The translations under genes were made by a program, and so were the position numbers. 44,534 bases of DNA, from contig JANSYR010000027.1 of assembly GCA_024742285.1 (NCBI GenBank), positions 1 through 44,534 on the forward strand, written 5' to 3'. Numbering within the stretch: position 1 is the first letter of the stretch; the number at the start of each line of letters is the position of its first letter. Positions 1 to 44,534 of the stretch are shown here, piece after piece. A model generated the notes under the pieces. That model was not told where the DNA came from, searched no databases, and worked only from the letters and a program-made list of their open reading frames with translations. Source of the DNA: a bacterium (GTDB taxonomy: Bacteria > Myxococcota_A > UBA9160 > UBA4427).

Positions 1-108
1 CGAACGGGAGAATCCGCGTTCGAGCTCGGCTGATCCGCGGGTTCCGTGTCCCTCCGCCACGCCTGAGCGAAGTACCGCGCAGGAACTGCGGGTGACTTGC
101 GTTCTCGT

Positions 109-142
109 CGCCGGACCCCGGTTCGATCCGGCGTGGTTTTTT
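109..142 (+). terminator. Rho-independent terminator-like hairpin
   Basis: A 7-bp perfect stem (CGCCGGA at 109-115 pairs with TCCGGCG at 127-133) with an 11-nt loop is followed by TGG and six T. This is the form of an intrinsic terminator for a gene entering from the left edge of the window. No gene is recognisable in positions 1-108. Confidence 0.55.
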
Positions 143-191
143 CCCAATCGTCCCGGGGCTGGATGGGGTATCGTGGACCTCGGAGATCCAG

Positions 192-476
192 ATGATCGAT
201 TCCTTGTTCACCCTGTATTGCGAAGATTGTGAAGTCGCCGGGCGGCCGAGCCGCCTCTGGGTGCGAGCCGAGATCGAAGTCTCGACGACGCGCGGACCCG
301 AGACGCAGCACTATCTCGAATGCATGAACTGCGGCTACCGCTTCAAGAGCTGCATGGAAGACCACATGGAAGCGGTGGACGACGAGGAATGGAACCGGTT
401 CGTGATCGAGCCGGGATCGTTCCAGCCCGGAGCACCCTCCCCGGATCGTTCCCGCACGACCGAAGGCTCTCGCTGA
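192..476 (+). CDS. Small zinc-ribbon protein, unknown function
   Basis: A 94-residue protein with two cysteine pairs, CEDC near residue 10 and CMNC near residue 45. They are spaced as in a small treble-clef or zinc-ribbon fold that binds one structural zinc. The remainder is acidic, with a low-complexity basic and proline-rich tail. No signal peptide or membrane segment is visible, so it is probably cytoplasmic. It starts at an ATG shortly after the upstream terminator and is followed by a methyltransferase gene in another frame. Zinc binding is inferred from the cysteine pattern; no partner or substrate can be named. The gene is probably real because its codons have strong GC preference in the third position. 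Confidence 0.6.
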   Translation: MIDSLFTLYCEDCEVAGRPSRLWVRAEIEVSTTRGPETQHYLECMNCGYRFKSCMEDHMEAVDDEEWNRFVIEPGSFQPGAPSPDRSRTTEGSR

Positions 477-532
477 CCGAAAGCGACTCCACCCCGGGCG
501 CTGGCCTCCCGCCTCTCTCCGTCGAGGCGTCG

Positions 533-1339
533 GTGTCCGCCGATTCGCTCTTGGGGGCGACCGCGGATTTCGAGGCGCTCTCCGGCTGGCCTGCGCGCCT
601 GGCCCGCTTCTGGCCCCGCCGCGTCGGGGCGGCGGAGCCCCTGGCGGCCGCCCTGGTCGACCACCATCGGACCGGGCGTCCGCGCCGGGTCTCGGCGACC
701 CGCGCCGACGGCGTCCGTTTCGAGATCGAGACCGAGGAGTATTTCACCCTCGAGGGGGAGCTCGCCGAGCTCGATCGGATCGCCCTGGATCAGGCCCGCG
801 GGCGGGTGCTCGACGTGGGCGCCGGCGCCGGTCGTCACGCCCTCGCCCTCGAGGCGCGGGGGCTCGAGGTCGTCGCGGTCGACGTGAGTCCGCGCTGCGT
901 GGCGCTCTGCAGGGCGCGGGGCGTCCGCGACGCCCGGGTCCTCGACGTCATGGCCCTCGACTCCGACGCCCCCCTCGGTCGCTTCGACACCCTGCTCTTC
1001 GGGATGCAGACGATCGGGGTGGCGGGGGGCGTCGTCCCGCTCGGGAAGCTGCTCACGCGCCTGCGCGCCTGCCTCGCGCCGGGGGGGCGACTGATCGTGG
1101 ATTCGAGCGATCTCTTCGAGGCGTGGGAGGGCGACGCGTCGGACCGGTCGCCCTCGCGCGGCGAGATCGTACTGACGACCCGCTATCGCGGATGGCGCGG
1201 GGAGCCCTTCCCATGGGTCTATCTCGCGGAAGACGTGTTGACCTCGGTCGCGCGGGAGGCCGGCTACGAAGTCGAGGCGCTCGGGCGGGTGGAGCGTGGA
1301 GAGTACCTTCTCGCTCTTCACGCCGAGGAAGCGTGTTAG
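533..1339 (+). CDS. Class I SAM-dependent methyltransferase
   Basis: A cytoplasmic methyltransferase-fold protein. The glycine-rich SAM-binding motif I (VLDVGAGAGRHALAL) is followed by the acidic strand-2 motif (VVAVDVSP) and a later LAPGGRLIVDSSD segment typical of motif post-III, so all landmarks of the Rossmann methyltransferase core are present. The substrate cannot be read from sequence. The frame is open from an ATG at 320, but that would overlap the upstream zinc-ribbon gene by about 150 bases. The GTG at 533 is chosen because homology-like sequence begins just after it; the start is uncertain. The stop lies 3 bases before the next ATG, so the two genes are likely co-transcribed. An unrelated EgtB gene lies 7 kb away, but this protein does not look like its partner EgtD. 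Confidence 0.75.
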   Translation: MSADSLLGATADFEALSGWPARLARFWPRRVGAAEPLAAALVDHHRTGRPRRVSATRADGVRFEIETEEYFTLEGELAELDRIALDQARGRVLDVGAGAGRHALALEARGLEVVAVDVSPRCVALCRARGVRDARVLDVMALDSDAPLGRFDTLLFGMQTIGVAGGVVPLGKLLTRLRACLAPGGRLIVDSSDLFEAWEGDASDRSPSRGEIVLTTRYRGWRGEPFPWVYLAEDVLTSVAREAGYEVEALGRVERGEYLLALHAEEAC

Positions 1340-1342
1340 GCG

Positions 1343-1657
1343 ATGGATCCGCGTCGCGCGAAGCTCGAGCAGCTGTTCCGGTGGAAGCAGGTCGCCCTCT
1401 GGTCACCGGTGGTCTGGCTGCCCCTGGTCGTCTACTGGGGAGCGACCGGTCGCGGGCCTCGGGCGATCGGCCTGGCGATCGCGGGGGGCATCTTCGTCGG
1501 CGTCGCGCGCTTCGTGGTCGGGAGCGCGCGCTGTCCCGGCTGTGAGACCCGCTTCAGGGACACGCCCGCGGGCTTCCGGCGGATCTGGAACGACATGACG
1601 TGCGAAGCGTGCGGCCTCTCCCTCTTCGAGCTAAGACGTGGCCGCGCCCGGGACTAG
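1343..1657 (+). CDS. Small membrane protein with zinc-ribbon cysteines
   Basis: A 104-residue protein with a basic N-terminus and two hydrophobic stretches (about residues 18-33 and 41-56), followed by CPGC and CEAC pairs in a C-terminal domain of about 45 residues. The layout suggests an inner-membrane hairpin carrying a small cytoplasmic zinc ribbon. It starts 3 bases after the methyltransferase stop, which implies translational coupling. Function is unknown. Several other small proteins here (192, 7035, 26849) also carry paired cysteines, but they are not obviously homologous. Confidence 0.6.
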   Translation: MDPRRAKLEQLFRWKQVALWSPVVWLPLVVYWGATGRGPRAIGLAIAGGIFVGVARFVVGSARCPGCETRFRDTPAGFRRIWNDMTCEACGLSLFELRRGRARD

Positions 1658-1697
1658 CAAGCCGTAACGAGCCTGCTTCGAATGGAGGAGTCGCCCC

Positions 1698-2792
1698 ATG
1701 GCCCCCGCCTTCGATACGTACTCCCGTGACCCGGACGACGTCGCGCGCGTCTTCCGCTACTTCGCCGAGGTCGAGACGCCGCGGCTCGGCTCTCGGGTCT
1801 ACACCGACTACTGTGCCGGCATCGCCGACGATCCCCGACTCCTCGAGCTCGCCTGCCGGACGATCCCGTCGCAGCCGCCGCCCAACGTGTTCTTCGCGGC
1901 GGTCAAGCACCTGCTCCTCGAGGACCCGGAGCGGAGCGACGAGGCCCGCGCGTTGGCGCGCTTCTATCCGACGCTGAGCGGTGGCTCGATCCCGGACGAG
2001 TCCGCCTTCCCGGCGTTCCGCGCCTTCTGTCTCGCCCACGCCGACGAGCTCGACCCGGTGCTGCGCTCCGGCCGGACGCAGACGTGCGTCGTCCACCGCA
2101 GCGCGATCATGCTGCCGGCGATCGGGACCCTTCCCCGGGTCGCGCAGGCGGACGGTCGCGTCGGCCTGCTCGAGATCGGCCCGGCCATCGGCCTGAACCT
2201 CCGTCTCGACCACTATCGCTACGTCTACGAGGGGGAGGGCGCGACGCTCACCTGGGGCGCCGAAGACGCGACGCCGCGACTCGCCTGCGAGATCCGGGGA
2301 ACCGTCCCGCTGCTTCCGGCGCGGCTCGAGATCGCAGCGCGCCACGGCCTCGAGCTCTCGCCGATCGACGTCGACGATCCGAGCGCGGTGCGCTGGCTGC
2401 GCGCGTTGATCTGGCCCGAGCACGTCGAGCGCGGCCGCCTGATGGACGAGGCGATCGAAGTCGCCGCGCGCGTGCCGGCGCTGATCGCTGCGGGCGACGC
2501 GACGAAGGATCTCGAGGACGCCGTCGCGCGCCTGCCCGCGGATGCGCCAAGGGTCGTCTTCGCGACCGTCGCGCTCTACCAGATCGACGACGACGGCCAG
2601 CGCGCGATCCACGCGTCGCTCGCCCGCGCCAGCGCGGCGCAGCCGATCGACTTCGTCACGATGGAGAGCAACGGCCAGGGCGGGTGTCGGATCGACCACT
2701 TCGCCTTCGAAGCCGGCGGCGCGACCGACCACACCGTTCTCGCCCAGGCCGACAGCCACGGTCGTTGGATCGAATGGGGCCGGCAGCTCTGA
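1698..2792 (+). CDS. DUF2332 family protein
   Basis: A 364-residue protein matching the DUF2332 layout. The N-terminal part is helical and carries a YTDYCAGIADDPRLLELA-type segment, and an LLEIGPAIGLNLRLDHY motif follows that resembles a degenerate methyltransferase glycine loop. A C-terminal segment (IDFVTMESNG) corresponds to the end of the fold. The family is common in Actinobacteria and environmental Proteobacteria and has no established activity. A good Shine-Dalgarno sequence (GGAGG) lies 8-9 bases before the ATG. The gene converges with the oxidoreductase gene on the other strand, with a REP-like hairpin between them. Confidence 0.8.
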   Translation: MAPAFDTYSRDPDDVARVFRYFAEVETPRLGSRVYTDYCAGIADDPRLLELACRTIPSQPPPNVFFAAVKHLLLEDPERSDEARALARFYPTLSGGSIPDESAFPAFRAFCLAHADELDPVLRSGRTQTCVVHRSAIMLPAIGTLPRVAQADGRVGLLEIGPAIGLNLRLDHYRYVYEGEGATLTWGAEDATPRLACEIRGTVPLLPARLEIAARHGLELSPIDVDDPSAVRWLRALIWPEHVERGRLMDEAIEVAARVPALIAAGDATKDLEDAVARLPADAPRVVFATVALYQIDDDGQRAIHASLARASAAQPIDFVTMESNGQGGCRIDHFAFEAGGATDHTVLAQADSHGRWIEWGRQL

Positions 2793-2819
2793 CCCTGAAG
2801 ACCGCGCCGCCTCGAGTGG

Positions 2820-2868
2820 AGCCTTCAGCGGTCACCGGCTCCGCCGGTGACAGCGCGCTCCGCGCGCG
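2820..2868 (+). repeat. REP-like double hairpin, copy 1
   Basis: It begins GCCTTCAGCG. A 9-bp perfect hairpin follows (arms GTCACCGGC at 2831-2839 and GCCGGTGAC at 2843-2851, loop TCC), then AGCGCGC and a second GC-rich hairpin (GCGCGC, TCC, GCGCGC). It lies between two convergent genes and ends against the stop codon of the minus-strand oxidoreductase. Three more copies with the same flanks but different stems occur at 21931, 21991 and 26159. Confidence 0.7.
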
Positions 2869-3732
2869 TCAATAACGTGCGATGACCTCGTCGCCGAAGC
2901 GCTTCACCCAGTCGATCTTCTGCTGGAGCTTCATCGTGTCCGGCTCGTAGGGATTGCGATAGCCGACGGTCAGACACGTCACGCCCTTGTCTTCGAGGCG
3001 CTTGAAGTCGTCGACCCCGAAGGCGGGCATCCCGGCGTAGACGCTGAACGGCTCGTTCTCGCGGCCGTACTGCTTTCGGTAGCCGTTCACGATCTCGAGC
3101 CGTTCGACGAGCTCCTCCTCCGAGAGCGAGACGAAGTTCACGCCGTTGCCGAACTGGCCGGCGCGGCGATAGGCGGGCTTGCTGTGGCCGCCGATCACGA
3201 TTTCGGGCATCGCCGACGGAACCGGACACATCTTGATCCGCGGGATGTCGTAGTACTCGCTCTTCCACTCGAAGTACTCGCCGGACATCAGCCCCTGGAT
3301 GATCTGGATCATCTCGTCCATGCGCTTGCCGCGGCTGTCCCAGTCCTGGCTGCAGGCCTGGAAATCCTCGATCCACGGGGAGAGGCCGATGCCGAAGATG
3401 AGGCGCTCGTTCGAGAAGACGTGGAGCGAGGACACCTGCTTCGCGGTCAGGACCGGGTCGCGGATCGGGAGCTTGAGCACGCCGAACGCGAACTTGATGT
3501 TCGAGGTCACGACGGACATGGCGGCGAAGAGCTGGAACGGATCGAGGAAGGGGGCGCCCTCGAGGAAGTCCCGATTGCCGGTCGGCGTGTAGGGGTACTT
3601 GTCCCGGGCGACCTCGGGGTAGAGGATGCTGTCACCGAGCGCGAAGACGCCGAAGCCGGCCTCGTCGGCGGCCTGCGCCAGGGGCAGGTAGTGGTCGATG
3701 TCGCACATCGATTCGGCGATTCCGAACTGCAT
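2869..3732 (-). CDS. LLM-class (luciferase-like) flavin/F420 oxidoreductase
   Basis: A 287-residue TIM-barrel protein of the bacterial luciferase-like monooxygenase superfamily. Family hallmarks are the N-terminal MQFGIAES start, PLAQAADEAGFGVFALGDS, the TSNIKFAFGVLKLPIRDPVLTAKQ segment, the GIGLSPW phosphate-binding region and PEIVIGGHSKPAYRRAGQFGNGV. Members use FMN or F420 to oxidise or reduce small organic molecules; which cofactor is used here cannot be decided from sequence. It has no signal peptide and is cytoplasmic. The ATG at 3732 matches the usual family N-terminus; longer reading frames upstream are not family-like. It is divergent from the phosphotransferase-like gene starting at 3833, with which it shares a short promoter region. 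Confidence 0.85.
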   Translation of the reverse strand: MQFGIAESMCDIDHYLPLAQAADEAGFGVFALGDSILYPEVARDKYPYTPTGNRDFLEGAPFLDPFQLFAAMSVVTSNIKFAFGVLKLPIRDPVLTAKQVSSLHVFSNERLIFGIGLSPWIEDFQACSQDWDSRGKRMDEMIQIIQGLMSGEYFEWKSEYYDIPRIKMCPVPSAMPEIVIGGHSKPAYRRAGQFGNGVNFVSLSEEELVERLEIVNGYRKQYGRENEPFSVYAGMPAFGVDDFKRLEDKGVTCLTVGYRNPYEPDTMKLQQKIDWVKRFGDEVIARY

Positions 3733-3832
3733 GGTGGTCTCCCGTCGGGGCCGTCGGTGGCCCGGGCCACAACGATAGCCGCGCGATAACGTGTTCGGGG
3801 GCCCTGAATGTGCCCGTGAGCGAGGAGGTTCG

Positions 3833-5197
3833 ATGGCCGAGTTGAAGCACGATCTGCCCGAGGGCATGGTGGAATGGATCGCCGAGACCGGCGGCGGCGA
3901 GGTCACGCATCTTCGTCGCCACGTCGCACGGCGCGAGGCGTGGATCGTCGACGTGACCCGGCCCGACGGCAGCGTGCTCGAGGGTTTCCTCCGCCTCCAA
4001 CGCGACGACGGTGGGGTCGATCCGCGGCGGCTCGAGCGCGAGACCCGGATCACCCAGGCGTTGATGGAGACCGACGTTCCGGTGACGACCGTCCACGGCT
4101 GGAATCCCGACCTGCGCTGCACGCTCTTCTCGCGCGACCCGGGCCGCTCGGACATCGACAAGCTCGAAGACCCGGCGCAACAGCGCGCGATCATGGAAGA
4201 CTTCATGCGCGTCTGCGCGCGCTTCCACAACCTCGACCTCGACGCGCTCGGGATCGACGACGTGATGGAGCCGCGTCCGACGAACGCGCGCGAAACGGCC
4301 CTCAACGAAGTCGATTTCATCTGCCGACAGTGGGAGCGCTTCCTCGACGGCTACGACGACCCGCTGACCGTCTACGGCCTCGACTGGCTGCGTCGCTTCG
4401 CGCCGGAGAAGGTCGCGCGCGTGTCCCTCGTCCAGGGCGACACGGGTCCGGTCAACTTCATGTTCCAGGGCGATCGCGTGAGCAGCGTGATCGACTGGGA
4501 GCTCGGTCACTGGGGCGACCCAATGGAGGACCTCGGAAACATCCTCGTTCGCGAGATGTGGAATCCCAGCGGCGGGCTCGAAGGGCTCTTCAAGCTCTAC
4601 GAGGCGGAGAGCGGTATCCCCTACGACCGCTTCGGCGCCCAGTACTACGCCGTCCACCAGCAGGTGCGCGGCATGATCCCGATCCATCACGTCGCGCTCC
4701 ACGCCCATCCCCGCGAGTCCCTGGCCTGGTATCTCTGTTATCGGTACCTGGGCGATCGAACGACCTGCGAGATGCTGATGATGGCGATGGACGTCGACGT
4801 CGAGCGGCCGGAGATGCCCGAGGACGTGGGCGCGCCCGACGTGCTGGCGAACGGCGCGATGTTCGCTCTCGAGAACGACGTCACCCCGACGGTCGAGGAC
4901 GCCTTCGCGGCGCGACGCGCGCAGGACGTGAAGATCCTGATCGAGTGCATGGACCGCAGGCGGCGCTACGGCGCAGCGATCGACGAGATCGAGTGCGAAG
5001 AGATGACCGCGCTCCTCGGGACCCAGCCGAAGTCCGTCGCCGAGGGCAACACGAAGCTGTGTGAAGCGTTCCGCAACCACGAGATCGAGGACGCCGCGGC
5101 GATCGAGTACCTCACGCGCAAGGCCTGGCGGGACGCGTGGCTCTACTCGCCCGCCGTCGACATCTACCCCGATCGGGACTGGTCCAGGATCGACTGA
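3833..5197 (+). CDS. Aminoglycoside phosphotransferase-fold protein (ACAD10/11-like)
   Basis: A 454-residue kinase-like fold protein. The catalytic-loop motif QGDTGPVNFMF (Q201-G202-D203, N208) corresponds to HGD...N of aminoglycoside phosphotransferases, with Gln in place of His. The metal-binding DWELG segment (D221) corresponds to the DFG-like motif. The family includes the kinase-like half of ACAD10/ACAD11 and bacterial proteins near fatty-acid and alcohol catabolism genes, where phosphorylation of hydroxyacyl-CoA is the known chemistry in the animal homologues. About 150 extra C-terminal residues follow the kinase fold. The ATG at 3833 is preceded by GAGGAGG with good spacing and is preferred over the ATG at 3791. 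Substrate unknown. Confidence 0.8.
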   Translation: MAELKHDLPEGMVEWIAETGGGEVTHLRRHVARREAWIVDVTRPDGSVLEGFLRLQRDDGGVDPRRLERETRITQALMETDVPVTTVHGWNPDLRCTLFSRDPGRSDIDKLEDPAQQRAIMEDFMRVCARFHNLDLDALGIDDVMEPRPTNARETALNEVDFICRQWERFLDGYDDPLTVYGLDWLRRFAPEKVARVSLVQGDTGPVNFMFQGDRVSSVIDWELGHWGDPMEDLGNILVREMWNPSGGLEGLFKLYEAESGIPYDRFGAQYYAVHQQVRGMIPIHHVALHAHPRESLAWYLCYRYLGDRTTCEMLMMAMDVDVERPEMPEDVGAPDVLANGAMFALENDVTPTVEDAFAARRAQDVKILIECMDRRRRYGAAIDEIECEEMTALLGTQPKSVAEGNTKLCEAFRNHEIEDAAAIEYLTRKAWRDAWLYSPAVDIYPDRDWSRID

Positions 5198-5261
5198 TCC
5201 GTGGCCTGGTTCTTCGCCTGCGGGCGCTCGGCGAAGGGGGTTTCGCGGCGGGCGTTTCGTG

Positions 5262-6083
5262 TCAGTCGTCGTTCGACATGGCGCCCATGACGGTGGCCAT
5301 GTGCGGGATGGCGTTTGCCCAGAAGGTGTGGGTGCCCTGGTCGAGGAGCTCGCGGCCGGCTTCGACGAGGGCCGCCTGGGCGGCGGCGGCGAGGGCGCTG
5401 CCGGTCGAGATCCGCGCGGCGCCGGCTTCGAACATCTCGCTCGCCGAGGGGCCGCCGGGCAGGATGAGCGCGTTGATCGGACGGTCGACGGCGGCGGCGA
5501 CGGTTCGGAGGTCGTCGGTGGTGGCGAGGCCGGGGGCGTAGAGCACGTCGGCGCCCGCTTCCTGATAGGCCTGGAGCCTCGAGATCGTGTCGGCCAGATC
5601 CGGGTTGCCGCGAATGTGATTCTCGGCGCGGGCGGTCAGCACGAGGGGCGCCTCGCTCGCGCGGTTGGCCTCCGCCGCGGCGCGGATCCGGTCGGCGCCG
5701 TGGGCGGGGTCGTAGAGTGCGCCCCCGCTCCAGTCCTCGATCGAGCAGCCGGCCAGGCCCGCCTCGAGGGCCGCGCGGATCGTGGTCGCCGCGTCTTCGG
5801 GGGCGTCGCCGAAGCCGTTCTCGAGATCCGCGCTGACCGGCAGCGGCGTGGCACCGACGATCTCCGCCGCGTGCGCGATCGCTTCGTCGCGGGTGACGCC
5901 GCCGTCCGGTCGGCCGAGGGCGTTCGCGAAGCCGGCGCTGGTCGTGGCGAGGGCCGGGAAGCCGAGGGAGGCCAGGATCCGGGCCGAGCCCCGGTCCCAG
6001 GGATTCGGCATGACGAAGGTCTTCTCGTGGAGGGCGCGGAAGGTGTCGCGGGCTTCGCTCGGGGTCGGCAGGGCGGTCGTCAT
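5262..6083 (-). CDS. Isocitrate lyase/PEP mutase superfamily enzyme
   Basis: A 273-residue TIM-barrel protein of the PEP mutase/isocitrate lyase superfamily. Seen are PNPWDRGSAR (residues 26-35), ATTSAGFANALGRPDG, the acidic metal-binding ADLENGFGD (about 85-93) and SIEDW (114-118). The catalytic cysteine loop KKCGH of isocitrate and methylisocitrate lyases is absent. The enzyme is therefore more likely an oxaloacetate decarboxylase/hydrolase or a phosphonomutase-like lyase acting on small 2-oxo acids. The ATG at 6083 begins at the normal family N-terminus. It converges with the preceding plus-strand gene and diverges from the gene at 6297. Confidence 0.8.
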   Translation of the reverse strand: MTTALPTPSEARDTFRALHEKTFVMPNPWDRGSARILASLGFPALATTSAGFANALGRPDGGVTRDEAIAHAAEIVGATPLPVSADLENGFGDAPEDAATTIRAALEAGLAGCSIEDWSGGALYDPAHGADRIRAAAEANRASEAPLVLTARAENHIRGNPDLADTISRLQAYQEAGADVLYAPGLATTDDLRTVAAAVDRPINALILPGGPSASEMFEAGAARISTGSALAAAAQAALVEAGRELLDQGTHTFWANAIPHMATVMGAMSNDD

Positions 6084-6296
6084 CGATGGGGCTCCGGGGC
6101 GCGAGGTTCGCTCGCGAGCGTCGCAGAGGGTCGGTCCGTTGTCTGGCGCCAATCGGACCCCGATCTCGCGGGCCAATGATGGGTCCAAAAGGCCACATCA
6201 AGGATCGGAGTTTCGAGAGCACTTCAGTCGCAGACCCCTTCCTGCCGATTCGAAGGAGGCGAGGGCGATTCCGCCTCCGCGCGAACGGGGCGAGCC

Positions 6297-6587
6297 ATGC
6301 CGACAGTCGAAGAACTCAAGATGGACGGGACCGAGCGCGAGTGGTGGGAGCGCGTCCGCGCGCGCGGTGCGCTCTGGTACGTGGTGAACAAGGGCCTGGC
6401 CTTTCTGATCCTCTTCCCGGCGCTCGGTCTCGGCGTGCTCGACTGGGACTGGAGCCCGAGCCTGCTCGTCGAGGGTTGGATGATCGGCCTCTTCTGGGGC
6501 GCGTTCTTCTTCATGCGCAAGGAGCTGCGCTACCGCTTCACCCTCGAGCAGGAAGGTCTGCCCGCGCCGGACGGCTGGGGCGACTGA
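6297..6587 (+). CDS. Small two-helix membrane protein, unknown
   Basis: A 96-residue protein with a hydrophilic N-terminus (about 30 residues), two hydrophobic segments (about 34-48 and 57-73) separated by a WDWSP turn, and a charged tail. This predicts a small inner-membrane hairpin protein. It opens a run of small plus-strand genes (6297-8566) that may form one operon ending in a cytochrome c. Not recognised as any named family. Confidence 0.55.
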   Translation: MPTVEELKMDGTEREWWERVRARGALWYVVNKGLAFLILFPALGLGVLDWDWSPSLLVEGWMIGLFWGAFFFMRKELRYRFTLEQEGLPAPDGWGD

Positions 6588-6653
6588 CCCGACCGTTGGG
6601 GCGAGTGACGGGGGCTCCTGATCCGAATCCGTCGAAGGGGCGAACGGCGAGCG

Positions 6654-6986
6654 ATGGATCTTCTCTGGCTGCTGCTCGCGATCGCGGCGCTGGTCGCCGT
6701 CTTCGCCACGACCCGTCCGGGTCGCGACGCGATGAAGCGGATCGGGCTCCGCGATCGCGTGCCGGGGGCGGCGCCGACGGACGATGTCGCGTATCTCCTC
6801 TCGATCTGTGGGGGCGACCGGGTCGAGGCCGCGCGGTGCGTCGAAGCAGAACGCGACCGCTTTCCCGATCTGACCGAGGCGGACCACTACCGCCGGGCCA
6901 TCCGCAAAGGCATGGCGGAGCGTGAGGGCATGGCGGAGCGTGGGGGAACGGCGCAGCGCGAGAGTCCAGGGGAGCGCAACGCCTAG
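6654..6986 (+). CDS. Small N-terminally anchored protein, unknown
   Basis: A 110-residue protein. Residues 1-19 are a hydrophobic anchor (MDLLWLLLAIAALVAVFA), followed by a soluble region with a helical AYLLSICGGDRVEAARCVEAERDRFPDLTEADHYRRAIRKGMA segment. The last ~25 residues are low complexity and arise from a short imperfect DNA repeat (GGCATGGCGGAGCGTG and variants, 6910-6965). Similar GGCGGAGCA units recur at 7590-7645. It probably faces the cytoplasm as a tail-exposed single-pass protein. Function unknown. Confidence 0.5.
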   Translation: MDLLWLLLAIAALVAVFATTRPGRDAMKRIGLRDRVPGAAPTDDVAYLLSICGGDRVEAARCVEAERDRFPDLTEADHYRRAIRKGMAEREGMAERGGTAQRESPGERNA

Positions 6987-7034
6987 TCCGCTCCTCGACC
7001 GGTCGTGCCACCCGCCAGGAGGTAGATTCCTGCC

Positions 7035-7592
7035 GTGGACCCCCGGCTCTTCCTTCCCCTCGAGACGACCGATGCGTCCCCGCCCGCGACGCTCGGGCGC
7101 GGGGACGAGGCGCTGGCGTGGTCGGGCCTCGCGTGTGGCTGCGGATCGGAGGCGTTCCGGGTCACCGGTTGGCCGCGCATCACGACCGGCCGCGGCGGGC
7201 TCTTCTGGCGGAGCCTGACCCGCGTCTTCCGAGAGACGCGCCAGCCCATGGAAGAAGGGGAGCTGCTCGAGGCGCCGTTCTGGCTGCCGCTGCGGGTCCA
7301 GTGCGAACGCTGCGAGCGAGAGACGGTCCTCCTCGACCGGGATGCCGTCGCCGATCGCTTGTCCGAAGAGGGGCGCAAGGAGCCCCGCGAGTCCTATCGT
7401 TGTCGCGTCTGTCGGCGCGGACGGGTCGGGCTGCGGGTCGGGTCGGCGGTCGATGCGAAGGCACCCGAGCGGGCGGACTTCGTGGTCGTGGCGCGCTGCC
7501 GCGCCTGCGCTCGGGAGAGCCGCGTGGCCTGGTCGCGGGGGCGACCGAGCGAGCAGGAAATCGAGCTCGACATGCTCTACGGGCGACGTTAG
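7035..7592 (+). CDS. Cysteine-rich zinc-binding protein, unknown
   Basis: A 185-residue protein starting at GTG. Four cysteine clusters (CGC near 34-36, CERC near 94, CRVC near 125, CRAC near 157) suggest two zinc-ribbon modules. No transmembrane segment is evident. The frame is clean, with strong third-position GC. It lies in the same small-gene run as its neighbours and is followed by a stretch of three imperfect ~21-bp repeats. Zinc binding is inferred from spacing only; no function can be named. Confidence 0.55.
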   Translation: MDPRLFLPLETTDASPPATLGRGDEALAWSGLACGCGSEAFRVTGWPRITTGRGGLFWRSLTRVFRETRQPMEEGELLEAPFWLPLRVQCERCERETVLLDRDAVADRLSEEGRKEPRESYRCRVCRRGRVGLRVGSAVDAKAPERADFVVVARCRACARESRVAWSRGRPSEQEIELDMLYGRR

Positions 7593-7645
7593 GCGGAGCA
7601 CGACCGATGCCAGGCGGAGCATGGCCGACGTGAGACGGAGCGACT
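7590..7645 (+). repeat. Imperfect ~21-bp tandem repeat
   Basis: Three imperfect copies of a unit beginning AGGCGGAGCA, AGGCGGAGCA and AGACGGAGCG fill the gap between two small genes. Similar GGCGGAGCG units occur in the 3' end of the gene ending at 6986, suggesting local slippage expansion. Confidence 0.5.
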
Positions 7646-7652
7646 CGGACCG

Positions 7653-8141
7653 GTGAGCATCCAACCCAATCGCGTGATCGCGAAGATCATCCATCAGGTG
7701 GACCAGGCGGACTGGCCGCCGCTCCGCTCGGAGGTCTTCGCGGAGGAGGGCCGCGACGCGTGGCTGCGGATCTACCGGGCGCCGGCGCATCCGCGCTACG
7801 CGACCGCGATCCACTTCTGGGTGCACGCCCTGCGCGACGAGCTCGCGGCGACCGGGCGGCGCGTGGATCTCGTCGGGGCGGCGGGACATGCGCTGTGTCG
7901 GGCGCGGTCGATCGAGGCGTGGCTCGAGACGCTCGACGAGAACCGGTGCTTTCGGGCATCGCCGGCGCGCGCGGAGCTTCGCGACGCGATCGACGAGACC
8001 GGGAAGGCGGAGCTCCACTGGATGCTCGAGAGCGACACCCGGCGGTCGAGCGTGCTCGATCTGCGGTCCGGCTTCGTGGCCGATTTCTGGGCGCGGGGAG
8101 GGGGGCCGAGCTGGCGGAGAGGCGCGGGATGGCCGATCTGA
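7653..8141 (+). CDS. Hypothetical protein, unknown function
   Basis: A 162-residue soluble protein starting at GTG. It is mostly helical with a conserved-looking HFWVHALRDELAATGRRVDLVGAAGHALCRARSIEAWL segment near the middle, not recognised as a named domain. It has no signal peptide. Its 3' end overlaps the start of the cytochrome c gene by 13 bases in another frame, which indicates translational coupling and co-expression. Confidence 0.55.
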   Translation: MSIQPNRVIAKIIHQVDQADWPPLRSEVFAEEGRDAWLRIYRAPAHPRYATAIHFWVHALRDELAATGRRVDLVGAAGHALCRARSIEAWLETLDENRCFRASPARAELRDAIDETGKAELHWMLESDTRRSSVLDLRSGFVADFWARGGGPSWRRGAGWPI

Positions 8142-8566
8142 GGCGGATTTCCGTGCTCCTTCTCCTGGCCCTCGCGGGCGTGTCGAGCGGTTGCTCGGAT
8201 CCCGACGCCGCGATCCTGGCGCGGTTCGACGATGCGGAGCGGGCCCGTTTCAAGCGTGGACAGCAGGTCGCGGTTCCCTGCTGGACGTGCCACGACCTGG
8301 CCGGCACGGTCAAGAAGGTGGGACCCTCGCTCCTCGGCCTCTACGGACGGCGCTCGGGGGCGGCCCCGGACTACGAGAGCTCGGCGGCGCTCCGGGCCGC
8401 GTCGATCGTCTGGGACGACCGGATGCTCGGGGCGTTCCTGCGCAATCCGGCGGGCTTCGTTCCCGGCAATCGGATGGTCTCGCCGGGTGTGCAGGACGCC
8501 GCGCGTCTCGAGGATCTCCTCTTCTACCTGCGGCACGTGACGGAGCCGGGCGCACGAGATCGCTAG
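8129..8566 (+). CDS. Exported monoheme cytochrome c (class I, c-552/c2-like)
   Basis: A 145-residue protein. It has an N-terminal signal sequence (MADLRRISVLLLLALAGVSSG) with a cysteine at residue 22 that could be a lipoprotein site, although the lipobox (SSGC) is weak. The heme attachment motif CWTCH is at residues 51-55. GPSLLGLYGRRSG and the distal Met in GNRMVSPGV match small class I cytochromes such as cytochrome c-552/c2, and the C-terminal helix (ARLEDLLFYLRHV) fits. It would act as a periplasmic electron carrier. The ATG overlaps the previous gene. Partner oxidase or dehydrogenase is not in this window. Confidence 0.85.
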   Translation: MADLRRISVLLLLALAGVSSGCSDPDAAILARFDDAERARFKRGQQVAVPCWTCHDLAGTVKKVGPSLLGLYGRRSGAAPDYESSAALRAASIVWDDRMLGAFLRNPAGFVPGNRMVSPGVQDAARLEDLLFYLRHVTEPGARDR

Positions 8567-8590
8567 TGACTTCCCGATCGCGCGTATCGT

Positions 8591-8662
8591 CCGCGGCCGG
8601 AAGCGATACGCGGACCAAGCGCGCGACCGCGGTCGGAAGCGATGCGCAGACCACGCGCGCCT
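8591..8662 (+). repeat. 36-bp imperfect direct repeat
   Basis: Two adjacent copies of a 36-bp unit, both starting CCGCGG (at 8591 and 8627) and containing CGGAAGCGAT, lie in the gap between the cytochrome c gene and egtB. They may be regulatory or a neutral duplication. Confidence 0.5.
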
Positions 8663-8815
8663 CGCGTGCGTTTGCGACTCCGGATCAGCGTGTTTCGGGC
8701 AGGAAGCGCCACGCCCCGGGGTGGCTGGTTTATGCTTGGGACCCGCCGCGGCATGAGCCGCGCGGTCCCGCGACCCGCCGCCGCCCCGGGTCGCCGTCTG
8801 CGAGGCTCACTCCCG

Positions 8816-10126
8816 ATGAACGCGAACGCGGAGAACGATCGGTCCGCCCGTCGAGCGGAGCTCCTCGCGCGCCGGACGCGCGCGATCCGGAACGTGACCG
8901 TCCGCCTCTGCGACACGCTCTCGCCGGAGGACTGCGCGGCGCAGTCGATGCCCGACGCGAGTCCCGCGAAATGGCACCTGGCGCATACCACCTGGTTCTT
9001 CGAGACCTTCCTCCTCTCTCGGGAGGATCCCGACTACAGCGTCCGTCACCCGCGTTTCGAGTACCTCTTCAACTCCTACTACAACGCCGTCGGCGAGCAG
9101 TACTCGCGCCCGGACCGCGGATTGCTCACGCGGCCGGGCTGGGAAGAGATCCTCGCCTACCGCGATCACGTCGACACGGCGCTCCTCGGCCTGCTCGAGG
9201 ACCCGGGCCGACTGCCCGGTGCGGCCCTCGACGTCGTCGAGCTCGGGCTCCACCACGAGCAGCAGCACCAGGAGCTGCTCCTGACCGACGTGAAGCACCT
9301 GCTCTCGCACAATCCGCTCGCTCCTGTCTACCGACCGATGAAGGAGCCTTCCGACGTCGCGATCCAGTCGATGGCCTGGCACGCCTATCACGGCGGCCTC
9401 GTCGAAATCGGTCACGAAGGCCGCGGTTTCGCCTTCGACAACGAGTCCCCCCGCCATCGCGTCCATCTCGAGCCCTTCGAGCTCTCGTCGCGCCTCGTAC
9501 GGAACGGCGAGTTCGCCGCCTTCATCGACGACGGCGGCTACCACCAGCCGGAGTTCTGGCTCTCGGAAGGCTGGGCCCGCAAGGAGGAAGAAGGCTGGGA
9601 GGCGCCCCTCTACTGGTCGAAGCAGGACGGGCGGTGGCACGCGTTCACCCTCGGCGGGCGCGTGGCCGTCCGGAGCGAGGAGCCGGTCTGTCACGTGAGC
9701 CTCTTCGAGGCGGACGCGTTCGCGCGCTGGGCCGGCTGTCGTCTTCCGACCGAGGCCGAGTGGGAGCACGCGGCGGCGGACGTCCCGGTCGAGGGCAACC
9801 TGCTCGAAGGCGGTCGCTTCCATCCCGAGGTCGCACCGGCCCGCGCGGTCCATCTGGGGCCTCTCCAGCTCTTCGGGGACGTCTGGGAATGGACGGCCAG
9901 CGCGTACTCCGCCTATCCGGGCTTTCACCCGGCGGCCGGTGCGCTCGGCGAATACAACGGTAAATTCATGTCCAGCCAGATGGTTCTGAAGGGCGGATCG
10001 TGTGTGTCGCCCCGCTCCCACCTGAGGGCGAGCTACCGCAACTTCTTCCCGCCGGACGCGCGTTGGCAGTTCAGCGGGATCCGTCTCGCGCGCGACGTGG
10101 AGCGCGGCGGGGTCCTTCCCGCCTGA
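8816..10126 (+). CDS. egtB: Ergothioneine biosynthesis sulfoxide synthase EgtB-like
   Basis: A 436-residue protein with the two EgtB domains in order. The N-terminal DinB_2 helical domain carries iron-ligand histidines (KWHLAHTTWFFE at 52-63, HHEQQHQE at 146-153). The C-terminal formylglycine-generating-enzyme-like domain has GRGFAFDNESPRHRV, LPTEAEWEHAA, GDVWEWTASAY and the terminal SGIRLAR. EgtB is a non-heme iron enzyme joining a thiol (glutathione-cysteine or cysteine) to hercynine with oxygen. Length equals the family norm. The ATG at 8816 fits the family N-terminus. The hercynine synthase EgtD, often adjacent, is absent from the window, so the pathway must be completed elsewhere. Members of the same family (OvoA-like or unknown) are possible alternatives. 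Confidence 0.85.
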   Translation: MNANAENDRSARRAELLARRTRAIRNVTVRLCDTLSPEDCAAQSMPDASPAKWHLAHTTWFFETFLLSREDPDYSVRHPRFEYLFNSYYNAVGEQYSRPDRGLLTRPGWEEILAYRDHVDTALLGLLEDPGRLPGAALDVVELGLHHEQQHQELLLTDVKHLLSHNPLAPVYRPMKEPSDVAIQSMAWHAYHGGLVEIGHEGRGFAFDNESPRHRVHLEPFELSSRLVRNGEFAAFIDDGGYHQPEFWLSEGWARKEEEGWEAPLYWSKQDGRWHAFTLGGRVAVRSEEPVCHVSLFEADAFARWAGCRLPTEAEWEHAAADVPVEGNLLEGGRFHPEVAPARAVHLGPLQLFGDVWEWTASAYSAYPGFHPAAGALGEYNGKFMSSQMVLKGGSCVSPRSHLRASYRNFFPPDARWQFSGIRLARDVERGGVLPA

Positions 10127-10168
10127 GCCGGCTCATTCGAGGCGTCGGGGCTTCCGACAAGAGGGGTG

Positions 10169-12091
10169 ATGAGCCCGTCCGCTGCAGATCCGAGATTGAC
10201 CTTCGCCCTGGCGCTCCTCGCCGGGATGATTGCGCAGGCCCTCGCGCGGCATCTTCGGCTGCCGGGCATCGTGCTGCTCCTGATCGCGGGCATCGCCCTC
10301 GGCCCGGACGGGCTCGGCTGGGTCCAGCCGCGCTCGCTCGGACACGGCCTCTTCTCGATCGTCGACTTCGCCGTCGCGATCATCCTCTTCGAGGGCGGGC
10401 TCAATCTCGAGATGTCGCGCCTGCGGCGCTCGGGCCAGGCGATCCGTCGGCTGATCACGTGGGGCGCGGTCGTGACCCTCCTGGGCGGCGCGCTCGCTGC
10501 GTACCTGTTCCTCGACTGGGGCGTCATGAAGGCGCTCCTCTTTGGCGGCCTCGTGGTCGTGACGGGGCCGACGGTCGTCGGTCCGCTCGTCTCCGAGCTT
10601 CGCCTCCGCCCGAAGGTCGCGACGCTGCTCGAGGCCGAAGGCGTATTGATCGACCCGATCGGCGCGATCCTCTCGGTCGTGATCCTCAAGCTCGCGCTGT
10701 CTTCGGCGGACCTGGGGCCACTGCTCCTCGCGCAGAGCGGCGCCGGGCTCGCGCGCATCGCGGCGGGCGGCGTGCTCGGGATCGCGGCGGGCTTCGTTCT
10801 GGCGCGGGCGCTGCGGATCTCCCGGCTGCTTCCGGACGGGCTCGAGAACGTCTTCGTGCTGGCGGCGGTGCTGCTCCTCTATGCGGGCTCCGAGACGCTG
10901 CTCTCGCACAGCGGCGTCCTCGCGGTGACCGTCGCCGGCGTCGTCGTCGGCAACACGCGGTCCTCGGTCGAGCGGGAGCTGCGCGAGTTCAAGGATCAGC
11001 TCACCGTGATGCTGATCGGCCTCCTCTTCGTCCTGCTCGCCGCGGACGTGCGCTTCGAGCAGGTGCGCGCCCTCGGTTGGGAGGGGCTGGCCGTCGTCGC
11101 CGCCCTGGTCCTGGTCGTGCGTCCGCTCGGCGTCTGGCTCTGTACCCGGGGCGCCGACCTGGAACGCAACGAACGGCTCTTCCTCGCGTGGGTCGCCCCG
11201 CGCGGGATCGTCGCCGCAGCGATCGCGAGTCTCGTCGCGGCGGACCTCGAGCGGGCCGGGCTCGAGGGCGGGATCGAGCTGCGCGCGCTGGTCTTCCTGA
11301 CGATCGCGGTGACCGTCACCCTCGCCGGGCTGACGGCGGGCCCGATCGGGAGTCTCCTGGGCGTCCGTCTCCGCCAGCGCGACACGGTTGCGATCCTGAC
11401 GGCCCAGACCCTCGGGCTCGCGCTCGCGCGGGAGCTGCGCCGCGGCGGGGTCCCGGTCGTCTTCCTCGACTCGAACCCGAACGGGATCCGTCGCGCGGAG
11501 GACGAAGGATTCGCCGTCGTGTACGGGGACGCGCTCCAGGAGACGGTCATGCAGCGCGCGCGACTCGGCTTCGTTCGAACCGTGGTCGCGCTGACGGCCA
11601 ACGAGACGCTCAACGGCGTGTTCGTCGCGCGCGCTCGGGACCGCTTCGGGGTTCCGAACGGGCTCGTCGCCGCCTCGGAGGTCGGCGGCGGACTCGTCTC
11701 GGAGCAGGTCGCCGGCGGAACGGCGAAGATCGCCTTCGAGGGGCCCCACGACGTCGAGCGTTGGGACGTCCGGGGACGACGGGGCGACGTCGAGATCACA
11801 CGGCTCCTCTACACGCCGCCGGAGGTCGCGGACGATGGTTCCGAGACGGTCGAGACGTCGTCGTCCGGAGGTCTCTCGGAACGCTTCGTCACGCTGACCG
11901 TCGACCGTGACGGAAAGACGTTCGTGATGGACGGGCGGTGGGCGTTCAAGGCGGGGGACACGATCTCCGTCGCGATCCACGCGCCGGAGCGCGAAGATGC
12001 CGAGCGCGAGCTCGCTGGGCTCGGGTTCACGCCGCTGCCGGAAGACGAGGCGGACGGTGAAGCGGGCGACGCGCCGGACGCGGATGGTTGA
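10169..12091 (+). CDS. CPA-type cation/proton antiporter with TrkA-N domain
   Basis: A 640-residue protein. The N-terminal ~400 residues form about 12 membrane helices of the monovalent cation:proton antiporter-1 type, with GIALGPDGLGW, FAVAIILFEGGLNLE, VVTGPTVVGPLV, EGVLIDPIGAIL and WVAPRGIVAAAIASL. The acidic DP residues in membrane helices match the transport site. A Rossmann TrkA-N (RCK) domain follows (VAILTAQTLGLALARELRRGG through VVYGDALQET), then an acidic C-terminal tail. It exchanges Na+ or K+ for H+ across the inner membrane, with nucleotide or ligand gating. A GTG lies 3 bases before the ATG. The following gene starts close by, so they may be co-transcribed. Confidence 0.85.
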   Translation: MSPSAADPRLTFALALLAGMIAQALARHLRLPGIVLLLIAGIALGPDGLGWVQPRSLGHGLFSIVDFAVAIILFEGGLNLEMSRLRRSGQAIRRLITWGAVVTLLGGALAAYLFLDWGVMKALLFGGLVVVTGPTVVGPLVSELRLRPKVATLLEAEGVLIDPIGAILSVVILKLALSSADLGPLLLAQSGAGLARIAAGGVLGIAAGFVLARALRISRLLPDGLENVFVLAAVLLLYAGSETLLSHSGVLAVTVAGVVVGNTRSSVERELREFKDQLTVMLIGLLFVLLAADVRFEQVRALGWEGLAVVAALVLVVRPLGVWLCTRGADLERNERLFLAWVAPRGIVAAAIASLVAADLERAGLEGGIELRALVFLTIAVTVTLAGLTAGPIGSLLGVRLRQRDTVAILTAQTLGLALARELRRGGVPVVFLDSNPNGIRRAEDEGFAVVYGDALQETVMQRARLGFVRTVVALTANETLNGVFVARARDRFGVPNGLVAASEVGGGLVSEQVAGGTAKIAFEGPHDVERWDVRGRRGDVEITRLLYTPPEVADDGSETVETSSSGGLSERFVTLTVDRDGKTFVMDGRWAFKAGDTISVAIHAPEREDAERELAGLGFTPLPEDEADGEAGDAPDADG

Positions 12092-12120
12092 GCCGACCGG
12101 CGTGGCGTAGGATCGCGGCG

Positions 12121-12963
12121 ATGAGTGCCGCGACGCCGCTCCGTTCCCTGGATCGCCATCCCGACCTGGTCGCCGCGGCGATCTATGCGCGGGAGGTTCC
12201 GGCGCCGATCGCGGCGGTCTGGGAGAACGTCCACGACTGGGAGCACCTGCCCTGGCTCCACGATCAGGCGTTCACGAAGATCGCGCTCCGCGAGGCCGGC
12301 GACTGGGGCTGGCACGCGGACGTCGGCTTCCCCGGTGACACCGAGGCAGACGTCGAGCTCGTGATCGATCACGCCGCCTCGTGTTATGTCGCTCGGACGC
12401 GGACCGAAGGCACCGTCCGCGGGGAGACCTGGACGCGCCTCACGCCCCTCGCCGACGACCGGACCGGGGTCGAGGTCGAGTTCCTTCTGCCTGCCATGCC
12501 CGAGGCGGCGCTCGCGCAGGCGGGGGACGCGATGGTCGCGCTCTATGCCGGGCTCTGGGACCAGGACGCGGAGATGATCCGGGTCCGGGATGCCACGGAT
12601 CCGGGGAACCGGACGGCCTCCGCGGGTCGCGGACCGGTCGAGCTGGGGGCGTGGTCGACGGTCCGGTCGACGCTGCCTCGGGTCGTCGAGGTCGGGGGCC
12701 ACCGCTTCGTCCTCGCGCTCCGCGGGGATCGGCCCGTCGTGTTCGCGGCGGAGTGTCCGCACTGGCGCGGGCCCCTCGAGGACTGCGCGATCGAGGCCGA
12801 CGGGAGCGTGGTCTGTCCCTGGCACGGGTACCGCTTCGAGGTCGAGACGGGGCGAAGTAGCGACGGGCGGGGCCTCAAGCTGCGCCCGGCGCCCCGGATC
12901 GAGCTGGACGAGGCGGCGGACTCGATTCGGCTGGTGGCGAGCGGAAACCCCACGCAAGTGTGA
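12121..12963 (+). CDS. SRPBCC domain fused to Rieske [2Fe-2S] domain
   Basis: A 280-residue protein. Residues ~20-155 resemble a START/SRPBCC polyketide-cyclase-like ligand-binding domain. The C-terminal ~100 residues are a Rieske domain with C212-P-H214 and C232-P-W-H235, the full set of cluster ligands in the usual spacing. The domain order is the reverse of ring-hydroxylating oxygenases (Rieske first). It is thus probably an electron-transfer or ligand-sensing protein rather than an oxygenase. The ATG at 12121 is chosen over the TTG at 12088 that overlaps the antiporter stop. The downstream Crp/Fnr gene begins within 75 bases, suggesting joint expression. Confidence 0.75.
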   Translation: MSAATPLRSLDRHPDLVAAAIYAREVPAPIAAVWENVHDWEHLPWLHDQAFTKIALREAGDWGWHADVGFPGDTEADVELVIDHAASCYVARTRTEGTVRGETWTRLTPLADDRTGVEVEFLLPAMPEAALAQAGDAMVALYAGLWDQDAEMIRVRDATDPGNRTASAGRGPVELGAWSTVRSTLPRVVEVGGHRFVLALRGDRPVVFAAECPHWRGPLEDCAIEADGSVVCPWHGYRFEVETGRSSDGRGLKLRPAPRIELDEAADSIRLVASGNPTQV

Positions 12964-13034
12964 AACTGTTCACGGTCACGTCGGGGACGAGTGACGAGAC
13001 TGTCCCCATGATGAACGCCGCGAGAGGACTGGAC

Positions 13035-13727
13035 ATGGATCGCCGCGAGCTGCTCGGAAGCGTCTCGATCTTCGCCTCGCTCGAAGAGAAGGAGCTCGAT
13101 CTCCTGCTCCAGGCGACGACGACCAAGAAGCTGAAGCCCAAGGAAGTGCTCTGTCGCAAGGGCGACCCCGGGAACCAGCTCTACGGGGTCCTGTCCGGCT
13201 CGCTCAAGGTCACGACGACGGGAACGGACGGCAAGGACGTGATGTTCGGCCTGATGGGACCGGGCGAGGTGATCGGTGAGATCGCGCTCTTCGACGGCGA
13301 GGAGCGCTCGGCGACGGTGACCGCGGTCGAGACGACCGAGCTTCTCACGCTCCATCGCCGCGAGCTGCTCCCCTTCCTCGAGAAGAACCCGCGCGCCGCG
13401 ATCGGCCTCGCGGGCGTGCTCGCCGCGCGCGTGCGGGCGCTCTCGGATCGTGCCGAGGATCGACAGACGATGCCGCTTCCGGGGCGGATCGCGAAGCGCC
13501 TGCTCAGCCTCTCCGAGAGCCACGGCAAGCGACCGATCGTCGGCGGCCCGGTCGAGGTCCGCATGCCGCAGCAGGACCTCGCCGACCTCGTGGGGACGAC
13601 CCGCGAGAGCGTCAACAAGCAGCTCCGCGCCTGGGAAGAAGAGGGCATCGTCGAGCTCGGCCGCGGCCGCGTCGTCTTGAAGCAGCCAGAAAGCCTCGAA
13701 GCCGTCACGGCGATGTTCGAGCTCTGA
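13035..13727 (+). CDS. Crp/Fnr-family transcriptional regulator
   Basis: A 230-residue regulator. The N-terminal cyclic-nucleotide-binding fold has VLCRKGDPGNQLYGVLSGSLKV and GEVIGEIALFDGEERSATVTAV. A long dimer helix follows and then a C-terminal winged helix (MPQQDLADLVGTTRESVNKQLRAWEEEGIVEL). There are no Fnr-type N-terminal cysteines, so it is not an iron-sulfur oxygen sensor; GEIALFDGEERSA resembles the cAMP pocket of Crp. The ATG at 13035 has a GAGAGG Shine-Dalgarno and gives a normal length. The frame is open back to a GTG at 12960 that overlaps the Rieske stop. Target genes are unknown. Confidence 0.85.
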   Translation: MDRRELLGSVSIFASLEEKELDLLLQATTTKKLKPKEVLCRKGDPGNQLYGVLSGSLKVTTTGTDGKDVMFGLMGPGEVIGEIALFDGEERSATVTAVETTELLTLHRRELLPFLEKNPRAAIGLAGVLAARVRALSDRAEDRQTMPLPGRIAKRLLSLSESHGKRPIVGGPVEVRMPQQDLADLVGTTRESVNKQLRAWEEEGIVELGRGRVVLKQPESLEAVTAMFEL

Positions 13728-13766
13728 CGGCGCCACTGTCCGCCGGACCCGCCGTCTGCCCACTCG

Positions 13767-13789
13767 GATCCCGACTTCGCATCGGGATC
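13767..13789 (+). terminator. Hairpin after crp-like gene, terminator-like
   Basis: An 8-bp stem (GATCCCGA at 13767-13774 and TCGGGATC at 13782-13789) with a 7-nt loop lies 40 bases after the regulator stop. No T-run follows, so it is a weak intrinsic terminator candidate. The rest of 13728-14022 shows no gene. Confidence 0.35.
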
Positions 13790-14022
13790 ATCCACCGCAC
13801 GATCGACCGCGACAGGTCCGCCGATCCGTCGCGCACGGGGCCGACCGGTTCCCCGTGGGATCAACTCGTCTACCACTCGTGCAGGCGGTCGCGCAGCCGT
13901 TGCCTCGCCGCGCTGTTCCATCTTGCATGACGTGCATCGATGGGGGCAAGATGGGCAGCAGGGGGAACCATCCGAAGCACTCCTGATCCAGAGTCGATTC
14001 GATGCCCGACGAGGGGGCCCCG

Positions 14023-17000
14023 ATGACCAAGGCCATAGGCATCTTTGCTGCTCGAAAGGCTGCGGCTCACTTGCGTCGCGCCCGTTCGCTCCGTCTCCTT
14101 CCGGTGCTCGCGATTCTTCTGGGAGGCGTGATCGCGTCGAACGCGTTCGCTCTTCCCCCTCGAATCTACGCGAGCCCCGCCGCGGATGGCGTCCCCCCGG
14201 TCTTCTCGCCGGTCCCCCTTCCCGCGAGCGCCACGCTCGACCTCTGGATCGAGACGGGGGCGAACGACTCGAACGACGCGAGCGAAGAAGTCTGCTTCGA
14301 CGGCTCGGGAGACGAGCTCTGCGCCTGGCATCTCGAGATCGAGGTGACGGGGGGTGCGACGATCACTTCGTTCGCCGAGAACTTCGATCTTCCCGGTCGA
14401 GCGCTCGAGTACTCGATCCCCGATCCGACCCACCTGCGCGTTCTTCGACTCGACGCGAGTGGGGCCGAGGCGGGTGACGAAGGTCGCCTGCGGATCGGGC
14501 GTCTCGCGATCGTGAATCCGGGCGGTGGCGAGGTCGTCCTCACGTCCGCGAGCTCGGTCGTCGATGCGGACCTCGAGCTGATCTCGCTCGCGACGGAGGT
14601 CATCGCCTCTCCCGAGCCTGGAGGAAGCCTTCCGCTCTTCGCAGGACTGCTGGTGACCGCGGGCTGGGCGCGGCGTCGGCGCCAGCGCTCCGGGTCACGC
14701 GTCGCGGGTCGAGGGGGCGCGACGGTCCTGGCGATCGCTGCGACCGTCCTGATCTGCGCCCCTTCGTCGAGTCACGCGCAGCAGGCGATCACGCCCGTCG
14801 AGGACCTCTGTCTCACCGGCGGGACCCACTCCTATCGACCGGAAGCCCCGGCGCTGCCGGTCGTAACGTCGACGGTCTCCGGGTATGCGTGCGCCGACCC
14901 GTTGGGGACCGGCGTCGCGACGCCCTTCGGCACTTCGATCTCGATTACGTCGACCCATCCGATGGAATGGGTGTCGGTGACCGTCGGCTACCGGGGCTCT
15001 GCGGCGCCGCAGCCCACCGTGACCGTCGTTCTCTCCGACGGGCTCGGCCTCTCGGTCGTCTCGGAGATCGTCGTCAACGGGGGTGGCTCGCTCTTCTTGC
15101 CCTCCACCGGAAGCACCGCATTCTCGCTTGCGGCCACGGACACCGTCGAGCTCGGCGTCATCGATATCTCCCACCGGCCCCATTGTGGCGACGACTTCGT
15201 GGACGGAAGCGATCCGGACGGGGACGGGCTGCCGACTTCGTGGGAGCGCTGCGGTCTGAAGGTCATCGAACGCCCGGACCCTGCGCCCGACATCACCAAG
15301 GTCTGCCGTCTCGAGCCGTGTTCGCTCGACCTGGAGGCGATGGGCGCCGACCCGCTCACGAAGGACGTCTTCGTCGAAGTGGACTGGATGCGGAGAGGTC
15401 CACATCGCCGTTCGCACTGGCCGCGCCGGCGCGCGGTCAAGCAGGTCGTGGCGTCCTTCCTCGACGCGCCGGTCTCGAATCCGAGCGGCATCACCGGCAT
15501 TCGCCTCCATCTGGACGCAGGGCCCCGGTCGATCATGAATCCGGAGACCGGCGAGCGATGGCGCGATCTCTCTCGTTCGAACTCCATCGCGCACGTCGAC
15601 CGGCTCGGATCCTGCGAAGTCATTCCGGGTGACCTGTCGGACCCCGCGGATGGGTGCGGATTGCTGTACGCCACGATCTGGGACGAGTTCGACAGGATCC
15701 GTGACGGGACCACCGTGCTTCCGCGCAACTTCGAGGCCGCTCGAAAGTCCGTCTTTCGCTACGGGCTGTTCGCGCATCGCGTCGATGGACCGGCCACCGG
15801 CGTGGCGGCTTCGACCGGGGGACTCGCTCGTGATGCGCCGGCTTCGGATTTCATCTCGAGTCTGGGAGACTGGAACGGGAGCGGCACAGGAGACGTCCTC
15901 GATCAGGGTACGACGCTCATGCACGAGCTCGGTCACACGCTCGGGCTGGAGCATGGCGGCCCATCTCCCGAACCCAACTTCAAGCCGAACTATCTGAGCG
16001 TCATGAACTACTCGTTCGCCACGACGGGTCTGCTGCGACTGACGCGTGGGAACCGGTTGCAGTATTCGCGATGGAGCCTTCCGGATCTCGATGAGTTCGC
16101 CCTGGTGGAGACGAACGGGATCGACGGTCAGGATTCGGACAATGCGACGGCCCTCGCAGAGTGGGGAACGCGGTGGTCCTGTCCGCCGGGCGTCTGTACG
16201 GCGTCCGGGGTGGCCTGCTCTCAGAGCAGCGACTGCGCGGTCTCCGAGACGTGTCTGAACGGCATGTGTTCGGGGAGTGCCGACTACTGCATCGTAGACG
16301 TGCAGTGTCCTGGAGCGGAGGTCTGCGCCCTGGGAACCTGCAGCACGAGCGGGAATGGCTGCGCAGATTCGATGGACTGCCCTGTCTCCGAGACGTGCGT
16401 CGGTCTCGACACCGTGAGCTTCGATTCGCTCGTCGCGCAGGGGGCCAAGGACTGGAACTGCGACGGGGAAGATTCGATCGCAACGCCCATCCAGAGCGAT
16501 ATCAACGCTTCCGCGGATCTCGAGTCGAGTCTCGACGGTGAATGGAACGACTGGGAGAACCTCGTCTACGTCGCCGGCTCGGTGGGTGGCCTTGCGCCTG
16601 GGCCCTCCGCTACGCCGGTTCGGCTCACCGACATGCCTTTCGAGATCCTGAGTCAGATCCGCGACGAACGCGCCGTGGACGTCCAGGCCCAGCCCGACAT
16701 CGCGCTGCGGCCGGGCGGAACGGCGGCCATCGAAGTCACGGTGCGCAACACCGGTCGGATCGCCGATACCTACTCCGTCGTTCTCGCGAGCTCCGGGGGC
16801 TGGGCCTCGGTCTCGGGGCCGCCCGTCGTCGCACTCGATGTGGATCAAGAGGCGGAGTTCGTCGTGAACGTCTCTGTTCCGCCCGGCGCGATCGTGGGCG
16901 CGGAGGACGAAGTCGGCCTCGAAGTGACGAGTCTCTCGAACGCCGAGATCCAGGAAACCGACACGACGATCGTCGAAGTCATCTCGTGCGGCGACGTGAC

Positions 17001-17220
17001 GCGCAGCGGCGGGGTGGACGAAGGCGACGTCGATCGGCTGCTCGAAGCGCTGCTCTTTCCGCTGGAGAGGCCGCTCTCGAACGAGAGCGTCGAGCGGTGT
17101 TCCGTGATCGGCTCCGCGAGTGACTGCGACCTGGTCGACCTGGTCGTGCTCGATCGCGAGGTCGTCTCGGCTGCTTCGCAGCCAGGGATCGCACAGGTCT
17201 GCGGCTCGGCCGTTCCCTAG
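14023..17220 (+). CDS. Fused ORF: PEP-CTERM-like protein joined to secreted zinc metalloprotease with dockerin-like end
   Basis: A 1,065-residue reading frame that looks like two exported proteins joined. Residues 1-45 are a signal peptide. Residues ~45-190 are a beta-rich cohesin-like domain. Residues 196-220 are a PEP-CTERM-like sorting signal (P197-E-P, a hydrophobic stretch, then RRRR). A second signal peptide follows at once (hydrophobic 234-247, cleavage likely after A252). Later come zinc-protease residues HELGHTLGLEH (H634, H638, H644) with a Met-turn VMNY, a cysteine-rich repeat region (~720-790), a NEW3-like beta domain, and a terminal dockerin-like CGDVTRSGGVDEGDVDRLLEAL. An in-frame GTG at 14653 with AGGA six bases before it could start the protease alone. 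The ATG at 14023 has GAGGGG upstream. The substrate is unknown. Confidence 0.75.
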   Translation: MTKAIGIFAARKAAAHLRRARSLRLLPVLAILLGGVIASNAFALPPRIYASPAADGVPPVFSPVPLPASATLDLWIETGANDSNDASEEVCFDGSGDELCAWHLEIEVTGGATITSFAENFDLPGRALEYSIPDPTHLRVLRLDASGAEAGDEGRLRIGRLAIVNPGGGEVVLTSASSVVDADLELISLATEVIASPEPGGSLPLFAGLLVTAGWARRRRQRSGSRVAGRGGATVLAIAATVLICAPSSSHAQQAITPVEDLCLTGGTHSYRPEAPALPVVTSTVSGYACADPLGTGVATPFGTSISITSTHPMEWVSVTVGYRGSAAPQPTVTVVLSDGLGLSVVSEIVVNGGGSLFLPSTGSTAFSLAATDTVELGVIDISHRPHCGDDFVDGSDPDGDGLPTSWERCGLKVIERPDPAPDITKVCRLEPCSLDLEAMGADPLTKDVFVEVDWMRRGPHRRSHWPRRRAVKQVVASFLDAPVSNPSGITGIRLHLDAGPRSIMNPETGERWRDLSRSNSIAHVDRLGSCEVIPGDLSDPADGCGLLYATIWDEFDRIRDGTTVLPRNFEAARKSVFRYGLFAHRVDGPATGVAASTGGLARDAPASDFISSLGDWNGSGTGDVLDQGTTLMHELGHTLGLEHGGPSPEPNFKPNYLSVMNYSFATTGLLRLTRGNRLQYSRWSLPDLDEFALVETNGIDGQDSDNATALAEWGTRWSCPPGVCTASGVACSQSSDCAVSETCLNGMCSGSADYCIVDVQCPGAEVCALGTCSTSGNGCADSMDCPVSETCVGLDTVSFDSLVAQGAKDWNCDGEDSIATPIQSDINASADLESSLDGEWNDWENLVYVAGSVGGLAPGPSATPVRLTDMPFEILSQIRDERAVDVQAQPDIALRPGGTAAIEVTVRNTGRIADTYSVVLASSGGWASVSGPPVVALDVDQEAEFVVNVSVPPGAIVGAEDEVGLEVTSLSNAEIQETDTTIVEVISCGDVTRSGGVDEGDVDRLLEALLFPLERPLSNESVERCSVIGSASDCDLVDLVVLDREVVSAASQPGIAQVCGSAVP

Positions 17221-17344
17221 TGGGCAGACGCGACCAGGCCGGTCGAAAGAGCCCGACCCCGTCCACCGTCTCGAGCGTCACGTCGCGCTGGGAGAACTGC
17301 GCCGCGCCGATCAGGACGGGCGTGCGCGCCGGGTCCCGACTCAT
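17219..17344 (-). pseudogene. Truncated 5' end of a thiolase-like gene
   Basis: On the minus strand an ATG at 17344 overlaps the regA stop (ATGA), as for the next gene of the operon. The first ~40 codons read MSRDPARTPVLIGAAQFSQR and then DVTLETVDGVGLF. This matches the N-terminus of acetyl-CoA acetyltransferase/thiolase-like proteins (RTPV-[IL]-G-x-x-Q) and has normal GC-rich third positions. After about position 17219 the frame runs into the antisense of the metalloprotease gene, and no thiolase features follow. This looks like a remnant left when the metalloprotease segment was inserted or when the thiolase gene was deleted. Assignment rests on a short stretch. Confidence 0.45.
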
Positions 17345-17898
17345 TGCGGTGTGTATTTGCGGAGCTTGCGCTGCAGGCTCTGGCGGTGGAGGCCGAGCCG
17401 CCGCGCGGCCTGCGAGATGTTGCCCTCGCATTCGGCGAGCACGAACTCGATGTACTCGCGCTCGTGGCGGTAGAGGCTCTGGAACTCGTCGGGGATCGGG
17501 AGCTCGCTGTCTTCGTCGTCCTCTTCGTTGAGGGCGCGCTCGACCTGGTCGACGTCGGTCGGCTTCATCAGGTAGCCGACCGCCCCGAGCTTCGTCGCCT
17601 TGACCGCCGTCGCGATCGAGCCGTAGCCGGTCAGGACGACGATCCGCGCGTCGGGACAGCGCGCGAGGATCTTCTGGATCGCGTCGAGCCCCGAGTCCGC
17701 ACCGAGCCGGAGATCGACGACCGCGTACTGGACGTCGAGGTTCGGGATCGCGTCGACGGCGGCGAGGTCAGCGGCGCGGTGGACCTCGTAGCCGCGGTCG
17801 CGGAGCTCGGAGCCGAGGGTCTCGGCGAAGCGGTCGTTGTCTTCGACGAGCAGGATCGATCGATCTTCCGAGGTCGGGATCGCAGCAGGATCAGCCAT
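17341..17898 (-). CDS. regA: RegA/PrrA/ActR-type response regulator
   Basis: A 185-residue regulator. The receiver domain has SILLVEDNDRF, phospho-acceptor D62 in VVDLRLG, T/S switch VVLTGYGS and conserved K near 111 (GYLMKPTD). A linker and a short Fis-type helix-turn-helix follow (GNISQAARRLGLHRQSLQRKL), exactly the layout and length of RegA/PrrA/ActR. These regulators control respiration, carbon and nitrogen fixation genes in response to redox state. The start overlaps the 3' end of the sensor kinase gene by 8 bases, so the two are one operon. A thiolase remnant begins at its stop codon. Confidence 0.85.
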   Translation of the reverse strand: MADPAAIPTSEDRSILLVEDNDRFAETLGSELRDRGYEVHRAADLAAVDAIPNLDVQYAVVDLRLGADSGLDAIQKILARCPDARIVVLTGYGSIATAVKATKLGAVGYLMKPTDVDQVERALNEEDDEDSELPIPDEFQSLYRHEREYIEFVLAECEGNISQAARRLGLHRQSLQRKLRKYTPQ

Positions 17899-19255
17899 TC
17901 TGGGGCCTCCAGTCGGGCGCGGGGACGGATACGGGACCGCCGGTGGACACTTCGCTGGCCTCGGCCGGGTCGGTGCTCTGCTTGGTCGGGACGAGCGGGA
18001 GCGAGATCTTCGCGACCGCCCCGCCGAACTCGCGATCGTCCAGGGTCAGCTCGGCGCCGATCGCCTGCGCGAGGGAGTGGACGTAGTAGAGCCCGAGACC
18101 GACGCCTTCCGGCTTGGTGGTGACGAAGGGCTCGCCGAGATGGCGGCGCACGACTTCCGGCCAGCCGGAGCCGCGGTCCTGGACCTTGAGCTCGGTTCGC
18201 GCGCCGTCCTTGCTGAGGACGATCTCGACCTCGCTGTTCGCGCCGCCGGACTCGATCGAGTTGTCGACGAGATTGATGAGGGCCTGCGAGAACGCGATCG
18301 GCGGGAGCAGCACGCGCTTGGGGCCGCGGCCGTCGCCCAGGAACCGGATGGTCGCTTCCTCGTGGACCCGACCGACGCTCTCGACGACCTGGCGCACGAG
18401 GCGATCGAGGTCGACGACCTCGAGGGAGAGGCGGTCGGGCTGGAGCTGGCTGCCGGCCATGTGCCGCAGGATGTCGCCGCAGCGCTCGAGCTCTTCGATC
18501 GCGGTTCGGAGGTCGTCGTCTTCGGCGAGGTCGTGGGTCCGGCCGACCCGGGCGAGGCGGAGCTGCGCCGTGTTGAGCGGCGTGGCGAACTCGTGGGAGA
18601 GGCCCGCGGCGAGGGCGCCGACGGCGCGCAGGCGGTCGATGCGCGTCTTGCGCTCCTGGGCTTCGGCGAACCAGACCTTCAGGTGGTCGAGGGTCGACGA
18701 GAGCCACGCGGTCATGATCCAGAAGACGAGGGCGACGCTGATCTGCGCGGGAAAGAGGATGTTCGCCGGAACGAGCGCGTCCTCGAGGCCGGGCGGGATG
18801 TGGCTGTTCCACTGGATGATCGCGATCGAGACGAGCAGCAGACCGAAGAAGGCGAAGCCGAGGCGCCCCTCGAGCAGGAGCGCACCCAGCACGGAGTGGA
18901 CGAGGAGGATCGGCACCATCGGGTTCCACGCGCCGCCGGTCAGGATCAGCAGCGCCGACAGCCCCAGGATGTCGGCGCCGAGCTGGATCATCAGGTGTCC
19001 GGGGGAGCCCTTGGTCCCGCGACGCAGACCGATCCAGGTCCCGATGTTGAGGACCGAGAGGGTCGCGACGACCGACAGATAGAGCGGGAGCATCGCGGGC
19101 TCGAGCACTTCGAACTCGAGGGCCGGCGCGATCACGATCACCTGGGCGGCGATCGCGACCCAGCGCAGACGGACCACCCAGGCGAGCTTCGCGGTGCTCT
19201 GCTCGGGGTCGGCCGTGATCGGCGGGTCGAAGAAGGAGCGGAAGGTCTCGAGCAT
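17891..19255 (-). CDS. regB: RegB/PrrB-type redox sensor histidine kinase
   Basis: A 454-residue membrane kinase. About six hydrophobic segments occupy residues 25-185. A GGAWNP segment (107-112) corresponds to the GGxxNPF quinone-binding signature of RegB. The H-box is GLSHEFATPLN (phospho-His H221), and a cysteine at 259 (LERCGDILRH) falls where RegB has its redox-active cysteine. N, G1 and G2 boxes (LINLVDNSIESG, VQDRGSGW, GVGLGLYYVH) complete the ATPase. It would sense ubiquinone or oxygen status and phosphorylate the RegA partner encoded immediately downstream. The ATG at 19255 gives the family length. The 19256-19441 gap is shared with the divergent exported-protein gene. Confidence 0.85.
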   Translation of the reverse strand: MLETFRSFFDPPITADPEQSTAKLAWVVRLRWVAIAAQVIVIAPALEFEVLEPAMLPLYLSVVATLSVLNIGTWIGLRRGTKGSPGHLMIQLGADILGLSALLILTGGAWNPMVPILLVHSVLGALLLEGRLGFAFFGLLLVSIAIIQWNSHIPPGLEDALVPANILFPAQISVALVFWIMTAWLSSTLDHLKVWFAEAQERKTRIDRLRAVGALAAGLSHEFATPLNTAQLRLARVGRTHDLAEDDDLRTAIEELERCGDILRHMAGSQLQPDRLSLEVVDLDRLVRQVVESVGRVHEEATIRFLGDGRGPKRVLLPPIAFSQALINLVDNSIESGGANSEVEIVLSKDGARTELKVQDRGSGWPEVVRRHLGEPFVTTKPEGVGLGLYYVHSLAQAIGAELTLDDREFGGAVAKISLPLVPTKQSTDPAEASEVSTGGPVSVPAPDWRPQNG

Positions 19256-19441
19256 GGGGGGTACCGCCGCGGAGGGTAGCAGCCGCCTCGAGGCCAGAAG
19301 CGCGGTGCGGTGCCCCCGATTGCTGCGCCGCGGGTCCATTCTCACATCCGCAGCCGGCGGGCAGCCCTCAAGCAAGTCCGGTTTCGGGCCGAGGAGACGG
19401 AGAGCCCGCGGGAACGTCCCGGGCAGCCGCGAGGGGAAGAG

Positions 19442-20062
19442 ATGGCGCGCTTGCGAATCGGGCTCGGAGTCGCTCTGCTCCTGTGCTCGCTGGCCGGGGC
19501 CGTCGCCGCCGGCGACTACCGAAGCGGCTTCGGCTTCGGGATCACCGTCCCCGACGCCTATCTGGTGCTGACCGCCGAGGAGGTCGCGAGCAGCGCCGAC
19601 GTCTTCCTCGACGAGGAGGCGGACGAGACCTACGGCGGCATCCCGAGCGCGGTCCGTCGCGAGATCTTCCAGCGCGTGCAGTCCGGTGAGATCGAGATCT
19701 TCTATCGGACCGAGGACGTCGACTTCGATTTCGTCGACAACGTGAACGTCATGGTCCAGAACGCCCTGATCCCTTCGAGCGAGTCCCAGCTCGCCGAGGT
19801 CTGTCGCATCCTGCCCGGCGAGTTCTCGCGCATGTTCGGTCGACCGGTCGGCCTCGACGATTGCGAGCTCCGCGCGGTCGCGGGACGCCCTTCGCTCTAT
19901 CTCGCGTTCGACGGCGCGCTCGCCGGAACCAAGACGCTCCAGTACCAGGTCCAGCGGAGCGGCGGTGAGACGCTGATCCTGACCGCCACGGCGAAGACCG
20001 CGAACATGCCGCGCATGCAGAGCGAGTTCGAAGCGATGGTGGCGTCGATCCGATCGAACTGA
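19442..20062 (+). CDS. Exported protein of unknown function
   Basis: A 206-residue protein with a clear signal peptide (MARLRIGLGVALLLCSLAGAVAAG, cleavage around residue 23), so it is periplasmic or secreted. The mature part has YRSGFGFGITVPDAYLVLTAEEV at its start, two cysteines that could form a disulfide (CRILPGEF and DDCELRAV), and a final MPRMQSEFEAMVASI helix. The layout resembles small exported proteins that measure or bind amphipathic ligands, but no named family is recognised. The ATG has GAGGGGAAG upstream. It is divergent from the RegBA operon and convergent with the MATE gene. Confidence 0.6.
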   Translation: MARLRIGLGVALLLCSLAGAVAAGDYRSGFGFGITVPDAYLVLTAEEVASSADVFLDEEADETYGGIPSAVRREIFQRVQSGEIEIFYRTEDVDFDFVDNVNVMVQNALIPSSESQLAEVCRILPGEFSRMFGRPVGLDDCELRAVAGRPSLYLAFDGALAGTKTLQYQVQRSGGETLILTATAKTANMPRMQSEFEAMVASIRSN

Positions 20063-20069
20063 TCGGCGC

Positions 20070-21473
20070 CTATTCCACGCGCACGCGCAGCGCCGCCAGC
20101 GGCTTGCGATTCGTTCGCGCGACCCAGGCGACGAGCATGATCGCGACGCCACCGAGCCCCGCTGCGAGCCCCCACCAGATCCCGACCATGCCGAGCCCCA
20201 TCGGAAACGCCAGGCCGTACGAGAGCGGCAGGCCGACCGCGTAGAACCCGATCAGGTTCACGACGGCACCGGCCTGCGGGCGGCCCATGCCGCGCATGAG
20301 TCCCGCGCCCACGACCTGGACGCCGTCGAAGATCTGGAACGCCCCCGCGATCGGGAGCAGGATCGCCGCCATCGCCACGACCGACGCCTCGCTCGTGTAG
20401 AACGCCGGGAGCGCCTCGCGGAAGACGACGAAGCAGACGGCGGCGATCGCCATCACGCCGCCGCCCATCAGGAAGCCGACGCGACAGGCCACGCGCAGCC
20501 CGTGCGCGTCGGCGGCGCCGATCAGGTTGCCGGCGCGCGCGCTCGCCCCGATCGAGATGCCGAGGGGGACCATGAACGTGAAGCTCGCCAGGTTCATCAC
20601 GATCTGGTGGGCGCCGAGCTCGGTCACGCCCATCCAGCCGACCATCATCATGGCCACGGTGAACGCGTTCGCTTCGAGACCGAGCTGCGCACCGACGGGG
20701 AAGCCGAGGGCGAGATAGCGCTTCAGACCCGCGAACGAGAACGAGCGGGCGTCCCATCGTCGCCAGGCGCCCTCGTGAAGACGGAAGCGTCGGATCCAGA
20801 GGAAGAGCCCGATCGGGAGGATCACGTTCGTGATCCCGGTCGCGAGACCGGCGCCGACGAGTCCGAGGGCGGGCGCGCCGAGGTTGCCGAAGATGAGCAC
20901 CCAGTTGAGGAACACGTTCAGCGCGTTGCAGAGGAACATGACCCACATGGCGGGGCGGGTGAGGGTCCGCCCGGCCAGATACTGCCGGAGCGCCAGGAAC
21001 AGGTTGAAGCCGAGGGTGCTCGGGAGGCGCGCGATCAGGTAGTCCTGCGCGAGTCCGGCCACGACCGGGTCCTGGCCGAAGCGCAGGAAGAGCCACTCGG
21101 TCGAGAGCCAGAGGGCGATCAGCGGAATCGAGACGAGGAACGCGACGACGAGGCCGCGCTGGAGGGCCAGGCCCATCGCGTCGCCGTCCCCTTCGCCGTG
21201 GGCCTGGGAGACCAGGGGGTCCATGCCCTGGACGACCCCCTGGGCGACGGAGCCCGAGGACCAGGCCCAGGTGGACGCGACGGCGACGGCGGCGAGGGAG
21301 TCGAGGCCGACCCGCGCGACCATCATCGTGTCGATCACGCCCATCGTCATCATGCCGAGCTGCGCGGCGGCGACCGGCGCGGACAGCCCGAAGAGCGTCC
21401 TGAACTCGAGGCGTGCGCGTCCAGCGGACCTGGGTGCAGCGCTCTCGGGGGCGGGGTTCTCGCGGGACGACAT
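20070..21473 (-). CDS. MATE-family multidrug efflux transporter (NorM-like)
   Basis: A 467-residue integral membrane protein with 12 predicted helices in two related halves. Family marks are LSAPVAAAQLGMMTMGVIDTMMVARVG near the N-terminus, QGMDPLVSQAHGEGD, and LGFPVGAQLGLEANAF with LGAHQIVMNLASFTFMVPLGIS in the second half. Members exchange Na+ or H+ for cationic drugs across the inner membrane. The ATG at 21473 precedes the first helix by ~30 residues. The last codons lie 7 bases from the convergent exported-protein gene. Substrate cannot be inferred. Confidence 0.9.
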   Translation of the reverse strand: MSSRENPAPESAAPRSAGRARLEFRTLFGLSAPVAAAQLGMMTMGVIDTMMVARVGLDSLAAVAVASTWAWSSGSVAQGVVQGMDPLVSQAHGEGDGDAMGLALQRGLVVAFLVSIPLIALWLSTEWLFLRFGQDPVVAGLAQDYLIARLPSTLGFNLFLALRQYLAGRTLTRPAMWVMFLCNALNVFLNWVLIFGNLGAPALGLVGAGLATGITNVILPIGLFLWIRRFRLHEGAWRRWDARSFSFAGLKRYLALGFPVGAQLGLEANAFTVAMMMVGWMGVTELGAHQIVMNLASFTFMVPLGISIGASARAGNLIGAADAHGLRVACRVGFLMGGGVMAIAAVCFVVFREALPAFYTSEASVVAMAAILLPIAGAFQIFDGVQVVGAGLMRGMGRPQAGAVVNLIGFYAVGLPLSYGLAFPMGLGMVGIWWGLAAGLGGVAIMLVAWVARTNRKPLAALRVRVE

Positions 21474-21573
21474 CGGTTTCGCTCGGGGCAGGCGGGCGCG
21501 CGGACGCGGGAGGCTACCGGGATCGGCCGACGCGTGCGATCGTCCGGTCCCGCGCCGTGAAGGAAGACGAAGA

Positions 21574-21906
21574 ATGATCCGACGAAGCCTGCTCCTGGTC
21601 GCGGTGCTGAGCCTGCTGGCGCTCCCGGCCCAGGCCCACGGCCCGACCATCGAGATCTCGCACAGCGAGATGAAGCCGCCGCTGCTCAACCTCTTCGTGG
21701 GCACGACGGTCCACTTTGCGAACACGGTCGCCATGCCCGGAGGCCACGTCGTCGTCGACGAGGCCGGGACCCTCGAGAGCCCGCCCCTCGAAAAGCCCGG
21801 CGACGGCTGGCACTACACCTTCGAAGAAGCCGGCACCTACGACGTCTTCGTGAAGCAGCACCCCATGGCCAAGGCCAGGATCGTCGTCATCCCCAAAAAG
21901 AAATGA
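21574..21906 (+). CDS. Exported cupredoxin-like protein lacking the copper cysteine
   Basis: A 110-residue protein with a signal peptide (first ~22 residues, ending AQAH). The mature part looks like a single plastocyanin/cupredoxin domain: PPLLNLFVGTTVHFANTVAMPGGHVVVDEAG, then SPPLEKPGDGWHYTFEEAGTYDVFVKQHPMAKARIVVI. The C-terminal ligand loop (normally C-x-x-H-x-x-M) keeps QHPMA but has no cysteine anywhere in the protein, so a type 1 blue-copper site is not possible in the usual form. It may bind copper differently or be a structural relative. ATG preceded by GAAGGAAGACGAAGA. It is followed by two REP-like hairpins. Confidence 0.65.
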   Translation: MIRRSLLLVAVLSLLALPAQAHGPTIEISHSEMKPPLLNLFVGTTVHFANTVAMPGGHVVVDEAGTLESPPLEKPGDGWHYTFEEAGTYDVFVKQHPMAKARIVVIPKKK

Positions 21907-21930
21907 CGCCACGGTCCTGCTTCAAGCGCA

Positions 21931-21981
21931 GAGCCCTCGGCGGTCGATCGCTGCGCGATCGACAGGCGCGTGAGCGCAGCC
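21931..21981 (+). repeat. REP-like double hairpin, copy 2
   Basis: GAGCCCTCGGCG leads into a 9-bp hairpin (arms GTCGATCGC at 21943-21951 and GCGATCGAC at 21955-21963, loop TGC), then a short second hairpin (GCGC, GTGA, GCGC). It shares its flanks with the copies at 2820, 21991 and 26159. Confidence 0.7.
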
Positions 21982-21990
21982 CAGAAAGAG

Positions 21991-22056
21991 GAGCCCTCAG
22001 CGGTCGATCGCTACGCGATCGACAGCGCGCGCGGCGAAGCCGCGAACTGCGCGCGT
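21991..22056 (+). repeat. REP-like double hairpin, copy 3
   Basis: GAGCCCTCAGCG leads into a 9-bp hairpin (arms GTCGATCGC at 22003-22011 and GCGATCGAC at 22015-22023, loop TAC), then AGCGCGC and a second hairpin with arms CGCGGC and GCCGCG around GAA. It is in direct orientation with copy 2, 60 bases away, and located between convergent genes. Confidence 0.7.
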
Positions 22057-22092
22057 CGGTTTTCGGCAGTCAGTCCTGACTGCCGAAAACCG
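22057..22092 (-). terminator. Perfect 17-bp hairpin spanning a stop codon
   Basis: CGGTTTTCGGCAGTCAG (22057-22073) and its exact reverse complement (22076-22092) are separated by two bases. The last codons and the TGA of the small minus-strand gene lie inside the hairpin. There is no T-run on the downstream side of either strand, so classical intrinsic termination is doubtful; mRNA 3'-end protection or bidirectional stop is possible. Confidence 0.45.
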
Positions 22093-22288
22093 CAAAAAAG
22101 TCGCTCACGTCGCCGAAGGCGCGCTCGGGATCGAGCAGCAGGTCGTAGGTGACCGGCGGCGTGACCGGCGCGGCCGGTTGGGTCGGCTGATCGGTGGACT
22201 CTTCACCGAACTGCTCGATGCGCCGGTAGAGGGCGTCCCAGGTTTCCTGGGGATCGTCCATGTCGATCTCGATCGTGAGCTTGGCCAT
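22070..22288 (-). CDS. Small acidic protein, unknown function
   Basis: A 72-residue protein starting with a beta-like MAKLTIEIDMDDPQETWDALYRRI segment, then a proline/threonine-rich linker and a short terminal helix (DVSDFFAVFGSQ). It has a strong Shine-Dalgarno (AAGGAGGT, reverse complement at 22292-22299) close to the ATG at 22288, which fixes the start. The ORF is open further upstream but without family-like sequence. It is divergent from the TetR gene and may be part of its regulated set. No homologous family recognised. Confidence 0.6.
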   Translation of the reverse strand: MAKLTIEIDMDDPQETWDALYRRIEQFGEESTDQPTQPAAPVTPPVTYDLLLDPERAFGDVSDFFAVFGSQD

Positions 22289-22607
22289 CGGACCTCCTTG
22301 GTCGGGGGTCGCGCCAGGAGCCGGGGCTCCTCGGTCTCCGATGGCCTGGTCTTCTCGCCGGGCCGTTTGGAGACGGGGGTCGAGGCAGATTCCATGCGCG
22401 ATACGGGTCGCTCGGGACAAACTACGGGAAAAACGTCGTTCCACAAGCGAGGCCGCATTCGGCCGCGCATTTCCCGCGACCGTGGGCTCTTATACATGAT
22501 CGTCGAATCAATCAAAAAAATACGTGATCTAGTGCACGCTCGTTTCTGACGTCCCCTCAGGAAAATTTCCTGCGAAATGCTGGCGACTTTCCGGTAGGGT
22601 GGCATTC
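22289..22607. promoter_or_regulatory. Divergent promoter region of small gene and tetR-like gene
   Basis: This 319-base gap is the AT-richest stretch outside the integron and contains ATCAATCAAAAAAATACGTG (22508-22527). A near-perfect palindrome CAGGAAA-A-TTTCCTG (22558-22572) lies 36 bases upstream of the TetR ATG and is a candidate operator. No gene or RNA is recognised in the rest. Confidence 0.5.
22558..22572. promoter_or_regulatory. Candidate TetR operator palindrome
   Basis: Inverted repeat CAGGAAA and TTTCCTG with one central base, just upstream of a tetR-like gene. TetR-family regulators usually bind 14-17-bp palindromes in their own promoter region, so autoregulation is plausible; this is positional inference. 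Confidence 0.4.
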
Positions 22608-23429
22608 ATGAACGACGCGCCCCACCCGACCGACGCGGCCCGTGCGGCCACCGAAGAAACCTCCCGGACCCCCGATGCGGTTCGGATCGGAACGGCCGAT
22701 GCTTCCGGCATGCCGACGACCTCAGAGCCGGCGGGAGCCCAACCCGACCCGCCGGATCCCGCAGACGAGGTACTGGTCGACCAGGCCGGGCGCCCCCTCG
22801 GACCGCGCGCGCTCAAGACGCGCCGGAAGATCCTCGAGGCGACGACGGCGCTGCTCGGTGAGAAGCCGATGCGCGAGATGCGCGTGATCGACATCGCGCG
22901 CCGGATCGGTTCTTCCCCCGCCACCTTCTATCAGTACTTCAAGGACGTCGAGGACGTGGTTCTCTACCTGGCGGGTCAGGCCAAGGAGGCCACGCCGATC
23001 CTCGTCGCGATCATCGACGGGGACTGGGAAGGCCCGGCCGGCCTCGAGCGCGGCAAGCAGCTCGCGAACCTGGTGATCGATCACTGGGAGAAGTACGCGC
23101 CGGTCCTTCGCGCCCGCAACAACGCTTCGGACGAAGGTCACCCGGCGCTTCGTGAAGAGCGGATGGCGGCGATGATGCCGTTGGTCGACGCCTTCCAGCG
23201 CGCGATCGAACGCTCCCAGGCGAAGCAGGCCGACTCACAGGAAGGCGCCGATGGCGGGGCCTTCACCGGCGGGCGTGTCGACGCCTTCGCCGGCGCGACC
23301 GCACTCGCGTCCGTGCTCGAACGGACCTCGATGTACCACCAGTTCGTGGAGGAGACGGGCAGCTCGCGCGACTCGCTCGTCGAGACCACCGCCGTGATTC
23401 TGCAGGGGATCCTGACTTCGCGGACGTAG
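22608..23429 (+). CDS. TetR-family transcriptional regulator with long N-terminal extension
   Basis: A 273-residue protein. The first ~60 residues are a disordered Pro/Ala/Glu-rich extension, followed by RKILEATTALLGEKPMREMRVIDIARRIGSSPATFYQYFKDVEDVV, a canonical TetR helix-turn-helix (recognition helix PATFYQYF). The C-terminal ligand-binding half is all helical. Related proteins in actinobacteria and environmental proteobacteria sit near lipid and steroid degradation genes. The ATG at 22608 is taken; a GTG 9 bases upstream is in frame. A palindromic operator candidate lies in front. A strong terminator follows the gene. Confidence 0.8.
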   Translation: MNDAPHPTDAARAATEETSRTPDAVRIGTADASGMPTTSEPAGAQPDPPDPADEVLVDQAGRPLGPRALKTRRKILEATTALLGEKPMREMRVIDIARRIGSSPATFYQYFKDVEDVVLYLAGQAKEATPILVAIIDGDWEGPAGLERGKQLANLVIDHWEKYAPVLRARNNASDEGHPALREERMAAMMPLVDAFQRAIERSQAKQADSQEGADGGAFTGGRVDAFAGATALASVLERTSMYHQFVEETGSSRDSLVETTAVILQGILTSRT

Positions 23430-23502
23430 CCGCATTCCGCGAGGTCGGTGACCGAACGCGCCCGACGAGCGCCGGGACATCGACGAGGGTTCCGGTGCCC
23501 AG

Positions 23503-23534
23503 CGAAAGGCCCGCTCTGGCGGGCCTTTCGTGTG
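23503..23534. terminator. Bidirectional rho-independent terminator
   Basis: A 12-bp perfect stem (CGAAAGGCCCGC at 23503-23514 and GCGGGCCTTTCG at 23519-23530) with a TCTG loop, of the common AAAGGCCCGC...GCGGGCCTTT type. It lies between the convergent TetR and PpiC-like genes and can serve both. Confidence 0.85.
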
Positions 23535-23546
23535 CTCGGAGGCGGC

Positions 23547-24554
23547 TCAGCCGGCGGGTGACGGATCGGCGAAGACCGCCTCGTCGATCAGGATCGGCGT
23601 GCGCGCCTTGAGATCGTCGAGATAGGTGCGCAGCGCTTCGTCGCCTCGTCGTCGCTGGAGATCCTGGAGGACGAGGTCCTCGATCTCGGCGAGGGGCGGC
23701 GCGACCGACGGCTCGCGGTCCACGGCCTTGGCCAGGTGGACGCCGCCACCGGCCTCGATCGGTTCGCTCCAGGCGCCGGTCTCGAGCGCGAGCAACGCTT
23801 CGAGCACGCTCGGCCCCACATAGTCACGGATCTTGCTCGCCGGCAGCAGCGTGTCGGGCACGGGCGAGACCTGGCGGTCGGCGAGGTCGGCCTCGACCTC
23901 GTCCGCGGAGTCGCCGGCGACGAGCCGCGTCCGGGCCGCGGCGGCGCGCTCGAGGGCGGTCCCGCGCGGGTCGTCTTCGCCGCGCCGCGTCGAGAAGTAG
24001 AGGGTCAGGGCGCGGAGCCGTCCCGGGCGCGTGAAGAAGTCGCGGTTCTCTTCGTAGTGGCGTTCGACGTCCCGCGCCGACGGAGTCTCGCCGTCGACCT
24101 CGGCGACGATCGAATCGATCAGCCCGGCGGTCAGCTCACCGCGGACGCGACGGTCGATCACGGCGAGGCCGAGCTCGAGGGCCCGCTGGACGAGGAGTTC
24201 CTCGTCGATCATCCGGTCGAGGACCCGCCGCCGCATCGCCTCGTCGACGGGGCTCCGCAGGTCGCCGGCGACCCCCGCGAGCACGCGCTGATAGTCGACC
24301 CGCCGGATCGTGCGATCGCCCACGACGGCGGCGGCTTCGATCGGTAGCCGCCCCGGATCCGTCCGCTCCTCGAGGAGCCCGAGGCTCGCGAGGGCGAGAC
24401 CCACGGCGGCGCCGGCCAGCAACAGCCAGGGCGTGCGGGCGTTCGGGCCGTCTTTCGGGGAGGCGGGGGTCTCGCTCAAGGCGTCTCCGGCGTTCGGGGG
24501 CGCCGAGCATACCCCGCGCGACTCGTCGTCACCGCTTCGATTCGCACGGGTCAC
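23547..24554 (-). CDS. Membrane-anchored PpiC/SurA-type peptidyl-prolyl isomerase-like protein
   Basis: A 335-residue protein with one N-terminal membrane anchor (TPWLLLAGAAVGLALASLGLL, around residues 42-62). A SurA-like N-terminal region follows (VDEAMRRRVLDRMIDEELLVQRALELGLAVIDRRVRGEL), then a parvulin-type PpiC domain (the VSPVPDTLLPASKIRDYVGPSVLEALLALETGAWSEPI segment). It would assist folding of exported proteins in the periplasm. A GTG start at 24554 gives a ~40-residue cytoplasmic head. A TTG at 24479 with GGAG just upstream is an alternative and perhaps better start. It is divergent from the acyl-CoA ligase gene. Confidence 0.75.
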   Translation of the reverse strand: MTRANRSGDDESRGVCSAPPNAGDALSETPASPKDGPNARTPWLLLAGAAVGLALASLGLLEERTDPGRLPIEAAAVVGDRTIRRVDYQRVLAGVAGDLRSPVDEAMRRRVLDRMIDEELLVQRALELGLAVIDRRVRGELTAGLIDSIVAEVDGETPSARDVERHYEENRDFFTRPGRLRALTLYFSTRRGEDDPRGTALERAAAARTRLVAGDSADEVEADLADRQVSPVPDTLLPASKIRDYVGPSVLEALLALETGAWSEPIEAGGGVHLAKAVDREPSVAPPLAEIEDLVLQDLQRRRGDEALRTYLDDLKARTPILIDEAVFADPSPAG

Positions 24555-24625
24555 CCGCCACGACTAGATTTCGCCCTCACCGTCCACACACGATGCGAAG
24601 CCCTTCGCGCCCGGAGCCTCCCGTC

Positions 24626-26131
24626 ATGTACCTCAACCTCGGAACGATCCTTCTCGCGAACGCGAGCGAGCAGCCCGAAGCCGTCGTGATCCGCGCCGGC
24701 GATCGCGCGATCACCTACGGCGAGCTCGACCGCGCGGCCCGGGGCGTCGCGACGAGTCTGCGCGAGCGCGGCGTCCAGCCCGGGGACAAGGTCGCGCTCC
24801 TCGTCCCCAACGTGCCCGAGTTCACGATCGCCTACTTCGGCGTCCTCTACGCCGGCGCGACGGTCGTTCCGATCAACGTGCTCGCCGCGGCGCCCGAGGT
24901 CACCTATTTCCTCGAGGACTCCGGCGCGCGCGTGCTGGTCGTCCATCCACTCTTCGAAGAAGCGGGCCGCGACGGTGCCAAGCCTCTCGACGCCGACGTG
25001 ATCCTCGCCGTCCCGGGCGACGATCCCGACACGATCGGCCAGCTCGCCCAGGCGGATCCCTGCGACGAGCCGTACAAGACCTCGCCCCAGGACACGGCGG
25101 TCATCCTCTACACGTCGGGCACGACCGGCAAGCCGAAGGGCGCCGAGCTCACCCACTCGAACCTGCTGATCAACTGTTCGATCGTCGTGCCGAAGCTGAT
25201 GCCGCCGACGCCGGCGGAGGGGGCGCATCGCGCGATCGGCGCACTGCCGCTCTTCCACTCGTTCGGACAGACGGTGATCCAGAACGGCATGATCGCCACG
25301 GGCGGCTCGCTCACGCTGCTCGCGCGCTTCACGCCGGAAGAGGCGTTCGAGGTGATCGAACGCGACAAGCTCACGATCTTCGCGGGCGTGCCCACGATGT
25401 ACTTCGCGCTTCTCCATCACGAGGGCGACCGCGCCTACGACGTCTCGAGCCTGAAGGGCTGCATGACCGGCGGCGCGCCGATGCCCGTCGAGGTGATGGG
25501 CGCATTCGAAGAGAAGTACAACGTGATCATCCAGGAGGGCTTCGGCCTCTCCGAGACGTCCCCGGTCTCGAGCTTCACGGTCCCCGACAAGCCGCGGAAG
25601 ACCGGCTCGATCGGCTACCCGGTCTGGGGCGTCGAGATGTGCATCGTCGATGACGACGACAACCCGCTGCCCAACGACGAGCGCGGCGAGATCTGCATCC
25701 GCGGCCACAACATCATGAAGGGCTACCTGAACCGGCCGGACGCGAACGCCGAGACCCTGAAGAACGGCTGGTTCCACTCGGGCGACATCGGTTATCGCGA
25801 CGACGACGGGTGTTATTTCATCGTCGACCGCAAGAAGGACATGATCCTGCGCGGCGGCTTCAACGTCTATCCGCGCGAGGTCGAAGAGGTGCTCTACGAG
25901 CACGAGGACGTCGTCGAAGCCGCGGTCATCGGCGTTCCGCACGAGAGCCACGGCGAAGAGGTGAAGGCGGTCGTCGCCCTCCGCGAAGGGGCGAAGGCGA
26001 GCGCCGACGACCTCCAGGTTTTCTGCAAGGACCGCCTCGCCGCCTACAAGTACCCGCGAATCGTCGAGGTCATCGGCGAGCTGCCGAAGGGCCCGACGGG
26101 CAAGATCCTGAAGCGCGAGCTTCGGGACTGA
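24626..26131 (+). CDS. Long-chain fatty acid/aryl-CoA ligase (AMP-dependent)
   Basis: A 501-residue ANL-superfamily adenylate-forming enzyme. All core motifs are present: A3 (YTSGTTGKPKGAE, around 162-174), A5 (GFGLSETSP), A7/A8 (WFHSGDIGYRDDDGCYFIVDRKKDMILRGGFNVYPREVEEVL) and the catalytic lysine in A10 (PKGPTGKILKREL). It activates a carboxylic acid to acyl-AMP and then acyl-CoA. FNVYP and the starting MYLNLGTILL fit long/medium-chain fatty acyl-CoA synthetases. The ATG at 24626 matches the family N-terminus; an in-frame ATG at 24593 is less family-like. A REP-like element lies just downstream. Confidence 0.9.
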   Translation: MYLNLGTILLANASEQPEAVVIRAGDRAITYGELDRAARGVATSLRERGVQPGDKVALLVPNVPEFTIAYFGVLYAGATVVPINVLAAAPEVTYFLEDSGARVLVVHPLFEEAGRDGAKPLDADVILAVPGDDPDTIGQLAQADPCDEPYKTSPQDTAVILYTSGTTGKPKGAELTHSNLLINCSIVVPKLMPPTPAEGAHRAIGALPLFHSFGQTVIQNGMIATGGSLTLLARFTPEEAFEVIERDKLTIFAGVPTMYFALLHHEGDRAYDVSSLKGCMTGGAPMPVEVMGAFEEKYNVIIQEGFGLSETSPVSSFTVPDKPRKTGSIGYPVWGVEMCIVDDDDNPLPNDERGEICIRGHNIMKGYLNRPDANAETLKNGWFHSGDIGYRDDDGCYFIVDRKKDMILRGGFNVYPREVEEVLYEHEDVVEAAVIGVPHESHGEEVKAVVALREGAKASADDLQVFCKDRLAAYKYPRIVEVIGELPKGPTGKILKRELRD

Positions 26132-26158
26132 TTCCTGGGCGCTCGCGGGCGCGGCTGG

Positions 26159-26206
26159 CGCCGCTGCTCGCTGTCGGGCGCAGGGCGCCCGACCGCTGAA
26201 GGCTCA
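26159..26206 (-). repeat. REP-like double hairpin, copy 4 (minus orientation)
   Basis: On the minus strand GAGCCTTCAGCG leads into a 9-bp hairpin with arms GTCGGGCGC and GCGCCCGAC (26173-26193) and then AGCGAGCAGCGGCGCC. Same flanks as copies 1-3 with a third distinct stem. It lies right after the acyl-CoA ligase stop. A direct repeat (CTGGCGCTCGCGGGCGCGG and close variant) flanks it on both sides. Confidence 0.7.
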
Positions 26207-26556
26207 CCCCTGGCGCTCGCGGGCGCGGCGTCCGAGTGAGGTTTAAAACCCACGTCCATTTTTCGCTTTTTCTTCGCGGGACGTGACCGATTCTGTCACG
26301 GGGCGGGGGCATTCTCGGGATGTCGGGCGAGATGGCCCTCCGAGTCCTCGAGCGAAGCCCCACACCCCAGCCCCCAGCTGGGGTTCGCGTAGCCAGCAGC
26401 CAGCAGGTGGTAGCAGGTAGACAGGACCCGGGTCCGGGCCGATCGCGTTCGACGCCGCGTGGCGGGGGTCGTCCCGTCGCCAGTCGGTGGCTCAGTCCCC
26501 CAGGACCTCCTGTTCACCGGCTTCGCGATTCGTCGACCCCCCAGGTATGGCGGAAG

Positions 26557-26587
26557 CGAGAACGGATGCGGAACGCATCCGTTCTCG
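26557..26587. other. 14-bp perfect hairpin in leader region
   Basis: CGAGAACGGATGCG (26557-26570) and its exact reverse complement (26574-26587) with a GAA loop. No T-run follows. It could be an RNA structure or protein-binding palindrome in the long leader of the zinc-ribbon gene. Confidence 0.55.
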
Positions 26588-26848
26588 GACGACTCCCGTC
26601 ACGCGGTGTGTGACCCAAGCGGGCGCCGCGGCCACTTACACATCAAGGAGTCTGGACGGAGTCCGGAAGGAGTCAGGAGAGAGAACGGAACTGGATACGG
26701 CGCCACTCGCTCTTCGTTTCGGAGAGATCCCGATACGAGGAGCGATCGAGAACACGCGATGAGAGACCGGACCGGGATGGTCCGGGTGAACGAAACGACG
26801 GATGAATCGAACGAGTACAGAAACACGCGTCCCAGGGAGACACTGGTC

Positions 26849-27343
26849 ATGAACTCCACCCCCAACAATCGATCCACCCCCGCGACCGGAACCCGAAACG
26901 GGCGAACCGGTCTATCCCGAAAGAGCGCTCGCGTGCGCGGCGGTGCCGCGGGCTACGGCCGGCTGGCGAGCGCGCGCGACCGACAGACGGCGCGGGAGCG
27001 CAACGCGGCGGAGCGCGCGCGCGTCGAGGAGATGTTCGCGAGTGCGCCGCTCCCGTCGGATCGCCGGCGGGCGCGATGGACGGCCGCGGCTCCGGCGTTC
27101 GAGCCGGGTGCGGCGCGGCCGGCGCGGCGACTGCGGGCGCTTCCGGCGATGCCGGCGAGCTGTCCGGTCTGCGCGAGCACGACCGTGACCGCGGACGAGG
27201 TCGCGCGGCCCGGCGGCTCGCTCCGGCTCTCCGAGTGTCTCCACTGCGACCATCGCTGGACCGAGAAGCCGGCGCGGCGCTTCGCGGCGCTCGGCGGGGC
27301 GATGGAGCGACGGAGCCCGGCGGGCGTGTCGCCGACTCGCTAG
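26849..27343 (+). CDS. Basic protein with C-terminal zinc-ribbon
   Basis: A 164-residue protein. The first ~100 residues are arginine/alanine-rich and probably disordered (nucleic-acid-binding type composition). A C-terminal zinc ribbon has CPVC near 109 and CLHC near 137, followed by DHRWTEK. This resembles the small DNA/RNA-associated ribbon seen in transcription-factor-S-like proteins (C-x2-C...C-x2-C-x2-W). The ATG at 26849 follows an AGGGAG Shine-Dalgarno. It is the first convincing frame after a long non-coding gap and precedes the ArsA operon. Function unknown. Confidence 0.5.
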   Translation: MNSTPNNRSTPATGTRNGRTGLSRKSARVRGGAAGYGRLASARDRQTARERNAAERARVEEMFASAPLPSDRRRARWTAAAPAFEPGAARPARRLRALPAMPASCPVCASTTVTADEVARPGGSLRLSECLHCDHRWTEKPARRFAALGGAMERRSPAGVSPTR

Positions 27344-27380
27344 CGAGGGCGACCGAAGAAGGCGGGGAGGCGCCACCTGC

Positions 27381-27396
27381 CCCTCGAATTCGAGGG
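27381..27396. promoter_or_regulatory. 16-bp perfect palindrome upstream of arsA-like operon
   Basis: CCCTCGAATTCGAGGG is its own reverse complement and lies 30 bases upstream of the first ArsA-like start. A close relative (CCCTTCGAATTCGAAGGG, 18 bp, also perfect) lies at 29559-29576 in the second ArsA-like gene. Candidate operator pair. Confidence 0.45.
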
Positions 27397-27405
27397 TGTG
27401 GCGAC

Positions 27406-27420
27406 GAACGTGATACGTTC
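27406..27420. promoter_or_regulatory. Inverted repeat at the arsA-like start
   Basis: GAACGT and ACGTTC around GAT end 5 bases before the ATG at 27426, where no Shine-Dalgarno is evident. It could form a hairpin hindering ribosome access or be a repressor site. Confidence 0.4.
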
Positions 27421-27425
27421 ACCGC

Positions 27426-28619
27426 ATGCGGCTGCTCCTCTATACGGGCAAGGGCGGCGTCGGGAAGACGACGACGGCGGCCGCCACGGCGGCCTGCGCC
27501 GCGGCGCGGGGCGAGCGTGTGCTCGTGGTGTCGGCGGACGCGGCGCATAGTCTGGGCGACGTGTTGGGCGAGCGGCTCGGGCCGACCCCGACGGCGGTGG
27601 CGCCCGGGCTCGACGCCTGCGAGGTCGAGGCGCGACACGTGATCGAGACCCATTGGGGTCGCGTCCGTGAATACCTCGTGAACCTGCTCCGCCATCAGGG
27701 GATCGACGAGGTCGTCGCCGAGGAGCTCGCGTTGCTCCCGGGCGCGGAAGAGCTGGCGACCCTGGTCAGCGTCGAGGACTTCGCGGCGAGCGGGCGCTAC
27801 GACCTGATCGTCGTCGACTGCGCCCCGACCGGGAGCACGCTTCGGCTGGTGACGCTCCCCGAGGTCGCCCACGGCGGCATGCGCTGGCTCCTGCGGCTGC
27901 AACGCGCCGCGGCCCACGTCGCCGAGCCGGTCGCTCGCGGCCTCGTCGGTGTTCCGCTTCCGAAGGCCGACGTCTTCGCCGAGGCGGAGCAGCTCCTCTT
28001 CGAAACCCTCGGCCGGCTGCGCACGCGCCTGCTCTCGGACGAGACGAGCGTGCGGATCGTGCTGACGCCGGAGTCGATGGTGATCGACGAGGCGCGGCGG
28101 GCGCTCACGGACCTGGCGCTCTTCGAGCTGGGGATCGACGCCGTCGTGATGAACCGGATGCTGCCGGCGGCGGCCCTCGAAGAGGCGTTCTTCCGGGACT
28201 GGGGCCGCGCGCAGGAAGAGCGGCGCGCCGAGGTCGAGGCGGCGTTCGCACCGCTCCCGATCCTCGAAGCCCCCCTCGCCGAGGACGAGGTGCGCGGCGT
28301 CGCGGCGCTGGCCGATCACGGCGCGCGGCTCTTCGCAGAGCGCGCCCCTTCCGCAAGGCTCGGCGCGGGGCTCGGTCTCCGCTTCGAGCAAGGCGAGGCC
28401 GGCACCGCCCTCCGGCTCCCGATCGTCGGCCACGATCGGGCGAGCCTCGACGTCGCCCGGATCGACGACGAGCTCGTGATCGGAATCGCCGGTCGCCGGC
28501 GCCGGATCGCGCTGCCCGCCGGCTTCGCGCGGCTCGAGGTCGAGCGCGTGGCATTCGAAGACAGCGCGCTCGTGGTCGCCTTCGGCGAGCCCGAGGCGCC
28601 GGGAGGCGTCCCGGCATGA
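27426..28619 (+). CDS. ArsA/Get3-family ATPase with HSP20-like C-terminus
   Basis: A 397-residue deviant-Walker P-loop ATPase. It has TGKGGVGKTT (7-16), SADAAHSLGDVLG (switch-type, where ArsA has TDPAHSL) and DCAPTGSTLRL (where ArsA has DTAPTGHT). A C-terminal ~80-residue beta domain resembles the ArsA_HSP20 (alpha-crystallin-like) module. There are no ArsA metal-binding cysteine pairs or Get3 CxxC, so arsenite export or tail-anchor insertion cannot be asserted. Tandem pairs of this single-domain type occur in Actinobacteria and deltaproteobacterial relatives. The stop overlaps the next ATG by 4 bases. DAAHS in place of DPAHS is unusual. Confidence 0.8.
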   Translation: MRLLLYTGKGGVGKTTTAAATAACAAARGERVLVVSADAAHSLGDVLGERLGPTPTAVAPGLDACEVEARHVIETHWGRVREYLVNLLRHQGIDEVVAEELALLPGAEELATLVSVEDFAASGRYDLIVVDCAPTGSTLRLVTLPEVAHGGMRWLLRLQRAAAHVAEPVARGLVGVPLPKADVFAEAEQLLFETLGRLRTRLLSDETSVRIVLTPESMVIDEARRALTDLALFELGIDAVVMNRMLPAAALEEAFFRDWGRAQEERRAEVEAAFAPLPILEAPLAEDEVRGVAALADHGARLFAERAPSARLGAGLGLRFEQGEAGTALRLPIVGHDRASLDVARIDDELVIGIAGRRRRIALPAGFARLEVERVAFEDSALVVAFGEPEAPGGVPA

Positions 28620-29779
28620 GGGTCCTGCTCCATACCGGCAAGGGCGGCGTCGGGAAGACGACCCTCGCGCTCGCGACGGCGCTCGCGGCGGCGGAGCACG
28701 GCCATCGCGTGTGCGTTCTGTCGACGGATCCGGCGCACAGCCTGGCCGACGCGCTGGCCGTTCCGGTCGGACCCGACATGAAGCGCGTCGCCGAGGGCGT
28801 GTGGGCGCGGGAGATCCGGGCGCAGACCGAGCTCGACCGGGCCTGGACGCCGGTCCAGGCGTGGCTTCGGGAATTGATCCGGGAGGACGCGGACGCGCTC
28901 GTCGCCGAGGAGCTGCTCGCGTTCCCCGGGATCGAAGAGCTGATGGCGCTCCGCGCGGTCCGCGAGGCGGAGGCGAGCGGCGAGTTCGACACCTGCGTGG
29001 TGGATTGCGCGCCGACCGGTTCGACGATGCGGCTGCTCCGTTTCCCCGACGCGCTGCGGATCTTCATGACGCAGTTCTTCGAGATCGAACGACGCGGGGC
29101 GCGGGTCCTGCGCCCGGTCGTGCGCGGGCTCGGGGGCGGCGGGATCATTCCGGAGGAGGCGTTCTTCGACGCCTTCGAGCGGCTCTACGAGGAGATCGAC
29201 GACGTCCAACGGATCCTGCTCGACGGCGAACGGACCAGCGCGCGGCTGGTCGTGAACCCGACCCGCGTGGTCGTCGACGAGACGCGCCGATCGTTCGCCT
29301 ATCTCTCGCTCTACGGAATCGCGACCGACGCGGTCCTCGTCAATCGGCTGCTTCCGGAGGTCGCGGCGGGGGGCTACTTCAAGAGCTGGCGGGCGCGCGA
29401 AGAAGAAGAGCTCGCGGCGATCGAGCGGAGCTTCCCCGTTCCGATCCGACGCGCGTCGCTCCAGGCGAAGGAAGTCCTCGGCGCCCCGGCGCTCGCCGCG
29501 CTCGGCCGCGATCTCTTCGGCGACGTGGATCCCGCGGCCCGACTCCACCCGGGCCGTCCCCTTCGAATTCGAAGGGCAGGGGGCCGAACGCGCCTCGAGA
29601 TCGATCTTCCGGGGATCTCGAAGGAGGAGATCGAAGTCCTCGTGAAGGGCGCCGATCTCCACCTGCGCGTGCGCGACGGGCGACGCTCGATCCACCTGCC
29701 GGATTCGCTCGTCGGTCGCGACGTCGAACGCGTTCGCCTCCGCGAGCCGACCCTCGAGATCTCCTTCGCCGATGGCTGA
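28616..29779 (+). CDS. Second ArsA/Get3-family ATPase with HSP20-like C-terminus
   Basis: A 387-residue paralogue of the preceding protein. It has TGKGGVGKTT (7-16), a standard STDPAHSLADALA switch and DCAPTGSTMRLLRFPD, so both nucleotide motifs look intact. The C-terminal LEIDLPGISKEEIEVLVKGADLHLRV segment is a clear alpha-crystallin-like strand pattern. ArsA-type ATPases work as head-to-head dimers, so products of this ATGA-coupled pair may form a heterodimer (inference). The next gene starts 8 bases before this stop. An 18-bp perfect palindrome sits in the coding sequence at 29559-29576. Confidence 0.8.
   Translation: MRVLLHTGKGGVGKTTLALATALAAAEHGHRVCVLSTDPAHSLADALAVPVGPDMKRVAEGVWAREIRAQTELDRAWTPVQAWLRELIREDADALVAEELLAFPGIEELMALRAVREAEASGEFDTCVVDCAPTGSTMRLLRFPDALRIFMTQFFEIERRGARVLRPVVRGLGGGGIIPEEAFFDAFERLYEEIDDVQRILLDGERTSARLVVNPTRVVVDETRRSFAYLSLYGIATDAVLVNRLLPEVAAGGYFKSWRAREEEELAAIERSFPVPIRRASLQAKEVLGAPALAALGRDLFGDVDPAARLHPGRPLRIRRAGGRTRLEIDLPGISKEEIEVLVKGADLHLRVRDGRRSIHLPDSLVGRDVERVRLREPTLEISFADG
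29559..29576. repeat. 18-bp perfect palindrome within coding sequence
   Basis: CCCTTCGAATTCGAAGGG equals its reverse complement. It shares the core TCGAATTCGA with the palindrome upstream of the operon (27381-27396). Confidence 0.5.
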
Positions 29780-30677
29780 GTCGGGGACCGAGACCGAGAC
29801 GACCGAGCGCGAGACGGAGACGGTCGACTCGATCGAAGCGCTTCGCGCTCATCCGCGCGTCCACGCCTCGCGCGATCGCCTCGGAGCAGCCCCGCGTAGG
29901 CGGATCGTCAGCCTCGTGCCGAGCCTGTCCGAGGCGCTCCACGTCCTCGGTCTCGGGGATCGGTTGGTCGGGGTGACCGACTTTTGTGTCCATCCGGCGG
30001 GCGCTTTCGAGGCGATCGCGAAAGTCGGGGGGACGAAGGACGCCGCCGTCGACACGATCGTCGCGGTCGCGCCGGATCTCGTGATCGCGAACGAGGAAGA
30101 GAACACGGCGCGGGTCGTCCGGAAGCTCGCCGAGCAGGGCGTCGACGTCTGGGTCACGTATCCGCGGACGGTGCGTGAGGGGGCGGAACTCCTCGAAGAG
30201 CTCGCCGACCTGGGCGCGAGCGAGGCGGCGCGGGCCGAGCACGTCGCGCCCTGTCTCGAAGCAGTCGCGCGGGCAGAGTGCGGCCGGCCGGCCCGGCCGC
30301 CGCGGGTCTTCTGTCCGATCTGGCGTGACCCGTGGATGACGATCGGGGGCGACACCTACATCGACGACATGATCTCGCTCTGCGGCGGCCGCAATCTCTT
30401 CGGGGAGGTCGAAGCGGCGGCCGTTCGCGGCCGGGCGGATCGCCGCTATCCGAGGGTCGAGCTCGAGGCGGTCGTCGCGCTCGACCCGGAAGTGATCCTG
30501 CTGCCGGACGAGCCCTACGCGTTCGCGGAGGCCGACCGGGAGGCGCTTCTGGCGACCGACTGCGCCGCCGCCCGCACGGGTCGGGTCCATCTGATCGACG
30601 GCACGCTCGTCTCGTGGTACGGTCCGCGTATCGCCGAGGCAATTCAGGTACTTGCAAAGATTTTTGCGAGCGCCTGA
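29772..30677 (+). CDS. BtuF-like helical-backbone metal-receptor protein without signal peptide
   Basis: A 301-residue protein with the chelatase-type periplasmic binding fold. It has RRIVSLVPSLSEALHVLGLGDRLVGVTDFCVHP at the start of the domain, PDLVIANEEENTARVVRKLAEQGVDVWV for the linking strand, and ALDPEVILLPDEPYAF in the C-lobe. The family binds cobalamin, heme or siderophores for ABC import. However, the N-terminus is a Glu/Thr-rich soluble stretch with no signal peptide or lipobox, which suggests a cytosolic role. Translation is coupled to the ArsA-like pair (8-base overlap), so the three proteins probably act together. No cobalamin riboswitch is seen upstream. Confidence 0.75.
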   Translation: MAESGTETETTERETETVDSIEALRAHPRVHASRDRLGAAPRRRIVSLVPSLSEALHVLGLGDRLVGVTDFCVHPAGAFEAIAKVGGTKDAAVDTIVAVAPDLVIANEEENTARVVRKLAEQGVDVWVTYPRTVREGAELLEELADLGASEAARAEHVAPCLEAVARAECGRPARPPRVFCPIWRDPWMTIGGDTYIDDMISLCGGRNLFGEVEAAAVRGRADRRYPRVELEAVVALDPEVILLPDEPYAFAEADREALLATDCAAARTGRVHLIDGTLVSWYGPRIAEAIQVLAKIFASA

Positions 30678-31099
30678 GAGCGCTCGGGGGCGCCGGCCGA
30701 GAGGCCGGAGGTGGCCCCGGGTCCTGGCCTCGAGCGGAGTTCGCCAGAGGAATCCGGGCTCGTTGGGGGGCGGGAACGGAATTCAGCCTGCGGCAGCGTG
30801 GCGTGGAGAGCACGGACGGGGATCCGGTCCGCGCTGTGCATCTTCCGGGGTGAAATCAGGTCGGGTAGCCCGGCCACGACTTCATCGCGAAACTCCAGCA
30901 ACAGGCAACTTCCTCGCAACTCTCCCATCAAGAAGGAGCGAACGCCTCCCGATAGAGGGACGTAGCTCTCGCGCAATTTCGGTTCGAAACGGGCCATTCC
31001 ATTGCGAATCCCGGATCCGGAGGCGCGCGACGGGCGAGGACGCGCCGCCTGCGGTGGCGTCCTCGCAAGTCTCGGGTGCACAGGGAGGTGCCAGGCGAA
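30678..31099. other. 422-base gap, leader of AMIN gene
   Basis: No convincing gene is seen on either strand. A 7-bp hairpin (CGAGCGC...GCGCTCG) overlaps the stop of the preceding gene and may act as a weak terminator. A 10-bp hairpin (GCGAGGACGC at 31034-31043 with GCGTCCTCGC at 31057-31066) lies 33 bases before the AMIN-domain start. Confidence 0.5.
31034..31066 (+). promoter_or_regulatory. Leader hairpin upstream of AMIN-domain gene
   Basis: 10-bp perfect outer stem with an inner CCG/CGG pairing. It ends 15 bases before the AGGGAGG Shine-Dalgarno. Possible translational control or transcript-stabilising element; no further evidence. Confidence 0.35.
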
Positions 31100-32689
31100 A
31101 TGACCAACCATCTATTCCATCGACTCGGAGCGGGTGAGCGAACCCGACTCCGAAGCCCGGGAGGCGGCGGCAGGGGATGGACCCTGTTCGTGGCGCTCGG
31201 GCTGCTCGTCTGTGCGGTTCCCGCGCTGGCGGCCGAGGTCGTCGAGGTCCGGGTCGGGAGACATCCCACGTTCACCCGCGTCGTCTTCGAGCTCGATCGC
31301 GCGGCCGGCTATCGCATCGAGCGTTCCGACCCGTCGATGGAGGTCGCGGAGCTGATCGTTTCCCTGGAAGCGTCCTCCATCCCGCGCTCCATCTCGAAGA
31401 AGAAGATGCTGATCGAGCAGGTCGATCTCGAGCCGAACGGCCGACGATCGACCGCCCGCGTGCGGCTCTCCCGGGACGGTCTCCGACTGAAGGAGATGAT
31501 CCTGACGAACCCGCCGCGGATCGTGCTCGATCTGCTGGACGACCAGGCGATCGCGAAGGTCGCGGAAGCGAAGCCCGCTCCCGCGCCGACGCCCGCGCCC
31601 TCTGCGACGCAGAAGGCGACCGACGAGGACGAGGCCTTCGACAACATCGTCGCCGGCATCGAGCCCGAAGCGGCGACGCCGAAGGCCGAAGTCGAAGCGG
31701 AACCGGAGATCGCGTTCGAGGAGCCGGAGCCCGCTCCGGCCGTGGAGCCCGAGCCGACGCCGATCGAGGTCGCGCGCACGGAAGCAGCCGAGGTCGTGGA
31801 GGACGCGGTCGAGGATGCCGAGGCGGCGCTCGAAGGCGTGGACCCGCAGACCGCAGTGGCCGACGCGGCGGACGAGATGCCCGCGGCGTACGACACCGGG
31901 GATTCCGAGGCGTTCGACGTCGACAAGGCCCTCGCCGAGCTGAACCCGGAACCGGCCTCCGCGCCGGCGCCGAGCCAGCCGGCGAAGCCGAAGACGCCGC
32001 GCCCGATGGTCGCGAAGTCGACGCCCGACGAGGGCGGCGGCTTTTCGACCTACGCCCTGGCGGGCGGTGCGGCCTTGCTGCTGGCGGGCGGCGCGTTCTT
32101 CTTCATGAAGCGACGCGGTGGCGCGAGCGGTGGCGACGACTGGGACGGGGAAGAGGACGGCTTCGGCAGCGACGACGCGAGCGCCGAGGCCAACCCCTTC
32201 GCGAGCCCGGACGAAGAGCAGACGCTCCTGGGTGGCCCCGACGACCAGACGGTGGCGCCCGGGATGATGGATGGGGACGAGACGACGGTGGTCGCGGTCC
32301 CGGACGAAGAGAAAGAGTCGGAGTCGGTGGTGTTCGACTCCGAGGAGAACGACATGGACGACATGGAAGTGATTTCGCGTGAGCAGGTGAACGAGAGCCT
32401 CGGTGCCCCGGCGATGCCGCCGGTGGTGGGTGGGGCCACGGACGACGTCCAGGCGATGTTCGCGGAGATGACCCGCCGCATGGAGGCCCTCGAGGCCCGC
32501 TGCGACGAGCTCGTCGATGCGCGTGACCGGCTCGAGCGCCAGGTCGCGGCCCAGACCGAGGAGCTGCGCGTCCAGCGCGCGGCGATCGCCCGCACCCAGC
32601 GCGCGGTCCGCAACCTCGGTCGCGGCGAAGACGAGGCTGCCGAGCAGGAGGCCACCGAGCCCGCGCTCCGCGAGCCCACGCCGGAATAA
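31100..32689 (+). CDS. AMIN-domain membrane protein with acidic linker and coiled coil
   Basis: A 529-residue protein. Signal sequence about residues 27-44 (ALA cleavage), AMIN-like beta domain ~45-145 (VVEVRVGRHPTFTRVVFELDR through PPRIVLDLL), a long Ala/Pro/Glu-rich linker, a second hydrophobic segment near residue 315 (STYALAGGAALLLAGGAFFFMKRR), an acidic stretch, and a C-terminal coiled coil (MTRRMEALEARCDELVDARDRLERQVAAQTEELRVQ). AMIN domains target proteins to peptidoglycan or outer-membrane secretins (for example PilQ and AmiC). The long N-terminal head before the signal is unusual. The nearby gspA/gspB genes fit an envelope-machinery role. ATG at 31100 with AGGGAGG upstream; a GTG at 31076 is an alternative. 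Confidence 0.7.
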   Translation: MTNHLFHRLGAGERTRLRSPGGGGRGWTLFVALGLLVCAVPALAAEVVEVRVGRHPTFTRVVFELDRAAGYRIERSDPSMEVAELIVSLEASSIPRSISKKKMLIEQVDLEPNGRRSTARVRLSRDGLRLKEMILTNPPRIVLDLLDDQAIAKVAEAKPAPAPTPAPSATQKATDEDEAFDNIVAGIEPEAATPKAEVEAEPEIAFEEPEPAPAVEPEPTPIEVARTEAAEVVEDAVEDAEAALEGVDPQTAVADAADEMPAAYDTGDSEAFDVDKALAELNPEPASAPAPSQPAKPKTPRPMVAKSTPDEGGGFSTYALAGGAALLLAGGAFFFMKRRGGASGGDDWDGEEDGFGSDDASAEANPFASPDEEQTLLGGPDDQTVAPGMMDGDETTVVAVPDEEKESESVVFDSEENDMDDMEVISREQVNESLGAPAMPPVVGGATDDVQAMFAEMTRRMEALEARCDELVDARDRLERQVAAQTEELRVQRAAIARTQRAVRNLGRGEDEAAEQEATEPALREPTPE

Positions 32690-32781
32690 CCGTACGCGAC
32701 GGGCTTCGCGCCCGAACCGAACCGAGGACGCGCGTCTTGCTTGCAGGACGCGCGTTCTTCGTTCCGGCTCTCCACTTCTTG

Positions 32782-33711
32782 TTAGGCGGCCTCTGCCTCG
32801 CGCCGCGCGATCTTCATCGCACCGAGACAACCCGCATGTCCACCCCGTGTCAGCACGATCGACTCCATCCCGTTGACCAGCCCGAAGCCCCGGGCGACGT
32901 CGGCGAACTGCGGATGGACGAGGAAGGTCGAGCCGCCGTAGACGATCCGGTCGACGGCGGCGGCGCGCGCATACGCGCTCGCGAGCAGGCCGATGTTGTC
33001 GGAGACGATCCCGAGCACCGCGGCGGCGAGGTCCTCCCGCGACGGGTCTTCGGCGTTCTCGTCCTCGGCGCGCCGCGCGAGCTTGCCGAAGGACGAGGCG
33101 ATGATCGCCCCGACGTCGGCGACGTCTTCGAAGAGATCGCCGACCATGAGGTCGACGCTCTGCCGGTTGCCGCGGAGCCCGAGCGCGTTCAGCTCCTCCG
33201 CCGTGCGGACCCCGAGGAGCGCGTGGCCGAGCCCGAGGGCGGCGCCGCCACCGAGGGCCGTGCCGCCCATGCGCTCGACGTCCTCGCCGTCGACCCGGAG
33301 CGCCGACGTCCCGGTTCCGACCGCGACGAGGAGATAGGGCGCGTCCCGATTCCGGCCGGTCCGCGCGAGCATCTCGTCGGCGCCGCGCGCCCAGGCCTGG
33401 AACTCGATCGGACTCGACACATCGCGGTCGAGCTTCGCGGCGAGGGCACCCGCGCCGCAGCCGGTGAGCCCGAGATGTCTCGGCGCGAGGGCCTCGAGGA
33501 TTTCGACGGCGCGTTCGGTCTCGCTCGATCGCCAGTCCGCGAAGGCGAGGCGGCCGTCGCCGGTCCGCACGCAGAGCTTGGTCAGCGTCGCGCCCGCGTC
33601 GAGCCCGACGGACAGCGCCGGGTCGCCCGTGAAGCGCGCCGGATCGAACGCGCCGAAGGGCGCGAAGTCCCCGAGCAGGCTCTCGTCCGTGTCGTGCGCC
33701 GCCTCGCTCAA
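32782..33711 (-). CDS. coaW: Type II pantothenate kinase (Fumble/CoaW-like)
   Basis: A 309-residue ASKHA-fold kinase. It has the phosphate-1 loop VGLDAGATLTKLCV, the EFQAWARGADEML glutamate/arginine region, the VAVGTGTSALRV phosphate-2 loop, GGTALGGGAALGL and an adenosine motif ending VYGGSTFLVHP. These match the eukaryotic-like PanK (type II) of bacteria. It phosphorylates pantothenate in the first step of coenzyme A synthesis and is usually not feedback-inhibited by CoA. The start is a TTG at 33711; no better start is visible. It is convergent with the AMIN gene and divergent from gspA. Confidence 0.8.
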   Translation of the reverse strand: MSEAAHDTDESLLGDFAPFGAFDPARFTGDPALSVGLDAGATLTKLCVRTGDGRLAFADWRSSETERAVEILEALAPRHLGLTGCGAGALAAKLDRDVSSPIEFQAWARGADEMLARTGRNRDAPYLLVAVGTGTSALRVDGEDVERMGGTALGGGAALGLGHALLGVRTAEELNALGLRGNRQSVDLMVGDLFEDVADVGAIIASSFGKLARRAEDENAEDPSREDLAAAVLGIVSDNIGLLASAYARAAAVDRIVYGGSTFLVHPQFADVARGFGLVNGMESIVLTRGGHAGCLGAMKIARREAEAA

Positions 33712-33858
33712 GCCGGATTCTCCTCGAGCGCCCGCGTTCTCCGGGTCGGGAACCCCCGACTCGCAGCGAGCCTCTCAAACCGAGGGAATCGCTCACGATT
33801 CGTTCGAGATTTCAATGAGTTAGACTCCGCCCCCGGAATTCCAGCCGAACCCTAAACG

Positions 33859-35952
33859 ATGTATACCGCGTTCTACGGCCTGCGTGAAAAGCCCTTCGCG
33901 CTGAGCCCCGATCCCCGCTTCCTGTATCTCGCCGGCTCCCACCGCGAGGCGCTCGCCCATCTCCTGTATGGGATCGAGCAGGGGGAGGGGTTCATCTCGG
34001 TCACGGGCGAAGTCGGAACGGGCAAGACCACGCTCTGCCGGACGCTCCTCGAGCGACTCGACGGCGACACCGAGCTCGCCTTCCTCTTCAACCCGAGTCG
34101 GACCGCCCTCGAGCTGCTGCAGTCGATCTGCGCCGAGTTCGGACTGCCGGCGGAGGGCCTCGCGCGGCGCGCGTTGATGCACCAGCTCAACACGTTCCTG
34201 CTCGAACAGAAGCGTCGCGGCAAGCGCGTGCTCCTCATCATCGACGAGGCGCAGACGCTTTCGGAGAACACCCTCGAGCAGGTTCGTCTCCTCTCGAATC
34301 TCGAGACGAGCCGCGACAAGCTGATCCAGATCCTGCTCCTCGGGCAGCCCGAGCTCGACCGCAAGCTCGACGAGCGCGGGCTTCGCCAGCTGCGCCAGCG
34401 CATCAGCGTGCGCTGGAAGCTCGACCCGCTCTCCCCGGCCGAGACCCGCGCCTACGTGCGTCATCGCCTGTCCGTCGCCGCCGGCGAGCCGAAGGACCTC
34501 TTCAGCGAAGCGGCGCTCAAGGAAGTGCACCGCCGCACGGGCGGGGTCCCCCGCCTCGTGAACCAGCTCTGCGATCGCGCGCTCCTGGCAGGCTACGCGG
34601 CCCGCGCGGCGAAGATCGGTCCGCGCCTCGTTCGCGAAGCCGCGCGAGAGATCCCGGACGCGCGCCTGCGCCACGAACGAAGCGGCCCGACCGAATCCGG
34701 CGGGCGCCTGGCCTCGTTCTTCCGCCCGTGGATGTTCGTCGCTTTCGCGGCGCTCGTGGTGGGCGGAGCGCTCTACGCGGGCCTGCAGGTCGGGCGTTCG
34801 GGCCTCCTCCAGCCGATGACCGCCGCGCTCTCGAAGGACGACCGCGAACGCGAGGCCGGACCGGGGGAGGGCGGGCTGCCTGCGGTCGGTGCGCCGGCGC
34901 CGACGCGGCCGATCTCCGCCGACAACGACATCACGGTCATCGCGCCCGACGGCCGGGTCGTCTCGCGGGGCGCGCCCTCGGCGGGCGGCCCCGGGAACGA
35001 GAACGGAAGCGGCGACGGCCCGACGGTCGTCGAGCTGATCGGCTACATGCCCGGCGAGGTCCGCGATCAGCTGGTCGATCCCGAAGCGACGGCGCGCGCC
35101 GAGGAGGCCCTTCGCGCCGGTCTGTCCGGGGCGAGCGAACCGGTCGGCGAAGCTGCCCTCTCGCCGGGGCTGCTCGCGCAGCTCCTCGAGCGCCGGGCCG
35201 CGTCGGCCGCCCTCGCCGAGACCCACGAGGTCGTGCTCGACCGATTCGGTCGCGCGGTCGACTCACTGGCCGATCGGCCCCGGGACCCGAACGCCCTCCA
35301 GCGCGCCTTCGAATCCCGCGGCCTGACCGCGACGCCCTTCGACGGCGGCTCCCTCGCGCTCCTGCGTCGCCTCGATCATCCCTTCGCGATCCCCCTCGCC
35401 GCGTCCGTCGATCGCGGCGCGGACGAGCGCCCTTCGGCGACGACCGACCGACAGCGTTGGCTCGCGGTGATCGGCTTCGAGGACGACCGCGCCCGGGTCG
35501 CGGGCCTCGTGCCCGGCCAGGTCGTGACCGTGACCGTCGACGACCTCGAGGCCCACTGGCTCGAGACCGGCATCGTCGTCTGGGAACGCTTCGAGCCCGT
35601 CCCGCCAGTCCTGACGATCGACGACGAGGGACAGGGCGTGCGCTGGCTCCAGCGCGGCCTCGCCGAGCTCCGCTTCTTCGAAGGCGCGCTCAACAGCCGC
35701 TACGACGACGCGACGACCGAAGCCGTCCGCCGCCTCCAGGTCGACGCCGGCCTCGTCGCCGACGGCGTGGCCGGTCCGCTCACGCAGATCGCGCTCTATG
35801 CGGGCATGACCCGCTACCCGGTCCCGCGTCTCTCCGAGCGCGCGCCGTCCCCGCTCGCCCGCGACGCCCGTCCCGTGCGCGCCGACCGAGCCACCGAATC
35901 CACCCCGGCTTCGCCCCCCGAGCCGAACGCTCCGGGAGGGGGCCGAGGATGA
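33859..35952 (+). CDS. gspA: GspA/ExeA-like AAA ATPase with peptidoglycan-binding domain
   Basis: A 697-residue protein. Residues 1-265 are the ExeA-type AAA domain: MYTAFYGLREKPFALSPDPRFLY start, Walker A G50-EVGTGKT-T57, Walker B LLIIDE (D129-E130), and arginine-rich GGVPRLVNQLCDRALLAGY. A membrane helix lies at 291-309. A periplasmic region follows and ends in a PG_binding_1 domain (GQGVRWLQRGLAELRFFEG through RRLQVDAGLVADG). In Aeromonas, ExeA binds peptidoglycan and, with ExeB, helps the type II secretin assemble in the outer membrane. The ATGA overlap with the next gene supports one operon. ATG at 33859 is clear. Confidence 0.88.
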   Translation: MYTAFYGLREKPFALSPDPRFLYLAGSHREALAHLLYGIEQGEGFISVTGEVGTGKTTLCRTLLERLDGDTELAFLFNPSRTALELLQSICAEFGLPAEGLARRALMHQLNTFLLEQKRRGKRVLLIIDEAQTLSENTLEQVRLLSNLETSRDKLIQILLLGQPELDRKLDERGLRQLRQRISVRWKLDPLSPAETRAYVRHRLSVAAGEPKDLFSEAALKEVHRRTGGVPRLVNQLCDRALLAGYAARAAKIGPRLVREAAREIPDARLRHERSGPTESGGRLASFFRPWMFVAFAALVVGGALYAGLQVGRSGLLQPMTAALSKDDREREAGPGEGGLPAVGAPAPTRPISADNDITVIAPDGRVVSRGAPSAGGPGNENGSGDGPTVVELIGYMPGEVRDQLVDPEATARAEEALRAGLSGASEPVGEAALSPGLLAQLLERRAASAALAETHEVVLDRFGRAVDSLADRPRDPNALQRAFESRGLTATPFDGGSLALLRRLDHPFAIPLAASVDRGADERPSATTDRQRWLAVIGFEDDRARVAGLVPGQVVTVTVDDLEAHWLETGIVVWERFEPVPPVLTIDDEGQGVRWLQRGLAELRFFEGALNSRYDDATTEAVRRLQVDAGLVADGVAGPLTQIALYAGMTRYPVPRLSERAPSPLARDARPVRADRATESTPASPPEPNAPGGGRG

Positions 35953-37292
35953 GCACGATCCTCAAGGCGCTGCGACGACTCGAAGAAGACCAGCCCGCCG
36001 AGCCGGAACCCGCCGCGAACACGACGGACGCGGCCGCCGCCGCCTCGAGCACGGACGACCTCCGCGGTCGCATCCTCGCCGAAGAGCGGGCGAATCAGCT
36101 CGTCCGCGAGGCCGCTCGCGACGCCGCCGTACCCGACGTGGACGCCGCCGAGCCCAGCGACTCGATGCCCGCGCCGCTGCTTCGTCACGCGCCGCTGGCC
36201 GCGGCCGGGCTGGTCGCGCTCGTGATCGGTGTGATGGTGATCCCCGCGCTCCTCGATTCGACCGAAGCGCCGGCGCCGACCGGTTCGGAAGAAACGGTCT
36301 CCGTCGCTCGCGCGCCCGTGGCCTCCCCGGCACCGGCGGATCCGCCGCCCCGCGCCGAAGGGCCGGACCGGCCCGCGACCGCCGCGCGCGCCGTCCAGGA
36401 CGAAACGGAGGCCCGAGCGGCGACCCAGGCGGAAGTCGAAGCGGAGGCCGACGCTCGCGCCGCTGCCGACGCGCGAAGAGCCGCCACCACGGCGGCGACT
36501 CGAACCACTTCCGCCGGCGCCGGCGCCGCCGCGACCGCGGTCGCCGTCGCGGCCGCCGATTCCGCCGCGGCGGACGCGTCCTCGAGCCGTGTCCCGGCGC
36601 CGAAGCCGAGCCGTGTGGCACGAGCCGAGGGCGTCGCCGTCGCCGATCTCCCGGTCGCCGCGCCGCCGAGCCCGGCCCGCGCGGAGCCCACCCCGCCGCC
36701 GAGCCCGGCCCGCGCGGAGCCCACCCCGCCGCCGAGCCCGGCCCGCGCCGAACCCACCCCGCCGCGCGCCACCCGGACCTCCGAGCCGCCCGTCGAGCTC
36801 GCGCTCGTCGAGCCGACCCGGACTCCGAAGCCCGCCCGGCCGCCCACGACCTCGCGCGCCACGCCGAAGCCCTCCGCGTCGGCCCCGAGCGCGTCCGCTC
36901 CCGCACCGAAGCGAGCCCTCCCGCCGCCGCCAAAGCAGGTCGACCGCGCGAGCGTGCGGCCCGCGGCCGGCCCGCCCCCGGTGGCCCGCGAGCGCTCCGC
37001 CCGCGATCCGATCGCCTCCGACGATCGGCCGGTCGCGAAGACCACCGACGCGAAGCCGATCGAGCGCGTCACCCGCCCCGACGTGCCCGACGTGACCGTC
37101 CTCCGCACTTCCTGGCATCCCGACACCACCCGCCGCTCCGCCCGCATCCGCGTCGAAGCGAGCAAAGAGGTCATGACCCTCCAAGAGGGCGACGCGATCG
37201 GCGCCCTCGTGGTCAAGGAGATCACCCCCTCCGCCGTCCTCTTCGAAGCCGGCGAAGTCGAGCTCCGCCGCCGGGTCGGGAAGGGGAGCTAG
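35949..37292 (+). CDS. gspB: GspB-like type II secretion accessory protein
   Basis: A 447-residue protein. The N-terminus MSTILKALRRLEEDQ is the typical GspB/ExeB cytoplasmic start. One membrane helix lies around residues 79-99 (HAPLAAAGLVALVIGVMVIPALL), then a very long Ala/Pro/Arg-rich periplasmic linker, and a C-terminal GspB domain (TSWHPDTTRRSARIRVEASKEVMTLQEGDAIGALVVKEITPSAVLFEAGEVEL). The linker includes three 33-bp DNA tandem repeats (PPSPARAEPTP). It partners GspA in secretin assembly. It overlaps gspA by 4 bases. The rest of the type II secretion genes are not in the window. Confidence 0.83.
   Translation: MSTILKALRRLEEDQPAEPEPAANTTDAAAAASSTDDLRGRILAEERANQLVREAARDAAVPDVDAAEPSDSMPAPLLRHAPLAAAGLVALVIGVMVIPALLDSTEAPAPTGSEETVSVARAPVASPAPADPPPRAEGPDRPATAARAVQDETEARAATQAEVEAEADARAAADARRAATTAATRTTSAGAGAAATAVAVAAADSAAADASSSRVPAPKPSRVARAEGVAVADLPVAAPPSPARAEPTPPPSPARAEPTPPPSPARAEPTPPRATRTSEPPVELALVEPTRTPKPARPPTTSRATPKPSASAPSASAPAPKRALPPPPKQVDRASVRPAAGPPPVARERSARDPIASDDRPVAKTTDAKPIERVTRPDVPDVTVLRTSWHPDTTRRSARIRVEASKEVMTLQEGDAIGALVVKEITPSAVLFEAGEVELRRRVGKGS
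36662..36760 (+). repeat. 33-bp tandem repeat (three copies)
   Basis: Three near-identical 33-bp units encoding PPSPARAEPTP within the gspB-like linker. Copies 1 and 2 are almost identical and copy 3 differs at a few third positions, pointing to recent slippage. Confidence 0.8.
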
Positions 37293-37352
37293 ACGCCGCG
37301 GCGGCCCGTTCGTCGCCTCCCCCTCGCTTCACTCCCAGATCGACCCCTCCGA

Positions 37353-38420
37353 CTAGCGCCGCCCTCCGCCCCCGAAGCGATCCGCCGGACTGCGCACCCC
37401 TCGTCCTCCGCGATTGAGCACGTGGGTGTAGATCATCGTCGTGTTCACGCTCCGATGGCCGAGCAGCTCCTGGACCGTCCGGATGTCGTAGCCGGATTCG
37501 AGGAGCGCGGTCGCGAAGCTGTGCCGGAACGTGTGCGGAGTGACCCGCTTCGTGATCCCCGCCTCCGCTGCCGCCCGCTTCACGTGGCGCTGGACCGTCG
37601 TCTCGAACACGTGATGACGCCCGATCCGCCCCGTCCGCGGACAAGCGGACCGCGCCTCCGCAGGGAACACGTACTGCCACCCGGGCTCGAAGCCGGCCCG
37701 CGGATACTTCCGCGCGAGCGCATCCGGCAGCTCCGCCTCCCCGAACCCCTCCGCGAGGTCGGCCCGATGGAGCTTCTTCGAAGCGAGGATCCGAGCCCGA
37801 AGTGGCTCCACCGCCCGATCCGGCAACACCGTCAGCCGATCCCGCCGCCCCTTCCCGTCCCGAATCCGAAGCTCCCGCCGAGCGAAGTCCACGTCATGGA
37901 TCCTCAGCCGAAGCGCCTCCAACAGTCGCAATCCGCCTCCCCACAAGAGCAGCGCGATACACCACGAATCCCCCTCGAGATCCGCGATCACCGCCTCCGC
38001 CTCCTCCGGCGTCAGCACCACGGGCAACCGCGCTGGCCGCCGTGCTCGAACCATCCCGGACAGATCCCCGATCTCGCGACGAATCACGTAGCGATAGAGA
38101 AAGAGGATCGCGTTCAGCGCCTGGTTCTGCGTACTCGCCGCGACGTCTCGATCCATCGCCAGATGCGAAAGAAACGCCTCGATCTCCGCCCGCCCGAGAT
38201 CCTTCGGATGGCGCAGCGCATGGAACCGGATGAACCGCTTCACCCAGTCGACATAGGATCGCTCCGTCGCCCGAGAGCGATGGCGCAGCCGGAGCTGCTC
38301 GCGAAGCTGATCAAGGAGACGGGGCGGGCGGCGGCCGGCGCCGGCAGATTCCCGTCGGCTCGTTTCACGATCGCTCTCCGATCCTCCGGAATCGAGATCC
38401 TCAATCGGAAACCGCACCAT
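37353..38420 (-). CDS. intI: Integron integrase IntI
   Basis: A 355-residue tyrosine recombinase. Catalytic residues appear complete: R165 (GGGLRLLEAL), K190 (GKGRRDR), H296-x-x-R299 (TPHTFRHS), H322 (LLGHRS) and Y331 (MIYTH). The IntI-specific insertion is unmistakable (DLAEGFGEAELPDALARKYP followed by GFEPGWQYVFPA), which separates integron integrases from XerC/D. It cuts and joins the bottom strand of folded attC at attI. The core starts around residue 30, so an N-terminal extension of about 30 residues is present from the ATG at 38420. A TTG at 38486 would add 22 residues. It is transcribed away from the cassette array, the usual layout. A GAAC-N4-GTTC box lies 72 bases upstream. Confidence 0.92.
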   Translation of the reverse strand: MVRFPIEDLDSGGSESDRETSRRESAGAGRRPPRLLDQLREQLRLRHRSRATERSYVDWVKRFIRFHALRHPKDLGRAEIEAFLSHLAMDRDVAASTQNQALNAILFLYRYVIRREIGDLSGMVRARRPARLPVVLTPEEAEAVIADLEGDSWCIALLLWGGGLRLLEALRLRIHDVDFARRELRIRDGKGRRDRLTVLPDRAVEPLRARILASKKLHRADLAEGFGEAELPDALARKYPRAGFEPGWQYVFPAEARSACPRTGRIGRHHVFETTVQRHVKRAAAEAGITKRVTPHTFRHSFATALLESGYDIRTVQELLGHRSVNTTMIYTHVLNRGGRGVRSPADRFGGGGRR

Positions 38421-38491
38421 TCGTTCGCCCCACCGAAGTCCAAGACCTGCCCGAATCGATGTACTCGACCCGGTCCCGCGCGCCAACTCAT

Positions 38492-38503
38492 GAACACCGG
38501 TTC
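38492..38503. promoter_or_regulatory. Candidate LexA (SOS) box upstream of intI
   Basis: GAAC-ACCG-GTTC fits the GAAC-N4-GTTC LexA motif of Gram-positives and some other phyla. It lies 72 bases upstream of the intI start. SOS control of intI is established for several integrons, but the LexA motif of this organism is not known, so this is a candidate only. Confidence 0.4.
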
Positions 38504-38546
38504 ACGCGCATCCATGCGCCAGACCGAGGCCCTTTCGCACCGCTCT

Positions 38547-38569
38547 GCCGCGTTATCGAATAACACGGC
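38547..38569. repeat. Palindrome with att-core-like halves
   Basis: Inverted repeat GCCG-C-GTTAT and ATAAC-A-CGGC around CGA. Its halves contain GTTAT and ATAAC, the same strings as the attC cores GTTATAC and GTATAAC. It may be an accessory integrase-binding site or a decayed recombination site, 154 bases before the attI crossover point. Confidence 0.4.
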
Positions 38570-38700
38570 AACATGCGGGGAGGTGGCGGCACCCTCATCC
38601 GGCCCCGTTCGACTCGGATGGAGCTGGAACGAATCGCCTTCGGGGAATGCGCGATTGAACCGGGTCGGAATATCGAGGATGATCCATGCGCAGCCGATGT

Positions 38701-38729
38701 GCGGCTGTCAGGTTACTAACTAGTTATGC
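38701..38729 (+). other. attI recombination site (first cassette junction)
   Basis: Inverted integrase-binding cores TACTAAC (38714-38720) and GTTATGC (38723-38729) with two bases between match the paired L and R simple sites of known attI. The crossover is expected after G38723. Everything to the right is cassette DNA. The first cassette therefore starts at 38724 with TTATGCGGC, which pairs with the GCCGCATAA at the start of its own attC (39035). Confidence 0.75.
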
Positions 38730-38761
38730 GGCATCTCCTGGCGGAGAGCTTGAGACTCTCG

Positions 38762-39004
38762 ATGAAGGCACTCCGGAGAGAGCTCTCCTATCTGACCACC
38801 TTCTTCGCTGTTCCCCTCGCGATCTTGCTGGCGCTAGATCTCGCCCTTTCCGAGTCTCCGATGCCCATCCCTGAGAGAGTCTGCCGATTCGAGGACGTGT
38901 GCGCCTACGGATACTGTTTCTGGATTCCTGGCGCTGTGTACTCAACCGTCAGAATCGGAGCTCTTTTGACGGGAAGAAACCGCGGAGACGGTTCCCAAAC
39001 CTGA
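38762..39004 (+). CDS. Cassette 1: small membrane protein
   Basis: An 80-residue protein with two hydrophobic segments (FFAVPLAILLALDLAL and YCFWIPGAVYSTVRIGALLTG) joined by a short loop with two cysteines; a small inner-membrane protein of unknown function. The ATG at 38762 is chosen for a GGAGAG upstream; the ATG at 38726, inside the recombination core, would add 12 residues. The cassette spans 38724-39207. Codon use is less GC-rich than the chromosomal genes, typical of cassette DNA. Confidence 0.5.
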   Translation: MKALRRELSYLTTFFAVPLAILLALDLALSESPMPIPERVCRFEDVCAYGYCFWIPGAVYSTVRIGALLTGRNRGDGSQT

Positions 39005-39034
39005 GAAATCGGTCCGATCCAACCCGCCGGAGAC

Positions 39035-39216
39035 GCCGCATAACAAGCCGCTGCACCTGACAGACAGTTGGCCGAGGTAGGAGTGGGCTCCGCCGCCCAG
39101 ATCCACGTCCCTTCGGGACGCGGAAGGCGGCTCTAGCCGATTGGCTACGATCTGAGTCTCTCGATCGGTACGGCGCCAGCGAAGTCTGCAGGTGATCGGC
39201 TGATCCGTTATACGGC
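39035..39216 (+). repeat. attC site 1
   Basis: R'' GCCGCATAAC (39035) to R' GTTATACGGC (39207-39216), with L'' AGCCGCTGCACCTGACAG and L' CTGCAGGTGATCGGCT pairing inside. The central hairpin has arms CGTCCC/GGGACG. R'' differs from the standard GTATAAC exactly as needed to pair with the first cassette's own 5' end. Confidence 0.9.
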
Positions 39217-39224
39217 AGACGCGA

Positions 39225-39617
39225 TTGAGCTGTATTCGCGCCCTCGCACTTCTCGGTTGCGTGTTCGGCCTTGCCTGCGCAGGTCTGTCACCCTCCTCGG
39301 CTGAACCTGACTCGAGCGTCCAAGTGTCTGCCCCAGAGTGCCCAGTTTTTCTGTTCGCGTTTCCGCGAAGAATTCCCGAAGGTGCGATCTGCGAAGGGCG
39401 TCGGGTTCGAGTGATTCCGTCGAGCGGCGCGCCTACCTATTGGGGGTGCTACTCCCGCGAGGCTCTGGCCCACTATTGCGATCCCGGACTCCCGGAGGAG
39501 ACTAACCACTGCCTGGCGGCTTCTCTGGTCTACGACGTCTGCGAGGCGCGAAGCGTCGAGATCCTGGACGATCTCGGAGGCACGATCGGTGACGTCGGTG
39601 AGCCGCGGCCCAACTAG
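39225..39617 (+). CDS. Cassette 2: predicted lipoprotein, cysteine-rich
   Basis: A 130-residue protein starting at TTG close to the cassette's 5' end. The N-terminus (SCIRALALLGCVFGLACAGL) is a short lipoprotein-type signal with LLGC or LAC as possible lipobox. The mature part has at least six further cysteines (CPVFLF, AICEGR, YWGCYS, HYCDPG, NHCLAA, YDVCEA), suggesting a disulfide-rich envelope protein. No known family recognised. It is followed by attC site 2. Confidence 0.55.
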   Translation: MSCIRALALLGCVFGLACAGLSPSSAEPDSSVQVSAPECPVFLFAFPRRIPEGAICEGRRVRVIPSSGAPTYWGCYSREALAHYCDPGLPEETNHCLAASLVYDVCEARSVEILDDLGGTIGDVGEPRPN

Positions 39618-39644
39618 ACGGGGATCCGAGTTCGCCCGGCGCCC

Positions 39645-39818
39645 GCCGTATAACAAGCCCCTGAACCTGACAGACAGTTAGCCGAGGTTGGAGCGGGGCT
39701 CCGCGGCCTCCTGACGCTTCGCGTCCAAGGCCGCTCGTGCCGCTGGGCTACGATCGCCGTACCTCGACCAGTCCACGCCGGCGAAGTCTGCAGGTTATGG
39801 GCTGATCCGTTATACGGC
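39645..39818 (+). repeat. attC site 2
   Basis: R'' GCCGTATAAC and R' GTTATACGGC, 174 bp. L'' AAGCCCCTGAACCTGACAG pairs with L' CTGCAGGTTATGGGCT. The central variable hairpin is GACGC-TTC-GCGTC inside GCGGCCT/AGGCCGC. Confidence 0.93.
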
Positions 39819-39826
39819 ATGTCTCG

Positions 39827-40174
39827 ATGCGCCTAGCTATCGCGATTCTTAGTCTGGTGTTGCTGAGCTGCGAAGTCGTAGACGTTGCTCGATGCAACGG
39901 ATGTATCTCGGAAGCCATGCAGGACAGTATGGACTTGCTGGCGACGGGCAGCGTCGAGTTGATGATGCTGACACTCGCGCTCGACGAGCTTCGCGAGGGC
40001 GAAACCCAGGAGGCTATCTGCTCGCTCGAGCTCATCTTAGATGGCGAGCTGAATCAAGCGGAATCGATGCTCTCGAATGACTTGTCGGACGCCGCTCGGG
40101 AATCGCTGGAGGGGCGACTTGAGATTGCGCGCGAATACCGGGCGCGACATCCCAAGGAGTCCTCGGGTTGCTGA
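39827..40174 (+). CDS. Cassette 3: small predicted lipoprotein
   Basis: A 115-residue protein starting at ATG 39827, 8 bases after the R' core. The signal MRLAIAILSLVLLSC carries a clear lipobox (VLLSC, cysteine at residue 15). The mature part is helical and acidic (ALDELREGETQEAICSLELILDGELNQAESML) with cysteines near the start (DVARCNGC). Probably anchored in an envelope membrane. No function recognised. Confidence 0.65.
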   Translation: MRLAIAILSLVLLSCEVVDVARCNGCISEAMQDSMDLLATGSVELMMLTLALDELREGETQEAICSLELILDGELNQAESMLSNDLSDAARESLEGRLEIAREYRARHPKESSGC

Positions 40175-40200
40175 TTTGATCCTGGCGGTACCGCGGACAC

Positions 40201-40374
40201 GCCGTATAACAAGCCCCTGAACCTGACAGACAGTTGGCCGAGTTGGGAACGGGGCTCCGCGGCCTCCTGACCCTTCGGGTCCAAGGCCGCTCGTGCCGCT
40301 GGGCTACGCTCGCCGTACCTCGATCAGTCCGCGCCGGCGAGGTCTGCAGGTTATGGGCTGATCCGTTATACGGC
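40201..40374 (+). repeat. attC site 3
   Basis: 174 bp, R'' GCCGTATAAC, R' GTTATACGGC. The central hairpin is GACCC-TTC-GGGTC, a compensatory change relative to GACGC/GCGTC in sites 2, 5, 6 and 7. Confidence 0.93.
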
Positions 40375-40391
40375 CGCGAACGGCTTCTGCT

Positions 40392-40790
40392 ATGGCGATC
40401 GACATTCGACTGATGAAGCCGCGGCCGGACGCCGATCAAGAGCGGTCGTCGATGTCGCTTGAGAACGAGGCCCACTACTGGTTTCTCTGGCCCCTGATCG
40501 ACGCGCTCCGGGCAAGCCACGGAAAGTACGTTGATCTCTACGGAGACGTGGCGTTCCGTAGCTCAGAGTTGCCCCTACTTGAGAAGCTGATCTCGGACTG
40601 CAAGGCCCGGTTGGCTTCCAGCCCGCCCGAGTGGCAACAGCACTGCGGCGTCTCGCTCGCTGGCTCGACCAAGACGATCCATTCCCAGCTTGTTCGGAGA
40701 GGAGATCTTGAACTCTGGCTCGAGAAGCTCGCTTCTCTGGTCGAACTCGCGAGAGAGGTGGGTTCGGGTGTCGAATTTTCAGGCGACTAA
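40392..40790 (+). CDS. Cassette 4: unknown soluble protein, family shared with cassette 6
   Basis: A 132-residue soluble protein (ATG 40392). Its C-terminal two-thirds align with cassette 6: SDCKARLASSPPEWQQHCG against NSLYEELSSARPEWRVQLG, then WLEKLASLVELARE against FLRESISICETARE, separated by similar spacing. This marks a shared, diverged cassette-borne family. There is no signal peptide or membrane segment. Function unknown. It ends just before attC site 4. Confidence 0.65.
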   Translation: MAIDIRLMKPRPDADQERSSMSLENEAHYWFLWPLIDALRASHGKYVDLYGDVAFRSSELPLLEKLISDCKARLASSPPEWQQHCGVSLAGSTKTIHSQLVRRGDLELWLEKLASLVELAREVGSGVEFSGD

Positions 40791-40799
40791 GTATTCGCC

Positions 40800-40974
40800 G
40801 CCGTATAACAAGCCCCTGAACCTGACAGACAGTTGGCCGAGTTGGGAACGGTGCTCCGCGGCCCCCTGGCGCTTCGCGCCCAAGTCCGCTCGTGCCGATT
40901 GGCTAAGATCGCCGTACCTCGATCAGCCCGACGCCGGCGAAGTCTGCAGGTTATGGGCTGATCCGTTATACGGC
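40800..40974 (+). repeat. attC site 4
   Basis: 175 bp. The central hairpin is GGCGC-TTC-GCGCC, again compensatory relative to the others. R''/R' cores standard. Confidence 0.93.
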
Positions 40975-41004
40975 AGACCCCGCGCCGGCCGCCCGGGAGG
41001 TCGT

Positions 41005-41439
41005 GTGCGAACTCGACGGATTCTCTTGTGGATCCTAGGTGTCGTTCTTACCGTTTCTCTCTTGCTTTTCGGCGCCTTCGTACTTCTCGCTCCGGCGTGC
41101 GAATGTGACTCGCGAGGAGCGCAAGCCGCCCGTGAGATCCCGCAAGCGAGACTCGCTCGGCTCTTCGACGATGTTCGCCGACTTGGCCCAATGAATCGCA
41201 ACCTACGCGAGAACGAAATTCCGGCCGAGTTCTCTGATCTCGGCGTGATTGCCGTTCGCGGAGCAATCTATCCACCTGGCCAAGTCAATCTCAGGCTTGT
41301 GGGGTGTCTCGACCACTTTCTCGATCTGGTCGTGTATGGCGCCGACGCTGCGGTCAGAGACGGGCCCCGGATCTCGTTGTGGTGCGGCGAACCGCCGACC
41401 GATGGCGTTGAGGTTCTCTGGCGCCCTGATGTCGAATAA
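41005..41439 (+). CDS. Cassette 5: signal-anchored protein, unknown
   Basis: A 144-residue protein from GTG 41005, with GGGAGG 4 bases upstream. The N-terminal anchor is RTRRILLWILGVVLTVSLLLFGAFVLLAPAC. The rest is soluble (FDDVRRLGPMNRNLRENEIPAEFSDLGVIAVRGAIYPPGQVNLRLVG) with a DHFLDLVVYGADAAVRDGPRISLWCGEPP segment. Probably exported and membrane-anchored. No family recognised. A longer in-frame ATG upstream (40690) would cross an attC and cassette boundary, so it is excluded. Confidence 0.6.
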   Translation: MRTRRILLWILGVVLTVSLLLFGAFVLLAPACECDSRGAQAAREIPQARLARLFDDVRRLGPMNRNLRENEIPAEFSDLGVIAVRGAIYPPGQVNLRLVGCLDHFLDLVVYGADAAVRDGPRISLWCGEPPTDGVEVLWRPDVE

Positions 41440-41454
41440 CTCGTGGCGTCGTCC

Positions 41455-41628
41455 GCCGTATAACAAGCCCCTGAACCTGACAGACAGTTTGCGGAGTTCG
41501 GAACGGGGCTCCGCGGCCTCCTGACGCTTCGCGTCCAAGGCCGCTCGTGCTGATTGGCTACGATCGCCGTACCTCGATCAGTCCGCGCCGGCGAGGTCTG
41601 CAGGTTATGGGCTGATCCGTTATACGGC
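41455..41628 (+). repeat. attC site 5
   Basis: 174 bp, standard cores. Central hairpin GACGC-TTC-GCGTC, identical in type to sites 2, 6 and 7. Confidence 0.93.
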
Positions 41629-41647
41629 AGATCTAGTTGCGTCGAGC

Positions 41648-42070
41648 ATGACCGGGTGGAGCTTTCTCGTATTCGAGGCTGACGAACCGAATGCAACCTT
41701 GGTGGATGGCGCGCCTTCCGCGTGTCTTCGATCCAAGGGCGCCGCGCGGTTTCTAGAAAAGAGGCTCGACTACCTGTACTCCGAGGTTGGCTTCGGGATA
41801 TCCGAGAGCGACGACGCCTGCACGAATGACCCTGCCGTTCTGGCCGCCGTGATCCTGGGTTTGAACTCGCTGTACGAGGAGCTCTCCTCGGCTCGACCTG
41901 AGTGGCGCGTTCAACTCGGCTACGAATTTCGACCCGGCGAAGAGCTCGGGCCGCCGATCTACGCGCAAGCCTCGCGCGACGAAATCCGCCAGTTCCTTAG
42001 AGAGTCGATCTCGATCTGCGAGACTGCTCGCGAGAACGCCGCCTATCTGGTTTGGGGCGGCGGCGCGTAG
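41648..42070 (+). CDS. Cassette 6: unknown soluble protein, homologue of cassette 4 product
   Basis: A 140-residue protein (ATG 41648) with no signal peptide. It shares the PEW-centred motif and the terminal D-x-x-x-x-L/F-L-x-x-x-x-x-x-x-x-ARE motif with the cassette 4 protein. Sequence identity is low elsewhere, so the two are old relatives rather than a recent cassette duplication. Function unknown. Confidence 0.65.
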   Translation: MTGWSFLVFEADEPNATLVDGAPSACLRSKGAARFLEKRLDYLYSEVGFGISESDDACTNDPAVLAAVILGLNSLYEELSSARPEWRVQLGYEFRPGEELGPPIYAQASRDEIRQFLRESISICETARENAAYLVWGGGA

Positions 42071-42074
42071 ATCC

Positions 42075-42248
42075 GCCGTATAACAAGCCCCTGAACCTGA
42101 CAGACAGTTGGCCGAGGTTGGAGTGGTGCTCCGCGGCCTCCTGACGCTTCGCGTCCAAGGCCGCTTGTGCTGCTGGGCTACGATCGCCATACCTCGATCA
42201 GCCCGTGCCGGCGAAGTCTGCAGGTTATGGGCTGATCCGTTATACGGC
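42075..42248 (+). repeat. attC site 6
   Basis: 174 bp, standard cores GCCGTATAAC and GTTATACGGC; central hairpin GACGC-TTC-GCGTC. Confidence 0.93.
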
Positions 42249-42256
42249 AGACGCGG

Positions 42257-42598
42257 ATGAATGCGCTGACAGACGCTGAGGTCGAACAGCTTTTTTGGTC
42301 CGACGCAGACTTCCTCGGCTACTACTGGGACGATCGCTTCGACGATCCAACCCTGGTTGTGCGCGTCACCCCTGCAAACGCCGAGACAGTCGAGCTGGTA
42401 TGCCATTGGACGATGGGGCTTAAGCTCGACGTCGACTACAAGACAAGCGTGAACGGTCTCCTTACCTGGCAGGTCGAATTCGAGCCGATGCCTGAGCGCC
42501 GCTGGAGGGTGGTGTTCGATCTCGCCTCGCATGGATCGGTCGAATTTGAGTGCCTCGGACTGTCGCTACGACCGCCTGCGCCAGTGTCCGCCGTATAA
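42257..42598 (+). CDS. Cassette 7: unknown small soluble protein
   Basis: A 113-residue acidic protein (ATG 42257) with no signal. The pattern of alternating beta strands (PTLVVRVTPANAETVELVCHWTMGLKLDVDY, LTWQVEFEPMPERRWRVVFDLA, SVEFECLGLSLR) suggests an all-beta or alpha+beta domain resembling small immunity-type proteins, but no family is recognised. The stop codon TAA is formed by the R'' core of attC site 7 (GTATAAC), so the attC supplies the translation stop. Confidence 0.6.
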   Translation: MNALTDAEVEQLFWSDADFLGYYWDDRFDDPTLVVRVTPANAETVELVCHWTMGLKLDVDYKTSVNGLLTWQVEFEPMPERRWRVVFDLASHGSVEFECLGLSLRPPAPVSAV

Positions 42599-42763
42599 CA
42601 AGCCCCTGAACCTGACAGACAGTTGGCCGAGGTTGGAGCGGGGCTCCGCGGCCTCCTGACGCTTCGCGTCCGAGGCCGCTCGTGCCGTTGGGCTACGATC
42701 GCCGTACCTCGATCAGGCCTGGCCGGCGAAGTCTGCAGGTTATGGGCTGATCCGTTATACGGC
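42590..42763 (+). repeat. attC site 7
   Basis: 174 bp, standard cores; central hairpin GACGC-TTC-GCGTC. R'' overlaps the end of the cassette 7 gene. Confidence 0.93.
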
Positions 42764-43039
42764 ATGCCCGGGCAGCTTCTAGGAATCGGGGGCTCTTCCA
42801 TCTTGCTCGGAACTTCCGCGACTATCTCCGCGGTAGAAGCCCCCTCGCGGCCCCCCGACACGAGCCGCCGACGGGGCAGGCTGAGGCTTTTGCTCTCGGC
42901 CGTCGCCGCGCTTCTTCTCTTCTCCTGCGCGGACGAAGTCGACCGGTGTCTGGATCGCGGCGGATGCTGGGTCTCCGGAGCTGAAGTCTGCGAGATGGCC
43001 GATCAGGCTCGCTGCGACGAGTCTCGATCGGCGCGCTGA
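42764..43039 (+). CDS. Cassette 8: small cysteine-rich lipoprotein
   Basis: A 91-residue protein from ATG 42764, which directly follows the attC core. A ~30-residue head precedes a signal RRRGRLRLLLSAVAALLLFSC with lipobox LFSC. The mature part is only ~35 residues with cysteines in CADEVDRCLDRGGC and VCEMADQARC. The true start may be further downstream (the head is unusually long). Probably an envelope lipoprotein. It resembles cassette 3 only in being a short cysteine-bearing lipoprotein. Confidence 0.5.
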   Translation: MPGQLLGIGGSSILLGTSATISAVEAPSRPPDTSRRRGRLRLLLSAVAALLLFSCADEVDRCLDRGGCWVSGAEVCEMADQARCDESRSAR

Positions 43040-43059
43040 TCGTACGCCCTCGCGAGCAC

Positions 43060-43235
43060 GCCGTATAACAAGCCGCTGCACCTGACGGAGAGTTGGCCGA
43101 GTTCCGATCGGAAGTCCGCGGCCTCCTGGCCCTTCGGGCCCAAGGCCGCTCGAGGCGCTGGGCTACGCTGCGTCGTACCTCGATCGAGTCGACGCCGGCG
43201 AGCTCCGCAGGTGAGCGGCTGATCCGTTATACGGC
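43060..43235 (+). repeat. attC site 8
   Basis: 176 bp. L'' AAGCCGCTGCACCTGACG and L' CCGCAGGTGAGCGGCT show compensatory variation; central hairpin GGCCC-TTC-GGGCC. Confidence 0.92.
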
Positions 43236-43567
43236 GCTCCCCCGCGACTTCGAAGAAGGCGGGTTTCTGCCGCGCGGGCGACGGTCGCTGTTGGGCGCCT
43301 CGAAGACTCGCCGTCCGGGGCTTGAGAGTTCGAGCCTGAATGCGGCTTGGTGGTCCACTCTGCGTGGCCTGGTTGGCCTTGATATCCAGGCGAAGCCCGT
43401 CTCGACCGTCGCTTGCTCGAGACGACTCGTTGGCTTCGGTTGTCCGAGACGCCCGGCTGAATCTGCCTCGCGTTGGTCGACCCGCAGGCCGGCCGCTTCC
43501 GATCGGAAGCAGGCTCCGAATAGGGACTCGGCCAATCGGACTCCGAGCCTCGATGTTGCGCCGTCGC
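43236..43567. other. Cassette 9: no convincing gene
   Basis: The ~330 bases between attC 8 and attC 9 have open frames on both strands. The best plus-strand one (43340-43576) gives an arginine/leucine-rich product ending in the attC core, and minus-strand frames cross attC sites. None shows signal, domain or codon use supporting a gene. It may be an ORF-less cassette or carry a regulatory RNA. Confidence 0.45.
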
Positions 43568-43748
43568 GCCGTATAACAAGCCGCTGAACCGGACGAGGAG
43601 TTGGCCTTGCGTTGCCCTGGCTCCGCCAGGCAAACTTCCCGCTGAGAGCGGGAAGAACCTGGCTCTTGCCGTCTGGCGACGGCCCCTGAACTTGACTCGG
43701 ATCGCCTGCGGCGAACCTCGCCGGTTAGCGGCTGATCCGTTATACGGC
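43568..43748 (+). repeat. attC site 9
   Basis: 181 bp, cores GCCGTATAAC and GTTATACGGC. The interior differs from the others, with hairpins CTTCCCGCT-GAG-AGCGGGAAG and TTGCCCTGG...CCAGGCAA. Confidence 0.88.
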
Positions 43749-44088
43749 ACGCGACTGAAAGCGGTCTCTACCTCTGGCTGCTGCTGTCTCCGAGTCTCCG
43801 TTGAGCTCGCCGCCGATTGGCGGAGGCTTTGAGGATGGAGCTTGGAGCGACCTCCGCCGACTGCCATCACCTGACGGTGACTGTCGGCTTGTGCAGTCTG
43901 GCGACGGGCTTCGAAGTCTCGAAGTGACTCGAGAGGCGAGGGCGGCTGCCTTACTGTCGCCGCCGTCCGATCCGAAACGATCCGTGTCTAGACGAGACGC
44001 TGGAGGGCGAGCCGCCGATATCCTCGGGACTTCAGGAGATGCGGTGGCGAAGGCCTCGGACGACCTCGCCGCGACTCTGCCGTCGCGC
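43749..44088. other. Cassette 10: no convincing gene
   Basis: The only plus-strand frame of note runs from a TTG at 43801 to the R'' core at 44097 (98 codons, low-complexity Ser/Arg/Asp product, MSSPPIGGGFEDG start). No signal, domain or good Shine-Dalgarno is seen, so it is left uncalled. Confidence 0.4.
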
Positions 44089-44272
44089 GCCGTATAACAA
44101 GCCCCTGAACCTGACAGGGCGCTTGCCGAGACGTGAGCGGCCTCCGCCGCTCAGACTCTTCGCCTTAGTCGGCGAAGAGAAAGCGGCTCGAGTACTCTGG
44201 CGACGAACCTGATCGGCTCGACCAGGCGACGATGGCGTCCCCTGCAGGTTATGGGCTGATCCGTTAGACGGC
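44089..44272 (+). repeat. attC site 10
   Basis: 184 bp. R'' GCCGTATAAC but R' GTTAGACGGC; interior hairpin CTCTTCGCC...GGCGAAGAG. The changed R' belongs to the next cassette's 5' end. Confidence 0.9.
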
Positions 44273-44284
44273 AGGTCTATCGCC

Positions 44285-44534
44285 GTGCCTGAGACGCGAC
44301 CAATCGGAGTTCGAGTCTTCGCCTTCGCTTTGGGCGGCTATTCGCTCTTGGTCTTCCTGATCCTGATCGCGGGAGTTGTCTCCGCAGAGCAGATCGTTTC
44401 CTATCCGATTCTTGTTCTCGATCTCGTGCTCGTCACGTTCGGACTGCTCGGCGCTCGATCGATCTACTCCCTCTGGCCTCATTCGAAGTGGCTGTTTCTA
44501 GGCTGGCTCTTGTCTTTCTTCCTGATCGGCCTCG
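44285..44534 (+). CDS. Cassette 11: multi-pass membrane protein (partial, runs off window)
   Basis: From GTG 44285 the frame is open to the window edge (83 codons seen). The product begins PETRPIGVRVFAFALGGYSL and has at least three hydrophobic segments (SLLVFLILIAGVV, PILVLDLVLVTFGLLGA, WLFLGWLLSFFLIGL), so it is an integral membrane protein. It has no known relatives that can be named from this fragment. The 3' end and its attC lie beyond the window. Confidence 0.55.
   Translation, partial: MPETRPIGVRVFAFALGGYSLLVFLILIAGVVSAEQIVSYPILVLDLVLVTFGLLGARSIYSLWPHSKWLFLGWLLSFFLIGL

Follow-up and report, generated by a model that had tools for sequence, protein, structure and literature searches.

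The attC sites of the cassette array described here keep their base pairs by covariation at the tip, in the L stem and in the outer part of the hairpin, and their outermost stem matches the opposite end of their own cassette, not the neighbour in the array. Selection for attC sites that can fold is probably the explanation of this pairing. That attC structure is kept while the sequence varies is established knowledge, and paired mutations that keep base pairing are expected for attC sites. Taxon-specific attC covariance models combine sequence and structure, attC detection being based on a fold that stays conserved while the sequence varies (PMC8352920).

The window, a stretch of 44,534 nucleotides, is contig C27 of a 6.55 Mb genome in 56 contigs and holds the head of a sedentary chromosomal integron with its array of cassettes. 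A profile search with TIGR02249 identified the integrase with 438.5 bits (cut-off 265) over profile positions 1–314 of 315. The protein was aligned over 313 residues to the V. cholerae integron integrase 2a3v, and the HTFRH...GH...IYTH motifs are present there. With the catalytic residues and the integron-specific insert both found, IntI is an integron-type tyrosine recombinase. The predicted attI core, GTTATGCGGC, adjoins intI, which is directed away from it, and lies at the start of cassette 1; it is complementary to R'' of attC site 1, GCCGCATAAC, at 10 of 10 positions. Ten cassettes follow in one direction with one attC apiece. Nine cassette proteins searched against Pfam gave no match, and no Rfam family matched the window. 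The features are as follows.

37353–38486, minus strand: intI, intact integron integrase gene, 377 aa (TIGR02249 and alignment to 2a3v)
38723–38732, plus strand: predicted attI core GTTATGCGGC, read directly; all that comes after its first G belongs to cassette 1
39035–39216, plus strand: attC site 1, tip CGTCCC-TTC-GGGACG at 39106–39120; attC lineage other than that of sites 2–8
39645–39818, plus strand: attC site 2, tip GACGC-TTC-GCGTC at 39713–39725
40201–40374, plus strand: attC site 3, tip GACCC-TTC-GGGTC at 40269–40281
40800–40974, plus strand: attC site 4, tip GGCGC-TTC-GCGCC at 40868–40880
41455–41628, plus strand: attC site 5, tip GACGC-TTC-GCGTC at 41523–41535
42075–42248, plus strand: attC site 6, tip GACGC-TTC-GCGTC at 42143–42155
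42590–42763, plus strand: attC site 7, tip GACGC-TTC-GCGTC at 42658–42670
43060–43235, plus strand: attC site 8, tip GGCCC-TTC-GGGCC at 43128–43140
43568–43748, plus strand: attC site 9, 9-bp tip CTTCCCGCT-GAG-AGCGGGAAG at 43635–43655, bottom loop CTC; different attC lineage
44089–44272, plus strand: attC site 10, 9-bp tip CTCTTCGCC-TTAGTC-GGCGAAGAG at 44156–44179, bottom loop GACTAA; different attC lineage

The sites measure 174–184 nt from GCCG to CGGC and 168–178 nt from R'' to R'. As originally predicted, the inner stems around TTC in sites 1 to 8 pair perfectly, site by site, and the hairpins of sites 9 and 10 are unrelated to those of the other sites yet perfectly paired. The R''/R' boxes GTATAAC/GTTATAC are complementary and retain AAC/GTT, but each box deviates at one position from the RYYYAAC/GTTRRRY consensus: R'' has an A in place of a Y, matched by a T in R'. 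Predicted folds of the bottom strands, together with covariation, display an unpaired GATC central spacer, extrahelical T and G and a terminal structure. The R''/L''/L'/R' layout, the unpaired central spacer and the extrahelical bases are shared with the VCR-type attC sites (59-base elements) of V. cholerae, as are the branched variable terminal structure, the head-to-tail cassettes, IntI and attI with VCR-type chromosomal integrons. Classified attC sites have a quoted size range of 57–141 bp (PMC3053210). Measured from R'' to R', the sites exceed this range, which is not a strict criterion, and we still place them among attC sites because IntI, attI and layout fit. The attC sites of class 1 resistance cassettes differ in being single unbranched hairpins of 60 nt, unlike the long branched sites of this array. 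In class 1 sites (aadA1, aadB, qacL), GAA closes a G+C stem at the tip of the bottom strand (CGCCGC-GAA-GCGGCG), and most sites analysed here share this loop. The array is well supported as ordinary attC biology; the matching of cassette ends is the stronger result, and the loop bias is worth testing.

For comparative analysis, 76 attC sites were collected from three genomes: the window and contigs C1, C9 and C30 of the same genome, a member of the same genus (JAUIMK010000099.1) and the JANSYS bin.58 MAG. The sample covers one attC type in three genomes, all sites being of shared ancestry and the assemblies drafts. Bottom strands of 66 of the 76 sites were aligned. As possible outgroups, a Vibrio integron and the surroundings of most other integrases from the genus gave no usable attC array in the stretches fetched; the exception was a single distant site (G007, L055), likewise with a GAA loop at its tip.

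Pair-keeping changes of the tip were counted on a tree that excluded the hairpin and R-box columns, with independently evolving columns as the null. In sites 2 to 8 of the window, none of 35 tip cells was unpaired, whereas the null gave 8.2 on average (p=0.0013). Double pair-keeping changes numbered about 3–4 against a null mean of 0.17 and a maximum of 2 in 3000. The evidence from the window by itself is thin because only two pairs of the shared hairpin vary, pair 2 (A-T/G-C) and pair 4 (G-C/C-G). All four combinations of both pairs are present, each fully paired, which takes a minimum of three double changes. In the larger set of 29 intact sites of the common type from the three genomes, from which nine sites of another hairpin type were left out, there were 11 double pair-keeping changes against 0.43 expected (null maximum 3), five of them at pair 4. 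Only one single-sided tip change was found, 1 of 145 tip cells was unpaired, and the intact tips had no G.T intermediates. The central-hairpin substitutions are compensatory far beyond chance, and the covariance test on which the original prediction could have failed revealed an excess instead.

Covariation extends beyond the tip. RNAalifold calculated a consensus fold of 32 pairs for the 66 bottom strands, 14 of them with two-sided changes. In the L stem and outer hairpin (21 pairs, 66 sites), 96.3% of the cells were paired as compared with 86.2% in shuffled alignments and at most 43% when partners were slid. Cells changed on both sides numbered 121 against 36.6 in shuffles, a value reached in 0 of 500. 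Three sites (bin58b_4, bin58c_9 and bin58c_6) carry unrelated whole hairpins on a common, constant attC backbone. Paired changes, however, cannot show that a single strand folds, or which one, because complementary arms are strand-neutral. The original prediction had taken the tip pairs as direct evidence that the folded single strand is under selection; compensation is confirmed, while the strand, single-strand folding and selection as the sole cause were overstated. Strand and stage find better support in the loop bias, in the R-box match and in the way damaged sites decay than in tip pairing.

The geometry of cassettes was reportedly described long ago by Stokes, Hall and colleagues. A cassette begins with the first T of one R' and ends with the G of the following one; its own attC is the one formed in the circle (PMC2674596). 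What the original prediction had missed is that the outermost stem has its partner at the cassette's own start and not within the array. R'' matched R' at the start of its own cassette at 10 of 10 positions in 41 of 65 cases, compared with 22 of 65 for the neighbouring R' in the array; permutation gave a mean of 20 own-start matches and a maximum of 32 in 100,000. At the variable R-box position of the 49 intact cassettes, pairing with the own start was found in 48 and with the adjacent R' of the array in 26. This position, position 5, combined with the own start as T-A in 34 cassettes, C-G in 14 and A-A in one. The association was strong with the own start (Fisher over T/C cassettes, p=2e-12) and absent with the array neighbour (p=0.51), and position 5 switched 11 times by parsimony on the attC tree. 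Such a match would be predicted if pairing is important in the circular form of the cassette. As far as the integron literature could be searched, no count of this matching was found. R-stem matching is thereby a clean test, set by nature, of the stage at which attC pairing is important, and fits integration of the free circle.

An ATG lies within the G-type R' box GTTATGC (38723–38732), and cassette 1 and three others start an open frame there. A start codon as the cause of the A/G polymorphism of R' was rejected, as a frame open over most of the cassette was present in only 4 of 18 G-type cassettes; in most others, the frame from the ATG closes within 37 codons.

Evidence on the strand came from the loops. 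Of 56 intact sites, 48 have a bottom-strand loop with G as its first and A as its last base, as do 21 of 29 distinct tips, the loop limits of nine tips having been set by hand from predicted folds. These loops occur in three lengths (GAA and GGA; GTCA and GTTA; six-nucleotide loops), and exceptions include site 9 (CTC). The mirror type with T..C on the bottom strand was found in 0 of the 29 distinct tip types of intact sites, although 21 to 0 does not amount to 21 independent trials because tip types share ancestry. The bottom strand was predicted to be the more stable one in 42 of 49 cases (p=1e-7). Wobble asymmetry in intact sites (13 bottom-strand G.T versus 6 A.C events) had the right direction but was not significant and is only suggestive as a strand test. 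DNA hairpins of the d(GCGAAGC)/GNA type are extraordinarily stable and are used in published work; in the literature searched, GCGAAGC turned up in no paper on integrons. The G..A bias of the loops offers a simple clue to the choice of strand, and one that can be tested. A joint proposal, which we regard as possible but rather unlikely, would be that unusually stable GNA/GNNA DNA loop caps help to choose the folding strand beyond extrahelical bases and central spacer, and that both cassette ends switch in a concerted step, the arms co-evolving almost without intermediates.

Sites with damaged R boxes served as a natural control. Unpaired stem cells amounted to 10.8% in damaged-R sites versus 2.9% in intact sites (p=2e-8), and unpaired tip cells to 4 of 55 versus 1 of 120 (p=0.03) by an objective split, in damage classes that partly track array position. 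A hand-made split gave a sharper difference in the tip (4 of 30 versus 1 of 145), the objective split being more trustworthy. When each site was compared with its nearest intact relative, the ratio of double to single changes was 11:1 versus 8:3, which is not significant. The R-stem match also fades in damaged sites. Several attC arrays with damaged R boxes, in L013 and distally in L009 and L010, have no integrase visible nearby and look like decaying arrays; in the C1 and C9 arrays, decay becomes more marked with distance from the intact end.

According to the favored explanation, the attC bottom strand would fold into a long branched hairpin that IntI recognizes through its shape. A mutation in one arm would be retained when the other arm matches, and matching arms would be kept because an unfoldable attC cannot recombine, so that its cassette loses mobility. 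Selection presumably acts via IntI recombination, and the R-box match would be needed when a free circular cassette offers its attC to attI. The second arm might change by an ordinary second mutation followed by selection; alternatively, hairpin-templated repair, a template switch or an exchange of hairpins might alter it in one concerted step, whose product selection would then retain. A concerted step is possible because the intact tips lack G.T pairs and have many G-C/C-G swaps.

Carried further, a concerted step could make the tip changes mutational altogether, by template switching, hairpin-templated repair or whole-hairpin swaps, with selection on the tip weak or absent. Template switching is documented to homogenize the arms of inverted repeats without selection (PMC8604942), and the predominance of double over single changes in intact tips (11 to 1, with no G.T intermediates), the five doubles at the G-C/C-G pair, for which no wobble route exists, and the unrelated hairpins on a common backbone in the three bin.58 sites would all agree with it. 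The same process also inverts spacers (PMC8604942), yet intact sites have no T..C bottom loop, and one-sided mismatches build up in damaged sites. Copying between arms in the array predicts a match with the adjacent R' (26 of 49) rather than with the own start (48 of 49), and fails to explain the R-box match because both partners lie a whole gene apart. We therefore consider a purely mutational origin improbable.

Maintenance of the hairpins as RNA stems for translation control or termination is conceivable insofar as cassettes and attC sites are co-directional and the transcribed top-strand sequence could fold. It would favor top-strand G.U, corresponding to bottom-strand A.C, but bottom-strand G.T is the commoner type in intact sites (13 versus 6). 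The top-strand loops are UUC, UCC or UGAC, whereas the GNA/GNNA kind sits on the bottom strand, and R-box matching across a whole gene is left without explanation, which makes a function as RNA very improbable. Incidental pairing in a few hairpin haplotypes inherited by shared ancestry, or chance, would agree with the identical tip in 4 of 7 shared-type window sites. Four fully paired combinations requiring at least three double changes speak against it, a single crossover within the loop would disrupt the pairing, and the tree-aware null was rejected; this reading is already refuted and has next to no probability.

The window ends within the array. Its final 141 bases (44394–44534) recur unchanged at the end of contig C1 (L009:14837–14977), a contig with a further 19 attC sites. 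Because of this identity, the two contigs are probably neighbors in the assembly graph, the array continuing in C1. If so, cassette 11 would combine R' GTTAGAC with R'' GTATAAC, with one mismatch; this ambiguous joint was left out of the counts. The start of cassette 11 (44273–44534) is 97.7% identical to the end of L025 from the bin.58 MAG, which suggests recent cassette exchange or close kinship. Cassettes 9 (43236–43567) and 10 (43749–44088) have no clear gene. Relatives of cassette 9 with 76–87% identity are found in bin.58 (L020, L031) and on contig C30 (L012), and one relative of cassette 10 with 83% identity on contig C9 (L010); judged by these similarities, both possibly belong to a spreading family of ORF-less cassettes. 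Upstream of the integron, three 33-bp direct repeats (36658–36765) lie in a proline/alanine-rich coding stretch.
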